Positions 1 through 64,000 of a stretch of 64,000 nt of DNA are shown one piece after another. The first letter of the stretch is position 1, and each line of letters starts with the position of its first letter. The stretch covers positions 372,001 to 436,000 of the forward strand of contig NZ_CP104003.1 in assembly GCF_025231485.1 (NCBI RefSeq). The letters are read 5' to 3'. Under the pieces are notes generated by a model. It was not told the origin of the DNA and did not search any database. It worked only from the letters and a program-made list of their open reading frames with translations. Made by a program: the position numbers and the translations under genes. Origin of the DNA: Salinirubellus salinus. Lineage in GTDB: Archaea > Halobacteriota > Halobacteria > Halobacteriales > Haloarculaceae.

Positions 1-106
1 GGCCGAAGTACGCCAGCAGGACGAGCGCCTCGACGGCGAGCACGAGCGCGGCGCTCCGGGTGGGGAACTCGGCCGCGGGGAGCGAGCGGGCCGGCTCGGT
101 CGCCAT
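1..106 (-). CDS. N-terminus of a membrane protein (cut by window edge)
   Basis: Only the first 35 codons are present. The peptide starts MATEPARSLPAAEF and runs into a hydrophobic stretch rich in Ala, Leu and Val that looks like a first transmembrane helix. Its ATG overlaps the TGA stop of the upstream gene as ATGA at 103-106, so the two are probably translationally coupled. The next-door gene is also a small membrane protein, so the pair may form one membrane complex. The function cannot be told from this fragment. Confidence 0.6.
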   Translation of the reverse strand, partial: MATEPARSLPAAEFPTRSAALVLAVEALVLLAYFG

Positions 107-540
107 CAGGCGAGGAAGACGAGTTTCACGACCAGCGCCACGAGGAACAGCGTCCCGAGCGCCGTGGCTCCCTGCGCGGCGGCCATCGAACTCGGCCGGC
201 CGCGGGACCGGGCGGCGAGGTACGTCCCGTAGAACACGTAGCCGACGACGACGAGGAGCGTCCCCCCGGCGAGCGCGGCGCCTGCCATCGTGACGGCGCT
301 GCTCGGGAGCGCGAACCCGCCGACGAAGACGACGGCCCCACCGCCGAAGACGCCGACGAGCGTGAGGAAGCCGAGTATCCAGACCCGGGGGTCGTCGGCC
401 AGTCGGCGGCCGAGCGACGGCCGCTCGGGGCCGTCCTCGAACCGGAAGCCGGAGCCCATCGCCCGGCCGACGGCCACGGCGACCCCCAGCAGGAGGCCGC
501 CGGTCACCAGCGTGCTCAGGAGGTACGCGGCTTGTGCCAT
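106..540 (-). CDS. small polytopic membrane protein, unknown function
   Basis: The product is 144 residues, starting MAQAAYLL, with about four hydrophobic segments: roughly residues 5-28, 50-75, 80-105 and 122-142. A short basic loop (AARSRGRPSS) precedes the last helix. I recognise no motif. The ATG at 540 is preferred over upstream in-frame starts because hydrophobic, membrane-like composition begins exactly there and the gene spacing is then normal. The gene overlaps the following membrane gene by four bases, so it is the first of a two-gene unit. It lies 100 bp after the aldolase gene on the same strand and could be co-transcribed with it. Confidence 0.6.
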   Translation of the reverse strand: MAQAAYLLSTLVTGGLLLGVAVAVGRAMGSGFRFEDGPERPSLGRRLADDPRVWILGFLTLVGVFGGGAVVFVGGFALPSSAVTMAGAALAGGTLLVVVGYVFYGTYLAARSRGRPSSMAAAQGATALGTLFLVALVVKLVFLA

Positions 541-640
541 GTCAACACCTGTCGGTACCGATACTCGGCCGAACACAAGAATGTTCCGGCAGGAATGGCC
601 GAGACCTGTGGCAACCCGACGCTGCCGGGGCCCCCTCAGC

Positions 641-1435
641 TCACAGTTCGACGGCGAGCCCCGCCTCGCGGAGGGCACTCTCGGCGTCGGCGTCGTCGTG
701 GACCACCGCACTCACGGCGCGGGTGATGGCCTCGGGGTCCTCGTGCTGGAAGATGGTGCGACCCATCGAGACGCCGGCGCCGCCGCCGTCCATCGCGCCC
801 CGTACGGCACGGAGCGACTCGAGGTCCGAATCCGGCTCCCCGCCAGCGATGACGACCGGCAGGCGGGTCGACTCGGTGACGCGCTCGAAAGAGTCCGGGT
901 CGCCGGAGTAGGCCGTCTTGATGATGTCCGCGCCGAGCTCCTCGCCGAAGCGGGCGGCGTGGCCCAGCGCCTCGGCGTCGTGTTCGTCCACGCCCGGCCC
1001 GCGGGCGTACGTCATGGCGAGGACGGGCAGGCCGTAGTCGGCCGCCTCGCTCGTGAGTTCGGCGAGGTCCTCCATCTGCTTCGGTTCGTGGTTCGAGCCG
1101 ACGTTGATGTGCAGGGAGACGGCGTCGGCCCCGGCACGGATGGCATCTTTCACGGTGCCGGTCACTCGTTTGTCGTTGGTGTCCGGCCCGACGACGGTGG
1201 AGGCGTTCAGGTGGACGATGTAGCCCGCGCCGTTGAGGTTCCCGTGGACGCGGGGGGCGATACCCTTCTGCGTCAGGACGCTGTCGGCCCCCCCCCGCGT
1301 GACGGCGTCGATGGTGGCTTCGATGTCGACGAGGCCCTTCACGGCCCCGAGTGTGATTCCGTGGTCCATCGGGACGACGACGTACCGGTCGTCTGTCCCG
1401 ACGCGCGAGAGACGTGCAGCGAGTCCGGCGGTCAT
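641..1435 (-). CDS. 2-amino-3,7-dideoxy-D-threo-hept-6-ulosonate synthase / DhnA-type class I aldolase
   Basis: This 264-residue TIM-barrel enzyme belongs to the archaeal DhnA-type class I fructose-bisphosphate aldolase family. It shows VVPMDHGITLG near the N-terminus, LTQKGIAPR, and IIKTAYSGDP, whose Lys is the expected Schiff-base residue. Archaeal family members make the first intermediate of the alternative (ADTH/DHQ synthase II) route to shikimate. Its place 27 bp after trpA, at the end of trpCBA, supports that role because shikimate feeds chorismate and hence tryptophan. The ATG at 1435 is chosen because family similarity starts there; an in-frame ATG at 1456 adds only seven residues. 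A glycolytic aldolase is the alternative, but the operon context argues against it. Confidence 0.85.
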   Translation of the reverse strand: MTAGLAARLSRVGTDDRYVVVPMDHGITLGAVKGLVDIEATIDAVTRGGADSVLTQKGIAPRVHGNLNGAGYIVHLNASTVVGPDTNDKRVTGTVKDAIRAGADAVSLHINVGSNHEPKQMEDLAELTSEAADYGLPVLAMTYARGPGVDEHDAEALGHAARFGEELGADIIKTAYSGDPDSFERVTESTRLPVVIAGGEPDSDLESLRAVRGAMDGGGAGVSMGRTIFQHEDPEAITRAVSAVVHDDADAESALREAGLAVEL

Positions 1436-1462
1436 GGATGTGTCATAGTGTGGCAAGTGTGG

Positions 1463-2326
1463 TCATTTTCCTTCCGGTCGCGGCCGGGCTTGCGCGCCCT
1501 CGGCGGCGCCCGTCATCGCGCCTTCCTTGAGTTCTCGCGCGAGGTCGCGCAGGCGGTCCGCGACCCGTTCGGTCGAGTGATTCTCCTCGACGCCCTCGGC
1601 GACGATGTCGACGAGCGCCGAGCCGACGATGATGCCGTCGGCGCCCGCTGCGACCACGCGCTGGGCCTGTTCGCCCGACGAGATGCCGAAACCGACGGCC
1701 TTCGGGAGGTCGTAGTCGGCGAGGCGGCCGAGCGAGGACTCGGTCTGGTCCGAGACGTCGGCCCGCGCGCCGGTCACGCCCAGTCGCGCCTGGACGTAGA
1801 GGTAGCCAGAGGAGAGGTCGACCAGCCGCTGGAGTCGGTCCTCGCCGGTCGTCGGCGCGACGATGGAGACGAGGTCGAGACCGAACTCGTCGCAGGCCGC
1901 CCGGAGGTCACCGGCCTCCTCCGCGGGGAGGTCCGGGACGACGAACCCGTCGACACCGGCCTCGGCCGCCCGCTCCACGAACGCGCGCGGTCCCGGTTCG
2001 CCCGTCTCGGCCCGACCGAACTGGTAGAGGAGGTTGTAGTAGGTCATGCAGACGACGGGGACGGGAGCGTCCAGTTCCTCGACGAACTCGAAGTAACGCG
2101 TCGGGGTCATCCCGGCCTCGAGCGCGCGGACGACCGCACCCTGTATCGTCGGCCCCTCGGCGATGGGTTCGGAGAACGGCAGGCCGAGTTCCAGCACGTC
2201 CGCCCCACCCTCGATCAGCGCCTCGCAGTACGCCAGCGAGGCCTCGTAGTCCGGGTCACCCGCCGCGAGGTAGGGGACGAACGCGGCGCCCTCGTCCGAG
2301 AAGGCGTCGTCTATCTCGTCGGTCAT
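1463..2326 (-). CDS. trpA: tryptophan synthase alpha subunit
   Basis: TrpA cleaves indole-3-glycerol phosphate to indole and glyceraldehyde 3-phosphate and passes indole to TrpB. The 287-residue protein has the family core: [10 protein letters not shown], then [11 protein letters not shown] with catalytic Glu at residue 46, then AEGPTIQ. The second catalytic acid, Asp60 of the E. coli enzyme, is Glu58 here. Later motifs [10 protein letters not shown] and [10 protein letters not shown] complete the barrel, and GFGISSGEQ with IIVGSALVD binds phosphate. A good GAGGT ribosome-binding site lies a few bases before the ATG. The gene belongs to the minus-strand trpCBA operon but is separated from trpB by a 1.4 kb TnpB element. 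The last 20 residues are a basic tail. Confidence 0.95.
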
Positions 2327-2389
2327 AGAGACCTCGAGGTGGTTACCTGCGCCTTTAGGCGTCCCGAGAACGCCTCTGACATTCTCGTG

Positions 2390-3763
2390 GGCTGCACGAG
2401 ACGCGGTGCGTCTCGTGAACGCAGGAGGAAACCGACATAGTTCTGGAACTGTTCTTTGTCGATGGCTGGTTGACTCCCCAACCGTATATTAGTGTTTAAG
2501 TACATCTGGTTTCTTGTGATAGTATGGGGGTCCGACGAACTGTCCCCGTCAAACTCGACGTGGATAGTACCGACGCAGCCCTCATCCGCGAAACGATACA
2601 GCAATTCCTCGATGCCGCGAACTACGTCGTAGACGTAGCGCAGAAAGGCGAGTGGGTCGAGACGCGCAAGTCCACGCTCCACGAGGAGACGTACCCGGTC
2701 GTCCGCGACCGCACCGACCTCCACAGCAACCACGTCCAGTCGGCTCGGGACCGTGCTGTGGATGCGCTCAAGAGTGTCGTGGCGAAGTGGAAGCAGGGCG
2801 AGTACGCCTCGCTCCCGACCTTCACGTCTCGGTTCTGTGAGTAGAACCAGCGTAACGCGACGTTTTACGACGACCACGCCACGCTGGCAACTGTCGATGG
2901 GCGCGTCACCGTCGAGTACGTCTTTCCCGACGAGAACCGCGACACGCCCCACTCGCAGTACCTTCTGGGCGGTGACTACGAGACGACCGGTGCTACCCTC
3001 CACGAACGAGAGGGTGAGTTCTACCTTCACATCCGAACAAAGGCAGATGTGGACGCCCCCGACCGCCCCGAGAACGGAACGGTTCTCGGCGTTGACCTCG
3101 GGGTCAAGAACGTCGCCGTCACTTCGACGGGGACGTTCTGGTCCGCTGATGAACTCAACCACTGGCACCGAGAGTACGAGAAGCGTCGTGGGTCGCTCGG
3201 ACAGTGCGGGACTCGGTGGGCACACGAGAACATCCAGTCGGTCGGACGGGCGGAGACTGGACGGTTCGAGCAGACGCTCCACCGTGTCGCCAACAAGATC
3301 GTCGCTGAAGCCGTCGAGACGGGTTGTTCGTACATCGCCTTCGAGCGACTGACGAACATCCGTAAGCGGTTGCCACACGCGAAGTGGCACCATCTCTGGG
3401 CGTTCCGGCGGTTCACGAACTATGTCGAGTACAAGGCCGAGGCTCGTGGACTCACCGTCCGATTCGTGAACCCACAGTACACGAGTCAGCGGTGTTCGGC
3501 GTGTGGATTCACCCACGAGGGTAACCGCCAGACGCAGGAGTCGTTCGGATGTTTGGACTGTGGGTACGAGAACCACGCGGACTACAACGCGGCGAAGAAT
3601 ATCGGGCTGAAACTCCTTCGGAGCCAAACTGGAGCCGAGGGAGGCGCACCCGTAGGCGTGCGCTTGAACAGCGGGATGCTGAACACGAACGGGGTTGTTC
3701 CCGTACCGGATTCGGTTAGAGTGGGAGTCCATGCTGAATGCCACGGCCTTTAGTCAGTGGTAG
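2390..3763 (+). mobile_element. IS1341-type (IS200/IS605 family) TnpB-only element between trpB and trpA
   Basis: The element carries one tnpB gene and no tnpA. Its left end has a perfect 9-bp stem (CACGAGACG at 2395-2403, CGTCTCGTG at 2409-2417) followed by GGAGGAAACCGACAT, a typical left end of haloarchaeal IS1341-type elements. The right end has an imperfect hairpin around CCACGGCCTTTAGTCAGTGG at 3741-3760. The right boundary falls within a few bases of the trpB stop codon at 3765-3767. Exact ends are inferred, because such elements make no target duplication. The element is transcribed opposite to the trp operon. Confidence 0.8.
2524..3753 (+). pseudogene. tnpB: TnpB (RNA-guided endonuclease of IS1341-type element), one internal amber stop
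   Basis: A complete TnpB reading frame runs from ATG 2524 to 3753 but is broken by one in-frame TAG at 2842-2844. The frame does not shift across it. Alignment in memory with relatives (phenylalanine-x-x-Tyr-Asn-x-Arg) suggests a Tyr codon TAC became TAG. The downstream part keeps the RuvC-I Asp in [10 protein letters not shown], the RuvC-II Glu in [10 protein letters not shown], a four-Cys zinc knuckle (CSACG and CLDCG), and the RuvC-III Asp in [10 protein letters not shown]. Without suppression the product stops at 106 residues, before the nuclease. This looks like a recent inactivation, since everything else is intact. Confidence 0.88.
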
Positions 3764-3764
3764 C

Positions 3765-5012
3765 TTACTCGAAGACACCCATGCTCGGCGCGTTCGGGAG
3801 GTCGCGCCGCTCGGTCTCCTCGATGGCCGCCTCGAGGTCCTTGTCGCCACGGCCGGAGACGTTCACGACGACCGTCTCGCCGAGCGCCGTCGGGTCCTCG
3901 TGTTCCTCGAGGTAGGCGAGGGCGTGGGCCGTCTCCAGCGCGGGGATGATGCCCTCGTCCTGCGAGAGGCGGTGGAACGCCTCGAGCGCCGCGTCGTCGT
4001 CGACGTTCACGGCCTGGACGCGGCCGGTGTCGACGAGGTTGGCGAGTTCCGGCCCGACGCCGGCGTAGTCCAGCCCGGAGGAGACCGAGTGAGACTCCAT
4101 GATCTGCCCGTCCCGGTCCTGCAGGACGCGGGTGCGAGCGCCGTGGAGGACCCCTTCGCTCCCGGTCGAGAGCGACGCGGAGTTCGGCGCGACGCCCTCC
4201 TCCTCGTCCACCGAGAGCGAGGAGCCGCCGGCCTCGACGGCGTAGAGGCCCACGCTCTCCGCTTCGACGAACTCGGAGAAGATACCCATCGTGTTCGAGC
4301 CGCCGCCCGCGCAGGCGACGACGGCGTCGGGCAGGCCGCCGGTCTGTTCCACCGACTGGCGCTTCGTTTCCTCGGCGATGATGCGGTGGAAGTCACGGAC
4401 CATCACCGGGAACGGGTGGGGACCCACGACGCTCCCGATGACGTAGTGGGTGTTCTCGACGGTGGTCGCCCAGTCGCGCATCGTCTCCGAGATGGCCTCC
4501 TTCAGCGTCCCCCGGCCCGTGTCGACCGGGTTCACCTCGGCGCCGTTGATGCGCATCCGGAAGACGTTGGGCCGCTGGCGGTTCACGTCGCGCCGGCCCA
4601 TGTACACCTCGCAGGGCATCCCGAGGTGGGCGGCGGCCATGGCCGTCGCGGTGCCGTGCTGGCCGGCGCCCGTCTCCGCGACGATGCGCTCTTTTCCCAT
4701 GTACTTCGCCAGCAGGCACTGGCCGAGCGCGTTGTTGAGCTTGTGTGCCCCACCGTGGAGCAGGTCCTCGCGCTTCAGGTAGACCTCGACGCCGTAGCGC
4801 TCGCTGAGGTTGTCCGCGCGCTGAAGCGGGGTGGGTCGGCCGCCGAAGTCGCGGATACGCTGGCGGAACTCGTCCATGAACCCGTCCTCGTTCTCCAGCA
4901 CGTAGCGCTCGTAGGCGTCGGTCAGTTCCTCTATCGCCGGCATCAGGGCCTCGGGGACGTACTGGCCCCCGTAGGGCCCGAACTTCCCGTCGGTGCGTGT
5001 CGACTCGCTCAT
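3765..5012 (-). CDS. trpB: tryptophan synthase beta subunit
   Basis: TrpB is a PLP enzyme that joins indole from TrpA with serine to give tryptophan. The 415-residue protein has the TrpB1 type layout: [11 protein letters not shown] near the start, the PLP-binding lysine in [12 protein letters not shown] (Lys91), ETGAGQHG, and the phosphate-binding loop [17 protein letters not shown] near the C-terminus is also diagnostic. The ATG overlaps the trpC stop (5009-5012), which implies translational coupling. Its TAA stop lies directly against the right end of the TnpB element, so the insertion spared the coding region by a couple of bases. Length and residues look fully functional. Confidence 0.97.
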
Positions 5013-5782
5013 TGTATCTCGTCCATCGGTGTGGTCAGTCGTTCAGTGTTCGCGCGGACGTCACCGTCCATTATCGCGGAGCCGACGAGCAGGCCGTCGG
5101 CCCCGGCCCGGCGCATCCGCGCGGCGTCCTCTCTTGTCGCTACGCCGCTCTCCGCTATCAGCGTGGCGTCCTCGGGGGCTTTCGCCCCCACCTCCTCAAA
5201 CGTCCCGAGGTCGACCTCGAGCTTCCCGAGGTCGCGGTTGTTGACGCCGATCACGTCCGCGCCCGCCGCGACGGCGGCCGCCAGTTCGGACTCGGTGTGG
5301 ACCTCGACGAGGACCCCGAAGCCGCGCTCGCGCGCCGCCGTCAGCATCGGTTCGAGTTGGTCCCCGAGGAACCGCGCGATGAGCAACACCACGTCGCTCT
5401 CGACGACGTCCAGTTGCGACTCGTGGAGCAGGAAGTCCTTCCGGAGGACCGGCACGTCGACGGCGGCCCGGACCCGCTCGAGCGTCTCTGCGCTCCCGCC
5501 GAAGTGCTCGGGTTCGGTGAGCACCGAGAGCGCCGTTGCCCCGCCGGCGACCATCTGTTCGGCCAGTTCCACCGGGTCGTCGGTCCGCTTGCCCTCAGTC
5601 GTCGGCGAGGTGGGCTTCACCTCGGCGATGACCGGGACGCGCCCGTCCGCCTCGGCCGCGGCGAGGGCGTCGGGCAACGACCTGGCGTCCGTCACGACGA
5701 CCCGCTCTCCGCCACCCCCACGCTCGCGCGCCGCCGCCAGTATCGACGCGACGGCAGGCGCGAGTTGCTCGTCGGTGTCCAT
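5009..5782 (-). CDS. trpC: indole-3-glycerol phosphate synthase
   Basis: TrpC closes the indole ring, making indole-3-glycerol phosphate from CdRP. The 257-residue barrel shows [13 protein letters not shown] (the family's IAEiKrxSPSxG motif), [23 protein letters not shown] with catalytic Lys, [16 protein letters not shown] and IAESGV. It is the first gene of the minus-strand trp operon, coupled to trpB by a four-base overlap. The ATG at 5782 sits about 30 bp after a TATA-like sequence, so the transcript is probably leaderless. No trpF, trpE, trpG or trpD is nearby, which fits the split trp gene arrangement usual in haloarchaea. Confidence 0.96.
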
Positions 5783-5804
5783 CTATGTTCATTGACGGAC
5801 TCTT

Positions 5805-5818
5805 TTGGACATAAGAGT
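5805..5818 (-). promoter_or_regulatory. TATA-box region of the trpCBA operon
   Basis: On the minus strand the sequence reads CTCTTATGTCCAAAAG just upstream of trpC. Its centre lies about 30 bp before the trpC ATG at 5782, the spacing expected for an archaeal TATA box of a leaderless transcript. The opposite cupin gene starts at 5888, so this 105-bp gap may hold promoters for both directions. No clear operator is visible. Confidence 0.45.
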
Positions 5819-5887
5819 TGCGCCATCCGTGCCACGGTCACCCGTCCGCGGGCCACCCTGAAGTGGCCCGTCCGCGACGCGCTGGGT

Positions 5888-6370
5888 ATGGGACACGTCG
5901 ACGGCGACGCGGTCGAGTGGGACGAGACCGAGCGCGAGGAGATGCACGTCCGGCGCAAGGAGCTCGGCGCCGCGGCCGACGGTGAGCGACTGGGGTGTTC
6001 GCTCTACGAACTCCCCGCTGGCGCGCGCTCGTGGCCGTACCACTACCACACGGCCAACGAGGAGGCGATGTACGTCCTCGCGGGCGCGGGGCAGGTCCGA
6101 CTGGCCGACGAGGTGGTGGCCGTCGACGCGGGCGACTACCTCGCGTTCCCGGCCGACGCGTCCGGTGCCCACCGCGTGGTCAACGACTCGGAAGCGCCGC
6201 TCCGCTACCTCGCGTTCTCGACGATGGACGACCCGGACATGACGGTCTACCCGGACTCGGGGAAGTTCGGCGTGTTCGTCGGGTCGCCACCCGGCGGCCG
6301 CGAGGAGCGGTCGTTCCACGGCTACTATCGGATGGCGGACGACGTGGACTACTGGGAGGGCGAGGACTAG
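5888..6370 (+). CDS. cupin-domain protein
   Basis: The 160-residue protein is a single-domain cupin. Motif 1 is PYHYHTANEEAMYVLAGAG, with two His and one Glu as likely metal ligands. Motif 2 is AGDYLAFPADASGAHRVVN, with the last metal-binding His. The C-terminal part (KFGVFVGSPPGG, ending YYRMADDVDYWEGED) is typical of a haloarchaeal cupin subfamily of unknown substrate. The start at 5888 fits the beginning of similarity and lies 105 bp from the divergent trpC. Its last four bases overlap the end of a convergent lipoprotein gene. Confidence 0.8.
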   Translation: MGHVDGDAVEWDETEREEMHVRRKELGAAADGERLGCSLYELPAGARSWPYHYHTANEEAMYVLAGAGQVRLADEVVAVDAGDYLAFPADASGAHRVVNDSEAPLRYLAFSTMDDPDMTVYPDSGKFGVFVGSPPGGREERSFHGYYRMADDVDYWEGED

Positions 6371-6876
6371 CGGAGTCGCTGACGGAGCCGGCGCGCGGTC
6401 GCCGCCTCCTCGACGGCGAGACGGAACCTCCCGTCCCACTCGCCCGACTCGACGGCGTCGGCGAACCCGGGTGCGATGGACGCCGTGAACAGCACCTCGC
6501 CGTCGAGGTACGTCCGTATCTCGTGGGCTTCCGGGGACTCCAGCGCGCCGACGCTGGCGAGGGTGTCGCGGAACGAGTCGCGGGCGTCGTCGGTCAATTC
6601 CACCGGGACCACGTAGGCTCCGCCCCGTGACTCCGCCACGGCCCCCGTCTCGGCGACGCCACCGACGGTCAGGAGGTCTACTTCGCGCTCGTCGTCGGTG
6701 ACGGTCAACAGGGTGGTGTCGGGTGCGAGTGTCGGAGGCGGGGTACCCGTGACTGAGACAGCGTCACCCTCGCCGTCCGTCGGGGTCGGCGAACTGGTCC
6801 CGCCGCCGTCCCGGCTCGCACAGCCGGCGCACGCGACGGTGGCGACGACACCGAGCAGTCGTCTGCGGGAGACCAT
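6367..6876 (-). CDS. Tat-exported lipoprotein, unknown function
   Basis: The 169-residue product starts MVSRRRLLGVVATVACAGC: a twin-arginine signal ending in an AGC lipobox, so it is probably exported folded and lipid-anchored at Cys19. A Ser/Thr/Pro linker follows (residues 24-55). The folded part contains VPVELTDDARDSFRDTL and EIRTYLDGEVLFTASI, which faintly resembles the extracytoplasmic P1 domain of SecD. That likeness is an impression only. It converges on the cupin gene with a four-base overlap. Confidence 0.65.
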   Translation of the reverse strand: MVSRRRLLGVVATVACAGCASRDGGGTSSPTPTDGEGDAVSVTGTPPPTLAPDTTLLTVTDDEREVDLLTVGGVAETGAVAESRGGAYVVPVELTDDARDSFRDTLASVGALESPEAHEIRTYLDGEVLFTASIAPGFADAVESGEWDGRFRLAVEEAATARRLRQRLR

Positions 6877-6946
6877 GTCGTGGCGTGCCGACCCGCCGAC
6901 AAAAATGTATCCTGACTGTCCTCTCTACGTTCGCCGTCCGCTCGAC

Positions 6947-7690
6947 TCACCACGCCTCGACGGGCGCGAACGTCCCCGCCTCCAGCGTCCAGTCGTACGA
7001 CTGGAACCGCACTGTCGGGTCGGCACCCTCGGGCACGCAGTCGTACGCCCGGAGGGCGTCTCGGATACCCGAGCGGCCGCCGAAGTCGCCGACGAACCAG
7101 AACATGAGCCGCGGGACCCGGACCACGTCCGCGACCGGGTCGTACTCCACCTCCTGTCCGAGGTACGACTCGGTGGCGAGGTCGAGTTGCGCGTCGATGC
7201 GGTCGGCGTCGTAGGCCGCGACGGGCGGGCACGCGGCCGCCCCGCAGTTCAGCGCGAAGTGGACCCGCCAGTCACGCTCGCGCACGCGGAACGTCCGCTC
7301 GAACGCGCTCGGGAACGGGTTCCGGACGTACCCACCGCCCCACTTCGGCCGGGAGCCACGGAGCAGGCCGTGCTCCACGTCGTCGACCGAGAGTCGCTCG
7401 CCGGCGACGGCGACGAGCGGCGCGGTGAAGAACGCGTTCCGCGCCTCGAACGCCTCCGGGCTGGCGCCCAGCACGGACTGCACGGTGGCGTTGTAGACGT
7501 TCACCCAGAACGCGAGGCGTGCGTCGTCCGTCCCGAGGGCCGCTCGGAGCCGCTCGCGCGGGAGGTCACGGAGCGCGGCCTCGTACGGCGTGGGCGACTC
7601 GCCGACCCGCACCGCCCGGAGGTAGTCGTGGGCGAGCGAGAGCGGGTCCTCGGGGAGGTCGGTCCGGGTCGCGGGGGCGGTCGTGGTCAC
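6947..7690 (-). CDS. DUF547-domain protein
   Basis: The 247-residue protein matches the DUF547 family: FWVNVYNATV, VDDVEHGLLRG, VHFALNCGAAACPPV, and YLGQEVEYDP. The Cys in NCGAAACPP and nearby His resemble the Cys/His/Asp triad inferred for this family, which has a papain-like or transglutaminase-like fold. The substrate is unknown. Translation probably starts at GTG 7690: a TATA-like TAAAACTA lies about 30 bp upstream, giving a leaderless transcript. Longer in-frame starts would run through that promoter. It is divergent from the MTA phosphorylase gene. Confidence 0.8.
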   Translation of the reverse strand: MTTTAPATRTDLPEDPLSLAHDYLRAVRVGESPTPYEAALRDLPRERLRAALGTDDARLAFWVNVYNATVQSVLGASPEAFEARNAFFTAPLVAVAGERLSVDDVEHGLLRGSRPKWGGGYVRNPFPSAFERTFRVRERDWRVHFALNCGAAACPPVAAYDADRIDAQLDLATESYLGQEVEYDPVADVVRVPRLMFWFVGDFGGRSGIRDALRAYDCVPEGADPTVRFQSYDWTLEAGTFAPVEAW

Positions 7691-7865
7691 TGGGTCACGA
7701 TACGCCGGCCGGGGATACGTAGTTTTACCCCCGTGCGGGACGCGCGGCGACCGTCGAACGGTGCCACGCGGTCCGCGCTCGCCGCTCGAACCGACGGACC
7801 GCTCGGCGCGACCGAACGCGGTCCGGACCACCACCCGCTAAGTCCCCGGCCTCCGAGGCACCGGT

Positions 7866-8744
7866 ATGCCAATCGGCTTCATCGGCGGCAGTGGCGTCTA
7901 CGACGCACTCGACCTCGAGAACGAGACCACCGAGGTGGTCCGCACCCCGTTCGGCGACCCCTCCGGCCCCATCACCATCGGCGAGATGGACGACACCGAG
8001 ATCGCGTTCCTCCCGCGACACGGCAAGCGCCACCGCTACTCGCCCACGACGCTCCCGTACCGCGCGAACATCCACGCGCTGAAGCAACTCGGCTGCGAAC
8101 GGGTCCTCTCCTCGAACGCGGTCGGGAGCCTCCGCGAGGACCTCCCGCCGCGGACGCTGTCGATCCCCGACCAGATATTCGACCGGACCAAGCACCGCAC
8201 CCCGACGTTCTTCGAGGACCTCGTCGTCCACATGGGGTTCGCCGAACCGTACTGCCCCCACATGGTCGAGCACCTGAGCGAGGCGGCCGCGACGGCCACC
8301 GACGCCGACCACGAGCAGGGCGGCACCTACGTCTGCATCGAGGGGCCGCAGTTCTCGACGAAGGCCGAGTCCGAGTTCTACCGCCAGCAGGGGTTCGATG
8401 TCATCGGGATGACGGCCATCCCCGAGGCGAAACTCGCCCGCGAGGCCGAGATGTGCTACGCCACCGTCGCCGGCGTCACCGACTACGACGTCTGGCGCGA
8501 GGGGAGCGAGGTGACGCAGTCGGAGGTCGTCAAGAACGCGCAGGCCAACGAGGCGGCCATCAAGGACGTCGTCCAGTACGCCGTCGAGCAGATGCCCGAC
8601 GAGCGCGAGTGCGACTGCGGCCACGCCCTCGAGGGCGCCATCGCCACCGACCCCGACGCCGTCCCGCAGGAGGCTCGTCGACGCGTCGAGACGCTCGCGG
8701 GCGGCTACCTCGACGAGATGGCCGGTATCGACGGCGGCGACTGA
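7866..8744 (+). CDS. mtnP: S-methyl-5'-thioadenosine phosphorylase
   Basis: This enzyme splits methylthioadenosine with phosphate to adenine and methylthioribose 1-phosphate in methionine and polyamine salvage. The 292-residue protein shows IGFIGGSGVYDAL at the N-terminus, PRHGKRHRYSPT, NIHALKQLG, SSNAVGSLRED, and EGPQFSTKAESEFYRQQG with the base-binding region VIGMTAIPEAKLAREAEM. These are signatures of the PNP/MTAP trimeric family, MTAP branch. A Cys pair (ECDCGH) near residue 258 is unusual and may bind metal or form a disulfide. The ATG at 7866 opens directly on the conserved strand. It is transcribed alone. Confidence 0.92.
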   Translation: MPIGFIGGSGVYDALDLENETTEVVRTPFGDPSGPITIGEMDDTEIAFLPRHGKRHRYSPTTLPYRANIHALKQLGCERVLSSNAVGSLREDLPPRTLSIPDQIFDRTKHRTPTFFEDLVVHMGFAEPYCPHMVEHLSEAAATATDADHEQGGTYVCIEGPQFSTKAESEFYRQQGFDVIGMTAIPEAKLAREAEMCYATVAGVTDYDVWREGSEVTQSEVVKNAQANEAAIKDVVQYAVEQMPDERECDCGHALEGAIATDPDAVPQEARRRVETLAGGYLDEMAGIDGGD

Positions 8745-8843
8745 CGGCTCACTCTTCGTCGCGTCGCTCTCCCAGCGACGTTCGCGTTCCTGCGGAACGC
8801 TCACCACCGCTGGACTCACTCCGTTCGTCCAGCGAGGGTCGCC

Positions 8844-9875
8844 TCACTCGCGTCGCTCGTTCGGCTCCCCGCCATCCGCCGCGACCTCCGCCTCCACGCT
8901 CGTCGCGCCGGGATCCTGCACCCATAGGTCGCCGAACAGGTCGTCCTGCTGCAGGCGGACCTGCCCGCGATGCGCGAGGAAGAGAAGTCCGAGGAACGTC
9001 ATCACCTTCGACCCGCCGGCGTCCTCGACCTCGGCGAACAGCACCTCCGCCCGTCCCTGGTCGTAGTGCTCGCGCAGGGCCGTGTACGTCTCGTTGATGA
9101 CCGTGTCCATGTGCTCGTCGTGGGCCGTGCCGGTCACGTCCGCGACGCTCGGCTCGTCGTCCATCCGGAAGTCGTCGCCCGAGCGGTAGTCGAGGGTCTG
9201 GGTCCCCCGCGAGTAGCCGTGTGGCGAGTCGCTGGTGTCGTAGGTCCGGCCCTCCTTCCACCACGTCTCGCGCTCGCGCTCTCGCAACTCCCGGACGAGT
9301 TCGTCCAGCGTCCGAGGCATCCCGCGGGCGCGCTTGCGCTCGAGGCGGCGGTCCATCTCCGCCTCCAGTTTGTCGAACGGGTCGACACCCGGACCGCCGG
9401 GGGCGTCGGCGCCGAACCCCTCGACGGGGTCCTCCCACGCCTCCTCCTCCGGTTCGGGGTCCTCGAGCAGGTGGTCGGACTTCATCCGCAACAGCACCGA
9501 GGCGTAGAACAGTGCCCGCCCGCCGGTCCGGAGGTCCGCCTCGTCGAGTCGGTCGAGGAACTTGTCCGTGACCGCGACGATGTCGATGTCCCACGGATCG
9601 ATCTCACCCTCGTCGGCGAGGCCGACGAGCAGTTCGACCGGCTCTACCTCGTCGTCGTCGACGGCCGGACTGTCGGGGGCGTCGGCGACGGAGAAGTCGG
9701 TGATGAGGTCCTCGACGCCGTCGCCCTCGCTCTCGTCTCCAGGTGACTCGCCGTTCTCACGGCGCGCCTTCTCCTCGTCGTGGCCGGCGATGTTCAGCGG
9801 CACGTCGCCGCTCGCGGGTCGCTCCGCTCCCCGCTCGCCATCGGAGGCCTCGCTCCCCTCGGCCTCCCTAGTCAT
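8844..9875 (-). CDS. scpA: segregation and condensation protein A (kleisin)
   Basis: ScpA bridges the SMC heads to form the condensin ring. The 343-residue protein has a disordered acidic N-terminal extension (about residues 1-75), then the kleisin N-terminal domain: EPVELLVGLADEGEIDPWDIDIVAVTDKFL is the region, followed by GRALFYASVLLRMKSDHLL. A long charged linker leads to the C-terminal winged helix (VMTFLGLLFLAHRGQVRLQQDD). The gene overlaps smc by eight bases and is co-transcribed with it. No scpB-like gene is visible nearby. Confidence 0.92.
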   Translation of the reverse strand: MTREAEGSEASDGERGAERPASGDVPLNIAGHDEEKARRENGESPGDESEGDGVEDLITDFSVADAPDSPAVDDDEVEPVELLVGLADEGEIDPWDIDIVAVTDKFLDRLDEADLRTGGRALFYASVLLRMKSDHLLEDPEPEEEAWEDPVEGFGADAPGGPGVDPFDKLEAEMDRRLERKRARGMPRTLDELVRELRERERETWWKEGRTYDTSDSPHGYSRGTQTLDYRSGDDFRMDDEPSVADVTGTAHDEHMDTVINETYTALREHYDQGRAEVLFAEVEDAGGSKVMTFLGLLFLAHRGQVRLQQDDLFGDLWVQDPGATSVEAEVAADGGEPNERRE

Positions 9876-12800
9876 CCGCGACGACCCCCACCTGCGACAG
9901 GTCGATACCGGTCACGGCGCTCACGTTGTCTCCCTGCATCGTCACGCCGATGGCCCGTTCGGAGCGTTCCAGCAGGGCCGAGCGGTGCGAGACGACGACG
10001 AACTGCGCATCGTCCGCGAGTTCGTCGACCATCTCGCCGACCATCTCCGCGTTCGCCGCGTCGAGGAAGGCGTCGACCTCGTCCAGCGCGTAGAACGGCG
10101 CGGGGTTGTACCGCTGGATGGCGAAGATGAACGCCAGCGCGGTCAGCGACTTCTCACCGCCGGACATCGCCGCCAGCCGCTGGACGGGCTTGTCCGCCGG
10201 CTGGGCCTTCATCGTCAGGCCGCCCTCGAACGGGTCCTCCTCGTCCTCGAGGTGGAGCTCGCCCTCGCCGTTCGAGAGGCGCGCGAAGATGTCCTGGAAC
10301 TTCTCGTCGATGGCCTCGTAGGCCTCCATGAACGTCGCCTTCTTGCGCTGCTCGAACTGTTCGATGCGGTCGCGAATCTGCTGGGCCTCCTCCGTGAGGG
10401 TGTCCTTCTTCTCCTGGATGTCGTCGAGTTCCTCGGCCACCCGGTCGTACTCGTCGATGGCGAGCATGTTGACCGGTTCGAGGTCGGCCATCCGGTTCTC
10501 CAGTTTCGTTATCTGTCCCTTCACGTACTGGAGGTCAGGGATGTCCTCGGCGTCGTACTCGTCGACCTGCGAGGCGAGTTCGTCGACCTCCCACTCCAGC
10601 CGCTCTGCGGTCTCTCGGAGCTCCTCGAGCTCCTCCTCGACGGTCCGGACCTTCGAGGCCCAGTCGTCGCGTGCCTCGCGTGCCTCGCGCAGGTCGGCCT
10701 TCAGGTCCTCGCGGTCGCCCTTGAGGTCCGCGAGTTCGTCCTCGAGGTCGGCCACCTCGGCGCGTTTCTCCTCGAGAGTCGTCTCACGCTCGGCGATCTC
10801 GGACTCGAACGTGTCGATGGACGCCTCGGCGTCGGCCTTCTTGTTCTGGGCGGCCTCGATGTCGTCGTGCAGGTCGTCGATGGCGTCCTCGGCGTACTCC
10901 TTCTCGAGGACGAGCTCGTTCAGCCGCGCGTCGAGGTCGTCCATCCGGTCCTCGATGTCGCCCATCTCGGCCCGGAGTTCCTCGGCCCGCTCGGTGAGTT
11001 CGGGGATGTCGGACTCCTGCAGTTCGCGCTTCCGGTCGTCGATGGCCTCCTCGCAGGCCTCGATGGCGTCCTTCTTCTCGGCGATCTCGGCCTCCAGTTC
11101 CTCCATCCGCGCCGAGACCTCCTCGCGCTCGGCCTCGATCTCCTCGAGGTCGGCCTCCAGCGAGGCGATCCGCTCCTCGCGCTCGCCCTTCGCGGCCTCC
11201 TTGCGCTCGATGGCGCTCTCGACCTCGCGGACCTTGTCCGCGGCGTCGGTCTGCCGGTCGCGCGCGTCGTCGAGGCGGCCCTCCACGTCGCGCAGGTCCT
11301 CGCGCACATCGCTCTTCTCGTCCTCGAGCTGGTGGATGCGTTCGGCGACCCGCTCCAGTCGGCCCTTGCCCGACTTGGAGAAGGAGTAGCGCGATCCGGA
11401 CGAGGAGCCACCGGTCATCGCGCCGGACTTCTCGACGAGGTCACCGTCGAGCGTCACGAGCCGGACGTTGCCCATCAGGTCACGCGCGGTCTGCATGTCC
11501 TCGACGACGACGGTGTCCCCGAGTACGTAGCTGAACACGTCGGCGTACTGCGGGTCGAAGTCGACGAGTTCGTACGCGAAGTCCACCACGCCCTCGTGGC
11601 TCGGGAGTGAGGGTAGCGACCGCGAGTGCATCTTCGTGATGGGGAGGAAGGTCGCCCGCCCCGCGTTGCGCGACTTGAGGTACTCGATACCACGCTGGCC
11701 GACGCCGTCGTCGTCGACGACCACGTGCGCGAGGCGGCCACCGGCGGCCGTCTCACAGGCCGTCGCGTACTGCGCGTCGACGCCGCCGAGTTGGCCGACG
11801 GTGCCGTGGACACCCTCGAGTCCCGCGTTCAGGACGCTCGTCACCGCTCGTCCGTAGGACTGGTCGCCGTCCTCGCCCGCGCGAGCCTCGAGTTCGGCGT
11901 ACTCCTGCTGTTTCGCGCTGATCTCGTCGTCGAGTTCGTCCAGCCGTTCCTGCAGCTCGCGTTTCTCGGCTTTCAGGTCCTCGACTACCTCTGTGATGGT
12001 CTCACGGTTCTTCCGGACCTTCTCCAACTCGGCTTCGAGGTCCGCGATCTCGGCCTCGATGTCCGGGATGTCCGCCTTCGCCGCCTCGATCGCCTCCTCC
12101 TTCTCGCGCCGGTCGTTGGTCCGGCGGCGTGCCTCGTCGAGCAGTCGGTCCTGCTCGCGCTGGAGGTCGTTTCGCTCGTCTTTCAGGTCGGCGAGCTCCT
12201 CGCGGCGCGCCTCGAGTGCGTCGCGGACCTCCTCGTACTCGGTGTCGACCGACTCGATCTCGGCCTCCACGTCGTCGAGCTCCGACTGCTTCGTCTGCAG
12301 GTCCGCCTTCAGGTCGGCCTTCCGGACCTTCGCGTCGCGTATCTCGGCCTCCTTCTCCTCGACGGTCTCCTGCTTGCGGTCGACCTGGACGAACGCCTGC
12401 CGGCGCTTGGACTCGGCCTCCGAGATGCGTTCCTCGGCAGCCTCGATCTTGTCCTCGAACCGGCCGATCTCGCCCTTGACCTCCTCTATCTCGCGTTTGA
12501 TGGCGAGCTGTTCGTCCTCGCCCTTGCGTTCGATCTCGGCGTTGAGGTCCTCGAGGTCCTCCTCCAGTCGCGTCACCTTCCCCTGACGCTCATCGAGTTC
12601 GCGCTGGAGGTCCTCGAGCTCCGCCTCGTGTTCCTCGATGCCCTCGCGGGCCTCGGCGAGGTCCGCACGCTTGTCCTCGAGTTCGGCGGCCTTCAGGTAG
12701 CCCTCGTACTCCGCTTTCGTGTCCCGGAGCTCCTGGTACTGCAGGGCCGTCTCGCGCTCGTCTTCGAGCTGTTCGAGGCGCGTCTGCTTCTCCTCGATGC

Positions 12801-13446
12801 GGAGGTCGGCCTCGTCGATGCGCTCCTGAACGGTCTCGAGTTCCTCGAAGGCGTCCTCCTTCTTCGCGTCGAAGGCCGCGACGCCCGCGATCTCGTCGAT
12901 GATCTCGCGGCGTCGGAGCGGCGTCTTCGTGATGATCTCGGTCACGTCGCCCTGCATCACGACGTTGTACCCCTCCGGGGTGACGCCGGCCTGCGAGAGC
13001 AGGTCACGGATGTCCGAGAGGTTGACCGAGCGCCCGTTGACGTAGTAGTACGAGTAGTAGGTGTCCTCGTCGGTCTGCTTGACCCGGCGCTTGATAGAGA
13101 TCTCGTCCACGTCGCCGACCTTGTCGGTACCGGCGGCGCTCACCACCTGCGAGCGCTCGAGGGTCCGGTCGGCGTTGTCGAGGACGACCTCGACCTCGGC
13201 CTCCCGTTCGCCGCTGAACCCGGACTCGTCGTCGTCGTGGCCGGGGTTGTAGATGAGGTCGGTGAGTTTCTCCGCCCGGATGCCCGAGGTGCGGGCCAGA
13301 CCGAGCGCGAACAGGACGGCGTCGATGATGTTGGACTTGCCGGAGCCGTTCGGGCCGCTGATGGTGGTGAAGTCGTCGTAGAACGGGATACGCGTCTTGC
13401 GGCCGAAGCTCTTGAAGTCGTCTAGTACGAGCTCTTTGATGTGCAT
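9868..13446 (-). CDS. smc: chromosome segregation protein SMC
   Basis: SMC is the ATPase of the archaeal condensin that organises and segregates the chromosome. The 1192-residue protein has the full layout: Walker A GPNGSGKS at residues 31-38, the Q-loop VMQGDVTEI, a long coiled coil rich in Glu/Lys/Arg heptads, a hinge at roughly 515-690 containing GLEGVHGTVGQLGGVD, a return coiled coil, the signature SGGEKSLTALAF near residue 1095, Walker B with PFYALDEVDAFLD, and a D-loop and H-switch (VVVSHR). Length is standard. It sits between an upstream coiled-coil gene (21 bp away) and downstream scpA (eight-base overlap), so the three form one operon. Confidence 0.97.
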   Translation of the reverse strand: MHIKELVLDDFKSFGRKTRIPFYDDFTTISGPNGSGKSNIIDAVLFALGLARTSGIRAEKLTDLIYNPGHDDDESGFSGEREAEVEVVLDNADRTLERSQVVSAAGTDKVGDVDEISIKRRVKQTDEDTYYSYYYVNGRSVNLSDIRDLLSQAGVTPEGYNVVMQGDVTEIITKTPLRRREIIDEIAGVAAFDAKKEDAFEELETVQERIDEADLRIEEKQTRLEQLEDERETALQYQELRDTKAEYEGYLKAAELEDKRADLAEAREGIEEHEAELEDLQRELDERQGKVTRLEEDLEDLNAEIERKGEDEQLAIKREIEEVKGEIGRFEDKIEAAEERISEAESKRRQAFVQVDRKQETVEEKEAEIRDAKVRKADLKADLQTKQSELDDVEAEIESVDTEYEEVRDALEARREELADLKDERNDLQREQDRLLDEARRRTNDRREKEEAIEAAKADIPDIEAEIADLEAELEKVRKNRETITEVVEDLKAEKRELQERLDELDDEISAKQQEYAELEARAGEDGDQSYGRAVTSVLNAGLEGVHGTVGQLGGVDAQYATACETAAGGRLAHVVVDDDGVGQRGIEYLKSRNAGRATFLPITKMHSRSLPSLPSHEGVVDFAYELVDFDPQYADVFSYVLGDTVVVEDMQTARDLMGNVRLVTLDGDLVEKSGAMTGGSSSGSRYSFSKSGKGRLERVAERIHQLEDEKSDVREDLRDVEGRLDDARDRQTDAADKVREVESAIERKEAAKGEREERIASLEADLEEIEAEREEVSARMEELEAEIAEKKDAIEACEEAIDDRKRELQESDIPELTERAEELRAEMGDIEDRMDDLDARLNELVLEKEYAEDAIDDLHDDIEAAQNKKADAEASIDTFESEIAERETTLEEKRAEVADLEDELADLKGDREDLKADLREAREARDDWASKVRTVEEELEELRETAERLEWEVDELASQVDEYDAEDIPDLQYVKGQITKLENRMADLEPVNMLAIDEYDRVAEELDDIQEKKDTLTEEAQQIRDRIEQFEQRKKATFMEAYEAIDEKFQDIFARLSNGEGELHLEDEEDPFEGGLTMKAQPADKPVQRLAAMSGGEKSLTALAFIFAIQRYNPAPFYALDEVDAFLDAANAEMVGEMVDELADDAQFVVVSHRSALLERSERAIGVTMQGDNVSAVTGIDLSQVGVVADD

Positions 13447-13467
13447 GGGGCGCTCGTGGTGCGGCCC

Positions 13468-13800
13468 CTACGCGACGATGATGTCGTCGGTGGAGTCCGC
13501 CTCGTCGTTCTCCTCGCTCTCCTCCGTCTTGGCTCCGTCGGCCGCTTCGACGGCCTCGTCGACGGCGCGCTGGTTCTCGGGGGCGTCGGGCGACGGCGCG
13601 CTGCCGTTCCCGTTCGTCTGGGTCTCGGGAGTCTTCGTCGGGCGGCCCTCGATGATGTCCATGTTCAGGTCCGGGTCGACCTCCTCCTCGAGGACGTGGA
13701 GTCGCTCTTTCGTCTCCATCAGTTCGTCCGTGAGTCCGTCGACCGTCGCCTGGAGTTGCCGCACCTTGGCCTCGAGTTCTTCCACTCGGTTCCCACTCAT
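13468..13800 (-). CDS. small acidic coiled-coil protein in the smc operon
   Basis: The 110-residue protein begins MSGNRVEELEAKVRQL, with perfect heptads over about residues 5-45, so it should form a coiled coil. The rest is disordered, rich in Asp, Glu, Ser and Thr, and ends SDDIIVA-like (TDDIIVA). No catalytic motif is present. It is the first gene of the smc-scpA operon, only 21 bp before smc, and I recall such small coiled-coil genes at this place in other haloarchaea. A structural or regulatory partner of condensin is therefore possible, but nothing in the sequence proves this. Confidence 0.75.
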   Translation of the reverse strand: MSGNRVEELEAKVRQLQATVDGLTDELMETKERLHVLEEEVDPDLNMDIIEGRPTKTPETQTNGNGSAPSPDAPENQRAVDEAVEAADGAKTEESEENDEADSTDDIIVA

Positions 13801-13974
13801 ACGGCGACAGGCGGCCTCGCCCCCCTTAAACCTGCGTCAGACATTGACACCGTGCGTGATAGGTGTCGGACGTGATTCTCGCCCCGTTCCTCTCCAGGAG
13901 CCGAGAGGTTCGCGGGGTGGCCCCGCGTCGACCGGTCCGTTACGTTTTAGCGCCAGCGTCCGAATCCTCGTGTA

Positions 13975-15465
13975 ATGACCGCACAGACCGCCGAGGTCCG
14001 TGACCTCGCCACCGTCATCGGGCTGGAGGTCCACGTCCAGCTCGAGACGGACACGAAGATCTTCTGTGGCTGTACGACCGCGGCCGACGAGGACGAGGCG
14101 CCCAACACCCGCACCTGTCCCGTCTGTCTCGGCCTGCCGGGTGCGCTCCCCGTCCTGAACGAGGGGGCCGTCGAGGCCGCCGTCAAGGTCGGCAAGGCCA
14201 TCGACGCCGACATCCCCGAGGAGACCACCTTCCACCGGAAGAACTACTACTACCCCGACCTGCCGAAGAACTTCCAGATCACGCAGTACGACGCGCCGCT
14301 CTGTGCCGACGGCGAACTGGAGTTCTCCGTCGCGGGCGAGCGCCACACCGTCCGCATCGAGCGCGCCCACCTCGAGGAGGACCCCGGCAGCCTCCAGCAC
14401 GTCGGCGGCGGCATCGACACCGCGGACTACACGCTCGTCAACTACAACCGCGCGGGGACGCCGCTGATGGAGATCGTCACGGCGCCGGACTTCCGCTCGC
14501 CCGGCGAGGTCCGCTCTTTCCTCGCGAAACTGGAGGAGGTCCTCGAGTACCTCGGGGTGTTCGACGCCTCGCGCGACGGTTCGCTGCGCGTGGACGCGAA
14601 CCTCTCCATCGTCCCGGCCGACGAGGTGGCCGACGACGGCTCCATCGCTATCGAGACGCTGGAGGAAGCCAACCGCACGGAGGTCAAGAACATCTCCAGT
14701 CACAAGGGGGCGGAGAAGGCGCTCGCCTACGAGCAGACCCGCCAGAAGAACGCCATCAAGCGCGGCCGCGTGGTCGAACAGGAGACGCGCCACTGGGACG
14801 AGTCCAAGGGCGTCACACTCTCGATGCGCTCGAAGGAAGAGGAGAAGGACTACCGCTACTTCCGCGAGGCCGACCTGCCGCCGCTGCGCGTCTCACACTG
14901 GAAGGAGGAGATCCCCATCCCCGAACTCCCCGATGCCCGGCGCGAGCGGTTCCGCGAGGAGTACGGCCTCAGCGAGGAGGCCGCCTCGAAACTCACCTCC
15001 ACGAAGCAGGTGGCCGACTTCTTCGAGGACGTGGCCGACCGGTTCGACGCCGACGTGGCCGCCTCGTGGGTCGCCGACCGCCTCCTCGGTGAGCTCAACT
15101 ACCGCGACATGGCCATCACGGACGTCGCCGACCGACTGGACGAGTTCACCCGCCTCGTCGAGATGGTCGAGGGCGACGAGATAACCACGAAGAACGCCGA
15201 GGAGGTCGTGCTGCGGGCGATGCTCGACGAGGGTGAGGACCCGGAGACGGTCGTCGAGCGCGAGGGGCTCGGCAAGACCGACGCGGGCGAGGTGGAGGCT
15301 GCGGTCCGCGAGGCCATCGAAGAGAACCCCGACGCGGTGGAGGACTACCACGCCGGCGAGGGTGGGGCCATCAACTTCCTCGTCGGGCAGGTGATGCAGA
15401 AGACCGGTGGGAGTGCCGACCCCGGTGACGTGAACGGGATGTTGCGGGCGGCACTGGACAGCTGA
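13975..15465 (+). CDS. gatB: aspartyl/glutamyl-tRNA amidotransferase subunit B
   Basis: GatB, with GatA and GatC, converts Asp-tRNA(Asn) or Glu-tRNA(Gln) to the amidated form. The 496-residue protein has IGLEVHVQLETDTKIFCGC and CPVCLGLPGALPVLN, whose Cys residues bind zinc; YYPDLPKNFQITQYD; RAHLEEDPG; NYNRAGTPLMEIVTAPD; and the C-terminal YqeY-like tail ending NFLVGQVMQKTGG and GMLRAALDS. These are all GatB hallmarks. Haloarchaea lack AsnRS or GlnRS activity for some tRNAs and need this route. A TATA-like TTACGTTTTAG is centred about 28 bp before the ATG at 13975, indicating a leaderless mRNA. Confidence 0.96.
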   Translation: MTAQTAEVRDLATVIGLEVHVQLETDTKIFCGCTTAADEDEAPNTRTCPVCLGLPGALPVLNEGAVEAAVKVGKAIDADIPEETTFHRKNYYYPDLPKNFQITQYDAPLCADGELEFSVAGERHTVRIERAHLEEDPGSLQHVGGGIDTADYTLVNYNRAGTPLMEIVTAPDFRSPGEVRSFLAKLEEVLEYLGVFDASRDGSLRVDANLSIVPADEVADDGSIAIETLEEANRTEVKNISSHKGAEKALAYEQTRQKNAIKRGRVVEQETRHWDESKGVTLSMRSKEEEKDYRYFREADLPPLRVSHWKEEIPIPELPDARRERFREEYGLSEEAASKLTSTKQVADFFEDVADRFDADVAASWVADRLLGELNYRDMAITDVADRLDEFTRLVEMVEGDEITTKNAEEVVLRAMLDEGEDPETVVEREGLGKTDAGEVEAAVREAIEENPDAVEDYHAGEGGAINFLVGQVMQKTGGSADPGDVNGMLRAALDS

Positions 15466-15645
15466 AGTTCACGCTCGACTGGTCGAACGAGTGGAAGCGC
15501 TCGTCCGACGCCGCCCGACAGTCGACGGACGGCCGGTCTCTTTCACGCAGGACACTCACGAACAATGTGACAACCGCTAATACGGTACCGGTGGGTCCAG
15601 TGCCGTGTTCGGACGCGTCCAGCGACCGACACGTGGAGGACCACC

Positions 15646-16065
15646 ATGCACGACACGACACGCCGTGACCTGTTACGGACCGCTGGAACAGTGACGAGCG
15701 GACTCACGCTCGGGAGCCTCGCCGTGAGTGGGACGGCCCTCGCCGACCACGGCCGGACGGGAGGTCAGATGCTCGTCCTGAGCGAACCGGTTCGTGGCGT
15801 CCCGTTCGCGGCCGAACCGATGGCTGACGGGGACTTCGAGTTTCCCGCGAGTTGCTTCGCGTCCGAGTCGGCGCTGAAACAGTTCGAGGAGGTGGTCGTG
15901 ACGTACGAGGGTGGCCAACAGACCCTCGCGGCCATCCGACGAAACAAGCGACACTTCGCCGTGGACGGCGAGACTGCCTACGCGTTCACCGCTTCACGAA
16001 CCTGTCGGGACTCCGCGAGTCCGACCGGCGCGACCATCTGGCAAGCAGCGTTCAGACCGGTCTGA
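15646..16065 (+). CDS. Tat-exported small protein, unknown function
   Basis: The 139-residue protein starts MHDTTRRDLLRTAGTVTSGL and continues through a hydrophobic stretch to SGTALA, a classic Tat signal with cleavage after about residue 33. The mature part (about 105 residues) has two Cys, in ASCFASE and SRTCRDS, which could form a disulfide outside the cell. No family was recognised. It is flanked upstream by a 180-bp gap after gatB and downstream by two gene stumps, so it lies in a remodelled spot. Confidence 0.65.
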   Translation: MHDTTRRDLLRTAGTVTSGLTLGSLAVSGTALADHGRTGGQMLVLSEPVRGVPFAAEPMADGDFEFPASCFASESALKQFEEVVVTYEGGQQTLAAIRRNKRHFAVDGETAYAFTASRTCRDSASPTGATIWQAAFRPV

Positions 16066-16116
16066 GTCCCGATCCGGCGCCGAGAGAGTACTGGAGGGTG
16101 CCGCTGACGGCCGGGC

Positions 16117-16200
16117 TCAGAAGTACCGCTCGGCCATCCGGTCCGCGATGCGGAGCGCGTTGGCCTGTCCGGTGTTCGTCGGGTTGGGACCGCCGCCGAC
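16117..16200 (-). pseudogene. C-terminal stump of an unidentified gene
   Basis: On the minus strand an open frame without a start ends GGPNPTNTGQANALRIADRM and then AERYF, followed by TGA at 16117-16119. The composition is coding-like and the ending resembles the C-terminus of a flavoprotein-type oxidoreductase, but I cannot name it. It is interrupted at about 16200, where it abuts another stump on the plus strand. The two meeting 3' ends suggest a deletion or recombination joined two truncated genes. Confidence 0.45.
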
Positions 16201-16398
16201 CTGCGCGGCGCGGTGGTGACGGCCATCGTCCGCCGGACCGACCCGTCGCTCACGGCGTCGGCGGTCGTCGAGGCCTGCGAGGCGACGCTCGAGGAGTACG
16301 AGGTTCCACAGCGTGTCGGGGTCGTCGACGAACTCCCGACGACGGCGACCGGGAAGGTCGACCGCGTGACGCTACGCGAGCGGTTCGGGACCGACTGA
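16195..16398 (+). pseudogene. C-terminal stump of an AMP-dependent acyl-CoA synthetase
   Basis: The plus-strand frame reads DLRGAVVTAIVRRTDPSLTA and continues to VDELPTTATGKVDRVTLRER before the stop at 16396-16398. ELPTTATGKVDR is the characteristic A10 motif of the ANL (acyl-CoA synthetase) family, with the catalytic Lys. Only about 65 residues of the usual 500 or more remain, and no start or adenylation domain lies upstream. It is the tail of a deleted gene. Confidence 0.75.
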
Positions 16399-16465
16399 GT
16401 CGGCCCGTTCACCCGCTCGCAGTCTGTCCTTAACTATTAATACTCCGTGGCCACTACGAACTGCA

Positions 16466-17056
16466 ATGTCAGAGCTACTGCCGTCGGACGCGGACGTCAC
16501 CGCCGAGCAGGACGGTGAACTCCAGACGCTCTGGCTCGACTCCGACGAGGCTGGCGACCTGCTCTCGTCGCTGGCCTCGGACACCGCCCGGAGCGTGCTG
16601 ACCACGCTCCACGACGAACCCGCCACCGCGAGCGAGGTGGCCGAGCGCGTCGACACCTCGCTCCAGAACGCCCGGCACCACCTCTGCAACCTCCAGGACA
16701 GCGGCCTCGTCCGGGTGGCCGACACGCGCTACTCCTCGAAGGGCCGCGAGATGAACGTGTACGCGCCCGCTCGCGACCCGATGATCGTCTTCGTCGGCAA
16801 CGAACGCTCGGAGTCTGGGCTGCTCGACTCGCTGAGACGCCTCCTCCCCGTCGCGGCCGTGCTCGCGCTCGCGAGTCTGCTCGTCCAGACGCTCCTCGCC
16901 ACAGGATCGGACGGCCCCACGACCGGGATGGTCCGCGTCGGGCAGGACGTCGGCGCGACCGTCGGGAGCACCGGACTCGCCCCGGGACTCGTCTTCCTCG
17001 CGGGCGGCCTGTTCGTCCTCGCCGTGACGCTCGGGGTACGGTACACCACCACATAG
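16466..17056 (+). CDS. membrane-anchored winged-helix (ArsR-like) regulator
   Basis: The 196-residue protein has an N-terminal winged helix at about residues 28-100: SDTARSVLTTLHDEPATASEVAERVDTSLQNARHHLCNL spans its recognition helix, and the wing is GLVRVADTRYSSKGREMNVY. It continues with two transmembrane helices at about 126-147 and 170-193. Such HTH-plus-TM proteins are common in haloarchaea, and targets are usually unknown. An AT-rich promoter (CTTAACTATTAATACTC, about 16430-16446) precedes the ATG. It lies 43 bp upstream of a subtilase on the same strand and may control or be co-expressed with it. Confidence 0.75.
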   Translation: MSELLPSDADVTAEQDGELQTLWLDSDEAGDLLSSLASDTARSVLTTLHDEPATASEVAERVDTSLQNARHHLCNLQDSGLVRVADTRYSSKGREMNVYAPARDPMIVFVGNERSESGLLDSLRRLLPVAAVLALASLLVQTLLATGSDGPTTGMVRVGQDVGATVGSTGLAPGLVFLAGGLFVLAVTLGVRYTTT

Positions 17057-17099
17057 GCGGGTGAAACCTTTTGCCGACCCGTCTAGAAACAGTATCGGA

Positions 17100-18683
17100 A
17101 TGGTTCGTCGGCTGACACTCGTCGTGGCGGTAGCCTGTCTGCTGGCGCTCTCGCCAGTGGTGCCGTTCGTCGCCTCGTGGGTGGAGGCCGACGCCACCAG
17201 CACGCCCACCGGGCCGTCGTTCGAGGAGCGTCTCGGCGGCATCGTCGACGAGGACCCCCGACCCACCGCGCCCGTCGAGGAGGAGGTGCTCGTGCTCGTC
17301 CGACTGGAGCGTGGTGCGCGTCTCCCGGGCGAGTACGCGGTCGACGTCCGCGAGCGCTACACGCGCGAGGGCGCTCGCCACCTCCGGGGGTACGTGCCGC
17401 TGACCGCGGTGCACGACCTCTCGGTCGACCCGCGCATCGAGGCGGTCCGCATCGAGGGGTCGCGACTCGAGACGGGGCGCCACGTCGCCTCGGGGGTGCA
17501 GGCCATCGGCGCCGACACCCTCCACCGGGCCGGACTCACGGGCGAGAACGTCACCGTCGGCATCGTCGACGCCGACTTCCGGATGAGCGACCCCGAGATC
17601 GCCGGGCAGGTCGCCGCCTACCGCTCGTTCGGTGGCTCCGGCGGGAACTGGGAGCACGGCACGGCCGTCGCGAGCGTCGTCGCGGACACCGCCCCGGACG
17701 CGAAACTCTACCTCGCCTCGGTCGGCGACACCACCTCACCCGAGGCGTACCGCGAGGCCACGGACTGGCTCCGGGCATCCGGCGTCGATGTCGTGCTCGA
17801 CGCGGGGTCGTACCTCGGGCAACCGAGCGACGGGACCGGCGAGGTCGCGGCCATCGCCGAGGAGACGGCCCGAGAGACCGTGTTCGTCGCCGCCGCGGGC
17901 AACTACGGCCGGAGCCACTGGCACGGCCGCGGCAGCACCGACGCCGAGGGCCACGTCCAGTTCGTGCCCGGCGTCCACACGAACGACCTCGCCGGCGGGG
18001 CGACGGTGGCCGGCCCCGTCCGCGTCACGGCCCGTTGGGAGGACGTGGGTGGCGAGGGCTACGACCTGTTGCTCTACCGGCGGACCGCCGGGCCGGACCC
18101 GGTCGTCGCTCGCGGCTCCGAGGTGGTCGGTCGACCGGTCGAGCACATCGCCACCACGGTCCGCGAGGGCCGGTACTACGTCGTCGTGCGGGCCCCGGAC
18201 GGGCCGTCGGGGCGACTCGATGTCTACGCCAGCCGCCCGCTCTCCCAGCACTCCACGTCGGGGAGTCTGACCGCGCCCGCGACGGCCCGCGGCGTCCTCG
18301 CGGTGGGCGCCGTCGACAGGGAGGGGGAGGTGGCGGCGTTCTCCTCACGCGGGCCGGTCGGTGACCGACTGGGCGTCGACCTCGTGGCACCTGATACCGT
18401 CGCGGCCCCGGGCACGGACGCTGGACAGGGTACCTCCTACGCCGCGCCGTACGTCGCCGGGACGGCTGCCCTCCTCATCGAGGGCCACCCCTCGTTCACG
18501 CCGGCGCAGGTCCGCTCCGTGTTGCGCTACTCCGCCGTGGACACGGGTCTCGAGGGGCCGGACGCGGAGACCGGGTACGGCCGCCTCGACGCGGGTGCGG
18601 CCGCCGAGTTCGCGGTCGAGTTCGAGCGCTACGCGGCGCTCAACACGACGATGGCAGACACGTCCGTCGACACCGGGGACTGA
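17100..18683 (+). CDS. secreted subtilisin-like serine protease (S8 family)
   Basis: The 527-residue protein has an N-terminal hydrophobic signal (residues 5-28) and no Tat pair followed by a typical core, so Sec export is likely. An N-terminal prodomain-like part (40-125) precedes the protease. The triad is visible: Asp157 in VGIVDADF, His186 in WEHGTAVAS, and Ser446 in GTSYAAPYVAG, with the oxyanion Asn268 in AAAGNYG. An insert at about 285-385 (VRVTARWEDVGGEGYDLLLY) resembles a beta-sandwich domain placed between the Asn and Ser parts. The ATG at 17100 is preferred to an upstream GTG because the signal peptide starts there. Confidence 0.88.
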   Translation: MVRRLTLVVAVACLLALSPVVPFVASWVEADATSTPTGPSFEERLGGIVDEDPRPTAPVEEEVLVLVRLERGARLPGEYAVDVRERYTREGARHLRGYVPLTAVHDLSVDPRIEAVRIEGSRLETGRHVASGVQAIGADTLHRAGLTGENVTVGIVDADFRMSDPEIAGQVAAYRSFGGSGGNWEHGTAVASVVADTAPDAKLYLASVGDTTSPEAYREATDWLRASGVDVVLDAGSYLGQPSDGTGEVAAIAEETARETVFVAAAGNYGRSHWHGRGSTDAEGHVQFVPGVHTNDLAGGATVAGPVRVTARWEDVGGEGYDLLLYRRTAGPDPVVARGSEVVGRPVEHIATTVREGRYYVVVRAPDGPSGRLDVYASRPLSQHSTSGSLTAPATARGVLAVGAVDREGEVAAFSSRGPVGDRLGVDLVAPDTVAAPGTDAGQGTSYAAPYVAGTAALLIEGHPSFTPAQVRSVLRYSAVDTGLEGPDAETGYGRLDAGAAAEFAVEFERYAALNTTMADTSVDTGD

Positions 18684-18692
18684 CCGGGCCGG

Positions 18693-19325
18693 TCAGTCAG
18701 CGTCGGAGTCGGCGTGGTCTGGGTCGTCCGCCTCCTCGGCGTCGAACCGGCGGAAGGGGTTGCGCTCGCCCTCGACCGCCGCGGCGGGGTCGACCCGCAA
18801 CAGGAGACCGAGCAACGCCATCCCGACCAGTTCGAGCGAGATGGAGACGACGCCGAGCAAGACGCGGCCGGTGCCCGGCGTCCCCTCGGTGGACGCGGTG
18901 ACGGCGGCGACGAGCGGGTCGACGTAGTGCGACTGCAGGGTCCCGAGGAGACCCTCGTGGTTGTGGGTGTCCGGGGTCGTGGGCGTGTCCCCACCGAGTG
19001 CGAGGCCGTGGTCGAGGACCGTGTGCCAGCCGACCCAGCTCAGCACGTAGACGCCGAGCACCAGCAGACCGAGCCGGTAGCCAGTGCGGTAGTCGACGTA
19101 CCCACGGGCGACGGCGACGATGCCGGCGACGATGGCGAGCCCCGAGACGAGGAACAGGAGCGGTCGGGGGTCGGCGGTGACGAAGTTGGTGAGGTAGGGG
19201 CCGAGCAGGCCGGCGTTCGCGATACGCAGTAGCTCGGTGGCGCCGACGACGAGGTGGACGACGGCGGCAGCCCCGACGACCTGGAGCGCGACGAACCGGA
19301 GCTTCCGCACACGGGCCTCCTCCAT
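18693..19325 (-). CDS. polytopic membrane protein, unknown function
   Basis: The 210-residue protein shows about four transmembrane helices (roughly 12-33, 53-72, 83-103 and 150-172). A His/Asp/Thr-rich loop (TTPDTHNHEG, about residues 117-126) lies between helices 3 and 4. The C-terminal 40 residues are acidic and likely cytoplasmic. No family is recognised. It converges on the subtilase gene with a 9-bp gap and is 75 bp from the GNAT gene on the same strand. Confidence 0.65.
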   Translation of the reverse strand: MEEARVRKLRFVALQVVGAAAVVHLVVGATELLRIANAGLLGPYLTNFVTADPRPLLFLVSGLAIVAGIVAVARGYVDYRTGYRLGLLVLGVYVLSWVGWHTVLDHGLALGGDTPTTPDTHNHEGLLGTLQSHYVDPLVAAVTASTEGTPGTGRVLLGVVSISLELVGMALLGLLLRVDPAAAVEGERNPFRRFDAEEADDPDHADSDAD

Positions 19326-19400
19326 GGAGACGCGTCGGGACTCCGCGGGCTTGAACGGCGTGGTTCGGCCGTCGAAACCCGCGGTCCGAGTCGCCCCGAC

Positions 19401-19985
19401 TCAGCGACCGGTATCGTACTTGTAGGTCGCCGTGTCGGCGTCGATACCGAAGTCCTCGGCCGTCTCCTCGATCTCGGGTTCCGCGTCGGCCTCGGCCGCG
19501 GATTTGAACCGCTCGCGGAGCGCCTCGGGCATCCGGAACCGGTCGACGTCGACGGCCATCGCGATGGCGTCGGGGTCGAACGACTCGCGTTTCGCCTCGA
19601 GGCGCTCGACCAGCAGGTCGGGCAGGTCCTCGCGCTCGACGCCGTAGAAGCCGAACTGCGCGAGGTACTCGGTCTCGCTGGTGAGCGAGTAGACGCGGTC
19701 GAACCCCTCCATCTCGGCGGTGTCGACGAGTCGCTCGACGACGTGGGCGCCGACGCCCTGTCCGCGCCAGCCGTCGAGGACGCCGATGCTGGTGAGTTCG
19801 ACACACTCGGGCTCCGCGGGCGTCGGGTGGAACCGCAGGCGGCCGAAGCCGGCGCGGGTGTCCGACTCGTCGTCGACCGCGACGACGTAGTCCCGCGAGC
19901 GGAAGGCGACGTCGTCGAGTCCCATCGCCTCGATGTGGTCGAGGAGCCACGCCTCGTCACGGTTTCGTGCGTCGCGGACGTACAT
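19401..19985 (-). CDS. GNAT-family N-acetyltransferase
   Basis: The 194-residue protein has the GNAT fold: VRDARNRDEAWLLDHI at the start, a central strand CVELTSIGVL, and the acetyl-CoA pyrophosphate loop WRGQGVGAHVVERL (about residues 71-84; consensus Q/RxxGxG/A). It continues with VYSLTSETEYLAQFGFYGVE, matching the conserved beta-6/7 region of amino-acid N-acetyltransferase-like members. The C-terminal 60 residues are an extension ending TATYKYDTGR. The substrate is unknown; argininosuccinate/ArgA-type GNATs share this look. Confidence 0.82.
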   Translation of the reverse strand: MYVRDARNRDEAWLLDHIEAMGLDDVAFRSRDYVVAVDDESDTRAGFGRLRFHPTPAEPECVELTSIGVLDGWRGQGVGAHVVERLVDTAEMEGFDRVYSLTSETEYLAQFGFYGVEREDLPDLLVERLEAKRESFDPDAIAMAVDVDRFRMPEALRERFKSAAEADAEPEIEETAEDFGIDADTATYKYDTGR

Positions 19986-20100
19986 AGCGGGGTGTTGGTG
20001 GCCGGCGTTGAAAAAGGGTGCGTCGGACGGACCGCGGGTCTCCAGTCACTCGTCTTCCTCGGCCCCGAACGTACTTGTCGGCCGGTCCACAGCACGGCGT

Positions 20101-20787
20101 ATGGCGACCCTCCCAGCCGCCGAACGGTCCCCCTCCCTCCGACGCCTCGCCCGCTTCCGGCGACGGGTCGACGACTGGCGTATCCGCGAGCACCTGCGCC
20201 GGACGGAGTGGGCGCTCCGACGGGCAGACGTCGACGGTCTGACTGCCGACCAGCGAGCGGGCCGCGAGCGCAACCTTGACCGATTGCGCGAGTACCGAGC
20301 GCGTGGGCAGTTCCCCCGGAATCGTCACCACGAGAGACGGACGCCGGTGTTCGTGGACGACAGCGGGACCCACTGCGCGGTGGGCCACCTGCTGCGCGAG
20401 GACGAGCGGTCGGACCTCGTGCGTCCGGTGCGCGAGCGGAACAACACGCTCCGCGTCGAGGACCTGCCGGCCGACGACCCGGTGGTCGCGTGGGGCGCGG
20501 CGAACGGCTTCACCCGCGCGGAACTCGCCCGCATCCAGCCGGCCTACCCCGAGGCGGTCCAGTTCGCCACCGATTGCGGGCCGGTTCCGTGCTGGCTCGC
20601 GGGGGTGCTCGCCTCCGTCGTGGGGCTGGCAGCCGCCGGCGCCGTCGAGTGGGTGGGCTACCGACTCTGCGGCGAGTGGTTCCCCGACAACGCGCTCAAG
20701 CGTCGGGGGGCGCTGGCGTACCTGAGCGTGCTCGCGCTCCTGCTCGCCCCGCTCGTCGCACTGCTGACCTACGCCCTGTTCCCATGA
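20101..20787 (+). CDS. membrane protein with a CAVGHL...IQPAY domain
   Basis: The 228-residue protein has a soluble N-terminal domain (about 1-155) and two transmembrane helices (about 160-182 and 203-226). The soluble domain carries RERNLDRLREYRARGQFPRN, TPVFVDDSGTHCAVGHLL, ERNNTLRVEDL, VAWGAANGFTRAELARIQPA. I remember the same string of motifs from uncharacterised proteins of myxobacteria and other bacteria; no activity is known to me. The four-base overlap (ATGA) with the next gene makes a two-gene membrane operon. The ATG at 20101 follows a short promoter gap from the divergent GNAT gene. Confidence 0.65.
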   Translation: MATLPAAERSPSLRRLARFRRRVDDWRIREHLRRTEWALRRADVDGLTADQRAGRERNLDRLREYRARGQFPRNRHHERRTPVFVDDSGTHCAVGHLLREDERSDLVRPVRERNNTLRVEDLPADDPVVAWGAANGFTRAELARIQPAYPEAVQFATDCGPVPCWLAGVLASVVGLAAAGAVEWVGYRLCGEWFPDNALKRRGALAYLSVLALLLAPLVALLTYALFP

Positions 20788-21677
20788 GCGAGCGCGCCGA
20801 CCGACGGTACCTCGCGTTCGCGCTCGGCCTGACGGCACTCGTCGGCCTGCTCGCGGGCGTCCTCTCGCAGGTGACGGTCTACTCGTTCCCGCTGTTTGGG
20901 CACGACTACCTCGACCTGACTCGCTCGGGCCTCGCGGCCGCGCTGGCGCTGCGGGCCGTGGACGCCGTGCTCGTGCTCGCGCCGCTGGCGTACCTCCTCG
21001 TCCCGGCACTGGTCGTCCTCGGAGCGCCCGACGGGGACGACCGACGCCACCTCGTCGCGGCCGCCTCGGCGCTGCTGGCCATCCCCGTGCTGGGGGTCGG
21101 CTTCCAGGTGGTCGCGGGCACCCGTCTCCGCGACACGTCCATCACCGTCGGCGTCGCGGTCGTCCTGCTCGTCGGCCTCCTCGGCCTCCGACGGCTCCGG
21201 GAGCGGGTCGACGGCACGCTGCCCGCGGGTGCGGCCCCACTCGGTATCCTCGTCGCCGTGCTCCTGCTGGTGAGCGCGTTCACGGGTGGGTTCGCCGGGG
21301 CGCGTGTCGCGGACGACCTCTCGTCGGCATACGCCGTCTCCCCGCCACAGGCCGCCTTCGAGTTCGAGTACGAGGCCGCTGACGGCGGGCAGGGCGTGCT
21401 CACCGTGAGGCACGGGGGCGGCCTCGAGATCGATGCCGGGCACCTCTCCCTCAGGCCTGAACCGAACGGCTCGTTCGTCGCCGTCGCGGGCGCGAACCAG
21501 ACCGCGGCCGGCCGCTGGCGAGGGAGCACCACGGCCGGCGCGGACGGGCCGGTCGTCGCGCCGGGTGACGCGGTGGCCGTCGGGCTCGCTGCCGAGTGCG
21601 AGACCGTCCGTGTCGTCTGGGACGACGGTGACGTGGCCACGACCCTCGGCATCTCCGAGTGCCCCGACGCGGCCTGA
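20784..21677 (+). CDS. polytopic membrane protein with a pilin-like extracellular domain
   Basis: The 297-residue protein has five hydrophobic segments (about 9-33, 50-79, 90-108, 117-133 and 150-176). A soluble C-terminal domain follows: FEFEYEAADGGQGVLTVRHG, ending VRVVWDDGDVATTLGISECP. That domain resembles the beta-rich C-terminal part of archaeal type IV pilins (LTVxHxGGxxI pattern) but lacks the pilin signal and helix. The ATG overlaps the previous gene's stop by four bases. The likely topology puts the domain outside. Function is unknown. Confidence 0.6.
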   Translation: MSERADRRYLAFALGLTALVGLLAGVLSQVTVYSFPLFGHDYLDLTRSGLAAALALRAVDAVLVLAPLAYLLVPALVVLGAPDGDDRRHLVAAASALLAIPVLGVGFQVVAGTRLRDTSITVGVAVVLLVGLLGLRRLRERVDGTLPAGAAPLGILVAVLLLVSAFTGGFAGARVADDLSSAYAVSPPQAAFEFEYEAADGGQGVLTVRHGGGLEIDAGHLSLRPEPNGSFVAVAGANQTAAGRWRGSTTAGADGPVVAPGDAVAVGLAAECETVRVVWDDGDVATTLGISECPDAA

Positions 21678-21738
21678 CCGCGGTGGGGTTGACGTGTGAA
21701 CAAGATACTTCGTGGTGCCCCGAGGAGTCGTTCACGAC

Positions 21739-23754
21739 ATGTCCACCGAGGAGGCCGACCAGTTCGACGTGGTCCACGAACCCAGTCGGGAGTTCGTGGA
21801 GTCCACGAACGTCTACGAGTTCATGCAGGAGTACGGCATCGACGACTACGAGTCCCTCATCGAGCGGACGACGACCGAACTCGAGGGCGAATCCGACTCG
21901 GGCGTCGACTGGTTCTGGGACGAACTCGTCGACTACCTCGGCATCGAGTTCTACGCGGACTACGACACGGTCCGCGACGACAGCGAGGGGCCACAGTTCA
22001 CCGACTGGTACCCCGGCGGCGAGGTCAACGTCGCGCACAACGTCGTCGACCGCCACGCTGCGGTCGACTCGCCCACCCGGAACAAGGTCGCCACCATCTG
22101 GGAGGGTGAGGACGGCGACGTCCGCGAGGTCACGTTCCACGAACTCCACCGGCAGGCGAACAAGGTGGCCAACGCGCTCGAGGAGCGCGGTATCGAGACG
22201 GGCGACCGGGTGGGGCTCTACATGCCGATGGTCCCCGAGGTCGTCTCCATCCTCTACGGCTGTTTCAAGGTCGGCGCCATCGCCGTCCCCATCTTCTCCG
22301 GGTTCGGTGTCGACGCCACCGCCACCCGACTGGAGGACCCCGAGTGCGACGTGCTGTTCACCGCCGACGGGTTCTACCGGCGCGGGAGCGAGGTCACCCT
22401 GAAGGGTGCTGCAGACGAGGCCATCGCCGAGGCCGACCACGACGTGGGCCATACCATCGTCTACGAGCGGTTCGACGGCACGGACTCGGACGTGGGCGTG
22501 CCGATGACCGAGGGGCGCGACGCCTTCTGGGACGACGCCGTCGAGGCGCAATCCGACGAGTACGACACCAAGCACCTGCCGTCCTCGCAGGAGTCGATGC
22601 TGCTCTACTCCTCGGGGACGACGGGAAAGCCGAAGGGTATCGTCCACACGCACGCGGGCGTGCAGGTCCAGACGGCGAAGGAGATCCACTTCGGCTTCGA
22701 CCAACGGGACTCGGACCGCTTCTTCTGGGTCAGCGACATCGGCTGGATGATGGGGCCGTGGACGCTCATCGGGAACCACACGTTCGGCGGGACCATCTTC
22801 ATGTACGAGGGGGCGCCGGACCACCCCGAGCCGGACCGGTTCTGGGAGATGATCGACCGCCACGGGCTCACCCAGTTCGGCATCTCGCCGACGGCCATCC
22901 GCGCGCTCCGCAAGCGGGGCGACGAGTGGCTGGAGGGCCACGACCTCTCCTCGCTGCGACTGCTCGGGTCGACGGGCGAGCCGTGGGACCCCGAGTCGTG
23001 GATGTGGTTCTACGAGAACGTCGGCGGGAGCGAGGCGCCCATCATCAACATCAGCGGGGGGACCGAGATATGCGGGTGTTTCCTGATGCCGCTCCCCACC
23101 GAGCCGCTCAAACCCTGCACGCTCGGTGGACCGGGGCTGGGGATGGACATCGACATCGTGAACTCGCAGGGGGAGTCCATCGCGGACACGCACGAGCGGG
23201 GGTTCCTCGTCGCGCGTGACTCCTGTCCGAGTATGACGAAGTCGCTCTGGGAGGGCGACGAGCGCTACCTGAACACCTACTGGTCGAGCTTCGAGGAGCC
23301 GCCGATGTGGGACCACGGCGACTGGGCGCAGAAGGACGAGGACGGCTTCTGGTTCCTCCACGGCCGCGCGGACGACGCGCTGAACGTCGCGGGCCGGAAG
23401 GTCGGCCCCGCCGAGGTCGAGGGTGCACTCATCGAACACGAGGCCGTCAACCAGGCCGCCGCCGTGGGTGTGCCCGACGACACGACCGGCACCGCAGTCG
23501 TGACCTACGTCATCCTCGAACCGGGCGTCGAGGAGAGCGGCGAGTTGCGCGAGGAACTCCGCGCGCAGGTGGGCGAGGAACTCGGCAAGCCGTTCCGCCC
23601 GCGCGAGGTGCTGTTCGTCGACGAGTTCCCGAAGACGCAGTCGGGGAAGATCATCCGCCGTGCCATCCAGGCGACCTACACGGGTGAGGACCTCGGGGAC
23701 ATGAGCAGCATCGAGAACCCCGACGCGCTGGAGGACCTCGAGGACGCGCGATAG
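21739..23754 (+). CDS. acetyl-CoA synthetase-like acyl-CoA ligase
   Basis: ANL-family enzymes activate an acid with ATP and transfer it to CoA. The 671-residue protein has the full set: LLYSSGTTGKPKGIVHTH (P-loop-like A3 motif), NISGGTEICG (A5), DHGDWAQKDEDGFWFLHGRADD (A7/A8 hinge region), and FPKTQSGKIIRRAI (A10, with catalytic Lys). Length and the N-terminal ACAS region fit acetyl- or propionyl-CoA synthetases more than medium-chain ligases. WVSDIGWMMGPW also matches the Acs-type substrate pocket with Trp. It is monocistronic. Exact substrate cannot be read from the sequence. Confidence 0.85.
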   Translation: MSTEEADQFDVVHEPSREFVESTNVYEFMQEYGIDDYESLIERTTTELEGESDSGVDWFWDELVDYLGIEFYADYDTVRDDSEGPQFTDWYPGGEVNVAHNVVDRHAAVDSPTRNKVATIWEGEDGDVREVTFHELHRQANKVANALEERGIETGDRVGLYMPMVPEVVSILYGCFKVGAIAVPIFSGFGVDATATRLEDPECDVLFTADGFYRRGSEVTLKGAADEAIAEADHDVGHTIVYERFDGTDSDVGVPMTEGRDAFWDDAVEAQSDEYDTKHLPSSQESMLLYSSGTTGKPKGIVHTHAGVQVQTAKEIHFGFDQRDSDRFFWVSDIGWMMGPWTLIGNHTFGGTIFMYEGAPDHPEPDRFWEMIDRHGLTQFGISPTAIRALRKRGDEWLEGHDLSSLRLLGSTGEPWDPESWMWFYENVGGSEAPIINISGGTEICGCFLMPLPTEPLKPCTLGGPGLGMDIDIVNSQGESIADTHERGFLVARDSCPSMTKSLWEGDERYLNTYWSSFEEPPMWDHGDWAQKDEDGFWFLHGRADDALNVAGRKVGPAEVEGALIEHEAVNQAAAVGVPDDTTGTAVVTYVILEPGVEESGELREELRAQVGEELGKPFRPREVLFVDEFPKTQSGKIIRRAIQATYTGEDLGDMSSIENPDALEDLEDAR

Positions 23755-23810
23755 GTCCGGTCACCACGCCGGGGTGGCACTTACAGTCCCAGAGCGTCAG
23801 ACTCCTCGCC

Positions 23811-24704
23811 GTGTCCCGAGAAGAGCCACTGCGGACCGACGGCGGCGAAGCCGCAGAGACGGCGTTCTCGCTGGTCGGCAACGAGACGCGAGCCGAGATA
23901 CTGCGCGTGCTCGGTGAAGACCCGTGGGAGCCGGCGTCGTTCTCCGACCTTCGGTCGGCAGTCGACCCGGACATCGACAGCGGTCAGTTCAACTACCACC
24001 TCCAGCAGCTCGTCGGCGTGTTCGTGGAGCGGACCGACGAGGGCTACCGGCTTCGGAGCCGTGGCGCGACGCTCTATCGGACACTCCGGGCGGGGACGTT
24101 CACTCGGTCGCCCGACGTGGCTGCGTTCGACGCGGGCTTCGACTGTCACTTCTGTGGCGGGCGCCCCGAGGCACGGTACGGCGACGGGACGTTCGACCTC
24201 GAGTGTCCCGACTGTGGACACCTCTACACCCACTCGATGGCGCCGCCGAGCACCTTCGAGGATGTACCGACGCCCGAGGACCTGCTCGACCGGGTGGATT
24301 CGTACACCCGCCATCAGGTCCTCGCGTACGCCCGCGGCGTGTGCCCCCACTGTGTGACCGGACTCGACGTCTCGCTGGTCGACGCCGAGGACGTCTGGAC
24401 CGAGAGCGCCGGAGACCTGACGCTGTTCGCCCGGTATCACTGTCCCCACTGCGACAACCGGCACTTCGTGTCGCTGGGGATGGCACTGCTCTCGTATCCG
24501 GCGCTGGTCGCGTTCTGCTACGAACGGGGGCTGGACGTGACGAGTGTCCCACACTGGGAACTCGAGTTCGTGGCGACCGACCGGACGGTGACCGTCCACT
24601 CGCGCGACCCGTGGGAGGTGTCGCTCGCCGTCGCGCTGGAGGGCGACAGACTGGAACTGGTAGTGGACGACTCACTCGAGGTGGTGGAGACCCACCGCGA
24701 GTGA
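23811..24704 (+). CDS. winged-helix regulator with two zinc-ribbon domains
   Basis: The 297-residue protein opens with a winged helix (about 15-88) containing VGNETRAEILRVLGEDPWEP and FNYHLQQLVG. Two CxxC-type zinc ribbons follow: CHFCGG...CPDCGHLY (about 113-140) and CPHCVTG...CPHCDNRHF (about 178-218). The rest is a mixed alpha/beta domain. This matches a common haloarchaeal family of ArsR-like regulators with zinc-ribbon sensor parts. Translation starts at GTG 23811; a TATA-like CACTTACA lies about 30 bp upstream, fitting a leaderless transcript. Confidence 0.8.
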   Translation: MSREEPLRTDGGEAAETAFSLVGNETRAEILRVLGEDPWEPASFSDLRSAVDPDIDSGQFNYHLQQLVGVFVERTDEGYRLRSRGATLYRTLRAGTFTRSPDVAAFDAGFDCHFCGGRPEARYGDGTFDLECPDCGHLYTHSMAPPSTFEDVPTPEDLLDRVDSYTRHQVLAYARGVCPHCVTGLDVSLVDAEDVWTESAGDLTLFARYHCPHCDNRHFVSLGMALLSYPALVAFCYERGLDVTSVPHWELEFVATDRTVTVHSRDPWEVSLAVALEGDRLELVVDDSLEVVETHRE

Positions 24705-24714
24705 CGCAATCCGG

Positions 24715-25503
24715 TCAGCGCAGGCCCCCCTCGAACGCCTCGATGTGGTCGTTGTCGTGCGTGACGTAGAGGTCGGCGTCCTCACGCTTCGCGCGGGCCT
24801 TCAGTTCCCGCATGGACGTGAGCGACTGGCCCAGGTCGTCGTTGAACGAGGCGGTGTGTTCCCGGTCGAGGCCGTCCTGCTGGTGGGCCACGTCGATCCC
24901 CAGTATCACCGTCTGGTCGCCCAGTTCGACCTGCACGGACTGGTGGCCGGGGGTGTGACCTGGCGTCGGGACCGTGACGACGCTCCCGTCGCCGAAGACG
25001 TCGTACTCGCCCTCGACGACGGTCACGTCGTAGTGGTTCGAGCGGAGCATCGAGAAGTCGCCGTCGAGGTAGAACACCTCCTGGACCGGGGCGGGCCACC
25101 AGCAGTAGCGCAGTTCCGACTGCTGGACGACGAACTCGGCGTCCGGGAAGACGTCGAGGTGGCCCGCGTGGTCCGAGTGGAGGTGACTCATCACGACGTA
25201 GTCCACGTCACCGGGCGAGTAGCCCGCGTCCGCGAGGTGCGCGCGCGGGTGCATCGAGGCGTCGTACTCGATGGCGGGCAGGAACGCCTCCATGAATCCC
25301 GCGCCCGAGCCGTACTCCTCGGGGTCGTCGAGCATGTCGTGGGAGATGCCCGTGTCGACCAGCGCGACCCCCTCGGGGTGGTCGATCAGGTAGAACGGAC
25401 AGACCGCGTCGTACGCCTCACCGGGGCTCGTCAACTGGACGAGGAAGGAGTTGTCGAGGGACCACGTCGCGGTGTTGAACGCGTGGACGCTGTTGGCTGG
25501 CAT
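24715..25503 (-). CDS. metallo-beta-lactamase-fold hydrolase (AHL lactonase-like)
   Basis: The 262-residue enzyme has the binuclear zinc site of the MBL superfamily: MSHLHSDHAGHL (HxHxDH, about residues 107-118), PGHTPGHQSV with the third His, GIDVAH with bridging Asp, and a late VTHDNDH. The layout and length match N-acyl homoserine lactonases of the AttM/AiiA group, and YCWWPAPVQEVFYLDGD lies in the variable substrate loop. True quorum quenching is not shown. It converges on the HTH gene with a 10-bp gap. The ATG at 25503 gives the normal family N-terminus. Confidence 0.8.
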   Translation of the reverse strand: MPANSVHAFNTATWSLDNSFLVQLTSPGEAYDAVCPFYLIDHPEGVALVDTGISHDMLDDPEEYGSGAGFMEAFLPAIEYDASMHPRAHLADAGYSPGDVDYVVMSHLHSDHAGHLDVFPDAEFVVQQSELRYCWWPAPVQEVFYLDGDFSMLRSNHYDVTVVEGEYDVFGDGSVVTVPTPGHTPGHQSVQVELGDQTVILGIDVAHQQDGLDREHTASFNDDLGQSLTSMRELKARAKREDADLYVTHDNDHIEAFEGGLR

Positions 25504-25562
25504 GTGTCGTGCGCTACCGACTCCCACGACATAAACGTATCCGCGAGCCGGAACGTCGCCGC

Positions 25563-26276
25563 TCAGAACACGTCGGCCGGGTCGACCCGCTCGCGTTCCG
25601 GGCCCCCGTCGCCGACGGCGTAGTCGCCCTCGCCAGCGTCGCCGGGGAGGAGTATCGCCGCGCCTGCGAGTATCGGAGCGACGAGTCCCGCTGTCACCGT
25701 GCCGGGGTGGGTGAACGACGCCCGGACGGCCACCTCGTCGCCGGGTTCGAGGTCCCATCGGGCGGCGACGCGGCGGGCCGCGTCGAGCACCTCGGCGTGC
25801 GAGTAGGTCCGGTCGGCGTCCAGCAGGCCGCCGTCGGGCTCCACCCGGTCCGGGGGCTCGGTCGGGTTCTCCGACCACACGTCCCGCTCGAAGTAGCCCA
25901 CGTCGGGGTCCTCGGGTTCCGTACCGTAGCCCACGCGCTTCGTGCTGGGACCGACGGTGTAGTCGTCCAGCTCGGCGGTGGGCGTGACGAGGACGCGCGC
26001 GTCGAGTTCGGTGTCGTGCGCCGGGCCGAAGCGGACGACGCCACCGAGCAGGGCAGCACCGTACGCCGAGAGCACGGCCTCGGGCGTCGGGTCGTCGGCG
26101 ACGGCGACGCGGGCGTCCGTCCGGACCCCGAGCAGGCGGAGGTAGTTGCCCGCCTTCCACGTCGTCGTACAGAAGCGCCGGTAGTCGTACTCGCGGCCGG
26201 TGTCGGCCGCACGCAGCGCCGAGTCGTCGCTGCGTCGGTCGCGGACCACGAGATCACCGAGGACGTCCATCTCCAT
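25563..26276 (-). CDS. truncated acetyl-CoA synthetase-like protein
   Basis: The 237-residue protein resembles the N-terminal part of ANL-family ligases: YDYRRFCTTTWKAGNYLRLLGV, VAVADDPTPEAVLSAYGAALLGG, and a later DEVAVRASFTHPGTVTAGLVAPILAGAAIL region. It lacks the ATP-binding SSGTTGxPKG loop, GGTE motif and C-terminal Lys domain, so it cannot work as a normal ligase. The reading frame is clean, so it seems maintained rather than decaying. ATG 26276 or the in-frame ATG 26270 could be the start. It is 59 bp from the hydrolase gene on the same strand. Confidence 0.7.
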   Translation of the reverse strand: MEMDVLGDLVVRDRRSDDSALRAADTGREYDYRRFCTTTWKAGNYLRLLGVRTDARVAVADDPTPEAVLSAYGAALLGGVVRFGPAHDTELDARVLVTPTAELDDYTVGPSTKRVGYGTEPEDPDVGYFERDVWSENPTEPPDRVEPDGGLLDADRTYSHAEVLDAARRVAARWDLEPGDEVAVRASFTHPGTVTAGLVAPILAGAAILLPGDAGEGDYAVGDGGPERERVDPADVF

Positions 26277-26373
26277 ACTCGACGTTCGGCCGGGGCGCTC
26301 GAAAACGTGCCGTCTGCGGGCACCGCAGACGGGTACCTCGGGATGTGGGGCACACCGCTCTCCGCCAGTCCGG

Positions 26374-26571
26374 TCAGGCCGTGTAGACGCCGTGGCGGAC
26401 GAGGAACTCGTTCACCGACTTGATCTCGACCGGGCTGCCGATGATGCGGGCCGGGTCGCCGTCGAGGACTGTGACGGTGAACTCCGACTCCAGGTCCTCG
26501 CGTACGACGTCGAGGGCCTCCGGGTGCAGGAGTATCTGCGTGCTGTCCCGGAAAGTGCTGGCGTCGGCCAT
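26374..26571 (-). CDS. small conserved haloarchaeal protein (VNG_1110C-like)
   Basis: The 65-residue protein reads MADASTFRDSTQILLHPEAL and contains ESEFTVTVLDGDPARIIGSP and a C-terminal VNEFLVRHGVYTA. I recall highly similar small proteins across haloarchaea, named after VNG_1110C of Halobacterium; no function is known. It looks like a small alpha/beta protein. An AT-rich promoter (about 26590-26610) lies just upstream, consistent with a strong leaderless start at ATG 26571. It is transcribed separately from the ligase-like gene. Confidence 0.75.
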   Translation of the reverse strand: MADASTFRDSTQILLHPEALDVVREDLESEFTVTVLDGDPARIIGSPVEIKSVNEFLVRHGVYTA

Positions 26572-26673
26572 TGCCGGCTAGTTCTTCCGGCTATCGTATT
26601 AAGATACTGAAATCTTCGCGCGGGGTCGGGTGCCGTGGGGGTCGGTGCTCGCGTTGCCCGTCAGGTGGGCCAA

Positions 26674-26916
26674 TCAGTCCCCGTCCGAGGTGGGTTCGGC
26701 CTCGACCTCGGGGTCTGTCTCGCCATCCTCGTCCTCGGGTGGTGCGGGCATCCCGAAGTTCACCAGCAAGATGCCGACGAACGCGAGTCCGGCGATGAGG
26801 ATGCCCACGTCGTCGAGGCCAGTGTCGAACGCGAACGTCGCCAGCACGAAGTGGACCACGCCCACGAACATCAGCCCGACGAGGATGAGCGTGTAGGCCA
26901 ACTTCCGTTTCTGCAT
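26674..26916 (-). CDS. small two-helix membrane protein
   Basis: The 80-residue protein starts MQKRKLAYTLILVGLMFVGV and has two transmembrane helices (about 8-30 and 37-56). A disordered acidic tail follows (EDEDGETDPEVEAEPTSDGD). The positive-inside rule places both ends in the cytoplasm. The start at 26916 is chosen because the hydrophobic segment and Met-Gln-Lys-Arg begin there. It is divergent from the DRG GTPase gene and unrecognised. Confidence 0.7.
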   Translation of the reverse strand: MQKRKLAYTLILVGLMFVGVVHFVLATFAFDTGLDDVGILIAGLAFVGILLVNFGMPAPPEDEDGETDPEVEAEPTSDGD

Positions 26917-27075
26917 ACGCGTGTCTATGGCTGGGAGCGGAATAGCGGTTCGCCTCGCGGCGACGCGGACACCGACGCCGTGCCGGGGTAGCCGAGTCGC
27001 ACTGGGATGGACTCTGATGGATGGGCCCGGGACGAGACGGGACCCTTTTGGGTGCCGACGGCGCAGGGTCGGGTA

Positions 27076-28191
27076 ATGGGGCTCGAAGAGGAGATCGAGG
27101 CGATCGAAGAAGAGATCGCCAACACCCCCTACAACAAGTCGACCGAGGGACACATCGGCCGGCTGAAGGCCAAGCTCTCCGAGAAGAAGGAGAAGCTAGA
27201 GCGCCAGCAGTCCGGCTCGGGCGGCGGTGGTGGCTACGCCGTCGAGAAGACGGGCGACGCCACGGTGGCGTTCGTCGGCTTCCCGTCGGTCGGCAAGTCC
27301 ACGCTCCTGAACGCCCTGACCAACGCCGAGAGCGAGGTGGGCGAGTACGAGTTCACCACGCTGAACGTCCAGCCGGGGATGCTGAAGTACCGCGGTGCGA
27401 ACATCCAGCTGCTGGACGTGCCCGGCCTCATCGAGGGGGCCGCGGGCGGGCGCGGCGGTGGGCGCGAGGTGCTCTCGGTCGTCCGGACCGCCGACCTCGT
27501 CCTGTTCGTCCTCTCGGTCTTCGAGCCCGACCAGTACTCGAAGCTCCGACAGGAACTCTACTACAACAAGGTCCGACTGGATACGGAGCCCAAGAGCGTC
27601 TCAGTCACCAAGCGCCACAAGGGCGGGCTGAAGGTGACGACCAACCGTGACATCGGGCTGGAGGAGGCGACGGTCAAGGAGATCCTGCGCGAGTACGGCT
27701 ACGTCAACGCCGACGTGACCATCCGCGAGGAGATAACCATCGATCAACTGGTCGACGCGCTGCAGGCCAACCGCGTCTACCTCCCGAGCGCCGTCGCGGT
27801 GAACAAGGCCGACCTCATCCAGCCCGACTACAAGGAGACGGTCGACGAACAGCTGCGCGAGCTCGACATCGACCCCGAGGAGGCCGTCTTCATCAGTGCC
27901 GAGGAGGAGAAGGGGCTGGAGGCGCTCAAAGAGAAGATCTGGGAGAAACTCGGCCTCATCCGCATCTACATGGACAAGCCGGGCCGCGGCGTCGACTACG
28001 AGGAGCCGCTGGTCCTGATGGAGGGTGAACACACCGTCGACGACGCGCTCGACCGACTCGGCGGGAGCTTCGACGAGCGGTTCCGCTTCGCGCGCGTCAC
28101 CGGCGAGTCCGCGAAACACGACGAGCAACAGGTGGGCCGGGACCACGAACTCGCCGACGAGGACGTCCTCCGCATCGTGGCACGGAAGTAA
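27076..28191 (+). CDS. DRG-family GTP-binding protein
   Basis: Developmentally-regulated GTPases of the OBG/DRG group act in translation with the ribosome. The 371-residue protein has an N-terminal helical part (EEEIEAIEEEIANTPYNKST), G1 GFPSVGKST (about residues 68-76), G2 FTTLNV, G3 DVPGLIEGAAGGRGGG, G4 NKAD, and G5 ISAEEEKG. A C-terminal TGS domain starts near 295 (RIYMDKPGRGVDYEEPLVL). This is the standard archaeal DRG layout. A CCCTTTTGGG promoter-like region lies about 30 bp upstream of ATG 27076. The following membrane gene is 20 bp away. Confidence 0.95.
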   Translation: MGLEEEIEAIEEEIANTPYNKSTEGHIGRLKAKLSEKKEKLERQQSGSGGGGGYAVEKTGDATVAFVGFPSVGKSTLLNALTNAESEVGEYEFTTLNVQPGMLKYRGANIQLLDVPGLIEGAAGGRGGGREVLSVVRTADLVLFVLSVFEPDQYSKLRQELYYNKVRLDTEPKSVSVTKRHKGGLKVTTNRDIGLEEATVKEILREYGYVNADVTIREEITIDQLVDALQANRVYLPSAVAVNKADLIQPDYKETVDEQLRELDIDPEEAVFISAEEEKGLEALKEKIWEKLGLIRIYMDKPGRGVDYEEPLVLMEGEHTVDDALDRLGGSFDERFRFARVTGESAKHDEQQVGRDHELADEDVLRIVARK

Positions 28192-28211
28192 GCGCGGCCC
28201 CAACTCGGGGT

Positions 28212-28673
28212 GTGGCCCACTCGACGCCCCGCCGCCGACTGCTGGTACTCCTCGCGGTCGCCGTCGTCCCGTGGACGGTCGTCTTCATCGGGAACGAGGT
28301 GACCCTGCTGTTCCCGTTCGGAGCCTTCAACTCCAATCCTCCACAACTCACCGACCTCTACACGCTGCTCTCGTACGGATGGCGACTCCCACGCAACCCG
28401 GAACTCCTGCCCCTGAGTTACACCTTCTACGCGCTCGCGCTCGCGAGCGTGGGGGCGGGCGTCGTCCGGTCCGGTCTCGAACCGGAGCGACTCACGGCCG
28501 GGCTGCTGGTGCTCGCCGGCGTGACACACGTCGGGGTCGCCTACAGCGTCGCGTACAGACTCCAGTGGACGCCCGTGCCCGTGGGGTCGCTGTTGTTGCT
28601 CGCGGCCGCGTGGTGGTACTACTGGGAGGACCTCCGGACGCTCGTCGTCTCGCCGGAGCGGCAACTCGACTAG
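28212..28673 (+). CDS. small polytopic membrane protein (TIGR04206-like)
   Basis: The 153-residue protein starts at GTG 28212 (VAHSTPRRRLLVLLAVAVVP) and has four transmembrane segments (about 10-33, 67-85, 95-118 and 122-141). It resembles a haloarchaeal family known only as TIGR04206. The conserved-looking piece is LYTLLSYGWRLPRNPELLPL in the first loop. It follows the DRG gene by 20 bp and is probably co-transcribed. Function is unknown. Confidence 0.65.
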   Translation: MAHSTPRRRLLVLLAVAVVPWTVVFIGNEVTLLFPFGAFNSNPPQLTDLYTLLSYGWRLPRNPELLPLSYTFYALALASVGAGVVRSGLEPERLTAGLLVLAGVTHVGVAYSVAYRLQWTPVPVGSLLLLAAAWWYYWEDLRTLVVSPERQLD

Positions 28674-28768
28674 CACTCTATCGGGCCGTTCAGACCCACC
28701 CTCGTACGGGACAACTCCCCGACGAGCGTCCACCGATTCAGATGCTGTCGGCGTGCGGCGTGTAGATC

Positions 28769-29236
28769 TCCAAACTCCGATTAAACGCCGGACTGTGGGA
28801 CACAGAGCGCCTCTGAGTCGAATAGGGGATATCCCAAACTCCGAATCGCTCCGGGAGGATAGGCGTGATATCGGCAGTGAGGATGCACCGTTAGTCGGTC
28901 TCTGGCCAGCAGATTCTGGGCAATCAACGCTCTCTAAGGGCCGTTTACGCCACCTCTGGATTCGACATCCCTCCCGTGGCACGGCCCGATTTACCAGCCT
29001 CTGAGTTCCAAACACCCTTGCCGTATGGCGGTTTTCGAGTCGATAGCCCATCCCTCTCCGGTCGACGCTCCAAACACGACCATTCCCCATTGTCCGACTG
29101 ACGGGCAGTATGGCGCTGGAGACGGCTATTCAGCTGGCCTGTCGCTCCGGTTCGCTGGTGACGCCTTCGCGTCAGAATGACCTTTCCAAACACGGGTTTC
29201 GGACACAGTAGTCCCGGATTGAGACGGAGTTTGGAA
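28769..29236. repeat. non-coding region with six TCCAAAC motifs, terminal copies inverted
   Basis: Between genes at 28673 and 29310 lies about 635 bp with AT-richer composition and no convincing ORF. The motif TCCAAAC (once CCCAAAC) recurs at 28769, 28833, 29006, 29068 and 29184, and in reverse at 29225-29236. The first and last copies extend to TCCAAACTCCG in opposite orientation, so the segment is bounded by an 11-bp inverted repeat. It could be a decayed non-autonomous element or a regulator-binding array. I see no tRNA or TnpB-type end. Confidence 0.45.
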
Positions 29237-29309
29237 GAAATTGGCTGAAAGTAACGCCACGGTGAAGCCACCCATCTTTATCGACCGTCCGCGAGTCGTT
29301 CGGCCTGTC

Positions 29310-30065
29310 ATGGACGGCACGCTCGACCACGTGATGATGCGCGTGGAGGACCTGGAGGCGTCGCTCGACTGGTACACCGAGTACCTCGACTACGAGGAGA
29401 AGGGCCGCTGGGAGGCCGACACGTTCACGAACGTCTTTCTGGGCCCCGAGGACATGCACGAGGACGGTGGCCTGCTCGAACTGACGTACAACCACGACGG
29501 GCGCACCTACACGCACGGGGACGCGTGGGGTCACATCGCCGTGCGCGTCGAGGACGTCTACGAGGCCTACGAGGAACTGATGGACGCCGGTGTCGAGGAC
29601 TACCGCGACCCGGACTCCTGTGGTGGGCAGTACGCGTTCGTGAAGGACCCCGACGGCCACGAGGTCGAGATCGTCGAGCGCGACCACGGGGCGCGCTGGA
29701 GTCTCGACCACACGATGATTCGCGTCGAGGACGGTGACGCCACGATTGGCTGGCTCACCCGAAAGCTCGAGTACGACCTGTTCCGTCGTGCCGAACTTGA
29801 TACGTTCGCGCTCTACTTCATGAAGCCAGAGGACGCCCCGGACGAGGCGATGAGCCTCGAACTCACCGTCAACTACGACGACCGGACCTACGACGTGGGC
29901 GACGCGTGGGGCCATGTCGCCGCCCGGGTCGACGATTTAGAGGGCGACTGGGCGACGCTGATGGACCGCGAGGCCGAGGACTACCGCGACCCCGAGTCCT
30001 GTGGGTTCAACTACGCGTTCACGAAGCTTCCGGACGGGCAGGAAGTCGAGTTCGTCACCCGGTAA
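29310..30065 (+). CDS. tandem-VOC (glyoxalase/dioxygenase fold) protein
   Basis: The 251-residue protein consists of two vicinal-oxygen-chelate domains, about residues 1-125 and 130-251. Domain 1 opens LDHVMMRVEDLEASLDWYTE and domain 2 opens LDHTMIRVEDGDATIGWLTR, so they arose by duplication. Each has a GDAWGHxAxRV strand with a metal-ligand His, and a late PDGxEVExV with a Glu ligand. Glyoxalase I is the closest well-known function, but dioxygenases share the fold. Start ATG 29310: a TATA sequence CTTTATC about 30 bp upstream gives a leaderless mRNA and rules out the longer frame. Confidence 0.85.
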   Translation: MDGTLDHVMMRVEDLEASLDWYTEYLDYEEKGRWEADTFTNVFLGPEDMHEDGGLLELTYNHDGRTYTHGDAWGHIAVRVEDVYEAYEELMDAGVEDYRDPDSCGGQYAFVKDPDGHEVEIVERDHGARWSLDHTMIRVEDGDATIGWLTRKLEYDLFRRAELDTFALYFMKPEDAPDEAMSLELTVNYDDRTYDVGDAWGHVAARVDDLEGDWATLMDREAEDYRDPESCGFNYAFTKLPDGQEVEFVTR

Positions 30066-30084
30066 GGCGTCTTCGTTCTCTCTT

Positions 30085-30512
30085 CTGTCTGGTGTGGCCG
30101 CTGCTGGGTCGAGCCATCCGACGAGACCGTCGAAGGTCGGGACGGCATCCCCAACGTGTTCTTCGGCGAGTGCGACGACAGTCGCGTCGGTGAGACTCAC
30201 CGACTGGTCCTCACATTGCTCGAACATCTCGACCGCTGATTCGAACGTCCCCTGGGTGATGTGGAGCAGCGAGAACAGGTCGGGGGAACGGTCCACGGCA
30301 GACGATGTGTCGCCCGGCAGTCAGTGCCTCCTCGAAGCTCCCGGTACACGTCTTGACGAGCGTGACCACCTCGTCATCAACGTAGTCGCTGGTGTACTGC
30401 GCTCCGTAGCGACCGTCGCCACCGCACGGAGGGCGTTCCTCGCTGTCTCGTGGCGGGTTGGACGTTCGTTCTGCAGCGCTTCGAACACTCCGGTGTCGAC
30501 GAAGACGCTCAC
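30085..30512 (-). pseudogene. vapC: VapC-like PIN-domain toxin, two frameshifts
   Basis: The minus-strand frame begins at GTG 30512 with VSVFVDTGVFEALQNERPTR and RNALRAVAT, a PIN N-terminus with its first catalytic Asp. A frameshift near 30415 moves the sequence to GRYGAQYTSDYVDDEVVTLV, and another near 30275 to DLFSLLHITQGTFESAVEMF and SVSLTDATVVALAEE, which has the C-terminal Asp cluster. The true stop has been lost and the last frame runs into antisense of the VOC gene. Reassembled, it would be a normal-length PIN RNase of a VapBC system. It is dead as it stands. Confidence 0.8.
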
Positions 30513-30900
30513 CCGTCTTCGTCTACCGATTCCTCGACGTACCGTACGTTGTTGATTTCCGCGTCGGTGGTATTGACGCCTCAGTCCGAGGCTCCGCTCA
30601 GTAACGCACGCATCTCGAACTCGTCCAGTGTGACGCCCTCGTCTCGGAACAAGTCGGCGAATGCAGCCTTCGACTCGAAGGCGTGCGAGGCGAGTCGGTC
30701 CAACAATTCCTGCTGTGTCGTTTTCCGACCAGCTTGCATCTTGATTTCGGCTTGGAGTGTCTCTATCCAGTTCTTTTTTGTCTCGTCTATCTCTACTGAG
30801 GTAATCGTAATCGCTGGTAGAACGGTTGCTGGGAATGTCTTCGGCGGTTTGCCGCGGTCTGCCCCGCGCCAACCCTCATGGCTCGTTACCTATCACGAGC
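30509..30900 (-). pseudogene. vapB: VapB-like antitoxin remnant with an in-frame stop
   Basis: The minus-strand frame reads ITSVEIDETKKNWIETLQAE, then TTQQELLDRLASHAFESKAA and DEFEMRALLSGASD, then TGA at 30581-30583. It continues in the same frame as GVNTTDAEINNVRYVEESVD and ends with TGA at 30509-30511, overlapping the vapC GTG as GTGA. The premature TGA probably replaced a Trp codon. No plausible start codon is left upstream, where TGA-TAG lies in frame near 30910. The pair is a decayed toxin-antitoxin operon next to the S-layer gene. Confidence 0.7.
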
Positions 30901-31031
30901 GCGTTCTGTCAGTCGTCCGTACGACTCTCGTCTGACGTTTCCGGATGGTGTGTCACATTGTACCAATACGGCCGCTACCCGGTGATTTCCGGTACGTTAG
31001 GTGATGGCACTCAACGCGTTCTACCACAAAA

Positions 31032-31042
31032 CATTTATAACG
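31032..31042 (+). promoter_or_regulatory. promoter (TATA box) of the S-layer glycoprotein gene
   Basis: The sequence ACATTTATAAC has a near-consensus archaeal TATA box at about 31034-31040 within an AT-rich island (CCACAAAACATTTATAACG). Transcription should begin near 31062-31066. That leaves a leader of about 115-120 nt before the S-layer ATG at 31181, unlike the leaderless genes around it. Long leaders are known for haloarchaeal S-layer genes. Confidence 0.7.
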
Positions 31043-31073
31043 AGCGCAAGTTGTCTGGGGTGTACCCCTACCC

Positions 31074-31184
31074 ATGGTGACAGTACGGAGTACCGTCCCT
31101 GCGTCTCCCGGTGGCCCGCGTGGGCCGCACGCAGGGTGCGCGAAACGGACGTCGCCGATGCGGTGCAGCTCAAACAAACTATGA
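31074..31184 (+). CDS. putative 36-residue leader peptide (uORF) of the S-layer gene
   Basis: An ATG about ten bases after the predicted transcription start opens a 36-codon frame: MVTVRSTVPASPGGPRGPHA and onward to SSNKL. Its TGA stop (31182-31184) overlaps the S-layer ATG (31181-31183) as ATGA. Ribosomes ending here could restart directly on the S-layer gene. The leader RNA also contains a GGCCC-GCGT-GGGCC hairpin at 31113-31126 inside the frame. An open frame of this length is not rare in GC-rich DNA, so translation is an inference; the exact ATGA junction is what makes it notable. Confidence 0.4.
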   Translation: MVTVRSTVPASPGGPRGPHAGCAKRTSPMRCSSNKL

Positions 31185-34100
31185 CAGGAACAAACGACAA
31201 ACTTCGCGGCCTGCTCCTGGCCGTGCTGATGGTTACGTCCGTTTTCGCGGGCACCATCGCATTCGCTGGGACTGCAGCAGCTGCGACTAATGCCTCGGGT
31301 GGCGTACCCGCAGGCAGCGGCGCATCGTTCGCCGACTCGCCGGCTTCATCGCCGACGACGGTGCTCGAAGGAACCACTAACACCCACACGTTCACGTTTA
31401 CCGTGGACGAAATCGCGGACGATGGCAACACAGACACGTTTAATGTCGACCTGCCGAACGCCATCGCGCAGAACGCCGACACTGGCTCGCTCAGTGTCTC
31501 CGTCGAGGACAAGAACGACGGCACGACCTACTCGATAGAGGGTGGCCCGTCGCTCGTCAGCGGAGACTCTGACGGTGTCAATGATCGGCTGACTTTCGAT
31601 GTTAGCCCGGATACAGGCGCCGAAACCTACGACGCGGCTGTTCAGATTCAGGTCGATGTTGAGGCGCCCAGTGTCGATGATGACACGACGGTCAGCCTCG
31701 ACGCGGAAGTTGTTGACTCCGATGGCCCGACGGCCACGGCCGACAACTTCGCGTCGGTGACGGTCCGTGCATCCGCGAGCGAGGATGCTGACGCCAACGT
31801 CGACAGCAACGAGAACGACCTGTTCTGGCAGGGTCAGGAACTCGCTATCAACGATCCGACTAACCTCGCTAACGAGCGTCTGGTCCTCCGAACCGTGACT
31901 CGTGACGCTGGCGACCCCATCCGTGGTACCATCGTCAGTGAGATCTCGACGAACGACCAGGGTCAGGCGACCATCGACACCAGCAACCTCGAAGGTGAGT
32001 ACGCCATCTACCAGAATGGCGACCCCATCGTGATGGTTGACGGTGCGAGAGATGCAGCCAGTAACGCTGAACTGAACGAGGAAGACGTGTTCACCGTCAC
32101 TCCGCAGACGCTGAGCGCGGAGTTCGACGACGACACTGTCGAGCAGGAGCCGACTGAACTCATGCTCGACTCCAACCGCGCGACGTACAACGTCGACATC
32201 AGCGCAAACAACATCAGCTACGACGACCTCGAGACCATCTTCGGTGAAGAGGCCGGCGAGTTCGATGGCGATGATGAAGACACGTACACGCTTGCGGTTG
32301 ACAGCAACAACGCGAACATCGGTGCTGACTTCACCGACATCGACGCCGATGACTACGACTTCGATATCGAAGTCAATGACACCGGTGTCTCGGCCACGGC
32401 GCAGATCACGAACAACGAGGCTGGCGACATTGACGCCAATTTCGCTACCTCGGCGTACAGTGAAGCCCGTGGTGACATCGTTGAGTTCACGATCGACCTG
32501 ACCCAGACGGATGTCGCGACGGTTGACGTCGGTTCGGACGACGTGAACTACCTTGCGACGTTCGAAATCGAGGACGACGACGACGACGGCGAAGTCGTCG
32601 TTGAGTGGAACACCTACACGAACGAGTTCAGCTCCGAGGACGACGTCGTCCGGAACGAGCAGTTCACCAACGGTGCTGGTGAGGACCTCGTTCGGGAGGA
32701 CCGCTCCCCGCTCGACGAGGGTGACTACGACCTGAGCGTCTCGGTCAACGACGACGAGAAGGACGTCGCGACGCTCGCGCTGACGGAGACCACGATCACT
32801 GGCTTCGACATCGCGACGGCGCCGTCCGCTGAGTTCAGCGACCTCGACGACGCCGAAGCGGTCTCCGAAGCCCGTGCTGACGGCCTCATCACCACCACCG
32901 ATGAAGTGGCGCTTGGTGACGTCGTCGTCCACGAACTCGACGGAAACGGCATCTTCGGTGCAGTCGAAGCCAACGGCGACGACTTCGGCGCACTCGAAGC
33001 TCTGAGCTCCGATCTTAACCCCGAGGACGATGACATCGGCCCGGGAATCGAGCTTCGGTTCGTTCAGGACAACCCTGGCCCGAACGTTGACGCGATCAAC
33101 GTGACGCTTCAGGAGTCTCCCCTGACTGCGAGCGACGTTAACGTCGTCACTGACGACGAGAACGGCACGCTCTACGTCAACGTTGACTCCAGCGCGCTGG
33201 AGGCCAGCGACTTCTCGGATGAGGGTGGCTTTGAGGACGGCGACGTCCTGAACGTCACGCTTGAGATCTTCGAGGACAGCCAACTGGTTGAGGAGGACAC
33301 CAAGCTGTTCACCACTGTCGACCTCGCCGACGCAGAGGCTGAGTTCGACTCGAACGCTGAGGACGAAGATGGCGACGAGATCGTCGAAGTCGAGGCCGCC
33401 GCGGATCAGGTGGTCTCCGGCACGACGAACCTCGCGCCTGGGACGGAGATGACCGTTCGCGCTCGCGCGACCGGTGACAGCCCGTTCCTCTTCAGCAACG
33501 ACACGGTCGTCACGCAGAACGGCACGTTCAACAGCACGTTCGACTTCACGAACGTCTCGGCTGGGCAGGACTTCACGCTGAGTGTTGAAAGTCCGAGCTC
33601 GGTCAGTGACACGGAGATCGACGGTGTCATCGCGGCGGCCCCGTCGGCCAACGTCACGATCAGCAACCAGTCCGGCGCTGGTGACACGGTCCTCGTGGAC
33701 TCGGTCACCATGTCGGAAGGTGGCTTCGTCACCATCCACGACAGCACGCTGAGCGACAGCGCGATTGAGTCTGTCCGTGGGACGTCTGAGTACCTCGAGT
33801 CCGGCACGACGGAGAACGTCTCCGTCACGCTCGACAGCCCGCTCAACGAGAGTGGCACTGTCATCGCGATGCCGCACCTCGACACCAACGAAAACGAGGA
33901 GTACGACTTCGTCTCCTCGGAAGGTGCCGACGACGGTCCGTACACGAACGCTGACGGCAGCATCGTGACGGACTCCGCCGAATACACGGTTGAGGACGCG
34001 GAGATCGCGACGGTCTCCATCGAGGCCCAGTCGGGCGACGGTTCGTCCGTCTCGGTCGCCTCGGCGTTCCTGCCGAACGGTGGCTTCGTCACCATCCACG

Positions 34101-34555
34101 ACAGCACGGTCAGCGACGACCCGGTCGGCTCGGTCCTCGGTACGTCCGAGTACCTCGAGCCGGGTACGTCCGAGGACATCACGGTCGCCCTGGACGACCC
34201 GCTGACGGAGTCCCAGGCCGCGATCGCGATGCCGCACCGTGACACCAACGGCAACCAGGAGTACGACTTCGTCTCCAGCGAGGGGGCGGACGACGCGCCG
34301 TACCTGAACGCCGACGACCAGATCGTCATCGACTCGGCCGACTACACGGTCGAGACGCCGACGCCGACCCCGACGGAGGCGACTCCGACGGCTACGGCCA
34401 CGGCGACCGCCACGGCTACGGCCACGGCGACCGAGACGATGGAGCCCGGTACTGAGCCGCCGACGACCACGTCGGGTGGCCAGGCTGGCTTCGGTGTCAT
34501 CGTCGCGCTCATCGCGTTCCTCGCCGCTGCGCTCATCGCGGTCCGCCGCGACTAA
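31181..34555 (+). CDS. csg: S-layer glycoprotein with C-terminal archaeosortase signal
   Basis: This is the surface-layer protein that forms the cell wall. The 1124-residue product has a signal peptide (MTGTNDKLRGLLLAVLMVTS to AGTAAA, cleaved near residue 34), then a very acidic ectodomain with many N-glycosylation sites (such as NASGG, NVTL, NGTF, NVSV). Two tandem C-terminal beta-domains, about 840-950 and 955-1060, share GGFVTIHDST, GTSEYLE and EYDFVSSEGADD. A Thr/Pro/Ala linker follows, the likely O-glycosylated stalk. The end is GGQAGFGVIVALIAFLAAAL plus IAVRRD, a tripartite sorting signal in which the usual PGF is AGF. ATG 31181 is chosen because the signal peptide starts there. Confidence 0.93.
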   Translation: MTGTNDKLRGLLLAVLMVTSVFAGTIAFAGTAAAATNASGGVPAGSGASFADSPASSPTTVLEGTTNTHTFTFTVDEIADDGNTDTFNVDLPNAIAQNADTGSLSVSVEDKNDGTTYSIEGGPSLVSGDSDGVNDRLTFDVSPDTGAETYDAAVQIQVDVEAPSVDDDTTVSLDAEVVDSDGPTATADNFASVTVRASASEDADANVDSNENDLFWQGQELAINDPTNLANERLVLRTVTRDAGDPIRGTIVSEISTNDQGQATIDTSNLEGEYAIYQNGDPIVMVDGARDAASNAELNEEDVFTVTPQTLSAEFDDDTVEQEPTELMLDSNRATYNVDISANNISYDDLETIFGEEAGEFDGDDEDTYTLAVDSNNANIGADFTDIDADDYDFDIEVNDTGVSATAQITNNEAGDIDANFATSAYSEARGDIVEFTIDLTQTDVATVDVGSDDVNYLATFEIEDDDDDGEVVVEWNTYTNEFSSEDDVVRNEQFTNGAGEDLVREDRSPLDEGDYDLSVSVNDDEKDVATLALTETTITGFDIATAPSAEFSDLDDAEAVSEARADGLITTTDEVALGDVVVHELDGNGIFGAVEANGDDFGALEALSSDLNPEDDDIGPGIELRFVQDNPGPNVDAINVTLQESPLTASDVNVVTDDENGTLYVNVDSSALEASDFSDEGGFEDGDVLNVTLEIFEDSQLVEEDTKLFTTVDLADAEAEFDSNAEDEDGDEIVEVEAAADQVVSGTTNLAPGTEMTVRARATGDSPFLFSNDTVVTQNGTFNSTFDFTNVSAGQDFTLSVESPSSVSDTEIDGVIAAAPSANVTISNQSGAGDTVLVDSVTMSEGGFVTIHDSTLSDSAIESVRGTSEYLESGTTENVSVTLDSPLNESGTVIAMPHLDTNENEEYDFVSSEGADDGPYTNADGSIVTDSAEYTVEDAEIATVSIEAQSGDGSSVSVASAFLPNGGFVTIHDSTVSDDPVGSVLGTSEYLEPGTSEDITVALDDPLTESQAAIAMPHRDTNGNQEYDFVSSEGADDAPYLNADDQIVIDSADYTVETPTPTPTEATPTATATATATATATATETMEPGTEPPTTTSGGQAGFGVIVALIAFLAAALIAVRRD
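34376..34437 (+). repeat. short tandem repeat encoding the Thr-Ala stalk of the S-layer protein
   Basis: A 24-bp unit of ACGGC-type triplets (ACGGCTACGGCCACGGCGAC plus CGCC) is present about twice and encodes alternating Thr-Ala. It forms the linker between the ectodomain and the sorting signal. Repeat slippage here would change stalk length without breaking the frame as long as whole codons move. Confidence 0.6.
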
Positions 34556-34728
34556 CGCACGCGAGTAAACCACCCCTCACGGGGTTACGCTGATACCCAT
34601 TCTTTGACGCGCCACCGACGAAGTGGCGACACTGTGCTCCCCACGTGCCTCGACCGGTACCGACGCGAGCGTGCGCGCCGCGCACACCGGAGAGAAAGCA
34701 CTTACGGGGTGGCATCGATAAACGAGAT

Positions 34729-35802
34729 ATGGAACTGCCCGACCGTCTCGTCTCGCGGTTTCGCCGGCTTCGGGGGACCGAAGTGACGGACGATGCGGGC
34801 GATGCGGACGTCGACCTCGAACGCCGTCGTGTCCTCCGTGCCGCCGCGGTCGGTGGCCTCGGCCTCGGCGGGGCGAAGGCCGTCGACAACGTCCTCGTCG
34901 GGTACGGCCCGCTCGTGGGCGAGAACCTCCACACGCAGTCGCTCGCGAGCGTCGCGAGCGAAGGCCTGTTTGCCGGCGAGCGGACCGTCGACGTGGACGG
35001 TCACCAGCTCTCGATGGTGAAGGGTATCATCACCGTCTCGGCGGACGAGGAACGACGCGAACGGTTCCGGGTAGCCAAGACCACGCCGGCCGAGGCGGCC
35101 GACCTCGACACGGAGCTCGGGCTCTCGTCCGGGCCGCTGGAGCGGGTCGTCCGCGACCTGCGCGAACTCCAGAGCGGGGTCGCGCCGTTCGCGTTCGGCG
35201 ACCTCGCCGAGACGTTCGAGCGGGCGCGCGCGGCCGAGCCACGACCGCTCACGACGGCGCTGTTGCGTGGTGGCTCACACGGCGTGGCGGCCTCGCTCGT
35301 CGGCGAGTTCACCGGGGCGGACCCCACAGAGCCCGAAGCGGTGATCCGGGGGCTCGTGGGGGCGTTCCGCGAGAAGACCGACTACGACGTGCCGCGCTAT
35401 CTCGCCGGCGCGGTCCAGTTCAACCTCGCGATGGACACGGTCGCCCTGCGCGAACCGTTCGCCGACGACGTGGACTGGGCATCGCTCACCGACGGCGAGC
35501 CGACCGGCCTGTTCTGCAACGAGTACGCCAAGCGGTCCGTGGAGGCGCTGCACGCCGCCGACTCCCGCGTCCAGACCCCGCCCGTCGCGGGCGCGCTCGT
35601 CTACGACACGCGTCACAGGCACGTCTACACGATGGCGGCGAGCGTGGTCCGCGAGGACGGCGAACTCGTGGTCCCCGCGACGTTCCTCGACTACATGCAC
35701 TCGACGCTGTACGGAGACGGTCGGCTGACCGGCCTGCTCGGCGAGGGGTTGGAAGCGTACGACCGTCGGCACCGCGCGACCGAGGTGGGGTGGCGACATT
35801 GA
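34729..35802 (+). CDS. Tat-like surface-block protein, unknown function
   Basis: The 357-residue protein starts MELPDRLVSRFRRLRG. An internal stretch LERRRVLRAAAVGGLGLGGA (about residues 29-48) looks like a twin-arginine signal or membrane anchor set after a short basic-acidic lead. The long soluble part has no motif I know; distinct pieces are FLDYMHSTLYGDGRLTGLLG and LFCNEYAKRSVEALHAADS, with a Cys at about 263. It lies between the S-layer gene and the archaeosortase pair in the same direction, with its own promoter (AAAGCACTTA near 34696) and a leaderless start. A role in surface-protein handling is inferred from place only. Confidence 0.65.
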   Translation: MELPDRLVSRFRRLRGTEVTDDAGDADVDLERRRVLRAAAVGGLGLGGAKAVDNVLVGYGPLVGENLHTQSLASVASEGLFAGERTVDVDGHQLSMVKGIITVSADEERRERFRVAKTTPAEAADLDTELGLSSGPLERVVRDLRELQSGVAPFAFGDLAETFERARAAEPRPLTTALLRGGSHGVAASLVGEFTGADPTEPEAVIRGLVGAFREKTDYDVPRYLAGAVQFNLAMDTVALREPFADDVDWASLTDGEPTGLFCNEYAKRSVEALHAADSRVQTPPVAGALVYDTRHRHVYTMAASVVREDGELVVPATFLDYMHSTLYGDGRLTGLLGEGLEAYDRRHRATEVGWRH

Positions 35803-35874
35803 TTCAACGCCAGACGCCGACCCACCGTGGGCCGTCACATCTAACTTCGAGAACGACGGAGGAGGACTAACCAC

Positions 35875-36819
35875 ATGCCGCAAGGACCGACCGACCTCCT
35901 GGCGTGGCTCTCCATCGGCCTGTTCGTGGCCGGCGTCCTCCTCGAGCGTCGCGACCGCCGTGTCGGGCGTGCGCTCACCGCGGCCGGCTGGGTCACCTTC
36001 GGGGTGTTCTGGGGCGTTCTCGTGCCGCACTTCCTGCTCGTCGAGAAGAGCGCCATCGAGGGGATCGCCAGCCTCGCGGCCGTCCCCGCCTCCGTCTACA
36101 CCGGCTACCTGCTCTGGAACGGTCGGGACTCGTTGTTCGTCCTCTCACGGGCCGTCGCGGTGATGGGCGTCATCTACCTCCCGGCGACGACAATCCAGCC
36201 GGCCTACGAGTTCCTCATCGAGGAGACGACCCGGCAGGTCGCACTCGGCATCGACCTGCTCGGCTACTCGCCGGAGGTGACGGCGAACGAAGAAGGCGTC
36301 CGCAACACGTTCGTGTTCACCACCGGCGGACGGACCTTCGAGACCTACATCATCCTCGCGTGTACGGGGCTGGGGAGCATGGCCATCTTCGCGGGCGTCA
36401 TCGCGGCCGTGAAGGCACCGATCGACCGCAAGGTCGGGGCGTTCCTCGTCAGCATCCCCGTCATCTGGGTGCTGAACATCGCCCGGAACGTCTGGATCGC
36501 CATCGCCTTCGGCAAGCAGTGGCTGCAGGTGGGCGTCGACCCGGTCAGCGCCGTCTTCGGCGTCCCGGCCGGTGACGAGGGCCTCGTCTCGTTCTACCTC
36601 GCGGACAAGGTCATCGCGCAGTCGGCGTCGGTGGTGGCGCTGCTCGCCATCACGTTCTTCGTCGTCCGGCGACTCCCCGAGGTGACGACGGTCCTCGAGG
36701 ACACCGTCTACGTGCTGACGCGGCGCGAACTCGACCTGCAGGCGGAACTCGGGCTGCGGCCGGGCGGGCCGCCGGCCACCGACGGCGGCCGGCCGGCGGA
36801 GCGCGACGGTGAGCAGTGA
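35875..36819 (+). CDS. artA: archaeosortase A, first of a tandem pair
   Basis: Archaeosortases cut the C-terminal sorting signal of surface proteins and allow lipid anchoring. The 314-residue membrane protein has about eight helices. The catalytic Cys163 is in ILACTGLGSMAIFAG and the Arg204 in LNIARNVWIA; both agree with family motifs. At the place where the sister gene has Arg (ADRILAQ) this one has Lys245 (ADKVIAQ). If that is the third essential Arg known from Haloferax ArtA, activity may be altered. SAIEG and GRDSLFVLSRAVAVMG in the N-terminal half are also family signatures. Its stop overlaps the next ATG by one base (TGATG). Confidence 0.9.
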   Translation: MPQGPTDLLAWLSIGLFVAGVLLERRDRRVGRALTAAGWVTFGVFWGVLVPHFLLVEKSAIEGIASLAAVPASVYTGYLLWNGRDSLFVLSRAVAVMGVIYLPATTIQPAYEFLIEETTRQVALGIDLLGYSPEVTANEEGVRNTFVFTTGGRTFETYIILACTGLGSMAIFAGVIAAVKAPIDRKVGAFLVSIPVIWVLNIARNVWIAIAFGKQWLQVGVDPVSAVFGVPAGDEGLVSFYLADKVIAQSASVVALLAITFFVVRRLPEVTTVLEDTVYVLTRRELDLQAELGLRPGGPPATDGGRPAERDGEQ

Positions 36820-37853
36820 TGGGACCCGTCGAGACGAGTCTCTCGGTCTACGACGCACTCGCCGAGCCGCTGGCGTGGCTCGTGGTGGGGACCTTCTTGT
36901 TGGGTGCGGCCGCGGAACTCCGCTCGCGTGCGCTCGCCCGTTACATCACCGTCGGGGCGTGGGGGCTGTTCGCCGTCTTCTGGCTCGTCCAGACGCCACA
37001 CTTCGTCTTCGAGCAGAAGTCGGCTATCGAGGGGGTCGGCGCGCTCGCCGCCATCCCCATCTCGGTGTACGTCGGCCACCTCCTGTACGCCGGGCGTGAC
37101 TCGCTGCTGGTCCTCTCGCGGGCCGTCGCCGCGATGGGTGTCGTGTTCATGCCGTTCGAGATGGTCGCGCCGCTCCGACAGGCACTCGTCGAGACGGTGA
37201 CGGTCCACACCGAGGTGCTGATGGCACAGCTCGGTCAGGAGCCGGCAGTCATCTCCGGCCAGCAGGTCTGTCGCGAGTACGCCGCGAGCGGCGCCTGTCT
37301 CGAGCACTACCCGGACTACCGCTCGACGTTCTTCTTCGAGACGACGAACCCCTCCACCGGCGACCCGTACACCATCACCTACACCATCCTCATCGCCTGT
37401 ACCGGCATCGGGAGCATGGCCATCTTCGCCGGGCTCGTCGCGGCCGTGCGCGCACCGCTCCGCCGGAAGGCCCGTGCGCTCGCCGTCTCCCTGCCGGTCA
37501 TCTACGTCCTCAACCTCGGGCGAAACGTGTTCATCGGCCTCTCGTTCGGACAGATGCGCGCGCAGGTCGCCCCCGAACTGATCGCGAGCACGTTCGACTT
37601 CTCGCTCGCACAGGACCCCGCGCTCGTCTCGTACTACGTCGCCGACCGGATCCTCGCCCAGACGGGCTCGGTGCTGGCGCTCGTCGTCGTCACCTACCTC
37701 GTGGTCCGTGAGCTACCGGAGGTACTGGCCGTGGTCGAGGACGTGCTGTTCGTGGTCACCGGAAGCGAGTGGGACCTGCGCGCGGCGCTCGACGTCGACA
37801 GTGCGGCCGACGCCCCGCCGGTCCGGGCCGACGCCGACAGTAGGGGCGACTAG
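36819..37853 (+). CDS. second archaeosortase of the tandem pair
   Basis: This 344-residue membrane protein is a paralogue of its upstream neighbour, with the same order of motifs: SAIEGVGALAAIP, GRDSLLVLSRAVAAMG, LIACTGIGSMAIFAG (Cys194), LNLGRNVFIG (Arg235) and YYVADRILAQ (Arg277). All three presumed catalytic residues are present, so this copy looks the more conventional at the active site. It has an extra external segment around residues 140-180 (QVCREYAASGACLEHYPDYR) with Cys151 and Cys160, which could form a disulfide. The start ATG overlaps the stop of the first copy. It converges on dph5 with a four-base overlap. Confidence 0.88.
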   Translation: MGPVETSLSVYDALAEPLAWLVVGTFLLGAAAELRSRALARYITVGAWGLFAVFWLVQTPHFVFEQKSAIEGVGALAAIPISVYVGHLLYAGRDSLLVLSRAVAAMGVVFMPFEMVAPLRQALVETVTVHTEVLMAQLGQEPAVISGQQVCREYAASGACLEHYPDYRSTFFFETTNPSTGDPYTITYTILIACTGIGSMAIFAGLVAAVRAPLRRKARALAVSLPVIYVLNLGRNVFIGLSFGQMRAQVAPELIASTFDFSLAQDPALVSYYVADRILAQTGSVLALVVVTYLVVRELPEVLAVVEDVLFVVTGSEWDLRAALDVDSAADAPPVRADADSRGD

Positions 37854-38626
37854 CCGGCCCTTTCGTCACCCAGCAGTCGCTCGGGCGCGCCCGCGAGTGC
37901 CGCCAGCGCCTCGCGCTCGACGTGGTGGAGGTCGCCCGGCAGAACGAGCATGTGGAGCGGGTCGCCGAACTCCCGCTCGGCCAGCGCGGGCAGCCCGTCG
38001 GCGACGACGACGGGCTCTGGACTCCCCGCACGGCACACCGCCACGCCGAGTCGGTCACCCAGTTCTTCAGCCAGCAGGCCGGCCGCGGTGCTCGCGGTCA
38101 TGTAGCGGTCCTCGGCCCGCTTGATGTCGAGGAAGACGAGCGTATGGAGGCCGCGCTCGGCGTTGGCCTCGATGGTCTCCACGACGCTCCCGGGGACGCC
38201 CATCGACCCGTAGGGAAACGGGAGCGTGGTCGCCTTCCCGAAGCGGTAGTTCTGGAGGCCGGTCAACGAGGCGGCGGCCGCGGCCGCGGTGGTGCCGTGG
38301 ACGATTCGCGTCTCGATACCACGCTCGTGTGCACGCAGGCGGAGGTCGACGTGCGTCGTCGAGATCATCGTGTCCCCGGCGGTGCAGAAGACGGCCTCTC
38401 CCGTCTCGGCCGCCTCAAGGATGGGTTCGGGGTCCTGCTCGACGCCCTCCCGGTCGCGGACCTCGATGGTCGTGTCGTGGAACTCCTCGACGTCCTCCAC
38501 CGTGGTCCCGACGAGGCGGCTGGTGTAGAACTCCGCGAACACGCGGTCGGCCTCGGCGATAGCCTCGCGGCCCTCGACAGTGATAGAGCGTTCGTCGTAG
38601 AGACCGAGCCCGACGAAGGTGAGCAT
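37850..38626 (-). CDS. dph5: diphthine synthase
   Basis: Dph5 is the SAM-dependent methyltransferase that builds diphthamide on elongation factor 2. The 258-residue protein has the tetrapyrrole-methylase-like fold with MLTFVGLGLYDERSITVEG at the start, FAEFYTSRLVG, AGDTMISTTHVDLRLRA (SAM binding), GLQNYRFGKATTLPFPYG, and LHTLVFLDIKRAEDRYMT. These are textbook archaeal Dph5 motifs and the length is normal. The start at ATG 38626 matches the family N-terminus. Its 3' end overlaps the second archaeosortase gene. Confidence 0.95.
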   Translation of the reverse strand: MLTFVGLGLYDERSITVEGREAIAEADRVFAEFYTSRLVGTTVEDVEEFHDTTIEVRDREGVEQDPEPILEAAETGEAVFCTAGDTMISTTHVDLRLRAHERGIETRIVHGTTAAAAAASLTGLQNYRFGKATTLPFPYGSMGVPGSVVETIEANAERGLHTLVFLDIKRAEDRYMTASTAAGLLAEELGDRLGVAVCRAGSPEPVVVADGLPALAEREFGDPLHMLVLPGDLHHVEREALAALAGAPERLLGDERAG

Positions 38627-38724
38627 ACCCGGCATCACGGGCGGGCAGGCATAAGCGGCGCGGGACGCGTGCGTGGCCACACCAGAGCGGCACGCTTACC
38701 CGAGGCGCCACCCCATCCCCATCG

Positions 38725-39753
38725 ATGACCGTCCCGTGTGTGCGTGTCGCCCGCGAGGCTGGCGAGGAGACCAGACAGGCCCTCGCCGAACTCGACGTCC
38801 TCGACGAGTCCCACGACATCACCGTCGAGGACGGGTGGCTCTATGTGCCCGTCGCGGACCCGCCGGCGGTGCCCGAGACGTACGACGTGGTCGAGTTCGA
38901 CGCGCCCGCCCGGGAGCGACAGACCAGACCCGTCGACCTGCTCGGCTACGAACCCTCCTACGAGCGACTGGGGGACATCGTCATCCTCGACGAGGACGAC
39001 CCGGACCGCGCACGCGACATCGCCGACGCCGTGATGGCCTCGGACCTCCGGGCGAAGACCGTCGTCAACCGTGCCTCACCCATCGAGGGTGAACTCCGCG
39101 TGCGCGAGTGGGACGTCCTCGCCGGCGACGGGACCGAGACGGTCCACCGGGAGTACGGCTGTTCGTTCGCGCTCGACATCGCGACGGTCTACTTCTCGCC
39201 CAGACTCGCAACCGAGCGCCACCGCGTCACCGAGCAGGTCCGCGACGGGGAGCGGTTCTTCGACATGTTTGCCGGTGTTGGGCCGTTCGCCGTCCCCGCG
39301 GCCAAGCGTGGCGCCGAGGTGGTCGGCGTGGACCTCAACCCGGCCGCTGTCGCGTACCTCCGCGAGAACGCCGAACGCAACGGGGTGGCCGACCGCGTGA
39401 CCGCCATCGAGGGAGACGTCCGCGACGTCGTCGCGGGCTCGTCGGGCGCGCGAGCGTCCGACGGCGTCGGGGGGACTGTCGAGGAGTACGACGGGTGGGC
39501 CGACCGTCTCGTCATGAACCTCCCGCACTCCGCTGGCGAGTTCCTCGACACCGCGGTGGCGCTGGCCGGCGACGAGTGTGTCCTCCATTACTACGACATC
39601 CAGCACGACTCGGACCCGTTCGGGCCGGGCGAGGCGGCCATCCGCGAAGCCGCCGGCGAGGCGTACGAGGTCGAGGTCCTGACTCGCCGGGTGGTCCGGT
39701 CGTACGCACCACACGAGGAGAACGTGTGTCTGGACGTGCGGCTGACGCGCTGA
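38725..39753 (+). CDS. tRNA (guanine37-N1)-methyltransferase Trm5/Taw2 family
   Basis: The enzyme methylates G37 next to the tRNA anticodon, or transfers an aminocarboxypropyl group if of the Taw2 type. The 342-residue protein has an N-terminal D1/D2 region (VDLLGYEPSYERLGDIVIL) and a Rossmann methyltransferase: DIATVYFSPRLATERHRVTE, FFDMFAGVGPFAVPAAKRG (SAM site, about 178-196), GVDLNPAAVAYLRENAERNG and MNLPHSAGEFLD. NLPHS matches Trm5 (NPP in other groups), so I favour Trm5. It is divergent from dph5 with a 98-bp gap and lies just before a tRNA gene. Confidence 0.9.
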   Translation: MTVPCVRVAREAGEETRQALAELDVLDESHDITVEDGWLYVPVADPPAVPETYDVVEFDAPARERQTRPVDLLGYEPSYERLGDIVILDEDDPDRARDIADAVMASDLRAKTVVNRASPIEGELRVREWDVLAGDGTETVHREYGCSFALDIATVYFSPRLATERHRVTEQVRDGERFFDMFAGVGPFAVPAAKRGAEVVGVDLNPAAVAYLRENAERNGVADRVTAIEGDVRDVVAGSSGARASDGVGGTVEEYDGWADRLVMNLPHSAGEFLDTAVALAGDECVLHYYDIQHDSDPFGPGEAAIREAAGEAYEVEVLTRRVVRSYAPHEENVCLDVRLTR

Positions 39754-39799
39754 GTCTGTGACGCGACGTGGGCGGTCCACCGGTGACGGATGAGTCCGG

Positions 39800-39812
39800 A
39801 ATCCTTATACTG
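39800..39812 (+). promoter_or_regulatory. TATA-like promoter of tRNA-Thr
   Basis: The sequence ATCCTTATACTGC lies 25-36 bp before the tRNA 5' end. CTTATAC is a reasonable archaeal TATA box at the expected distance for a tRNA gene transcribed without a long leader. Confidence 0.5.
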
Positions 39813-39836
39813 CAAACCGACGGACCTTGTGGTAGC

Positions 39837-39909
39837 GCCGGTATAGCTCAGCTGGCAGAGCGATTCCTTCGTAAGGAATAGGCCGAGGGTTCAAATCCCT
39901 CTACCGGCT
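39837..39909 (+). tRNA. tRNA-Thr (anticodon CGT)
   Basis: The sequence folds as a full cloverleaf. The acceptor stem pairs GCCGGTA (39837-39843) with TACCGGC (39902-39908), followed by discriminator T. The D-arm contains AGCTCAGCTGGCAGAGC, and the T-arm GAGGG-TTCAAAT-CCCTC. The anticodon stem pairs ATTCC (39863-39867) with GGAAT (39875-39879) around loop TTCGTAA, giving anticodon CGT, which reads threonine codon ACG. No intron and no encoded CCA. It stands alone between trm5 and a histidine kinase gene. Confidence 0.97.
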
Positions 39910-40018
39910 CTTTCTGGGCGAACGCAGTGGGCGTTACCCGAGTAGACCTTCTGAGCGAACACGGCGAGGCCGAGACAACCCGCCGTAGCACAGTCGACAC
40001 AGCCACCGAGCGTCGGCC

Positions 40019-40741
40019 TCAGACCACCTCGACGTCCCGCACTTCGAAGCGGGCGCCCCCCTCGCGCCCCTCGTCGACGAGCACCGCCCAGTCGTGGGCG
40101 TCGGCGACGTGTTCGACACTCGTCAGGCCGAAGCCGTGGCCGTCGCCGCCCGAGGAGTGGCCGGGGTCGAACACCGCCTCCCGCTCGCTCGGCGGGATGC
40201 CCGCGCCGTCGTCCTCGACGTAGAAGCCATCCTCGTCGATGGAGCCGGCCCACACCGTCACGTCGGGGCCGGCGTGGTCGAGCGCGTTGGAGACGAGGTT
40301 CATCAGGAGCCGGTCGACAGCGTCCGGGTCCCCCCGGAACTCGAGTGTCCCTTCGACGAGGAGGTCGTCCCGGGGGGTGGCCAGGTCACGCCACACCGAG
40401 CGGACGAGCGCCTCGAAGTCGAGTCGCTCCCAGCGCGCCCGCTCCTCGGCGCGAAGTAGTGTCCGCCAGCGCTCCAGCATACCGCCCACGCGAGCGAGGG
40501 CGTCCGCGGCGGCCTCGAGGTGCTCATCGTCGTCGTCGGCCTCTCTCGCCAGTGCGATGCGGCCGGCCGCGACGCTCACGGGCGTCCGGATGTCGTGGAC
40601 GAACACCTCCGAGCACTCGGTGAGGCGGTCGACTCGCCGCTGGAGTCGCTCGGCGCGACGGTGCGTCTGCTCGCACGTCTCCGTCTCGTCACCGGCGTCG
40701 GGAGGGGCGGCGCCGGGCAGGTGGGTGGGGGGAGTTGTCAT
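40019..40741 (-). CDS. small sensor histidine kinase
   Basis: The 240-residue protein is a minimal kinase core. A helical segment (residues 20-45) leads into the H-box FVHDIRTPVSVAAGR with the phosphoacceptor His at about residue 49. The ATPase part has the N-box LLMNLVSNALDHAG, G1-box YVEDDGAGIPPSE, and G2-box GGDGHGFGLTSVEHV. No transmembrane or PAS domain is present, so it must receive its signal from another protein or through its short N-terminus. No response regulator gene is adjacent. Many haloarchaeal kinases are similarly orphaned. Confidence 0.85.
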   Translation of the reverse strand: MTTPPTHLPGAAPPDAGDETETCEQTHRRAERLQRRVDRLTECSEVFVHDIRTPVSVAAGRIALAREADDDDEHLEAAADALARVGGMLERWRTLLRAEERARWERLDFEALVRSVWRDLATPRDDLLVEGTLEFRGDPDAVDRLLMNLVSNALDHAGPDVTVWAGSIDEDGFYVEDDGAGIPPSEREAVFDPGHSSGGDGHGFGLTSVEHVADAHDWAVLVDEGREGGARFEVRDVEVV

Positions 40742-40928
40742 GGGTATCGGAGCCGGGGGAGCCGCGTGTCGAAGATGCCGGACGACACGTATGGTCTGTG
40801 TGCTTTCTGTATAAAGCCGACGCCCGATATCACCTTCCGCACTGGGAGCGCGCTACGCTCCGAAATCCACAGTGAAACCGGTACGGGGTTACGGAATACA
40901 TAAATCTGAGGCTGGCGAACGACGGCCC

Positions 40929-41450
40929 GTGAGAGACGGGGAACTCGACGCCGTGGACGAGCAGATCCTCGCGCTCCTGCAGCGCGACGGCCGGGCGACG
41001 ATGACCGAACTGGCCGCGGGACTCGACGTCTCCGCGAGCACGGTCCGGAACCGCATCCGCGCGATGGAGCGAGCCGGGATCATCGAGGGGTACACCGCGG
41101 TCGTGGACTACCCCGCCGCCCAGTACCCGCTGCACTACCACTTCACGTGTACGGGGTCGGTACGGGAGCGGTCGCAACAGGCGGAGGCGGTCCTCGACAT
41201 CCCGGGCGTGCTGGGCGTCAGGGAGCTGATGACTGGCCATCGCAACGTCCTCATTGAGGCGGTGGGCGAGGACCGGGACGACATCACGCGGATCGCCCAC
41301 GAACTGGACGAACTCGGACTGGAGGTCGTCGAGGAGTCCCTCGTCAGGCGCGTTGCCCACCGCGTCTCCTCGCCGTTCGACGACCGCGTCGGCGGTGGGG
41401 ACGCCGACGACCGTGGTGAGGAAGCCGCCGACGTGGACGCCGAGGAGTGA
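40929..41450 (+). CDS. Lrp/AsnC-family transcription regulator
   Basis: The 173-residue protein starts at GTG 40929 (VRDGELDAVDEQILALLQRD). Its helix-turn-helix is TMTELAAGLDVSASTVRNRI (about 22-41) followed by MERAGIIEGYTAVVDY. The C-terminal half is an AsnC/RAM-like ligand-binding alpha/beta domain (VLDIPGVLGVRELMTGHRNV), then an acidic tail. The TATA box AATACATAAATC centred near 40900 leaves only a leaderless GTG start, so the longer ATG at 40872 is rejected. The ligand is unknown. Confidence 0.82.
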   Translation: MRDGELDAVDEQILALLQRDGRATMTELAAGLDVSASTVRNRIRAMERAGIIEGYTAVVDYPAAQYPLHYHFTCTGSVRERSQQAEAVLDIPGVLGVRELMTGHRNVLIEAVGEDRDDITRIAHELDELGLEVVEESLVRRVAHRVSSPFDDRVGGGDADDRGEEAADVDAEE

Positions 41451-41501
41451 GGAGCGGTCGAACCGGCCGTCCTGCCCGGCCGGGGCGCAGCCGACGGAAC
41501 C

Positions 41502-42188
41502 TTACTGCGTCCGATCGTCGCCCGTCGGTGACTCCTCCCCGGTGAAGAGGGCGCTGTTGAGGACGGAGTTCGTCGCTCGTCGGATTCGCTCCGAGACCGC
41601 CTGCGGGGTGACGCCCAGTTCCTCGGCGAGGTCGGTGGCGGTCACGCGCCGCGGCACCTCGAAGTAGCCCCGTCTGACCGCGGTCCGGAGCGTCTCGCGC
41701 TGGGTCTCGGTCAGGTCGAACCCGTCTGGCGTCTCGCTGTCCTCGGAGAGCGTGTACACCCGGTCGACCGACACGGTGATGCCGTGGTCGTCGAGGTACT
41801 CGTGGAACGCTCGCAAGCGGTCGTGATCCGGGAATCGGACGATGAACTCCCAGCGGCCGTGTGCCCCGCCGCCGCGCAGGATGGCTCCCTCGGACCTGAC
41901 GACACCCTCGAAGAGGCTCTCGGGCGGACTCTCCCACTCGACGGCGTAGAGCGTCTCGTCGTCGACGCTGTCGAGACGGGCTAGCTGCCCCACGAGTGGG
42001 TCCTCGTTCACCACCCGTTCGAACGCGTCGAGCCGCTCGTCCTCGAGCCGTACCCAGACGTACGGCATCACCTCGGCACCCGTGGGGACGACTCGCTCGA
42101 GCCGGATGCGGACGTCGGGCGTGGTCTGCAGGAGGTCGCCGAGGAGGAACTCCTCGGCAGGGAGACTGAACTCGGCGATGACCGTCAT
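41502..42188 (-). CDS. bacterio-opsin-activator-type HTH-10 regulator
   Basis: The 228-residue protein has the common haloarchaeal layout: an N-terminal sensor region (about 1-155, MTVIAEFSLPAEEFLLGDLL) and a C-terminal HTH-10 domain (LTETQRETLRTAVRRGYFEVPR then TATDLAEELGVTPQAVSERIRR). This is the Bat family DNA-binding domain. The start at ATG 42188 is the conserved one for this group (MTVIAEF...). It is divergent from the lipase gene. Target genes cannot be told. Confidence 0.85.
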   Translation of the reverse strand: MTVIAEFSLPAEEFLLGDLLQTTPDVRIRLERVVPTGAEVMPYVWVRLEDERLDAFERVVNEDPLVGQLARLDSVDDETLYAVEWESPPESLFEGVVRSEGAILRGGGAHGRWEFIVRFPDHDRLRAFHEYLDDHGITVSVDRVYTLSEDSETPDGFDLTETQRETLRTAVRRGYFEVPRRVTATDLAEELGVTPQAVSERIRRATNSVLNSALFTGEESPTGDDRTQ

Positions 42189-42329
42189 GGTCGAGATACG
42201 CCCGACGAGTGTATCAACGTGCTGTCGGTTCCCAGTGGGTGACACTCTCCACCCACCTGATGCGATTCCTGCCACCTGGAAAGCGTATCTGGGCCGTCGG
42301 TTTCACATAGTTATTTACGGGGGACGCGA

Positions 42330-43238
42330 GTGTTGATTGGCAACGTGTCTCTCGGTAATCCGACTCGGGGGTGGCCGTTCGGGGCGGCGCTCCGTTCGAA
42401 CATCCGGCACCTGCGCGAGGCTCGCCGGAACGGGGGGTGTGCAGTGGCCTGTGACCACGGTCGGACCGACGGGTCACGACTCCCGTGGAACACGGGTGGC
42501 CTCTACGGTGGATGGGGTGGGCACGCGTTCCACGGCACCGAGCCGGGGAGCGAACGGACCCCCGTGGTGTTCGTCCACGGCAACCAGCGCGACGCCTGCG
42601 ACTGGGCGCCCCACGCCGAGTTCTTCCTCCAGCGGTCGTACCTCGGCGACGAACTCTGGGCAGTGAGCTTCCGCGACGGCAGCCCGAGTCACCCCGAGAT
42701 GGCCACGACGCTGGAGGACTTCGTCCACCGGGTGTGCGAGCACGCCGGCGCCGACTCGGTGTCGCTCGTCGCCCACAGCCTCGGCGTGACGGGCGTCCGC
42801 TGGTGGATGTCGGAGTACGACCGGTACGAGATGGTCGACAGTTTCGTCGGTCTCGCCGGCGCGAATCACGGCACCGTCCTCACGAAGTGGGCCGACGAGG
42901 CCGGGATGCGCGACGGCACCTACAAGATGAGCACCTTCCTCCGCGCGGACTACGACCGCATCGAGGGCCACCCGCTCGCCCGACTCAACGAGGACGAGAC
43001 GCCCGGTGACGTCGACTATTACACCATCCGCGGGACGGACGACCCGCTGTTCTGGGGCTGTCACGACAGTCCCGTACTCGAGGGCGCCACGAACCTCGTC
43101 CTCGAGACGGACCACGACGGCGTCCGGACCGAGCGACGGGCGCTCGAGCACTGCTACGAGTGGGTGGCAGACGAACACCCGTACGACCTGCAGAACCAGG
43201 TCGGCCTGCCTGACGCCGACGAGGAGACGGCGGACTGA
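42330..43238 (+). CDS. lipase/esterase, alpha/beta-hydrolase fold
   Basis: The protein of about 300 residues resembles the small lipase class 2 family. TPVVFVHGNQRDACDW carries the oxyanion region, VSLVAHSLGVTGVRWWM the nucleophile elbow AHSLG (Ser at about residue 146), and ETDHDGVRTERRALEHCYEW a likely catalytic His. YYTIRGTDDPLFWG holds a candidate Asp. No signal peptide is evident. A TATA box TTATTTA lies at 42311-42317, so the true start may be GTG 42345 (five codons later) rather than GTG 42330. It is the last intact gene before the insertion-scarred area. Confidence 0.8.
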   Translation: MLIGNVSLGNPTRGWPFGAALRSNIRHLREARRNGGCAVACDHGRTDGSRLPWNTGGLYGGWGGHAFHGTEPGSERTPVVFVHGNQRDACDWAPHAEFFLQRSYLGDELWAVSFRDGSPSHPEMATTLEDFVHRVCEHAGADSVSLVAHSLGVTGVRWWMSEYDRYEMVDSFVGLAGANHGTVLTKWADEAGMRDGTYKMSTFLRADYDRIEGHPLARLNEDETPGDVDYYTIRGTDDPLFWGCHDSPVLEGATNLVLETDHDGVRTERRALEHCYEWVADEHPYDLQNQVGLPDADEETAD

Positions 43239-43261
43239 GTCGCACGCTGTCCCCAGTGATA

Positions 43262-43536
43262 TAAAATCAAGCGCATGCCCCCGGCTTCAGTCGGGGGTCG
43301 AGCGACCACCGAACTACCTTGTGCAAGGAGATACCGCGTCCCTCGGGACGCCGAATCCGCCACATCCTTCACGGGACTCACGCACGGCGCACGAACCGAG
43401 ATGCCCCGGCTTTGCCGGGTGGATTTACCCCCGTCGGACGGACTGGAGCCCCACGCACCAAGCGGGGTGCGATGGCCAGCCCGACCCCGAGCGCGGATGG
43501 GGAACCCTCGCCGTTCACGGCGAGGAGGATGTCATT
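43262..43536 (+). mobile_element. non-autonomous IS1341-like remnant (MITE or solo element)
   Basis: About 275 bp without a gene lies between a left hairpin (CCCCCGGCTTCAGTCGGGGG, about 43279-43298) and a right hairpin CCTCGCCG-TTCA-CGGCGAGG at 43506-43525 followed by AGGATGTCAT. The right end is almost the same as that of the TnpB element ending at 45390. The inner part may derive from the 3' region of a TnpB element (omega-RNA-like). It sits at the 5' edge of a truncated surface-protein gene, whose start has been lost. Confidence 0.6.
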
Positions 43537-43912
43537 CGTGGCAGTACGCCGACCAGTACCTCCGAGTCTCGAACGCCATCCACAACGGGACGTTCTACGG
43601 CGTCCAGCGCTCGAACCTGACCTACGACTTCACGGGGCCGGACGTCCCACCGCGCGTCGTCGAGGGGGCGCGGTACCTGCAGGTGGCCGCGGTCGACTAC
43701 AGCGGCAATCGCGGGCCCGTGACGCGGTACACCGTCCGCGTCGACGTGAGCGACCCCTATCCCGCCGACCCGGAGGCGATTGGCCCCGCTCAGGGAGGTA
43801 ACGCCGTGTTCGACTACTGGACGAACGGCTCGAGCGTGACCGTGGCGTGGGACCCGATGGCGGACCGGGGCCACCCGGACTCGGGCGTGGAGACGTACGA
43901 CTACCTGATTCG
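43537..43912 (+). pseudogene. surface protein fragment, part upstream of the TnpB insertion
   Basis: Directly after the remnant element an open frame reads SWQYADQYLRVSNAIHNGTF and continues YDFTGPDVPPRVVEGARYLQ, then DYSGNRGPVTRYTVRVDV and VETYDYLI. It looks like fibronectin- or bacterial Ig-like extracellular domains. There is no start or signal peptide; the 5' part is gone. The frame is the same (modulo 3) as the part after the TnpB element, so the two halves were one gene. Confidence 0.7.
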
Positions 43913-44058
43913 AGGAGAGAGTCCCGCCCTTCAGGGCGGGCGTGAATCCGACAACTGCGGAACAACCGCCGACGCCGCTCAGTTCGAGGTCTCTCTTCGC
44001 GTTCACTTTCACCCCGGATGGCAGATATATAGGTACAGCCACGCCCTCTGTCGGTTCG

Positions 44059-45336
44059 ATGAAGCGGACCAACGCGTTCGAGGTAGTCCCTCAGTCCACG
44101 GAGGACGAGGAGTTGCTTCGCCGGCTGTTGGACGCTTCTGCCGCTCTCTGGAACGAAATCACCTACGAGCGTCGCGAGAACTACGCCGACCCAGACGCAG
44201 ACGTGTGGGAGATCAGCGAGTATCGCGGTCGCTATGGCGGTGTTCTCGGCGCATCCACGGTTCAGCAAATCGAACGCAAGAACCGCGAAGCGTGGAAGTC
44301 GTTCTTTAGCCTCAAGAAGAAGGGCGAAGCCAACGGCAAACCCGGCTACTGGGGCAACGAAGACGATGGACGCGAACTCCGCACATTCATCCGGAACACG
44401 TCGTACACCGTCGAGTGGGGCGATTATTCCCGGCTCGAAATCCTCGTCGGCAAAGACCTGAAAGACGAGTACGGACTCGGCCAACTGGAACGTCTCCGAC
44501 TCGAAGTCCGAGGCGACCTCAACTGGAGAGAGTACGACAAGCAGGGTCGGTTGGAGGTGTTTTACGACGAACACGCACAGACGTTCAGGGCCTTTCAGCC
44601 AGTCACCATCGACGATTCTCGACTGGCACACCCACTGGCTTCGGAAGAAGCCGCGCTGGACATCGGTGCGAACACGCTCGTCGCCTGTACGACCACAACC
44701 GGTGAGCAATACCTGTACGAAGGTCGCTCGCTGTTCGAGCGATTCCGCGAGACGACGCGAGAAATCGCCCGCCGCCAATCACTCTTGGAGGATGGTCGAT
44801 ACAGCAGTCACCGTATCCGACGCCTGTACGACCGGCGTACTAAGCGACGTGACCACGCCCGAGACGCACTTGCCCGTGACCTCATCGAACGGCTCTACGA
44901 CGAGAGCGTCTCGACGGTGTACGCCGGGGCGTTGACGGACGTGCTGGACACGCACTGGTCGGTTGAGACGAACGCGAAGACGCACAATTTCTGGGCGTTC
45001 AGAGCGTTCGTGAACCGACTGTCGTGTACCGCCGAGGAATACGGTATCTCGGTGGAAGTACGGTCAGAGGCGTGGACGAGTCAGGAGTGTCCAAACTGCG
45101 GTTCGACAGAAGACACGACGCGCCACCGCGACACGCTGACGTGTCCGTGTGGATTTGAAGGGCACGCAGACCTCACGGCGTCAGAAACGTTCTTGAGACG
45201 GCAGACGACGGTACCACGGTCGATGGCACGGCCTGTATGCCTCAAGTGGGACAACCACGAATGGTTGGAGTCATCACGCTCTCCCCGTCCCAACGAGGAG
45301 CATACGAACCCACAAGTTGCCTCCGTGGGTCGGTAA
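44059..45336 (+). CDS. tnpB: TnpB, IS1341-type, altered RuvC-II site
   Basis: TnpB proteins are RNA-guided DNA endonucleases that protect transposon copies, and ancestors of Cas12. This 425-residue frame is complete. RuvC-I Asp201 is in [10 protein letters not shown]; the zinc finger is ECPNCG...[12 protein letters not shown] with Cys344, 347, 362 and 364; RuvC-III Asp371 is present. At the RuvC-II position where many TnpBs have Glu (VxEDL) it reads [14 protein letters not shown], so the acid is missing there. Catalytic-site rearrangements are known in some TnpB groups, so activity cannot be excluded. The start ATG follows an AT-rich promoter (AGATATATAGG, about 44023). Confidence 0.9.
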
Positions 45337-45388
45337 GCGATACTCCCAGCGCGAGGAACCCCCGGCGTTCACGCCGGGGAGGATGTCA
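45190..45388 (+). ncRNA. possible omega-RNA (reRNA) of the TnpB element
   Basis: In TnpB systems the guide RNA comes from the 3' end of tnpB and the right end of the element; the guide is the DNA just outside. Here that region ends in the covarying hairpin CCCCGGCG-TTCA-CGCCGGGG and GGATGTCA. If made, its guide would start at about 45389 in the host-gene fragment (CGTTCGGCCCCCGGACCG). This is a family-based prediction with no direct proof. Confidence 0.35.
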
Positions 45389-46127
45389 TGCGTTCGGCCC
45401 CCGGACCGCCGAGCGGTCGTTCCGGACCGTCGAGACCTCTCGCCCCGGGTTCTACGATAGCGACCGACGGCAGTACACCCTCGAACTGAACGGCTCCGGA
45501 CCGGGTGCACACGTCCTCACGCTGCGTCCCCGTGACGCCGCTGGCAACGCCAACGAGACGACCATCGTCGTCTGCATGGAGGCCTCCCGGGCGACGTGCG
45601 GGACCCGGCTCGGCGTCCCTCGCGCCCCCGACATCCCGACGCTCGAGGTGAATGGCAGCCTCGACCTGGAGCGCCCCGGCCTCGACCGACTGATCCACCG
45701 GAACCTCCAGCGGGTTCGCGACCGCCCGCTCCCGGTTCCGGGGTGGCTCGTCGGCGACCGCATCAACCTCGCGGTGAGCGAAGATGGGGCGACGAACCAC
45801 TACCTCGTCCGGCTGGACGACGGCGAACTGGTCGAACTCCGGGCGGTCGACGGCCCGGGTGGTGGGAACCCCACCACCCGGGTGGTGACCGACCCAGGGA
45901 CCGTCAGCGAGGTGGCGTCGGCAGACGCGCCTGCCACGGCACTCGACCGGGCCTACCGGGACGGCGACGTGTCGGTCCACGGTGTCGGCATCCTCAACGC
46001 CCTGAAACTCACTGCAGTGAAACTGGCGCTCGACCTGCGGAACCTCGTCGGGCTGCGGATCGGGCCGGCAGTGGCGCTGGGTCTGGTAGCGTTCGCCACC
46101 GTCGTCCCGAGGCGACGGCGAGACTGA
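45389..46127 (+). pseudogene. surface protein fragment, part downstream of the TnpB insertion
   Basis: The frame resumes as FGPRTAERSFRTVETSRPGF and continues with LRPRDAAGNANETTIVVCME, completing an Ig-like/FN3 domain. A further extracellular part follows (LERPGLDRLIHRNLQRVRDR). It ends with a hydrophobic helix and basic tail, VGLRIGPAVALGLVAFATVV then PRRRRD. That is a C-terminal membrane anchor with positive end, but without a PGF-like triplet. With the upstream fragment it made a larger anchored cell-surface protein. It is non-functional unless an internal start is used. Confidence 0.7.
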
Positions 46128-46220
46128 CGTCGGCGCCGGCACTGAGGCCTGTCGGCTGGCTTCGGGTCACGACGACGACGAAGGGCAATTTCTTTGTTCG
46201 ATGCCGGGCGACCCTGAGGT

Positions 46221-46370
46221 ATGTCCGATCAAGTCGTACTCGCCCTGACGGCCGTCACGGTGCTCGCTCTCCTCCTGTTCACCGTCGCGGCGTTCAAGTA
46301 CGTCCCGGAAGCCCTGCGCGAGGAAGAGGAGGAGGAATCCGAGCCCGAACAACACCGCCCCGTCGCCTGA
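46221..46370 (+). CDS. 49-residue single-helix membrane protein
   Basis: ATG 46221 opens a 49-residue protein starting MSDQVVLALTAVTVLALLLF, with one transmembrane helix (about 5-26). An Arg-Glu6 run and acidic tail follow (ESEPEQHRPVA). The composition and clean start after an AT-rich stretch (GGCAATTTCTTTG at 46184-46196) support a real small gene. It converges on the HTH regulator gene with four bases between. Function unknown. Confidence 0.6.
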   Translation: MSDQVVLALTAVTVLALLLFTVAAFKYVPEALREEEEEESEPEQHRPVA

Positions 46371-46374
46371 CGGG

Positions 46375-47067
46375 TCAGTCGCGGTCGCCCCGGTGGGTGT
46401 CCGACTGCGGGGAGTCGACGAGTCCGGAGAGGAGCTTCGACTCGGCCTTCCTGAGGTGTTCGTCGACGGTCGAGGGTGCACACCCGAGCCTCTCCGCGAG
46501 CTCGCTCTGGTTCAGTCGGCGCGGTATCTCGTAGTAGCCGCTCTCGACGGCCTGCTCGAACACCTCGCGCTGGCGGGTCGTCAGCAGCGAGAGCATGTCG
46601 CGGTTCCCCGGCGAGTAGCGACCGACCTGCCGGATGGTCACGTGGACATCGTGGGGAACGCTCTCGAGCGCCCCGCGAAGCGTGTCGTGGGTGCCGACGA
46701 GTGTGACGAGCAGGCCGCCACGCTGCGTGAACCCGATGGGGGTGTCGACGATGAGCGCGAACTGGTCCGAGAGCGACAGCAGCGTCCCCGCGGGCTCGCC
46801 GGCGGCGACGTGGACGTAGAGGTGGAACGCGCCGCCGTCGGCGATGGGGAGGACGTCCCAGTCGAGGACGTCCTCGTGGCCGTCGACGCAGTCCCGTGCC
46901 GCCGCTGGGTCACCGTGGAGGCGGTAGAGCAACACGCCCGTCCCGTCGGCGAAGGCGTCGACGTGCAACAGCGCCTCCCGCTCGACTGCGGGCACCCCGG
47001 CTAACCGCGCGTCGGCAGGGTGGATGCCGCCACCGGTCGGCGTCAGCGTCAGGTCGAAGTAGCGCAT
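46375..47067 (-). CDS. bacterio-opsin-activator-type HTH-10 regulator
   Basis: The 230-residue protein starts MRYFDLTLTPTGGGIHPADA and has a sensor domain to about 165 and a C-terminal HTH-10 (LLTTRQREVFEQAVESGYYEIPR, then NQSELAERLGCAPSTVDEHL). It is in the same class as the regulator at 41502-42188 but only distantly similar outside the HTH. A divergent cupin gene starts 150 bp away and could be its target. No ligand is evident. Confidence 0.82.
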   Translation of the reverse strand: MRYFDLTLTPTGGGIHPADARLAGVPAVEREALLHVDAFADGTGVLLYRLHGDPAAARDCVDGHEDVLDWDVLPIADGGAFHLYVHVAAGEPAGTLLSLSDQFALIVDTPIGFTQRGGLLVTLVGTHDTLRGALESVPHDVHVTIRQVGRYSPGNRDMLSLLTTRQREVFEQAVESGYYEIPRRLNQSELAERLGCAPSTVDEHLRKAESKLLSGLVDSPQSDTHRGDRD

Positions 47068-47217
47068 CGTGATGCTCGTGAGGGGACCGTTCGGTCGTCG
47101 GTACTGACGAGGGTATCGGTGGATGCGTGATTAACACCTTCCATCACGGTGAATCGTGACACCTGGGTGGGGTCCGAGACCCGACGACTGAAGGGACCAC
47201 GGTCCGTGCCGCGGCGT

Positions 47218-47700
47218 ATGGAGAAGGTTTCCATCGACGACGTTCCGGTCCAGAACAGCCCGCTCGGCGTCCACAGCGTCCGCAAGCCGGTCTCCTCGGT
47301 CCTCGGGACCGAGCACTTCGCCATGAACTACTTCGAACTCGAGCCCGAGGAGTCGTTCTCGGGCGGCCTCCACACCCACCACGACCAGGAGGAGGTGTTC
47401 TACGTGGAGTCCGGCACCGCACGCTTCGAGGTCGGGCTCGACCACGAGGAGATCGTCGTCGACGAGGGTGAACTCGTCCGGTTCGCCCCCGGCGAGTTCC
47501 AGACGGGCTACAACGACGGCGAGGACACGCTCGTCGGGTGGGCGCTCGGTGCCCCCGACAGCAAGCACGACTGGGACGACATCGAGAGCGTGGTCGACTG
47601 TCGTGAGTGCGGCGAGGAGACACCGCACGGGCTCGACCTCACCGACGAGGGCCGGTTCGAGCTGACGTGTCTCGACTGCGGCACCTCGTTCACGGTCTGA
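47218..47700 (+). CDS. cupin protein with C-terminal zinc ribbon
   Basis: The 160-residue protein joins two parts. Residues 25-110 are a cupin: GGLHTHHDQEEVFYVESGTA with His/His/Glu ligands and EGELVRFAPGEFQTGYND. Residues 122-160 are a zinc ribbon with CRECGEETPHGLDL and CLDCGTSFTV. The zinc ribbon may bind a partner or nucleic acid. The substrate is unknown. ATG 47218 gives the normal cupin N-terminus. Confidence 0.78.
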   Translation: MEKVSIDDVPVQNSPLGVHSVRKPVSSVLGTEHFAMNYFELEPEESFSGGLHTHHDQEEVFYVESGTARFEVGLDHEEIVVDEGELVRFAPGEFQTGYNDGEDTLVGWALGAPDSKHDWDDIESVVDCRECGEETPHGLDLTDEGRFELTCLDCGTSFTV

Positions 47701-47755
47701 GCGGCGAGGCCCCCGTGTCCCGAGCTGTCCTGCCCCGACCCGCCCTCCGCCGCCG

Positions 47756-47983
47756 CTACTCCTCCTTGTGCGTGAAGATGACCGTCGATCCCTCGTGGGT
47801 CGTCGGGCAGATGTCCATCCGTTCGGAGAGGTTCAGTCGCGTCAACTCCTTGCAGACGATGAGGTCGTCGAACGGCTCGTCACAGGCGGGACAGGCCAGT
47901 CCGACCGTGTTCTGGTAGATGTCGACCGTCGGCGACTTCTCGCGTGGGGTCACGGACCCGACGATGGTGTCGAACTCCTCCAT
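47756..47983 (-). CDS. small zinc-finger protein
   Basis: The 75-residue protein starts MEEFDTIVGSVTPREKSPTV. CPACDEPFDDLIVCKE is a CxxC zinc-binding pair with a third Cys, and a fourth Cys lies in MDICPTTHEG. It probably folds around one zinc. I recall close relatives in many haloarchaea, all uncharacterised. It is 59 bp from a winged-helix gene on the same strand, and regulatory roles are possible for both. Confidence 0.7.
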   Translation of the reverse strand: MEEFDTIVGSVTPREKSPTVDIYQNTVGLACPACDEPFDDLIVCKELTRLNLSERMDICPTTHEGSTVIFTHKEE

Positions 47984-48042
47984 ACACCCTCTCAGTGGGC
48001 CCCACCCCTAAAGATTGACCGGCCGAGCGGCGTCAGCGGGTC

Positions 48043-48321
48043 TCAGTCGTCGGCGAGGACCGGCTCCTCTGACTCTCTCTCGGTCTCGGCCGCCCCCTCG
48101 CCCGGTGTGAGGGCGGCTCGACCCTGCTCCGTGATGGTGTAGATGGACTCGTTGGTGACCGGACGGACGAGCCCGCCGTCGACGAGTGTCTCGAACCGAC
48201 GTTCCGCGTACCCGAGGTGGACGCCGAGCCGATTGGCCACCAGCGGGATGTACTCCGGCGGGTGGCGGTCGAGGTACTCGAGGATGCTGACGTCGACGCT
48301 GCGGAGCCCGTTCGGTTGCAT
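48043..48321 (-). CDS. small winged-helix (phage-repressor-like) regulator
   Basis: The 92-residue protein is essentially one winged helix: VDVSILEYLDRHPPEYIPLV, ANRLGVHLGYAERRFETLVD, then the wing GLVRPVTNESIYTITEQG. It resembles the PhiH1 repressor-like group common in haloarchaea. The last 25 residues are acidic. It stands just downstream of a promoter-like stretch and is not clearly in an operon. The targets are unknown. Confidence 0.75.
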   Translation of the reverse strand: MQPNGLRSVDVSILEYLDRHPPEYIPLVANRLGVHLGYAERRFETLVDGGLVRPVTNESIYTITEQGRAALTPGEGAAETERESEEPVLADD

Positions 48322-48407
48322 GATGTCCGCGCAATATTCGCCGGGGAGGCGCTTATGTCTTGTGGTGAGTTAACATGCCTTGGTAGGGGCGCTGGTGAGG
48401 GCTACTT

Positions 48408-49178
48408 TCAACAGAGGTTCACCGTGGCATACGTATCACCAGAGTCGCCCATCACCACGCCGATGCCGACCTCGTCCGCGTTCTCTAGGACCAGCTTTTG
48501 ACGCTCTTCGGTACGGTCAAACCACCGCGCTACAATTGCTTGAGCGACCTCTTCATCTGTTCGACTAAACTGCATCTCACCGTCGGGTCCTGTGAATTGC
48601 CGCCCAGCGATGGTCTTGCCAACGACTTCCAATTCTTGATCGTCTCTGATTCCAGTATTCGAATCGTCGGGGACTCGGCACCGCCGATCCAATTCGAACC
48701 GCTCGTAGCGTTCAGCAGAGGTGACCCCCGCAGCCGCATGTGAGACGTATCCTTGCTGAGCCATGTTCTCACTGTGGAACCGCGCCATCTCAACAAGCGG
48801 ACCGTACGACCGAAGCGAGGTGAGCGACCGGTCTACACGACGCTCGTTCAACTCTGCCTGAATTATCCGCTCTATCTCGGATTCATTGAACTCGTCCGGC
48901 GCTACGGTCGGGACCGGTGTAGGCGTCGGTACAGGGGTCGGTGTAGCGGTGGGTGTCGGCGTCGGGGTGGCGGTCGGCGCCGCTGTGGGTGTGATGGTTG
49001 AACCTCCAGCGCCGTTCGTCGGCGTGGCTGTTGGCGTCGTAGAGGCTTCCCCCTCATCAGGGCTGTCTCCGCCATCCAGAGAACCGCCGCCACCCAACTG
49101 GAGCCCGACCAGTCCACCCACCGTCATCGCCGTGAGGACGATGACGGCGAGGATACCGAGCGCCACCTTGTTCACCAT
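48408..49178 (-). CDS. CAP (SCP/PR-1) domain protein with Thr/Pro stalk
   Basis: The 256-residue protein has an N-terminal membrane anchor (residues 5-29), a Thr/Pro-rich stalk (about 45-105, repeated TPTPVPTP-like units), and a CAP domain starting near 115 (IERIIQAELNERRVDRSLTS). Typical CAP features are FHSENMAQQGYVSHAA and VAQAIVARWFDRTEERQKLV. It ends abruptly at VNLC, though the core domain seems complete. The part encoding the CAP domain is visibly poorer in GC than its surroundings. Function of archaeal CAP proteins is not established. Confidence 0.78.
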   Translation of the reverse strand: MVNKVALGILAVIVLTAMTVGGLVGLQLGGGGSLDGGDSPDEGEASTTPTATPTNGAGGSTITPTAAPTATPTPTPTATPTPVPTPTPVPTVAPDEFNESEIERIIQAELNERRVDRSLTSLRSYGPLVEMARFHSENMAQQGYVSHAAAGVTSAERYERFELDRRCRVPDDSNTGIRDDQELEVVGKTIAGRQFTGPDGEMQFSRTDEEVAQAIVARWFDRTEERQKLVLENADEVGIGVVMGDSGDTYATVNLC

Positions 49179-49261
49179 TGAATCGTGGTATACCGTCCTG
49201 GTAGATTAACCTACGGGGGAGAACGACACTGATTAAGCGACGACGGCCCGACAGACGAACG

Positions 49262-49525
49262 ATGGACGACGACCGCGAGTGGAACGACCCGGAGCCGACG
49301 AGCGAGCGGGAACGGCGGACCCGCTACCGGCTCGCCGGCGGACTCGTCGGGCTCCTCGCGGGCGTCGTCTTCTTCAGCCCCACGCTCAGTAGCGTCGGCC
49401 CCCTCCTGTGGCCGCCGGGCGGTGCGCGGTGGTTCACCCTGCTGTTGACCGTGGGACTCTCGCTCATGCTCCCACTGATGATCGGCGCGGCGCTCGGGGA
49501 GTCCTACGCCCGCTACCGGTCGTGA
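49262..49525 (+). CDS. small two-helix membrane protein
   Basis: The 87-residue protein has a charged start (MDDDREWNDPEPTSERERRT) and two transmembrane helices (about 25-45 and 57-78), ending YARYRS. No family recognised. The ATG at 49262 follows a promoter-like AT stretch (GATTAAGCG) about 30 bp upstream. It is divergent from the CAP protein gene. Confidence 0.6.
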   Translation: MDDDREWNDPEPTSERERRTRYRLAGGLVGLLAGVVFFSPTLSSVGPLLWPPGGARWFTLLLTVGLSLMLPLMIGAALGESYARYRS

Positions 49526-49635
49526 GGTGCCACCGGTAGAGACAGTGCGGTTCGGAGGGGTGGAACTCGACGCCGTCCGAGCGAGCGCCGAAGGCGCGAA
49601 CGAGGCCCACTCCCGGAGCGAAGTGCACGACGTGG

Positions 49636-50448
49636 CTAGTCGTCGTCGGCCTCGAGCCCCGGTGCGGGAACCGCGTGCTCCCGTTCCAGCGCCGTCACCG
49701 TCGGCGTCCCGGTCACCGGGTTCTCCGTCACCGCCGTCGGGACGCCGTAGGCGTCGGCCAGCCGCTCGCTCGTCAGCACCGCGTCGGGCGCCCCGACGGC
49801 CAGCAGCTCCCCGTCGGCCAGTAGCGCCATCCGGTCGCAGAAGCGGGCGGCGAGGTTCAGGTCGTGGATGGCCGCGACGGCCGTCTGCCCCTCGTCGGCG
49901 AGGTGGCGGACGAGCGAGAGCGTCGCCAGCTGGTGGTTGATGTCGAGACTGGCCGTGGGTTCGTCGAGCAACAGCGTCGGCGTCTCCTGCGCCAGCGCGC
50001 GGGCGAGGAGGACCCGCTGGCGCTCGCCGCCCGAGAGGTCGCCCACGGGCCGGTCGGCCAGCGCGGCGGTCTCGGTCCGTTCGAGCGCGCGCTCGACGGC
50101 GTCGCGGTCGCCCTCACTCGACCCGCCGAGCCGCGAGCGGTGGGGTGTCCGACCCATCTCGACGATGCTCCGCGCGTCGAAGTCGAACCCGAGGTGGGTC
50201 TCCTGCGGGACCGTCGCGACCCGGCGGGCGAGCTCGCGTGCCGAGAGCGACGCCACTGCGGCCCCGTCGATGGTGATGGACCCCGTGGTCGGCGCGACGA
50301 GACCGTTGACCGCCCGCAACAGCGTGGTCTTGCCGGCTCCGTTCGGCCCGACCAGCGCGAGGAACGAGCCCGCCTCGACCGAGAGCGACACGTCGCGCAG
50401 GACCGTCGAGTCGCCGAAGGCGACGGAGACGCCGTCCACCTCGATCAC
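49636..50448 (-). CDS. btuD: ABC transporter ATP-binding protein (BtuD-like)
   Basis: The 270-residue ATPase drives uptake with the adjacent permease. Walker A is GPNGAGKTTL (about 34-43), the Q-loop TVPQETHLGFDFD, the signature LSGGERQRVLLARAL, Walker B PTLLLDEPTASLD and the switch His in AAIHDLNLAARF. It belongs to the FecCD/BtuCD type importers for iron-siderophore, heme or cobalamin. A C-terminal extension of about 50 residues (ending VPAPGLEADDD) is usual in haloarchaeal BtuD. It overlaps the permease stop by four bases. Cobalamin is the best guess, iron chelates the alternative. Confidence 0.9.
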   Translation of the reverse strand: MIEVDGVSVAFGDSTVLRDVSLSVEAGSFLALVGPNGAGKTTLLRAVNGLVAPTTGSITIDGAAVASLSARELARRVATVPQETHLGFDFDARSIVEMGRTPHRSRLGGSSEGDRDAVERALERTETAALADRPVGDLSGGERQRVLLARALAQETPTLLLDEPTASLDINHQLATLSLVRHLADEGQTAVAAIHDLNLAARFCDRMALLADGELLAVGAPDAVLTSERLADAYGVPTAVTENPVTGTPTVTALEREHAVPAPGLEADDD

Positions 50449-51488
50449 AGTTCGTGCACCTCGCGTTCACGGAGCAGGTAGAGGAAGAACGGCGCGCCGA
50501 GCGCGGCGGTGACGATGCCGACCGGGAGTTCGGCCGGGCCCATCCGCGCGACCGTGTCGGTGGCGACGAGGAACACAGCGCCAGCGAGCGCGGCGGTCGG
50601 CAACAGCACGCGGTGGTCCGGCCCGACGAGCAGGCGCATGACGTGCGGGACGACGAGGCCGACGAACCCGATGACGCCAGCGACGCTGACGGCGACGGCG
50701 GTGACAAGACTCGCCAGCGCGAGCAACACGACCTTCGTCCGCTCCACCTCGATACCGAGCGCGTGGGCGTCCTCCTCACCGAGCAGGAGGACGTTCAGGT
50801 CGCGCGCGTAGGCGAACAGGAGGACGAACGCGGGCAGCGAGACGGTGAGAACCACCCCGACCTTCCCCCAGCTGGCGTTGTGGAGGTGGCCCATCAGCCA
50901 GTAGACCGCCCGCTGCAGGCTGTCGCCAGCGAACAGCATCAGGAAGGAGATGGCCGCTCCGAGGAACGTCTGGACGGCGACACCCGCGAGCAGGAGGGTG
51001 GCGACGGGGGTGCGGCCACCCTGGTTCGCGATGAGGTAGACGCCGAAGCCGGCGACGAGTGCGCCGAGGAACGCGGCCCACTGCAGCGAGAACGGGATGG
51101 CGAAGGGAAAGACGATGACGGCGACGGCCCCCACCGCGGCACCCGTCGAGACGCCGATGATGGAGGGGTCGGCCATCGGGTTCCGGAAGAAGCCCTGCAT
51201 CACCGTCCCAGCGGTGCCGAGGGCGAAGCCCACCCCGGCGCCGAGCGCGATGCGTGGCATCCGGAGCCGGCCGACGATGACCTGACTCGACTGGGCCACC
51301 TCGAAGGCGAACGGGTGGGCCCACCCGGAGAGCGTGGGGACGACGACGGTGTTGAGCATCGCCTTGGCGACGACGACCGGGTCGATGGCGACGCTACCCA
51401 CGCTGGCCGCGAGCACCATCGTCGCGAACAGCGCGGAGCCGAGCCCACCGCTCCACGCCGCCGCCTTCGCCCTCGGGTACACGTTCAT
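50445..51488 (-). CDS. btuC: ABC transporter permease (BtuC/FecD family)
   Basis: The 347-residue protein has about ten transmembrane helices and the conserved LRMPRIALGAGVGFALGTAG, MQGFFRNPMADPSIIGVSTG and GxVGFVGLVVPHVMRLLVGP segments of the BtuC/FecCD family. It forms the membrane channel for the substrate delivered by the divergently encoded binding protein. Of two possible starts, ATG 51488 (MNVYPRAK) fits a leaderless transcript from the shared AT box at 51508-51519; ATG 51497 lies too close to it. Genes for the ATPase and permease overlap. Confidence 0.9.
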   Translation of the reverse strand: MNVYPRAKAAAWSGGLGSALFATMVLAASVGSVAIDPVVVAKAMLNTVVVPTLSGWAHPFAFEVAQSSQVIVGRLRMPRIALGAGVGFALGTAGTVMQGFFRNPMADPSIIGVSTGAAVGAVAVIVFPFAIPFSLQWAAFLGALVAGFGVYLIANQGGRTPVATLLLAGVAVQTFLGAAISFLMLFAGDSLQRAVYWLMGHLHNASWGKVGVVLTVSLPAFVLLFAYARDLNVLLLGEEDAHALGIEVERTKVVLLALASLVTAVAVSVAGVIGFVGLVVPHVMRLLVGPDHRVLLPTAALAGAVFLVATDTVARMGPAELPVGIVTAALGAPFFLYLLREREVHEL

Positions 51489-51507
51489 CAAGCACATTTG
51501 GATTAGG

Positions 51508-51520
51508 TAAATACTTATTG
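51508..51520. promoter_or_regulatory. shared divergent promoter core of the uptake system
   Basis: Only 53 bp separate the two start codons. A single near-palindromic AT core, TAAATACTTATT, lies 26-30 bp from the GTG at 51542 on one side and about 24 bp from the ATG at 51488 on the other. It can be read as a TATA box in both directions. The neighbouring TTTGGATTAGGTAAA may be an operator for a metal- or cofactor-responsive regulator, but I cannot match it to a known site. Confidence 0.5.
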
Positions 51521-51541
51521 GATACGCGAAACGGCCGAGAC

Positions 51542-52693
51542 GTGCATCAGAAGACAGTCGCGCTCGTCGCGGCGCTCGTGTTCGCCGCCGTCGTCCCGTT
51601 CGGGGCGGTCGGTGCGCCCGCGAGTGACGCGACGGAGACGGCCGTATCGCCGGCGAGCACCACGCTCGCCACGCAGGAGGACTGTGCGTTCCCGGTCACG
51701 CGGACCGACGGGACCGGGACCGAGGTGACGCTCGAGGAGCCCCCGGAGCGCATCGTCGCTATCGGCGGGTCGACGCCACAGGTCATGTGGGAACTCGGGG
51801 TCCAGGACCGCGTCGTCGGGATGCCGGTCCAGTCCTACACCGCGTACCTGAACGGCTCCGAGAACAAGACCGACGTCGTCACGCAGGACGGCGCCGTGGA
51901 CCAGGAACAGGTGGTCGCGCTGCAGCCCGACCTCGTCGTGCTGGCGAACATCTACTCCAACGAGACGGCCCAGAGCCTCCGGGCGGCCGGGCTGACCGTC
52001 TACAAGGAGGACTTCCCGTCCACGCTCGCCGGTATCACACGAAGCGTCGACACGTACGGCGCGCTCACGGGCGCGTGCGACCAGGCCGAGCAGACCAACG
52101 AGCAGTTCGACGCCTCCATCGACGCCATCGACGCCGACGCCGAGACGTTCGACTCCCCGCGCGTCTTCTACTACTTCTTCAACTTCACCGCCGGGAGCGG
52201 GACGTTCACGGACGAACTCATCACCACCGCGGGCGGCACGAACGTCGCCGCCGAGGCCGGCGTGACGGGCTTCCGGCAGGTGAACCTCGAGATCGTCGCC
52301 GAGCAGGACCCCGAGGTGGTCGTGGTGCCAAGCGACTCGAGCGTGCCGACCGGCGAGCCGTGGAACTCCACGACGGCCTACCAGGAGGGGAATATCGTCC
52401 GCGTGGACACGAACCTCGCCCAACAGCCCGCGCCGCGCGTGATCGGGCCCATCCGGACGATGCAGGAGGCGTTCGCGGCGGCCGCGCAGTCGACGCCGAC
52501 TCCGGAGCAGACGACCGTGGCGGCCACCACCGCGCCGCCCACCGACGCGACGTTCACGACGACAGCCCCGGCCGAGGACGACGACCAGCAGACGCCCGCG
52601 GCCGACTCCTCGGGTGACGGCGCCGGCTTCGGCCTCGCGAGTGCACTGGTCGCGCTCGCGGCGGCCGCGCTGCTGGCCACACGGCGGCGCTAA
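51542..52693 (+). CDS. btuF: anchored substrate-binding protein of the uptake system (BtuF-like)
   Basis: This 383-residue lipid-anchored receptor captures the substrate for BtuCD. It starts at GTG 51542 with a Sec signal (VHQKTVALVAALVFAAVVPF). The TroA-type binding fold has PERIVAIGGSTPQVMWELGV, VVALQPDLVVLANIYSNETA, YKEDFPSTLAGI and VLYYFFNFT-like FYYFFNFTAGSGTFTDELI. A Thr/Pro/Ala linker (about 315-355) precedes the sorting signal GDGAGFGLASALVALAAAAL plus LATRRR. As in the S-layer protein, the signal triplet is AGF, not PGF. A TTG farther upstream is in frame but lies within the promoter. Confidence 0.85.
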   Translation: MHQKTVALVAALVFAAVVPFGAVGAPASDATETAVSPASTTLATQEDCAFPVTRTDGTGTEVTLEEPPERIVAIGGSTPQVMWELGVQDRVVGMPVQSYTAYLNGSENKTDVVTQDGAVDQEQVVALQPDLVVLANIYSNETAQSLRAAGLTVYKEDFPSTLAGITRSVDTYGALTGACDQAEQTNEQFDASIDAIDADAETFDSPRVFYYFFNFTAGSGTFTDELITTAGGTNVAAEAGVTGFRQVNLEIVAEQDPEVVVVPSDSSVPTGEPWNSTTAYQEGNIVRVDTNLAQQPAPRVIGPIRTMQEAFAAAAQSTPTPEQTTVAATTAPPTDATFTTTAPAEDDDQQTPAADSSGDGAGFGLASALVALAAAALLATRRR

Positions 52694-52754
52694 CGCGGGG
52701 CACGCGAGGGCCCGAGCGGAAGTTTTACCCGGCCTACCGGCCCAGTATCAGGTA

Positions 52755-53285
52755 ATGGCGTACGAGGACCTTCTGGAGGACCCCGTGATACAGAAGTACC
52801 TCCACGAACTCGTCGGACCGACGGGTATGCCGGTGGCCGCCTCCCCACCGGACGGAGAAGTGACCGACGAGGAACTGGCCGAGGAGATCGGCCTCGAACT
52901 GAACGACGTGCGCCGCGCGTTGTTCATCCTCTACGAGAACGACCTGGCCACCTACCGCCGGCTGCGCGACGAGGACAGCGGCTGGCTCACCTACCTCTGG
53001 ACGTTCGAGTACGACAACATCCCCGAACGGCTGGAGGACGAGATGCACCGCCTGCTGGAGGCGCTACGAGCGCGCCGCGAGTACGAGCAGGACCACGAGT
53101 TCTACCTCTGTGAGACCGACTCCATCCGGTTCGAGTTCGGCGAGGCGATGGACTTCGGCTTCCAGTGCCCGCAGTGTGGTGGCGAACTCGTCTCGATGGG
53201 GAACCAGGGGCTGGTCGACGCCATCGATACGCGCATCGAGAGCCTCGAGGAGGAGCTGAACGTCCCCTCCGAGGCCGAGGCGTAG
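52755..53285 (+). CDS. tfe: transcription factor E (TFE alpha)
   Basis: TFE helps open the promoter with TFB and RNA polymerase, like eukaryotic TFIIE alpha. The 176-residue protein has an N-terminal winged helix (about 5-90: EVTDEELAEEIGLELNDVRR and LFILYENDLATYRRLRDEDS) and WLTYLWTFEYDNIPERL, the conserved tip and linker. A C-terminal zinc ribbon has Cys in FYLCETD and FQCPQCGGEL. The length is normal. It is followed without a gap by a DUF2110 gene. Confidence 0.95.
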   Translation: MAYEDLLEDPVIQKYLHELVGPTGMPVAASPPDGEVTDEELAEEIGLELNDVRRALFILYENDLATYRRLRDEDSGWLTYLWTFEYDNIPERLEDEMHRLLEALRARREYEQDHEFYLCETDSIRFEFGEAMDFGFQCPQCGGELVSMGNQGLVDAIDTRIESLEEELNVPSEAEA

Positions 53286-53960
53286 ATGGTCGTCCTCGCG
53301 ACGAAGTGCTACGTCGAAGGTGAGGCGCGCGAGCGGACGCTCCAGTCGCTCCGCTCGCAGGTCGCCGACGAACTGGGTGGCCTCGACGTCGACGTCGACG
53401 TGGGCCTGCGCGACGACGGATTCCCCTCGGTCACGGTCACTGGCGAGGACGCCCCGGTCGCCCGGAACCTCCTCGAAGAGGAGTGGGGTGCCGTGACGCC
53501 ACACCGGGAGGCCGGCGAGGTGTACGTCGGCACGCTCGAACGCTGGGACGACGAGGGGTTCTACCTCGACGCGGGCGAGGAGGTGTTCGTCCCGAGTGAC
53601 GGCCTCGGGCTGGGACAGGGGACCCCCTCCCAGATCCGCCAGCGGTTCGGCCTCGTCCAGCACCTCCCGATGCGGTTCGTCGAGGGCGAACCGGGCGAAC
53701 CCGCCCGCCTCGCCGACGCGGAGCGTGACCGCCTGTACGACTGGACACGTGGTGAGGGGCGCGTGAACGTCAACTCCGCGACCCGTGCGGAGGTCCGCGC
53801 GACGGTCAACCGCGCCGGCCACGCGCAGGACATCGTCACGGTCGAGCGACTCGGCCTGCTCGAACAGAGCGTCGTCTGCAAGGAGGGGACGGACCCGCCC
53901 GGGCTGGTCGCGTCCATCGGGCAGTACCTCCCCGCCGAACTGCTCGCGGTGGTACCGTAG
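53286..53960 (+). CDS. DUF2110 family protein
   Basis: The 224-residue protein starts at the base right after the tfe stop. It contains EVYVGTLERWDDEGFYLDAG, LGQGTPSQIRQRFGLVQHLP and GEGRVNVNSATRAEVRATVN, which match the archaeal DUF2110 family. The family is known to sit next to tfe, so a role in transcription or RNA handling is a fair guess. The segment VNVNSATRAEVRATVNRAGH looks like a nucleic-acid-type helix pair. No catalytic motif is clear. Confidence 0.85.
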   Translation: MVVLATKCYVEGEARERTLQSLRSQVADELGGLDVDVDVGLRDDGFPSVTVTGEDAPVARNLLEEEWGAVTPHREAGEVYVGTLERWDDEGFYLDAGEEVFVPSDGLGLGQGTPSQIRQRFGLVQHLPMRFVEGEPGEPARLADAERDRLYDWTRGEGRVNVNSATRAEVRATVNRAGHAQDIVTVERLGLLEQSVVCKEGTDPPGLVASIGQYLPAELLAVVP

Positions 53961-54815
53961 ATGGGCCGCGCCCGGCGACTCCTCGGAGTGGCGATGCTCG
54001 TCGGCCTGCTCGTCCTCTCGGGCTGTTCGACCCTGCTCGGTCCCGGATCCGTCAATCAGGGCGCGCTCGCCGCCGACCCCGGCGTCGAGTACCAGTGGGA
54101 CGCCGACGCCGACGCCCGCATCGAACTCTACCGGAACAACTACACCGCGGTCTACTCGGTCGGCAACCGTACCACCGGGAGTCTGGAGGAGCCGTACTCG
54201 ATGGAGCTGTACAACCGGGACGCGCTGGGCACGGACCAGCCGCTGACGCCGGAGTCGTTCCAGTTGCGCTACGACAACGGCACGTTACTCCGGTTCGTCG
54301 AGGGTGACGACGGGGCGAACCTCGTGATGGTGAAGAACGGCACCCAGACCGACGTGGACGACTCGCTGCTGACGGTGAACCAGACCCGTCGCCGGACGCA
54401 GGTGTTCCTGCCCGTGAACGACTCCGCCCAGATAGCGTTCGTCGGGCCGAAGAACGGCAAGTCCGTCTCCACGCCACAGTTCGTCCGCGGGAGCTACGAA
54501 ATGCGCCTGACCGACGGCGCCCGCGTCGGCCTGCCAATCCTCTCGGACGTGACCCCCGGTGGCGCCTCGACCGAGACGGTCGACGACCGCGTGGTCGTCC
54601 GCTGGGACAGCGTCGAGAACGCCCCGAGCGTCTCGGTCCGGTACTACCTCGAGCGTGACCTGCTCCTGTTCGGCGGGCTGGCCGCCATCGGCCTCGTCGT
54701 CGGCGTCGCCGGCGGCATCTACTACTACCTCGGCATCCGCGAGACGGTGCGACGCCGCGAGGAGGTCGGCCTCGACGTCGACACCGGCGACGACGACGGC
54801 CCGGGCCCCTTCTGA
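53961..54815 (+). CDS. lipoprotein with C-terminal membrane helix (DUF5803-like)
   Basis: The 284-residue protein has a lipoprotein signal (MGRARRLLGVAMLVGLLVLS then GCSTLL; lipobox LSGC, Cys at residue 22). A beta-rich external domain follows, with YEMRLTDGARVGLPILSDVT near its end, then one transmembrane helix (about 235-258) and an acidic cytoplasmic tail. It directly follows the DUF2110 gene without a gap, forming tfe-DUF2110-lipoprotein. I believe this family is DUF5803. Its link to transcription factors is unexplained. Confidence 0.75.
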   Translation: MGRARRLLGVAMLVGLLVLSGCSTLLGPGSVNQGALAADPGVEYQWDADADARIELYRNNYTAVYSVGNRTTGSLEEPYSMELYNRDALGTDQPLTPESFQLRYDNGTLLRFVEGDDGANLVMVKNGTQTDVDDSLLTVNQTRRRTQVFLPVNDSAQIAFVGPKNGKSVSTPQFVRGSYEMRLTDGARVGLPILSDVTPGGASTETVDDRVVVRWDSVENAPSVSVRYYLERDLLLFGGLAAIGLVVGVAGGIYYYLGIRETVRRREEVGLDVDTGDDDGPGPF

Positions 54816-54930
54816 GACGGCGAGGGTCGCGGTCATCGCTTCGCTCGCCGTGCCTGCCCCTCGTTGCTGACGGCCAGTCGACCCCTCACGCATCGCGCCG
54901 GTTTTGACACCCCCGCCCCAACCGTGGGGC

Positions 54931-55620
54931 ATGGAAGTCGCGCTGGTGACCGTCGGCGACGAACTGCTCTCCGGTGACACCCTCAACTCGAACGCCGCGT
55001 GGCTCGGCCGGCGACTGCACGAACGCGGCGTCACCGTCGAGCGCTCCACCACCGTCCCCGACCGGGTGGCCGACATCGCCCGCGTCGTCAACGAGTACCG
55101 CGCCGAGTACGACGCCGTCCTCGTCACCGGCGGCCTCGGGCCGACGCACGACGACCTGACGATGGAGGCGGTGGCCGCGGCCCTCGGCCGCCCCGTCGAG
55201 GAGAGTGCGGAGGCGCTCGCGTGGCTCGAGGAACACGGCGGCTACGCCAGCGACGACCTCGCGAAGGGGACCGCCGACCTCCCGGCCGGCGCGCGGGTCC
55301 TGCACAACACCGTCGGGGTGGCGCCGGGGTGTGTCGTCGACGACGTCTACGTCTTCCCCGGCGTCCCGGACGAGATGAAGGCGATGTTCGAAGGCGTCGC
55401 CGAGGAGTTCTCCGGGGAGATCCAGCACGTCAGCGTGGTGCCGGCGGCGGAACCCGAGTCCGCGCTGCTCGACCGTATCGAGACGCTCCGCGAGTCGTTC
55501 GACGTGAAGGTCGGCTCCTACCCGGGCGAGTTCGTCCGGGTCAGACTGGAGGGTGAGGAGGACGAGGTCGAGCGGGCGGCCGCGTGGCTCCGCGACCGGG
55601 TGGAAGCGCCGGAGGAGTAG
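54931..55620 (+). CDS. CinA-like/molybdopterin-binding domain protein
   Basis: The 229-residue protein begins MEVALVTVGDELLSGDTLNS and contains DAVLVTGGLGPTHDDLTMEA, the hallmark of the MoaB/MogA-like (MoCF) domain of CinA, and VYVFPGVPDEMKAMF. It lacks the C-terminal nicotinamide-nucleotide amidase domain of full CinA. Domain-only CinA relatives are typical in archaea and may hydrolyse ADP-ribose or bind molybdopterin; the real function is open. ATG 54931 is directly at the first strand. Confidence 0.85.
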   Translation: MEVALVTVGDELLSGDTLNSNAAWLGRRLHERGVTVERSTTVPDRVADIARVVNEYRAEYDAVLVTGGLGPTHDDLTMEAVAAALGRPVEESAEALAWLEEHGGYASDDLAKGTADLPAGARVLHNTVGVAPGCVVDDVYVFPGVPDEMKAMFEGVAEEFSGEIQHVSVVPAAEPESALLDRIETLRESFDVKVGSYPGEFVRVRLEGEEDEVERAAAWLRDRVEAPEE

Positions 55621-55623
55621 GTC

Positions 55624-55737
55624 TCAGCGCGTGAGGTAGACGAGCCACGCGACGACGAACGCGAGACTGGCGACGAGGACGAGCCACCCGGCACCGTCGA
55701 TGGCAGCGACGTTCACTCCTTCCTGCAGTGGTATCAT
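55624..55737 (-). CDS. 37-residue single-helix membrane protein
   Basis: ATG 55737 opens MIPLQEGVNVAAIDGAGWLV and continues with LVASLAFVVAWLVYLTR, one transmembrane helix with a basic C-terminal end. It converges on the CinA-like gene with three bases between the stops. The tight packing and membrane-like composition argue for a real gene; its size leaves doubt. Confidence 0.45.
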   Translation of the reverse strand: MIPLQEGVNVAAIDGAGWLVLVASLAFVVAWLVYLTR

Positions 55738-55845
55738 GACTCTCGGTTCTGGGAGTGGGGACTTACCGATTGCGTTCTCCCGCGCGGGCGAGCACTCGCC
55801 CCGGCATCCGCGGCGCTTTTGACACCGGCCCCGTAACGCCGAACC

Positions 55846-56943
55846 ATGCGTCGGATCGGCGTCGTCGTCAACCCCATCGCGGGCATGGGCGGCAGGGTCG
55901 GGCTGAAGGGCACCGACAACAAGGTCGAGGAGGCCCGCCGCCGGGGTGCGGAGCCACGCTCGCCGGAGCGGGCGGTACAGGCGCTCTCGCACATGGCCCA
56001 GCAGGGCGTCGACGTCGAACTGCTCGCCTACGGCGGCGAGATGGGCGAGGACGAGTGCCGCGCGGCCGGGTTCGACCCCGTCGTCGTCGGCTCTCCAGGC
56101 GACGAGGACACGAGCGCCGAGGACACGAAGCAGGCGGTCCGCGAGTTCGTCGGCTACGAGCCGCCGGAGGGGGGCGACCCGGGCGTGGACCTCGTCCTGT
56201 TCGTCGGCGGCGACGGGACCGCGGTGGACGTGGCGGAGACGCTCGTGGAACTCGGGGGTGACACGCCGATGCTCGGGGTCCCGGCGGGGGTGAAGGTCTA
56301 CTCCTCGGTGTTCGCAGTGACCCCGCGGGCGGCGGGTCGCATCGCGGTGACGTTCGACCGCACCGAGCGCCGCGAAGTGAACGACATCGACGAGGACGCC
56401 TACCGCGGCGGTGACGTGAACACAGAGCTGAAGGCGCTCGCGTGGGTGCCCGTCGGCGAGGACGTGCAGTCCTCGAAGCAGGTCGGCGGGGGGACCGTCG
56501 AGCAACTCGCGCAGGCCGTCGCCAGCGAGATCAGCGAGGAGACGGGCGTCACGTACGTCCTCGGGCCGGGCTCGACCGTCGACGCCATCAAGACCGAGCT
56601 GGGGTTCGACGGGACGCCGCTCGGCGTGGACGTGTGGCGCGACGGCGAGGTGCTCGTCCGGGACACGACCGAGTCGGACATCCTCGACAATCTCGGCGAG
56701 AACAACGTCATCGTCGTCTCTCCCATCGGTGGCCAGGGGTTCATCTTCGGGCGGGGGAACCCACAGATCAGTCCGGCCGTCATCGAGCGCTCGGCGGTCG
56801 AGGTGGTCGCCTCACGCCAGAAACTCGACGACACGGGCGTCCTCCGGGTCGACACCGGCGAGCAGGAACTCGACGACGAACTCCGGGGCTGGCAACGGGT
56901 CCGGGTTGGGAAGTTCGAGCGCCGACTCCTGAAGGTCGTCTGA
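55846..56943 (+). CDS. ATP-NAD kinase family protein
   Basis: The 365-residue protein starts MRRIGVVVNPIAGMGGRVGL, followed later by VDLVLFVGGDGTAVDVAETL (GGDGT motif of NAD and diacylglycerol kinases, about 124-133) and PMLGVPAGVKVYSSVFAVTP. A C-terminal VVVSPIGGQGFIFGRGNPQI region is typical of the larger AcoX-like branch of this family. That branch is separate from the standard NAD kinase NadK, so the substrate is uncertain. A strong hairpin follows its stop. Confidence 0.85.
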   Translation: MRRIGVVVNPIAGMGGRVGLKGTDNKVEEARRRGAEPRSPERAVQALSHMAQQGVDVELLAYGGEMGEDECRAAGFDPVVVGSPGDEDTSAEDTKQAVREFVGYEPPEGGDPGVDLVLFVGGDGTAVDVAETLVELGGDTPMLGVPAGVKVYSSVFAVTPRAAGRIAVTFDRTERREVNDIDEDAYRGGDVNTELKALAWVPVGEDVQSSKQVGGGTVEQLAQAVASEISEETGVTYVLGPGSTVDAIKTELGFDGTPLGVDVWRDGEVLVRDTTESDILDNLGENNVIVVSPIGGQGFIFGRGNPQISPAVIERSAVEVVASRQKLDDTGVLRVDTGEQELDDELRGWQRVRVGKFERRLLKVV

Positions 56944-56956
56944 TCACGCGGGCCGT

Positions 56957-56976
56957 CCCCGTGCGACCGCACGGGG
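56957..56976 (+). other. perfect 8-bp stem hairpin after the NAD-kinase-family gene
   Basis: CCCCGTGC (56957-56964) and GCACGGGG (56969-56976) form a perfect stem with loop GACC, 13 bases after the stop codon. Archaeal termination relies mostly on T-runs, which are absent here, so it may stabilise the mRNA 3' end instead. Confidence 0.4.
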
Positions 56977-57002
56977 CGAAGTGTGCCTATCCCTCATGGT
57001 CA

Positions 57003-57030
57003 TCCATATTACTTCTGGCGGCTCCATATG
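57003..57030 (+). promoter_or_regulatory. direct repeat TCCATAT upstream of the AbrB-PhoU gene
   Basis: TCCATAT occurs at 57003-57009 and again at 57023-57029, 20 bp apart, which is close to two helical turns. A TATA-like TGTATAG follows at about 57034-57040, and the ATG is at 57077. The arrangement suggests a dimeric regulator binding just above the TATA box, perhaps the gene's own phosphate regulator. This is inference from spacing. Confidence 0.4.
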
Positions 57031-57076
57031 GTGTGTATAGTGAAGACTAAGGTCACTGGGCGCGGACCCACCCGGC

Positions 57077-58111
57077 ATGGAGACACGCAAGGTCCAGCGG
57101 CTCGGACCGTCCACGTTGGCGATGACGCTCCCGGCGGAGTGGGCGAAGGCCCAGAACGTCGAGAAGGGCGACGAGGTGTCGCTGCGCATCGGGTCGAAGG
57201 GGACGCTCACGGTGATGCCCGAGTCCGTCCAGCAGGAGGAGAGCGAGGCCATCATCCACGCGGGCGAACTGGACGCCGACGCCGTCGAGCGCGCCATCCT
57301 CGCCCAGTACGTCCTCGGCCGGCGCGTCATCGAGGTCAGCGCGGACGAGGGCGGCACCCTCGCCTCGACGACAATCAACGCCGTCTACAACGCCGAGACG
57401 CAATTGATGGGGCTGGGTGTCATCGAGGAGACGCCCGAACGCATCGCCATCCGCTGTAGCGTCGACCCGGAGGACTTCACGCTCGACAACCTCCTGATGC
57501 GTCTGGAGTCGACCGGGAGCACGATGCGTAACGAGGCGGTCAAGGCGCTCGCCCACGGTAACCCCGACCTCGCGCAGCGCGCGCTCAACCGCGAGCGGCA
57601 GGCGAACAAGATCTTCGTCCTCCTGCTCCGGCTCATCTTCACGGCCTACCAGAACCCCAACCTCGCCCGCGCGGTGGGGCTGGACGGCGGCTTCCCGCTC
57701 ATCGGCTACCGCTCCATCGCGAAGAACCTCGAGCTCACCGCGGACAACGCCGAGGACATCGCCGAGATCGTCCTCGAGACCGAGGGCCACACGCTCAACG
57801 TCGACAGCGGGACGATGCGGAAGATCCGCGAGTTCACGGACAACGTGAACGAGATCACCGAGAAGGGCGTGCAGGCGGCCGTCGAGCGCGACTACGACAT
57901 CGCCATCGAGGTCAAGCGGCTGTTCCGCGAGATAGAGAACCGCGAGCGCGAGATCCTGAACGAACTCGACGAGATGCCGAACGCCGACCTTCTCCGGGTC
58001 CGCGAGGTGCTCGTCAGCCTCCAGCAGACCGCCCAGTACGCCGTCCGGAACGCCGAGATCGCGACGAACCTCGCGCTGGACGAGGACAGCGAGTACGTCA
58101 CCATCAGCTGA
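57077..58111 (+). CDS. AbrB-PhoU phosphate-type regulator
   Basis: The 344-residue protein has an N-terminal SpoVT/AbrB DNA-binding swapped-hairpin domain (METRKVQRLGPSTLAMTLPA to about residue 50; WAKAQNVEKGDEVSLRIG). Two PhoU helical bundles follow, about 115-215 (VDPEDFTLDNLLMRLESTGS) and 225-340 (NLELTADNAEDIAEIVLETE). Such fusions occur in archaea and probably link phosphate sensing to gene control without a kinase. No pst genes are in the window. The direct repeat upstream may be its operator. Confidence 0.9.
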   Translation: METRKVQRLGPSTLAMTLPAEWAKAQNVEKGDEVSLRIGSKGTLTVMPESVQQEESEAIIHAGELDADAVERAILAQYVLGRRVIEVSADEGGTLASTTINAVYNAETQLMGLGVIEETPERIAIRCSVDPEDFTLDNLLMRLESTGSTMRNEAVKALAHGNPDLAQRALNRERQANKIFVLLLRLIFTAYQNPNLARAVGLDGGFPLIGYRSIAKNLELTADNAEDIAEIVLETEGHTLNVDSGTMRKIREFTDNVNEITEKGVQAAVERDYDIAIEVKRLFREIENREREILNELDEMPNADLLRVREVLVSLQQTAQYAVRNAEIATNLALDEDSEYVTIS

Positions 58112-58154
58112 GCCGTCGGCCCGTCCGGTCTCCCGTCGTTCTTCCCGCGCTTCG

Positions 58155-59411
58155 TCAGTCGAGACCCAGGATGCCGCCGTCGTCCGTCGGCGTTGCGGTC
58201 GGTGAGTCGCTCGGCGTCGCCGTCGGCGCGGGGGTGCTCGTCGCCGCGTCCGTCGTCGGCGCGGCCGTGGGCGTCCCGCCGAGGACGCCGTCTGTGGGCG
58301 TGTCCGTGGCGTCTGTCGCCGTGTCCGTGGCGTCTGTCGCCGTGTCGAGCAGCCCGCCGTCGTCGGTGGGCGTCGGCGTGGGCGAGGCCGTCCCTGCCGG
58401 CCCCTCACCCTCGGTCGACGCGTCACCGGCGCCGGCGTCGGACGCGTCCGTCTCGTCCTTGGTGCCGAAGATGTCCGTCTCGATGGTCCGCTCGTAGGTC
58501 AGCGCGTCGAGCGGGATACGGATCTCGTCGCCGGTGGGCAGCTCTACCTTCGCGTAGAAGTCGATCTGGAGGTCCGTGACCTGGTCGTTCTGGAGGTGGC
58601 TCACCCACCACTCGTCGAGCCGCTCGTTCCGGATGGTCGGGACCGTCCGGATGGTCTCCGTGGTGCCACCGGGGACGACGTAGGACTCGTTCGTGCGCCC
58701 CTCGCCGACGGGGATGTCGTTCATCGTCACCTCGTAGCCCACCTCCGTCACGACGTAGGGCTGGGCCTTCGGGTTGTAGACGACGAAGTCCGTCACGATG
58801 GGTGTCTGTGCCTCGGTGACGGTCCCGTACTGCGCATCGGTCCGGTTGATGTAGAGGATGGGATCGGAGACGAGCGGTCGGGAGGCGTTGACCGGCCGGG
58901 TCTCGTCGGACTCGAACGCGCCGATGATGTCCGTCTCGATCTGCTGGCCCTGCTGGAAGTCGAACGTGCGGTCGCCGAGCAGCGAGGTCCGGACGTCAGC
59001 GTCGACGGTGACGTTCGTCACCTCGCCGTTCCGGAGGTGGGTGACCCACCAGTCCGGGATCTTCGTGTTCTGCATCCGGGTACTGAAGTCCAGCGTGGTG
59101 TTGCCCGGGTCCACGTCGAGGCCCTCCTTCGTCCCCTCGGCCATCGCCACGTCGTTCATGGCGACCGTGTAGTCGATGGTCGTCCCGCCGAGCTGGACGC
59201 CGACCGGGTTGGGGTTGTCCACGACGAGGTCCGTCTCCACGACGGTGGTCTGGTCGGTGACGTCTCCGAACCGGTTCTCGACGGCCTGCACGGACGGTGC
59301 GCCGACGACGCCGAGCGCGAACGCCCCACCGACGCTCGCGGCGACGAGACCGAGGGCGACCAGCACCACTCGAAGTGTGCCGAGTCCACGACGTGACTCT
59401 CGCGTGTCCAT
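58155..59411 (-). CDS. membrane-anchored LEA14/WHy-domain protein
   Basis: The 418-residue protein has an N-terminal anchor (about 14-40) and two similar LEA14-type beta domains. Domain 1 (about 45-165) contains VVETDLVVDNPNPVGVQLGG; domain 2 (about 190-300) contains IVTDFVVYNPKAQPYVVTEV. Both carry an R/TNxxxxxWWVxHLxNxxVT piece (WWVTHLRNGEVTNV, WWVSHLQNDQVTDL), which shows internal duplication. A Thr/Pro/Ala/Asp-rich tail follows with two exact 21-bp DNA repeats (58300-58341). LEA14 proteins are linked to desiccation tolerance; the role here is unknown. The tail has no sorting signal. Confidence 0.8.
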   Translation of the reverse strand: MDTRESRRGLGTLRVVLVALGLVAASVGGAFALGVVGAPSVQAVENRFGDVTDQTTVVETDLVVDNPNPVGVQLGGTTIDYTVAMNDVAMAEGTKEGLDVDPGNTTLDFSTRMQNTKIPDWWVTHLRNGEVTNVTVDADVRTSLLGDRTFDFQQGQQIETDIIGAFESDETRPVNASRPLVSDPILYINRTDAQYGTVTEAQTPIVTDFVVYNPKAQPYVVTEVGYEVTMNDIPVGEGRTNESYVVPGGTTETIRTVPTIRNERLDEWWVSHLQNDQVTDLQIDFYAKVELPTGDEIRIPLDALTYERTIETDIFGTKDETDASDAGAGDASTEGEGPAGTASPTPTPTDDGGLLDTATDATDTATDATDTPTDGVLGGTPTAAPTTDAATSTPAPTATPSDSPTATPTDDGGILGLD

Positions 59412-59577
59412 TCTCGAACTGGGGAACGTCCTGCCCCGACAAGTATCTCGTGGCCGAGTCCGTGCGTGAGACGCGCTCTCGATGCCCTCGAACGCCTGTT
59501 CAGGGTCGCGCCGGCATCGAGTGACCGACCGCGCCGGGAACGCGAGGATTAAGTGGGCGGTGACGGAAACTCCGGTC

Positions 59578-59766
59578 ATGACGACTGAGTCCGCGTCGAC
59601 GGACATGTCCATCGGCCTGAGCGCGGTGTTCGTCGCGCTCGCGCTCGCCGGGGCACTCGGGATGTACATCTTCGCCGTGGGCGGCGACACCGTCTCGTCC
59701 GGGTGGGCGTTCGCGGTGGCGATGCTCGGGGCTGCGGCCGTCGTGACGGCCGTCCACGTCTACTGA
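59578..59766 (+). CDS. small two-helix membrane protein (DUF7525-like)
   Basis: The 62-residue protein reads MTTESASTDMSIGLSAVFVA and has two transmembrane helices (about 12-32 and 42-60). It resembles a small conserved haloarchaeal family of unknown function. ATG 59578 is preferred since GAGGATTAAGTG, a promoter-like stretch, lies about 30 bp upstream. It is divergent from the LEA14 gene. Confidence 0.7.
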   Translation: MTTESASTDMSIGLSAVFVALALAGALGMYIFAVGGDTVSSGWAFAVAMLGAAAVVTAVHVY

Positions 59767-59861
59767 CGCCACCCGTCGCTCGACCGACGGGGGACCGCCG
59801 ACTGCCGGTGCGGTTGCCGGAACGAGGAACGGTTAAGCGTCCGGCGCACGTACCCGTGGGT

Positions 59862-60086
59862 ATGGCAGAGATGAGCGAGGAAGACGAACGTATCCTGTCG
59901 TACCTCCGGGACAGCGTCTCGGCGGGTGACAGATACTTCCGCGCGAAGAACATCGCCAAGAGCGTCGGCCTCACCGCGAAACAGGTCGGTGCCCGCCTCC
60001 CGCGCCTCGCAGAGCAGTCGGACGACGTCGACATCGAGAAGTGGGGCCGCGCGAAGTCCACGACCTGGCGCGTCACCCCCCAGTGA
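59862..60086 (+). CDS. small winged-helix-like conserved protein (DUF7123-like)
   Basis: The 74-residue protein starts MAEMSEEDERILSYLRDSVS. FRAKNIAKSVGLTAKQVGAR forms a helix-turn-helix, and the end VDIEKWGRAKSTTWRVTP is a wing-like hairpin. I remember close homologues in most haloarchaea. It may bind DNA or RNA. A GGTTAAGC promoter-like stretch lies about 30 bp upstream. It is followed 37 bp later by the SRPBCC gene. Confidence 0.78.
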   Translation: MAEMSEEDERILSYLRDSVSAGDRYFRAKNIAKSVGLTAKQVGARLPRLAEQSDDVDIEKWGRAKSTTWRVTPQ

Positions 60087-60123
60087 CGGTAACTACTTCC
60101 CACGCCCCCCCCGAGTTCCATAC

Positions 60124-60627
60124 ATGACCGTCAGGGTCGAACGGGTGTTCGAACTGCCCGTACCGCCCGAGGACGTCTGGTCGTTCATCGCCGACGCCGA
60201 ACGGCGTGCCCGGCCCATCAGCGTCGTCGAGGAGTACGAGGTCACGGGCGAGCGCACCGCCATCTGGCACGTCAGTCTCCCCATCCCATACCTCGACGCC
60301 ACCGTCAGCATCGAGACGGAGGACGTCCGCGTGGACGAACCCCGGTTCGTCGAGTTCGTCGGGAAGTCACGCGCCATGCGTGTGGTGGGAGAGCACGAAC
60401 TCGAGTCCACGGAACAGGGGAGTCGCCTCACCAACCGCTTCACCGTCGAGGGACGCGTCCCCGGCGTCGAGAACTACTTCGCCGACAACCTCGACGCGGA
60501 GTTGACGAACCTCGAGAACGCCATCCGTGAGTCGTTCGGCCTCGACCGCATCCAGCGGGTCTCGAAGCCCGAAGCCGACGCGGACGACGGCGACGGGAAG
60601 AAGAAGTCCCGCTGGAACCCCTTCTGA
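60124..60627 (+). CDS. SRPBCC (polyketide-cyclase/START-like) protein
   Basis: The 167-residue protein has the START-like fold: VRVERVFELPVPPEDVWSFI at the start, the central strands VSIETEDVRVDEPRFVEFVG, and the long C-terminal helix DNLDAELTNLENAIRESFGL. Members bind hydrophobic ligands such as lipids. A lysine-rich tail ends KKKSRWNPF. Its stop is five bases before the following hydrolase gene, so they are co-transcribed. Confidence 0.82.
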   Translation: MTVRVERVFELPVPPEDVWSFIADAERRARPISVVEEYEVTGERTAIWHVSLPIPYLDATVSIETEDVRVDEPRFVEFVGKSRAMRVVGEHELESTEQGSRLTNRFTVEGRVPGVENYFADNLDAELTNLENAIRESFGLDRIQRVSKPEADADDGDGKKKSRWNPF

Positions 60628-60632
60628 ATCCG

Positions 60633-61454
60633 ATGCGACTGACCTGTGCCCAACAGCTCGTGGAGGGTGGTGACGTGCCCGGCAACGTCGACCGGGCGCG
60701 CACCGCCATCGTCGAGGCGGCCGACGAGGGGGCTGACCTCGTCGTGCTGCCGGAACTGTTCAACGTCGGCTACTTCGCGTTCGACGCCTACGCCCGCCGG
60801 GCGGAGTCGCTCGCCGGCGAGACGCTGTCCGACCTCTCGGCGCACGCCGCCGACCGCGGGGTGGCGCTGCTGGCCGGCAGCATCGTGGAGGACCTCGGCG
60901 CGACGGCCCGCGAGACAGACGTGTCGACGCCCGCCGACGAGGGGCTCGCGAACACCGCGGTGCTGTTCGACGCGACCGGCGAGCGCCGAGCCGTCTACCG
61001 CAAGCGGCACCTATTCGGCTACGACTCGGCCGAACCGGAGTTGCTGACGCCCGGTGAGTCACGGGGCGTGGCGACGCTCTCGCTCGGCGGCGACGACGTG
61101 ACCGTCGGTGTGACCACCTGCTACGACGTCCGCTTTCCCGAGCAGTACCGCGACCTCGCCGAGGCCGGCTGTGACCTCGTCTGTGTCCCGTCGGCGTGGC
61201 CCTACCCTCGCGTGGAGCATTGGAACCTGCTCCCGCGGGCCCGGGCGGTCGAGAACCAGTTCTACGTGGCGACGGCCAACGGAGCGGGGACGTTCGACGG
61301 GTCGACACTGCTCGGACGCTCGACCGTGTACGACCCCGAGGGGCACGCGATGGCGTCGACGGGTGACGACCCGGCGCTCGTCACGGCGACGGTCGACCCC
61401 GGCCGCGTCGAGGCCGTCCGGGCGTCGTTCCCGGCGTGGCACGACCGGCGCTGA
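60633..61454 (+). CDS. carbon-nitrogen hydrolase (nitrilase superfamily)
   Basis: The 273-residue enzyme has the nitrilase Glu-Lys-Cys triad: Glu in LVVLPELFNVGY (about residue 42), Lys in VYRKRHLFGYDS (about 122) and Cys in VGVTTCYDVRFPEQYRDLAE (about 158). YDVRFPE and ARAVENQFYVATANGAG are typical of omega-amidase/N-carbamoylase-like members. Nitrile itself is an unlikely substrate; an amide is more likely. It follows the SRPBCC gene closely. Confidence 0.88.
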   Translation: MRLTCAQQLVEGGDVPGNVDRARTAIVEAADEGADLVVLPELFNVGYFAFDAYARRAESLAGETLSDLSAHAADRGVALLAGSIVEDLGATARETDVSTPADEGLANTAVLFDATGERRAVYRKRHLFGYDSAEPELLTPGESRGVATLSLGGDDVTVGVTTCYDVRFPEQYRDLAEAGCDLVCVPSAWPYPRVEHWNLLPRARAVENQFYVATANGAGTFDGSTLLGRSTVYDPEGHAMASTGDDPALVTATVDPGRVEAVRASFPAWHDRR

Positions 61455-61519
61455 GGCCGCCCCCCGAGACCGTCGCCTGACCCCGTCGCGTCGGGCGGTC
61501 GGCGACCAGCCGGAAGGGA

Positions 61520-61682
61520 GGTTTTATCAGTGGTGACGGAGTATCGTTGAATGCCACTGACGACGCTTTTCTCGTCGCTGTGGCAACTCAAATCCGCGCC
61601 CGCCGACACGCTGACGCCGGGTCGCCCGGAACCCGGCCGACGCACCATCGACCGGCCCACTCACCCCCTCTCGCCTTCCACC
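61520..61682 (+). other. promoter-like TATA box with a start codon but no proper gene
   Basis: GGTTTTATCAG (61520-61530) is a good TATA box about 28 bp before ATG 61551, the usual leaderless layout. The frame reads MPLTTLFSSLWQLKSAPADT but has no stop until far into the antisense of the oxidoreductase. In another frame the ORF ends at 61735. It may be a broken small gene, or the promoter of a non-coding RNA antisense to the oxidoreductase 3' end. Confidence 0.25.
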
Positions 61683-62741
61683 TTACAGCGAGCGACGCTC
61701 ACCGCTCGCGGCCGACTCGTACACCGCGTCCATGACCCGCAGGTCCGCGAGGCCGTCCTCGCCGTCCGGTTCCGGGCGCTCGCCGGTCAGCACGCAGTGG
61801 GCGAAGTAGTCGAACTCCTCGCGCACCTCGTTCGTCCCGGCTCCCTCGAGCGTCAGCGTCGCGCCACCGGCCTCCACGCGGAGGGTCCGGTCGCGCCGCG
61901 GGACGAACGCGTCCTCCAGTCGGGCCGTCCCGTCGGTGCCGTGGACGACGAAGGTGGAGTCGGCGGCCCCCGTGAACGACGCGGAGAACGACCCGAACAC
62001 GCCCTCGGGGAACTCGACGGTGAACGCGACGCGCTCGTCGACGTCGCTGTACGGCCCCGAGGTGGCGGTCGTCCCCTCGACGGCCGTCGGCTCGGTGTCG
62101 AGGACGAACCGGGCGGTGTTGAGCGGGTAGACGCCCACGTCGTAGAGCGCGCCACCCCCGGCGAGGTCGGCGGCGAGACGCCAGTGGTCCGGACCGTAGC
62201 CCCCCGAGAGGACGGGGAAGGTGAAGTCACCGGACAGTTTCACCACGTCGCCGAGTCCCCCGCCCTGCACGAACGCACGCAGTCGACGGACGACCGGGTC
62301 GGTCTGCATCCGATAGGCGGTCATCAGGGTGACGCCCGCGTCCTCGCAGGCGGCGACCAGTCGCTCGGCCCGTTCGAGCGTCGCGTCCAGCGGCTTCTCG
62401 CAGAGGACGTGCTTGCCGTGGTCGGCCGCGGCCGCCACGTTCGGCAGGTGGAGGCGGTTCGGCACGACCACGTAGACGGCGTCGTACGCGTCGGCGCGGG
62501 TGCCGTCGCGGTAGGCCTCGTAGTCGATAGCCGTGGCGTCGTACTCCGTCGCGAGGTCGGCCCTCGCGTCGGGCGACCCGGTGACGAGTGTGGTCACCTC
62601 GCCGTAGTCGGCGGAGTCGATGGCCGGGAGCGCGAGGTGTCGGGCGAACCCGCCGGTGCCGACCACGGCGAACCGCACGGTGCCGTCCGGGTGCGTGTCC
62701 CAGTCGCGAGCGGCCACGTCGTCGAGGAAGGTGTCGAACAT
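61683..62741 (-). CDS. gfo6: Gfo/Idh/MocA oxidoreductase (xylose-dehydrogenase-like)
   Basis: The 352-residue enzyme has an N-terminal NAD(P)-binding fold with VRFAVVGTGGFARHLALPAI (about 22-41), then VVVPNRLHLPNVAAAADHGK and HVLCEKPLDATLERAERLVA (EKP motif, catalytic Lys). The C-terminal domain has GGGALYDVGVYPLNTARFVL, the His/Tyr-type substrate region. Overall layout and length resemble haloarchaeal D-xylose dehydrogenase (Gfo6), which starts pentose oxidation. No other pentose genes are near, so the substrate is a guess. ATG 62741 is the conserved start; upstream DNA leads into the next TnpB element. Confidence 0.85.
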   Translation of the reverse strand: MFDTFLDDVAARDWDTHPDGTVRFAVVGTGGFARHLALPAIDSADYGEVTTLVTGSPDARADLATEYDATAIDYEAYRDGTRADAYDAVYVVVPNRLHLPNVAAAADHGKHVLCEKPLDATLERAERLVAACEDAGVTLMTAYRMQTDPVVRRLRAFVQGGGLGDVVKLSGDFTFPVLSGGYGPDHWRLAADLAGGGALYDVGVYPLNTARFVLDTEPTAVEGTTATSGPYSDVDERVAFTVEFPEGVFGSFSASFTGAADSTFVVHGTDGTARLEDAFVPRRDRTLRVEAGGATLTLEGAGTNEVREEFDYFAHCVLTGERPEPDGEDGLADLRVMDAVYESAASGERRSL

Positions 62742-62865
62742 GGAATCCTCGTCGGGTCTCCTCGGCAAAAGTGGCGGGGGGTCGTCCGGTGTCCGATGGG
62801 GGGACCACTCACGACAGCCGGAGTATGTTGGTCGTCGGTACCACGGAACAGGGTCATACAACTTC

Positions 62866-64000
62866 AAGCAGAATACCTGCGCGCTTAAGCGCAGGATGAA
62901 TCCGACAATACCCTACACAATCCACCGTCGATAGCAAGGCCGGATATTCCACGCCAACCGACGTTATTAACAAAACAGCATTCATAACCGGTTATGAAGC
63001 AAAATAATGAGTCGAACCATCCGAACCTTCGAGGCTACGATTACGAACCAGCGACAGGTTCGTGATGACCTTGACCAACTCGGATGGGCTGCCTCAAAAC
63101 TCTGGAACGTCGGTCGCTACTACGCACAAAAACAGCGGGACGAAACGGGCGAGATTCCCGATGACGGGGAACTCAAAGCCGAACTCAAAGGTCACGAACG
63201 CTACACGGACTTGCATTCTCAATCCAGTCAGCGCGTTCTCGAAGAACTCGCGGAAGCGTTCACCAGCTGGTTCGGCAAGCGTCGGAACGGAGACGACCGC
63301 GCCCGACCGCCCGGCTACCGCAAAAATGGAGACTCCCACCCACGTTCAACTGTGTCGTTCAAAACGGCTGGCTTCAAGCACGACGCACAGTTCACCCGGA
63401 TTCGCCTCTCGAAAGGCAGAAACCTCAAAGAACACCGTTCAGACTTCATCCTCTGTGAGTACCAGACTCGACCGGATGTTGACCTGACCGAGTGGGACAT
63501 TCAACAGGTTCGAGCCGTCTACAAACGCGACGAGTGGCGGTTACAATTCGTCTGTCGCACCACCATCGACCCGGAACCGCCGGGCGACGAGGTGGCTGGT
63601 GTTGATCTCGGGATGTGCAATTTTGCCGCCGTCTCGTTCGGCGGTGAGTCGGTGTTGTATCCCGGTGGCGCACTCAAAGAGGACGAATACTACTTCACGA
63701 AGCAGAAAGCCAAGTGCGACGATTCCTCGTCCCGAGAGTCCACTCGCCTGGACCGGAAACGAACGGGTCGCCGGACACACTTCTTGCACGCACTCTCGAA
63801 AGCGATTGTCGAAGAATGTGTCGAACGCGATGTTGGCACGCTTGTCGTTGGCGACCTCGCTGGCATCCGAGAAGACGGCGAGAGTGGTGAGTCTCGTAAC
63901 TGGGGCGACCACGGCAATCTCGACTTGCACGGGTGGGCGTTCGACCGCTTCACGACGCTTCTCGACTACAAGGCTGAAATCGAGGGTATCGACGTCGAGT
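62866..64000 (+). mobile_element. IS1341-type TnpB element, left part (runs off window)
   Basis: The left end has the hairpin CCTGCGC-GCTTAA-GCGCAGG (62876-62895) followed by ATGAATCCGACAA, which matches the left end of the element at 43913 (TGAATCCGACAA at 43943-43954). A 100-bp leader with AT-rich promoter (TTATTAACAAAAC, near 62965) precedes tnpB. The right end is beyond the window. Confidence 0.8.
63007..64000 (+). CDS. tnpB: TnpB, IS1341-type (C-terminus beyond window)
   Basis: The frame begins MSRTIRTFEATITNQRQVRD and is open for 331 codons to the window edge. WAASKLWNVGRYYAQKQRD is the conserved N-terminal helix region. RuvC-I is AGVDLGMCNFAAVSFGG with its Asp. The RuvC-II place reads LVVGDLAGIREDGES, where the Glu of VxEDL is replaced by Gly. 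The zinc finger and RuvC-III should follow outside the window. Unlike the copy at 2524, no stop interrupts it. ATG 62994 is out of frame; 63007 starts the family N-terminus. Codon use is less GC-rich than in the neighbouring genes. Confidence 0.88.
   Translation, partial: MSRTIRTFEATITNQRQVRDDLDQLGWAASKLWNVGRYYAQKQRDETGEIPDDGELKAELKGHERYTDLHSQSSQRVLEELAEAFTSWFGKRRNGDDRARPPGYRKNGDSHPRSTVSFKTAGFKHDAQFTRIRLSKGRNLKEHRSDFILCEYQTRPDVDLTEWDIQQVRAVYKRDEWRLQFVCRTTIDPEPPGDEVAGVDLGMCNFAAVSFGGESVLYPGGALKEDEYYFTKQKAKCDDSSSRESTRLDRKRTGRRTHFLHALSKAIVEECVERDVGTLVVGDLAGIREDGESGESRNWGDHGNLDLHGWAFDRFTTLLDYKAEIEGIDVE

Follow-up and report, generated by a model that had tools for sequence, protein, structure and literature searches.

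The leader of an S-layer glycoprotein-like gene in the analyzed DNA of Salinirubellus salinus (a stretch of 64,000 nt, here called the window) carries a short upstream open reading frame (uORF), and the two together are very probably, as judged from comparison among haloarchaeal sequences, a real device that passes ribosomes on to the gene for the cell's most abundant protein. Compensatory changes that back a long-range helix, designated P1, indicate that the leader is a structured RNA, and we consider it reasonably probable that its uORF is coupled to the S-layer start by termination-reinitiation.

The S-layer gene and its leader in the window

The features of this region, with the evidence for each in brackets, are as follows.

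31034-31040, + strand: TATA-like box TTTATAA of the S-layer promoter (sequence, spacing in relatives)
31062-31073, + strand: GTACCCCTACCC, the conserved start of the leader (almost no variation among the 63 leaders aligned)
31074-31184, + strand: upstream ORF of 36 codons plus TGA, with its ATG at 31074-31076 (frame tests)
31076-31083, + strand: 5' arm of the P1 helix, GGTGACAG, starting at the last base (G) of the upstream ATG (covariation)
31089-31092, + strand: AGTA within the conserved GAGTA motif (no variation among the 63 leaders aligned)
31097-31136, + strand: variable inner hairpin, CCCTGCGT (31097-31104) with ACGCAGGG (31129-31136), tip at 31113-31126 (minimum-energy fold)
31142-31156, + strand: 3' element, composed of GAAA (31142-31145) and the 3' arm of P1, ACGTCGCC (31149-31156) (conservation, covariation)
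31181-31184, + strand: ATGA junction, where the S-layer ATG (31181-31183) overlaps the uORF TGA (31182-31184) (sequence)
31181-34555, + strand: S-layer glycoprotein-like gene, 1124 aa, with signal peptide and PGF-CTERM

The S-layer protein scored above the cut-offs of TIGR04207 (haloarchaeal surface-glycoprotein signal peptide) and TIGR04126 (PGF-CTERM); NF041335 (ArtA-dependent S-layer glycoprotein) matched it partially (E 6e-63; 213 bits, where the cut-off is 1100), and a search of the PDB gave no match. Downstream of the S-layer gene, at a distance of 1.3 kb, is a gene for archaeosortase A (window 35875-36819; TIGR04125, E 4.6e-95), the class of enzymes by which PGF-CTERM S-layer proteins are processed.

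The distance from the first T of the TATA-like box to the A of ACCCCT is 30 nt in the window and in 90 of the approximately 146 relatives measured. On the basis of the TATA box, transcription is predicted to start at or adjoining 31062, which would give a leader of 119 nt with the upstream ATG (uATG) at about +13. The csg mRNA of Halobacterium has a leader of 111 nt, and this would fit the 111 nt found between GTACCCC and the ATG in leader L095.

The first-pass annotation had described the ATG at 31074 as opening 36 codons and ending in a TGA that overlaps the S-layer ATG as ATGA, and this is what the window contains (36 sense codons, peptide MVTVRSTVPASPGGPRGPHAGCAKRTSPMRCSSNKL). It had also placed a hairpin inside the frame at 31113-31126, which is present (GGCCC-GCGT-GGGCC) but is only the variable tip of the inner hairpin; the conserved structure, i.e., the long-range P1 helix together with the 5' and 3' elements, had been missed.

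Conservation of the leader among haloarchaea

A DNA search against 58 relatives revealed blocks conserved outside the coding region: the TATA box, GTACCCCTACCCATGG...GAGTAC, GAAAG...GCC, and CAAACTATGAC. When the leader motif was searched without the ATG, it was found in 123 of 391 genomes, and a covariance model of the leader matched 135 of 242 genomes, belonging to 49 of 74 genera. We inspected 60 further matches of this model, and all 60 were followed by a gene whose product has a signal peptide of the S-layer type. The S-layer leader was the only significant match of the model in the genome of the window itself, and extra copies there were rejected on this ground. The search of Rfam 15 gave no family match, apart from a chance hit below threshold on the opposite strand.

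Our set comprised 200 distinct S-layer leaders, drawn from 51 genera of haloarchaea, and the ATG directly follows the CCCC element in 150 of these. The GAGTA motif was found in 157 of 188 leaders. A Shine-Dalgarno (SD)-like motif at the S-layer start was absent in 197 of the 200 leaders and present in three.

Some genomes carry more than one leader. In many genomes of one genus (g6, probably Haloarcula), two S-layer-type genes lie roughly 3.3-4 kb from each other, both preceded by a copy of the leader, and the second copy has GATACCCC in place of GTACCCC (L163-L168, L171, and their partners). Several genomes of another genus (g54, probably Haloferax) combine an S-layer leader whose uORF is intact with a second one that has AAG for ATG and an early stop (L225, L226, and L233 compared with L114-L116, L230, L234, L242, L247, and L248).

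The P1 helix and inner elements

In P1, GGUGACAG, which immediately follows the first two bases of the upstream AUG, pairs with CUGUCGCC, located 20-25 nt before the S-layer start. Six of the eight pairs form in the window sequence. Across 63 leaders, 91.4% of the cells were paired, and double changes numbered 33 against 7.4 +- 2.3 in shuffles; slid versions of the helix failed the same test. A second set of 59 leaders gave 63 double changes against 17.9, with an alignment that was fitted to the model, and RNAalifold predicted P1 unaided. The helix is also maintained in many leaders in which AAG, ACG, or AGG replaces ATG, one of these counts being lenient. Single-sequence folding energies were not unusual (z about -1.4 to +1), so that it is covariation that carries the case for structure.

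The inner hairpin differs in sequence and length between relatives. The near-invariant AGUA (31089-31092) and GAAA (31142-31145) face each other across the structure, and the pair possibly resembles a loop-E (bulged-G) internal loop.

The encoded peptide

The first-pass annotation had regarded the uORF product as a leader peptide, and the comparison of relatives did not bear out a conserved product. In close pairs, amino-acid versus synonymous change (pN/pS) was alike in frames 0, 1, and 2, and frameshifts within genera have later been compensated; a conserved leader peptide was therefore rejected. No conserved stall or control codons were found in the uORF peptide. Which reading frame passes through the 3' element differs from taxon to taxon. 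Because the peptide is unconserved, it seems to be the act of translation, not its product, that matters.

The uORF peptides are basic, which is unusual among haloarchaeal proteins. Codon 2 (window 31077-31079) is GTG in 90 of the 150 uATG leaders, and GTG is also found after many of the AAG, ACG, and AGG replacements of ATG; a GUG start could, to go by these sequences, outlast the loss of AUG.

Position of the upstream stop codon

S-layer genes begin with ATGAC in nearly all leaders, and any open frame in the right phase therefore ends as ATGA. Since phase (1/3) and an open frame give this layout by chance in about 19% of single leaders, the leader of the window does not by itself go beyond chance, and the question is a comparative one. 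Among the 150 uATG leaders, 124 frames end within -4 to +16 nt of the S-layer ATG, 61 of the 150 exactly as ATGA, and 26 end outside this range; the corresponding frames in the 50 leaders without uATG end within the range in 14 cases and as ATGA in nine.

The same tendency was seen when counts were weighted by genus. In a first, smaller set, the stop of uATG leaders is in the -4 to +16 range in 25.7 of 33 genera, against a shuffle mean of 9.5 (maximum 16 in 300 runs) and against 5.3 and 6.1 of 33 for control frames +1 and +2; the exact ATGA layout was observed in 16.4 of 33 genera, against 6.4 in shuffled, random-phase leaders. In the enlarged set, from which the counts for 150 and 50 leaders come, the stop is within the range in 33.5 of 43 genera with uATG and 7.9 of 23 without (Fisher p 0.001, computed on rounded genus counts), and leaders found by the RNA model, not by the motif, agree (15.2 of 21 versus 2.1 of 8 genera). 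Most of these tests treat genera as independent and so overstate significance, their p values being too small; the most careful is the contrast within the 15 genera that hold both kinds of leader, where uATG leaders were better in 10, worse in 1, and tied in 4 (p 0.012). Depletion of stop codons in the uORF frame was weak by itself and was not used as main evidence. Parsimony on the taxonomy gave 68 changes of length versus 38 of phase, a comparison made uninformative by the free spacer after the Haloarcula stop.

The uORF has thus very probably been selected as a coupled frame, as far as can be read from these sequences, and its decay where the uATG has been lost is what is expected under selection on translation. 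The first-pass annotation had proposed that the leader be compared in related genomes, and the comparison favored it on this point: the frame and the close stop/start arrangement are kept across genera and decay without uATG. Of the translationally coupled leader peptide that it had suggested, the coupling is therefore supported, while conservation of the peptide and attenuation of transcription are not.

Two other readings have to be weighed here. The leader might act only as a structured RNA, influencing mRNA stability or ribosome access, with the uORF as a passenger whose ATG is kept as part of the conserved CCCATGG beside P1 and whose openness comes from GC-richness. Such a reading agrees with the persistence of the P1, GAGTA, GAAA, and CCCC elements where ATG is replaced by AAG, ACG, or AGG, with the differing reading frames of the 3' element, and with the unconserved peptide; we nevertheless regard it as unlikely, because phase and stop position track the presence of ATG (mod-3 phase in 30 of 43 genera with uATG versus 8.6 of 23 without, genus-weighted), because the contrast within genera is 10 to 1 in favor of uATG leaders, and because the frame +1/+2 and shuffle controls fail. 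It is far more improbable still that the uORF is an inhibitory decoy that captures ribosomes, or that the layout is fortuitous. Even though chance would produce ATGA in about one fifth of single leaders, the stops cluster in the re-initiation window across genera, which a decoy does not need and chance does not provide.

Proposed mechanism of coupling

In the mechanism that we favor, i.e., a structured leader whose uORF is coupled to the S-layer start, ribosomes would initiate at the uORF AUG, some 12 nt into the mRNA, and translate 20-43 codons (53 in one case), melting P1, which spans the uORF. Translation would end at the S-layer AUG or shortly upstream of it, and the ribosomes would re-initiate there. 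Because this start has no SD motif, its ribosomes would be supplied by the uORF, and selection would keep phase and stop position, the sequence of the peptide being unimportant. The comparison shows that the RNA helix, the start codon, the phase, and the stop position are conserved; we infer where transcription starts, that the uORF is translated, that ribosomes re-initiate and to what extent, and any protective or regulatory role of P1. Candidate roles of P1 are protection of the 5' end, control of initiation at the uORF, and a switch with the S-layer start.

As to the stop/start spacing of a termination-reinitiation pair (overlap or at most about 16 nt), the window has the ATGA overlap and 124 of the 150 uATG leaders lie within this spacing. 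In Hfx volcanii, coupling is best with a -4 overlap, about 60% lower at a spacing of 13 nt, and abolished at 22 nt (PMC10666635), and the clustering of uORF stops within these measured spacings fits coupling. A counterpoint is that an initiating ribosome would need to melt P1; others are the 26 uATG frames that end outside the range, the weak depletion of stop codons, and the unusual basic peptides. Furthermore, a quarter of the leaders, including those of orthologues of Hfx volcanii Csg, have no ATG, so that the uORF is dispensable in those lineages.

Attenuation and switch readings

The first-pass annotation had also suggested that the leader could attenuate S-layer synthesis. No terminator-like site was found in 30900-31300 with a bacterial-type pattern, which covers archaeal terminators in part, and a transcription attenuator was rejected on this ground.

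Attenuation may also be imagined at the level of translation, with stalling or occupancy of ribosomes on a regulatory leader peptide toggling between P1 and another fold. Since P1 spans the uORF, the position of a ribosome must affect it, and the 3' arm of P1 (31149-31156) could instead pair with UGACAG at the S-layer start (31182-31187), a match seen in many species (78.8% of cells). This alternative helix shows no covariation, both sides being too invariant for such a test. Three leaders of close Csg orthologues (L112, L113, and L117), whose proteins match PDB 7ptp, the solved structure of Hfx volcanii Csg, have ATC for ATG, a stop after three codons, and a shortened length of about 80 nt. 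In stationary phase, translation of the csg transcript is repressed in Hfx volcanii (repression factor 1.1 to 3.9; PMC3225822), which would favor a regulatory leader; if Hfx volcanii is like the sampled orthologues, however, this growth-phase regulation cannot rest on a uORF. With the peptide and control codons unconserved and a terminator-like site absent as well, we think a regulatory leader peptide quite improbable.

A related idea is that the leader is a ribosome-run archaeal RNA switch, in which the 3' arm of P1 pairs with either its 5' arm or UGACAG and translation of the uORF decides between them. We judge this unlikely; if true, S-layer synthesis would follow the translation capacity of the cell, and leader-peptide attenuation would have an archaeal equivalent that acts on translation.

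Relation to known systems and significance

Overlapping gene pairs of haloarchaea (Huber et al., 2019, PMC6728339; Huber et al., 2023, PMC10666635) share with the coupled uORF the -4 nt ATGA overlap, a stop within a short re-initiation window, and an SD motif that is not strictly needed; those pairs consist of two full operon genes, whereas here a short frame with an unconserved peptide lies in a structured leader. Short frames are known in long 5'-UTRs of Hfx volcanii (Babski et al., 2016, PMC4983044), but that study concerned only leaders of 150-250 nt and peptides of low isoelectric point, did not mention the S-layer gene, and did not describe a conserved phase or RNA fold. Bacterial attenuators of the trp and ermC type also place a short frame in a folded leader upstream of a regulated gene, but in the S-layer leader neither conserved stall or control codons nor a terminator is seen, and there is no SD motif to sequester. 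SD-less initiation on 5'-UTRs (Kramer et al., 2014, PMC3986360) resembles the present case in the leader without SD at the main start; there initiation is de novo at the main AUG, whereas here ribosomes would come from the uORF. No description of this S-layer leader element was found in the literature searched, and it is absent from Rfam. We consider the leader novel in its combination of RNA fold and coupled uORF, the mechanism being of a known kind.

The lack of the uORF in orthologues of Hfx volcanii Csg would explain why work on that model has missed the uORF leader. S-layer proteins usually rank first in abundance among the proteins of haloarchaeal cells, and we know of no account of how mRNAs that have no SD motif recruit ribosomes in such numbers. 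A leader conserved in some 50 genera, whose helix covaries and whose uORF has very probably been kept in phase by selection, offers a concrete and easily tested answer.
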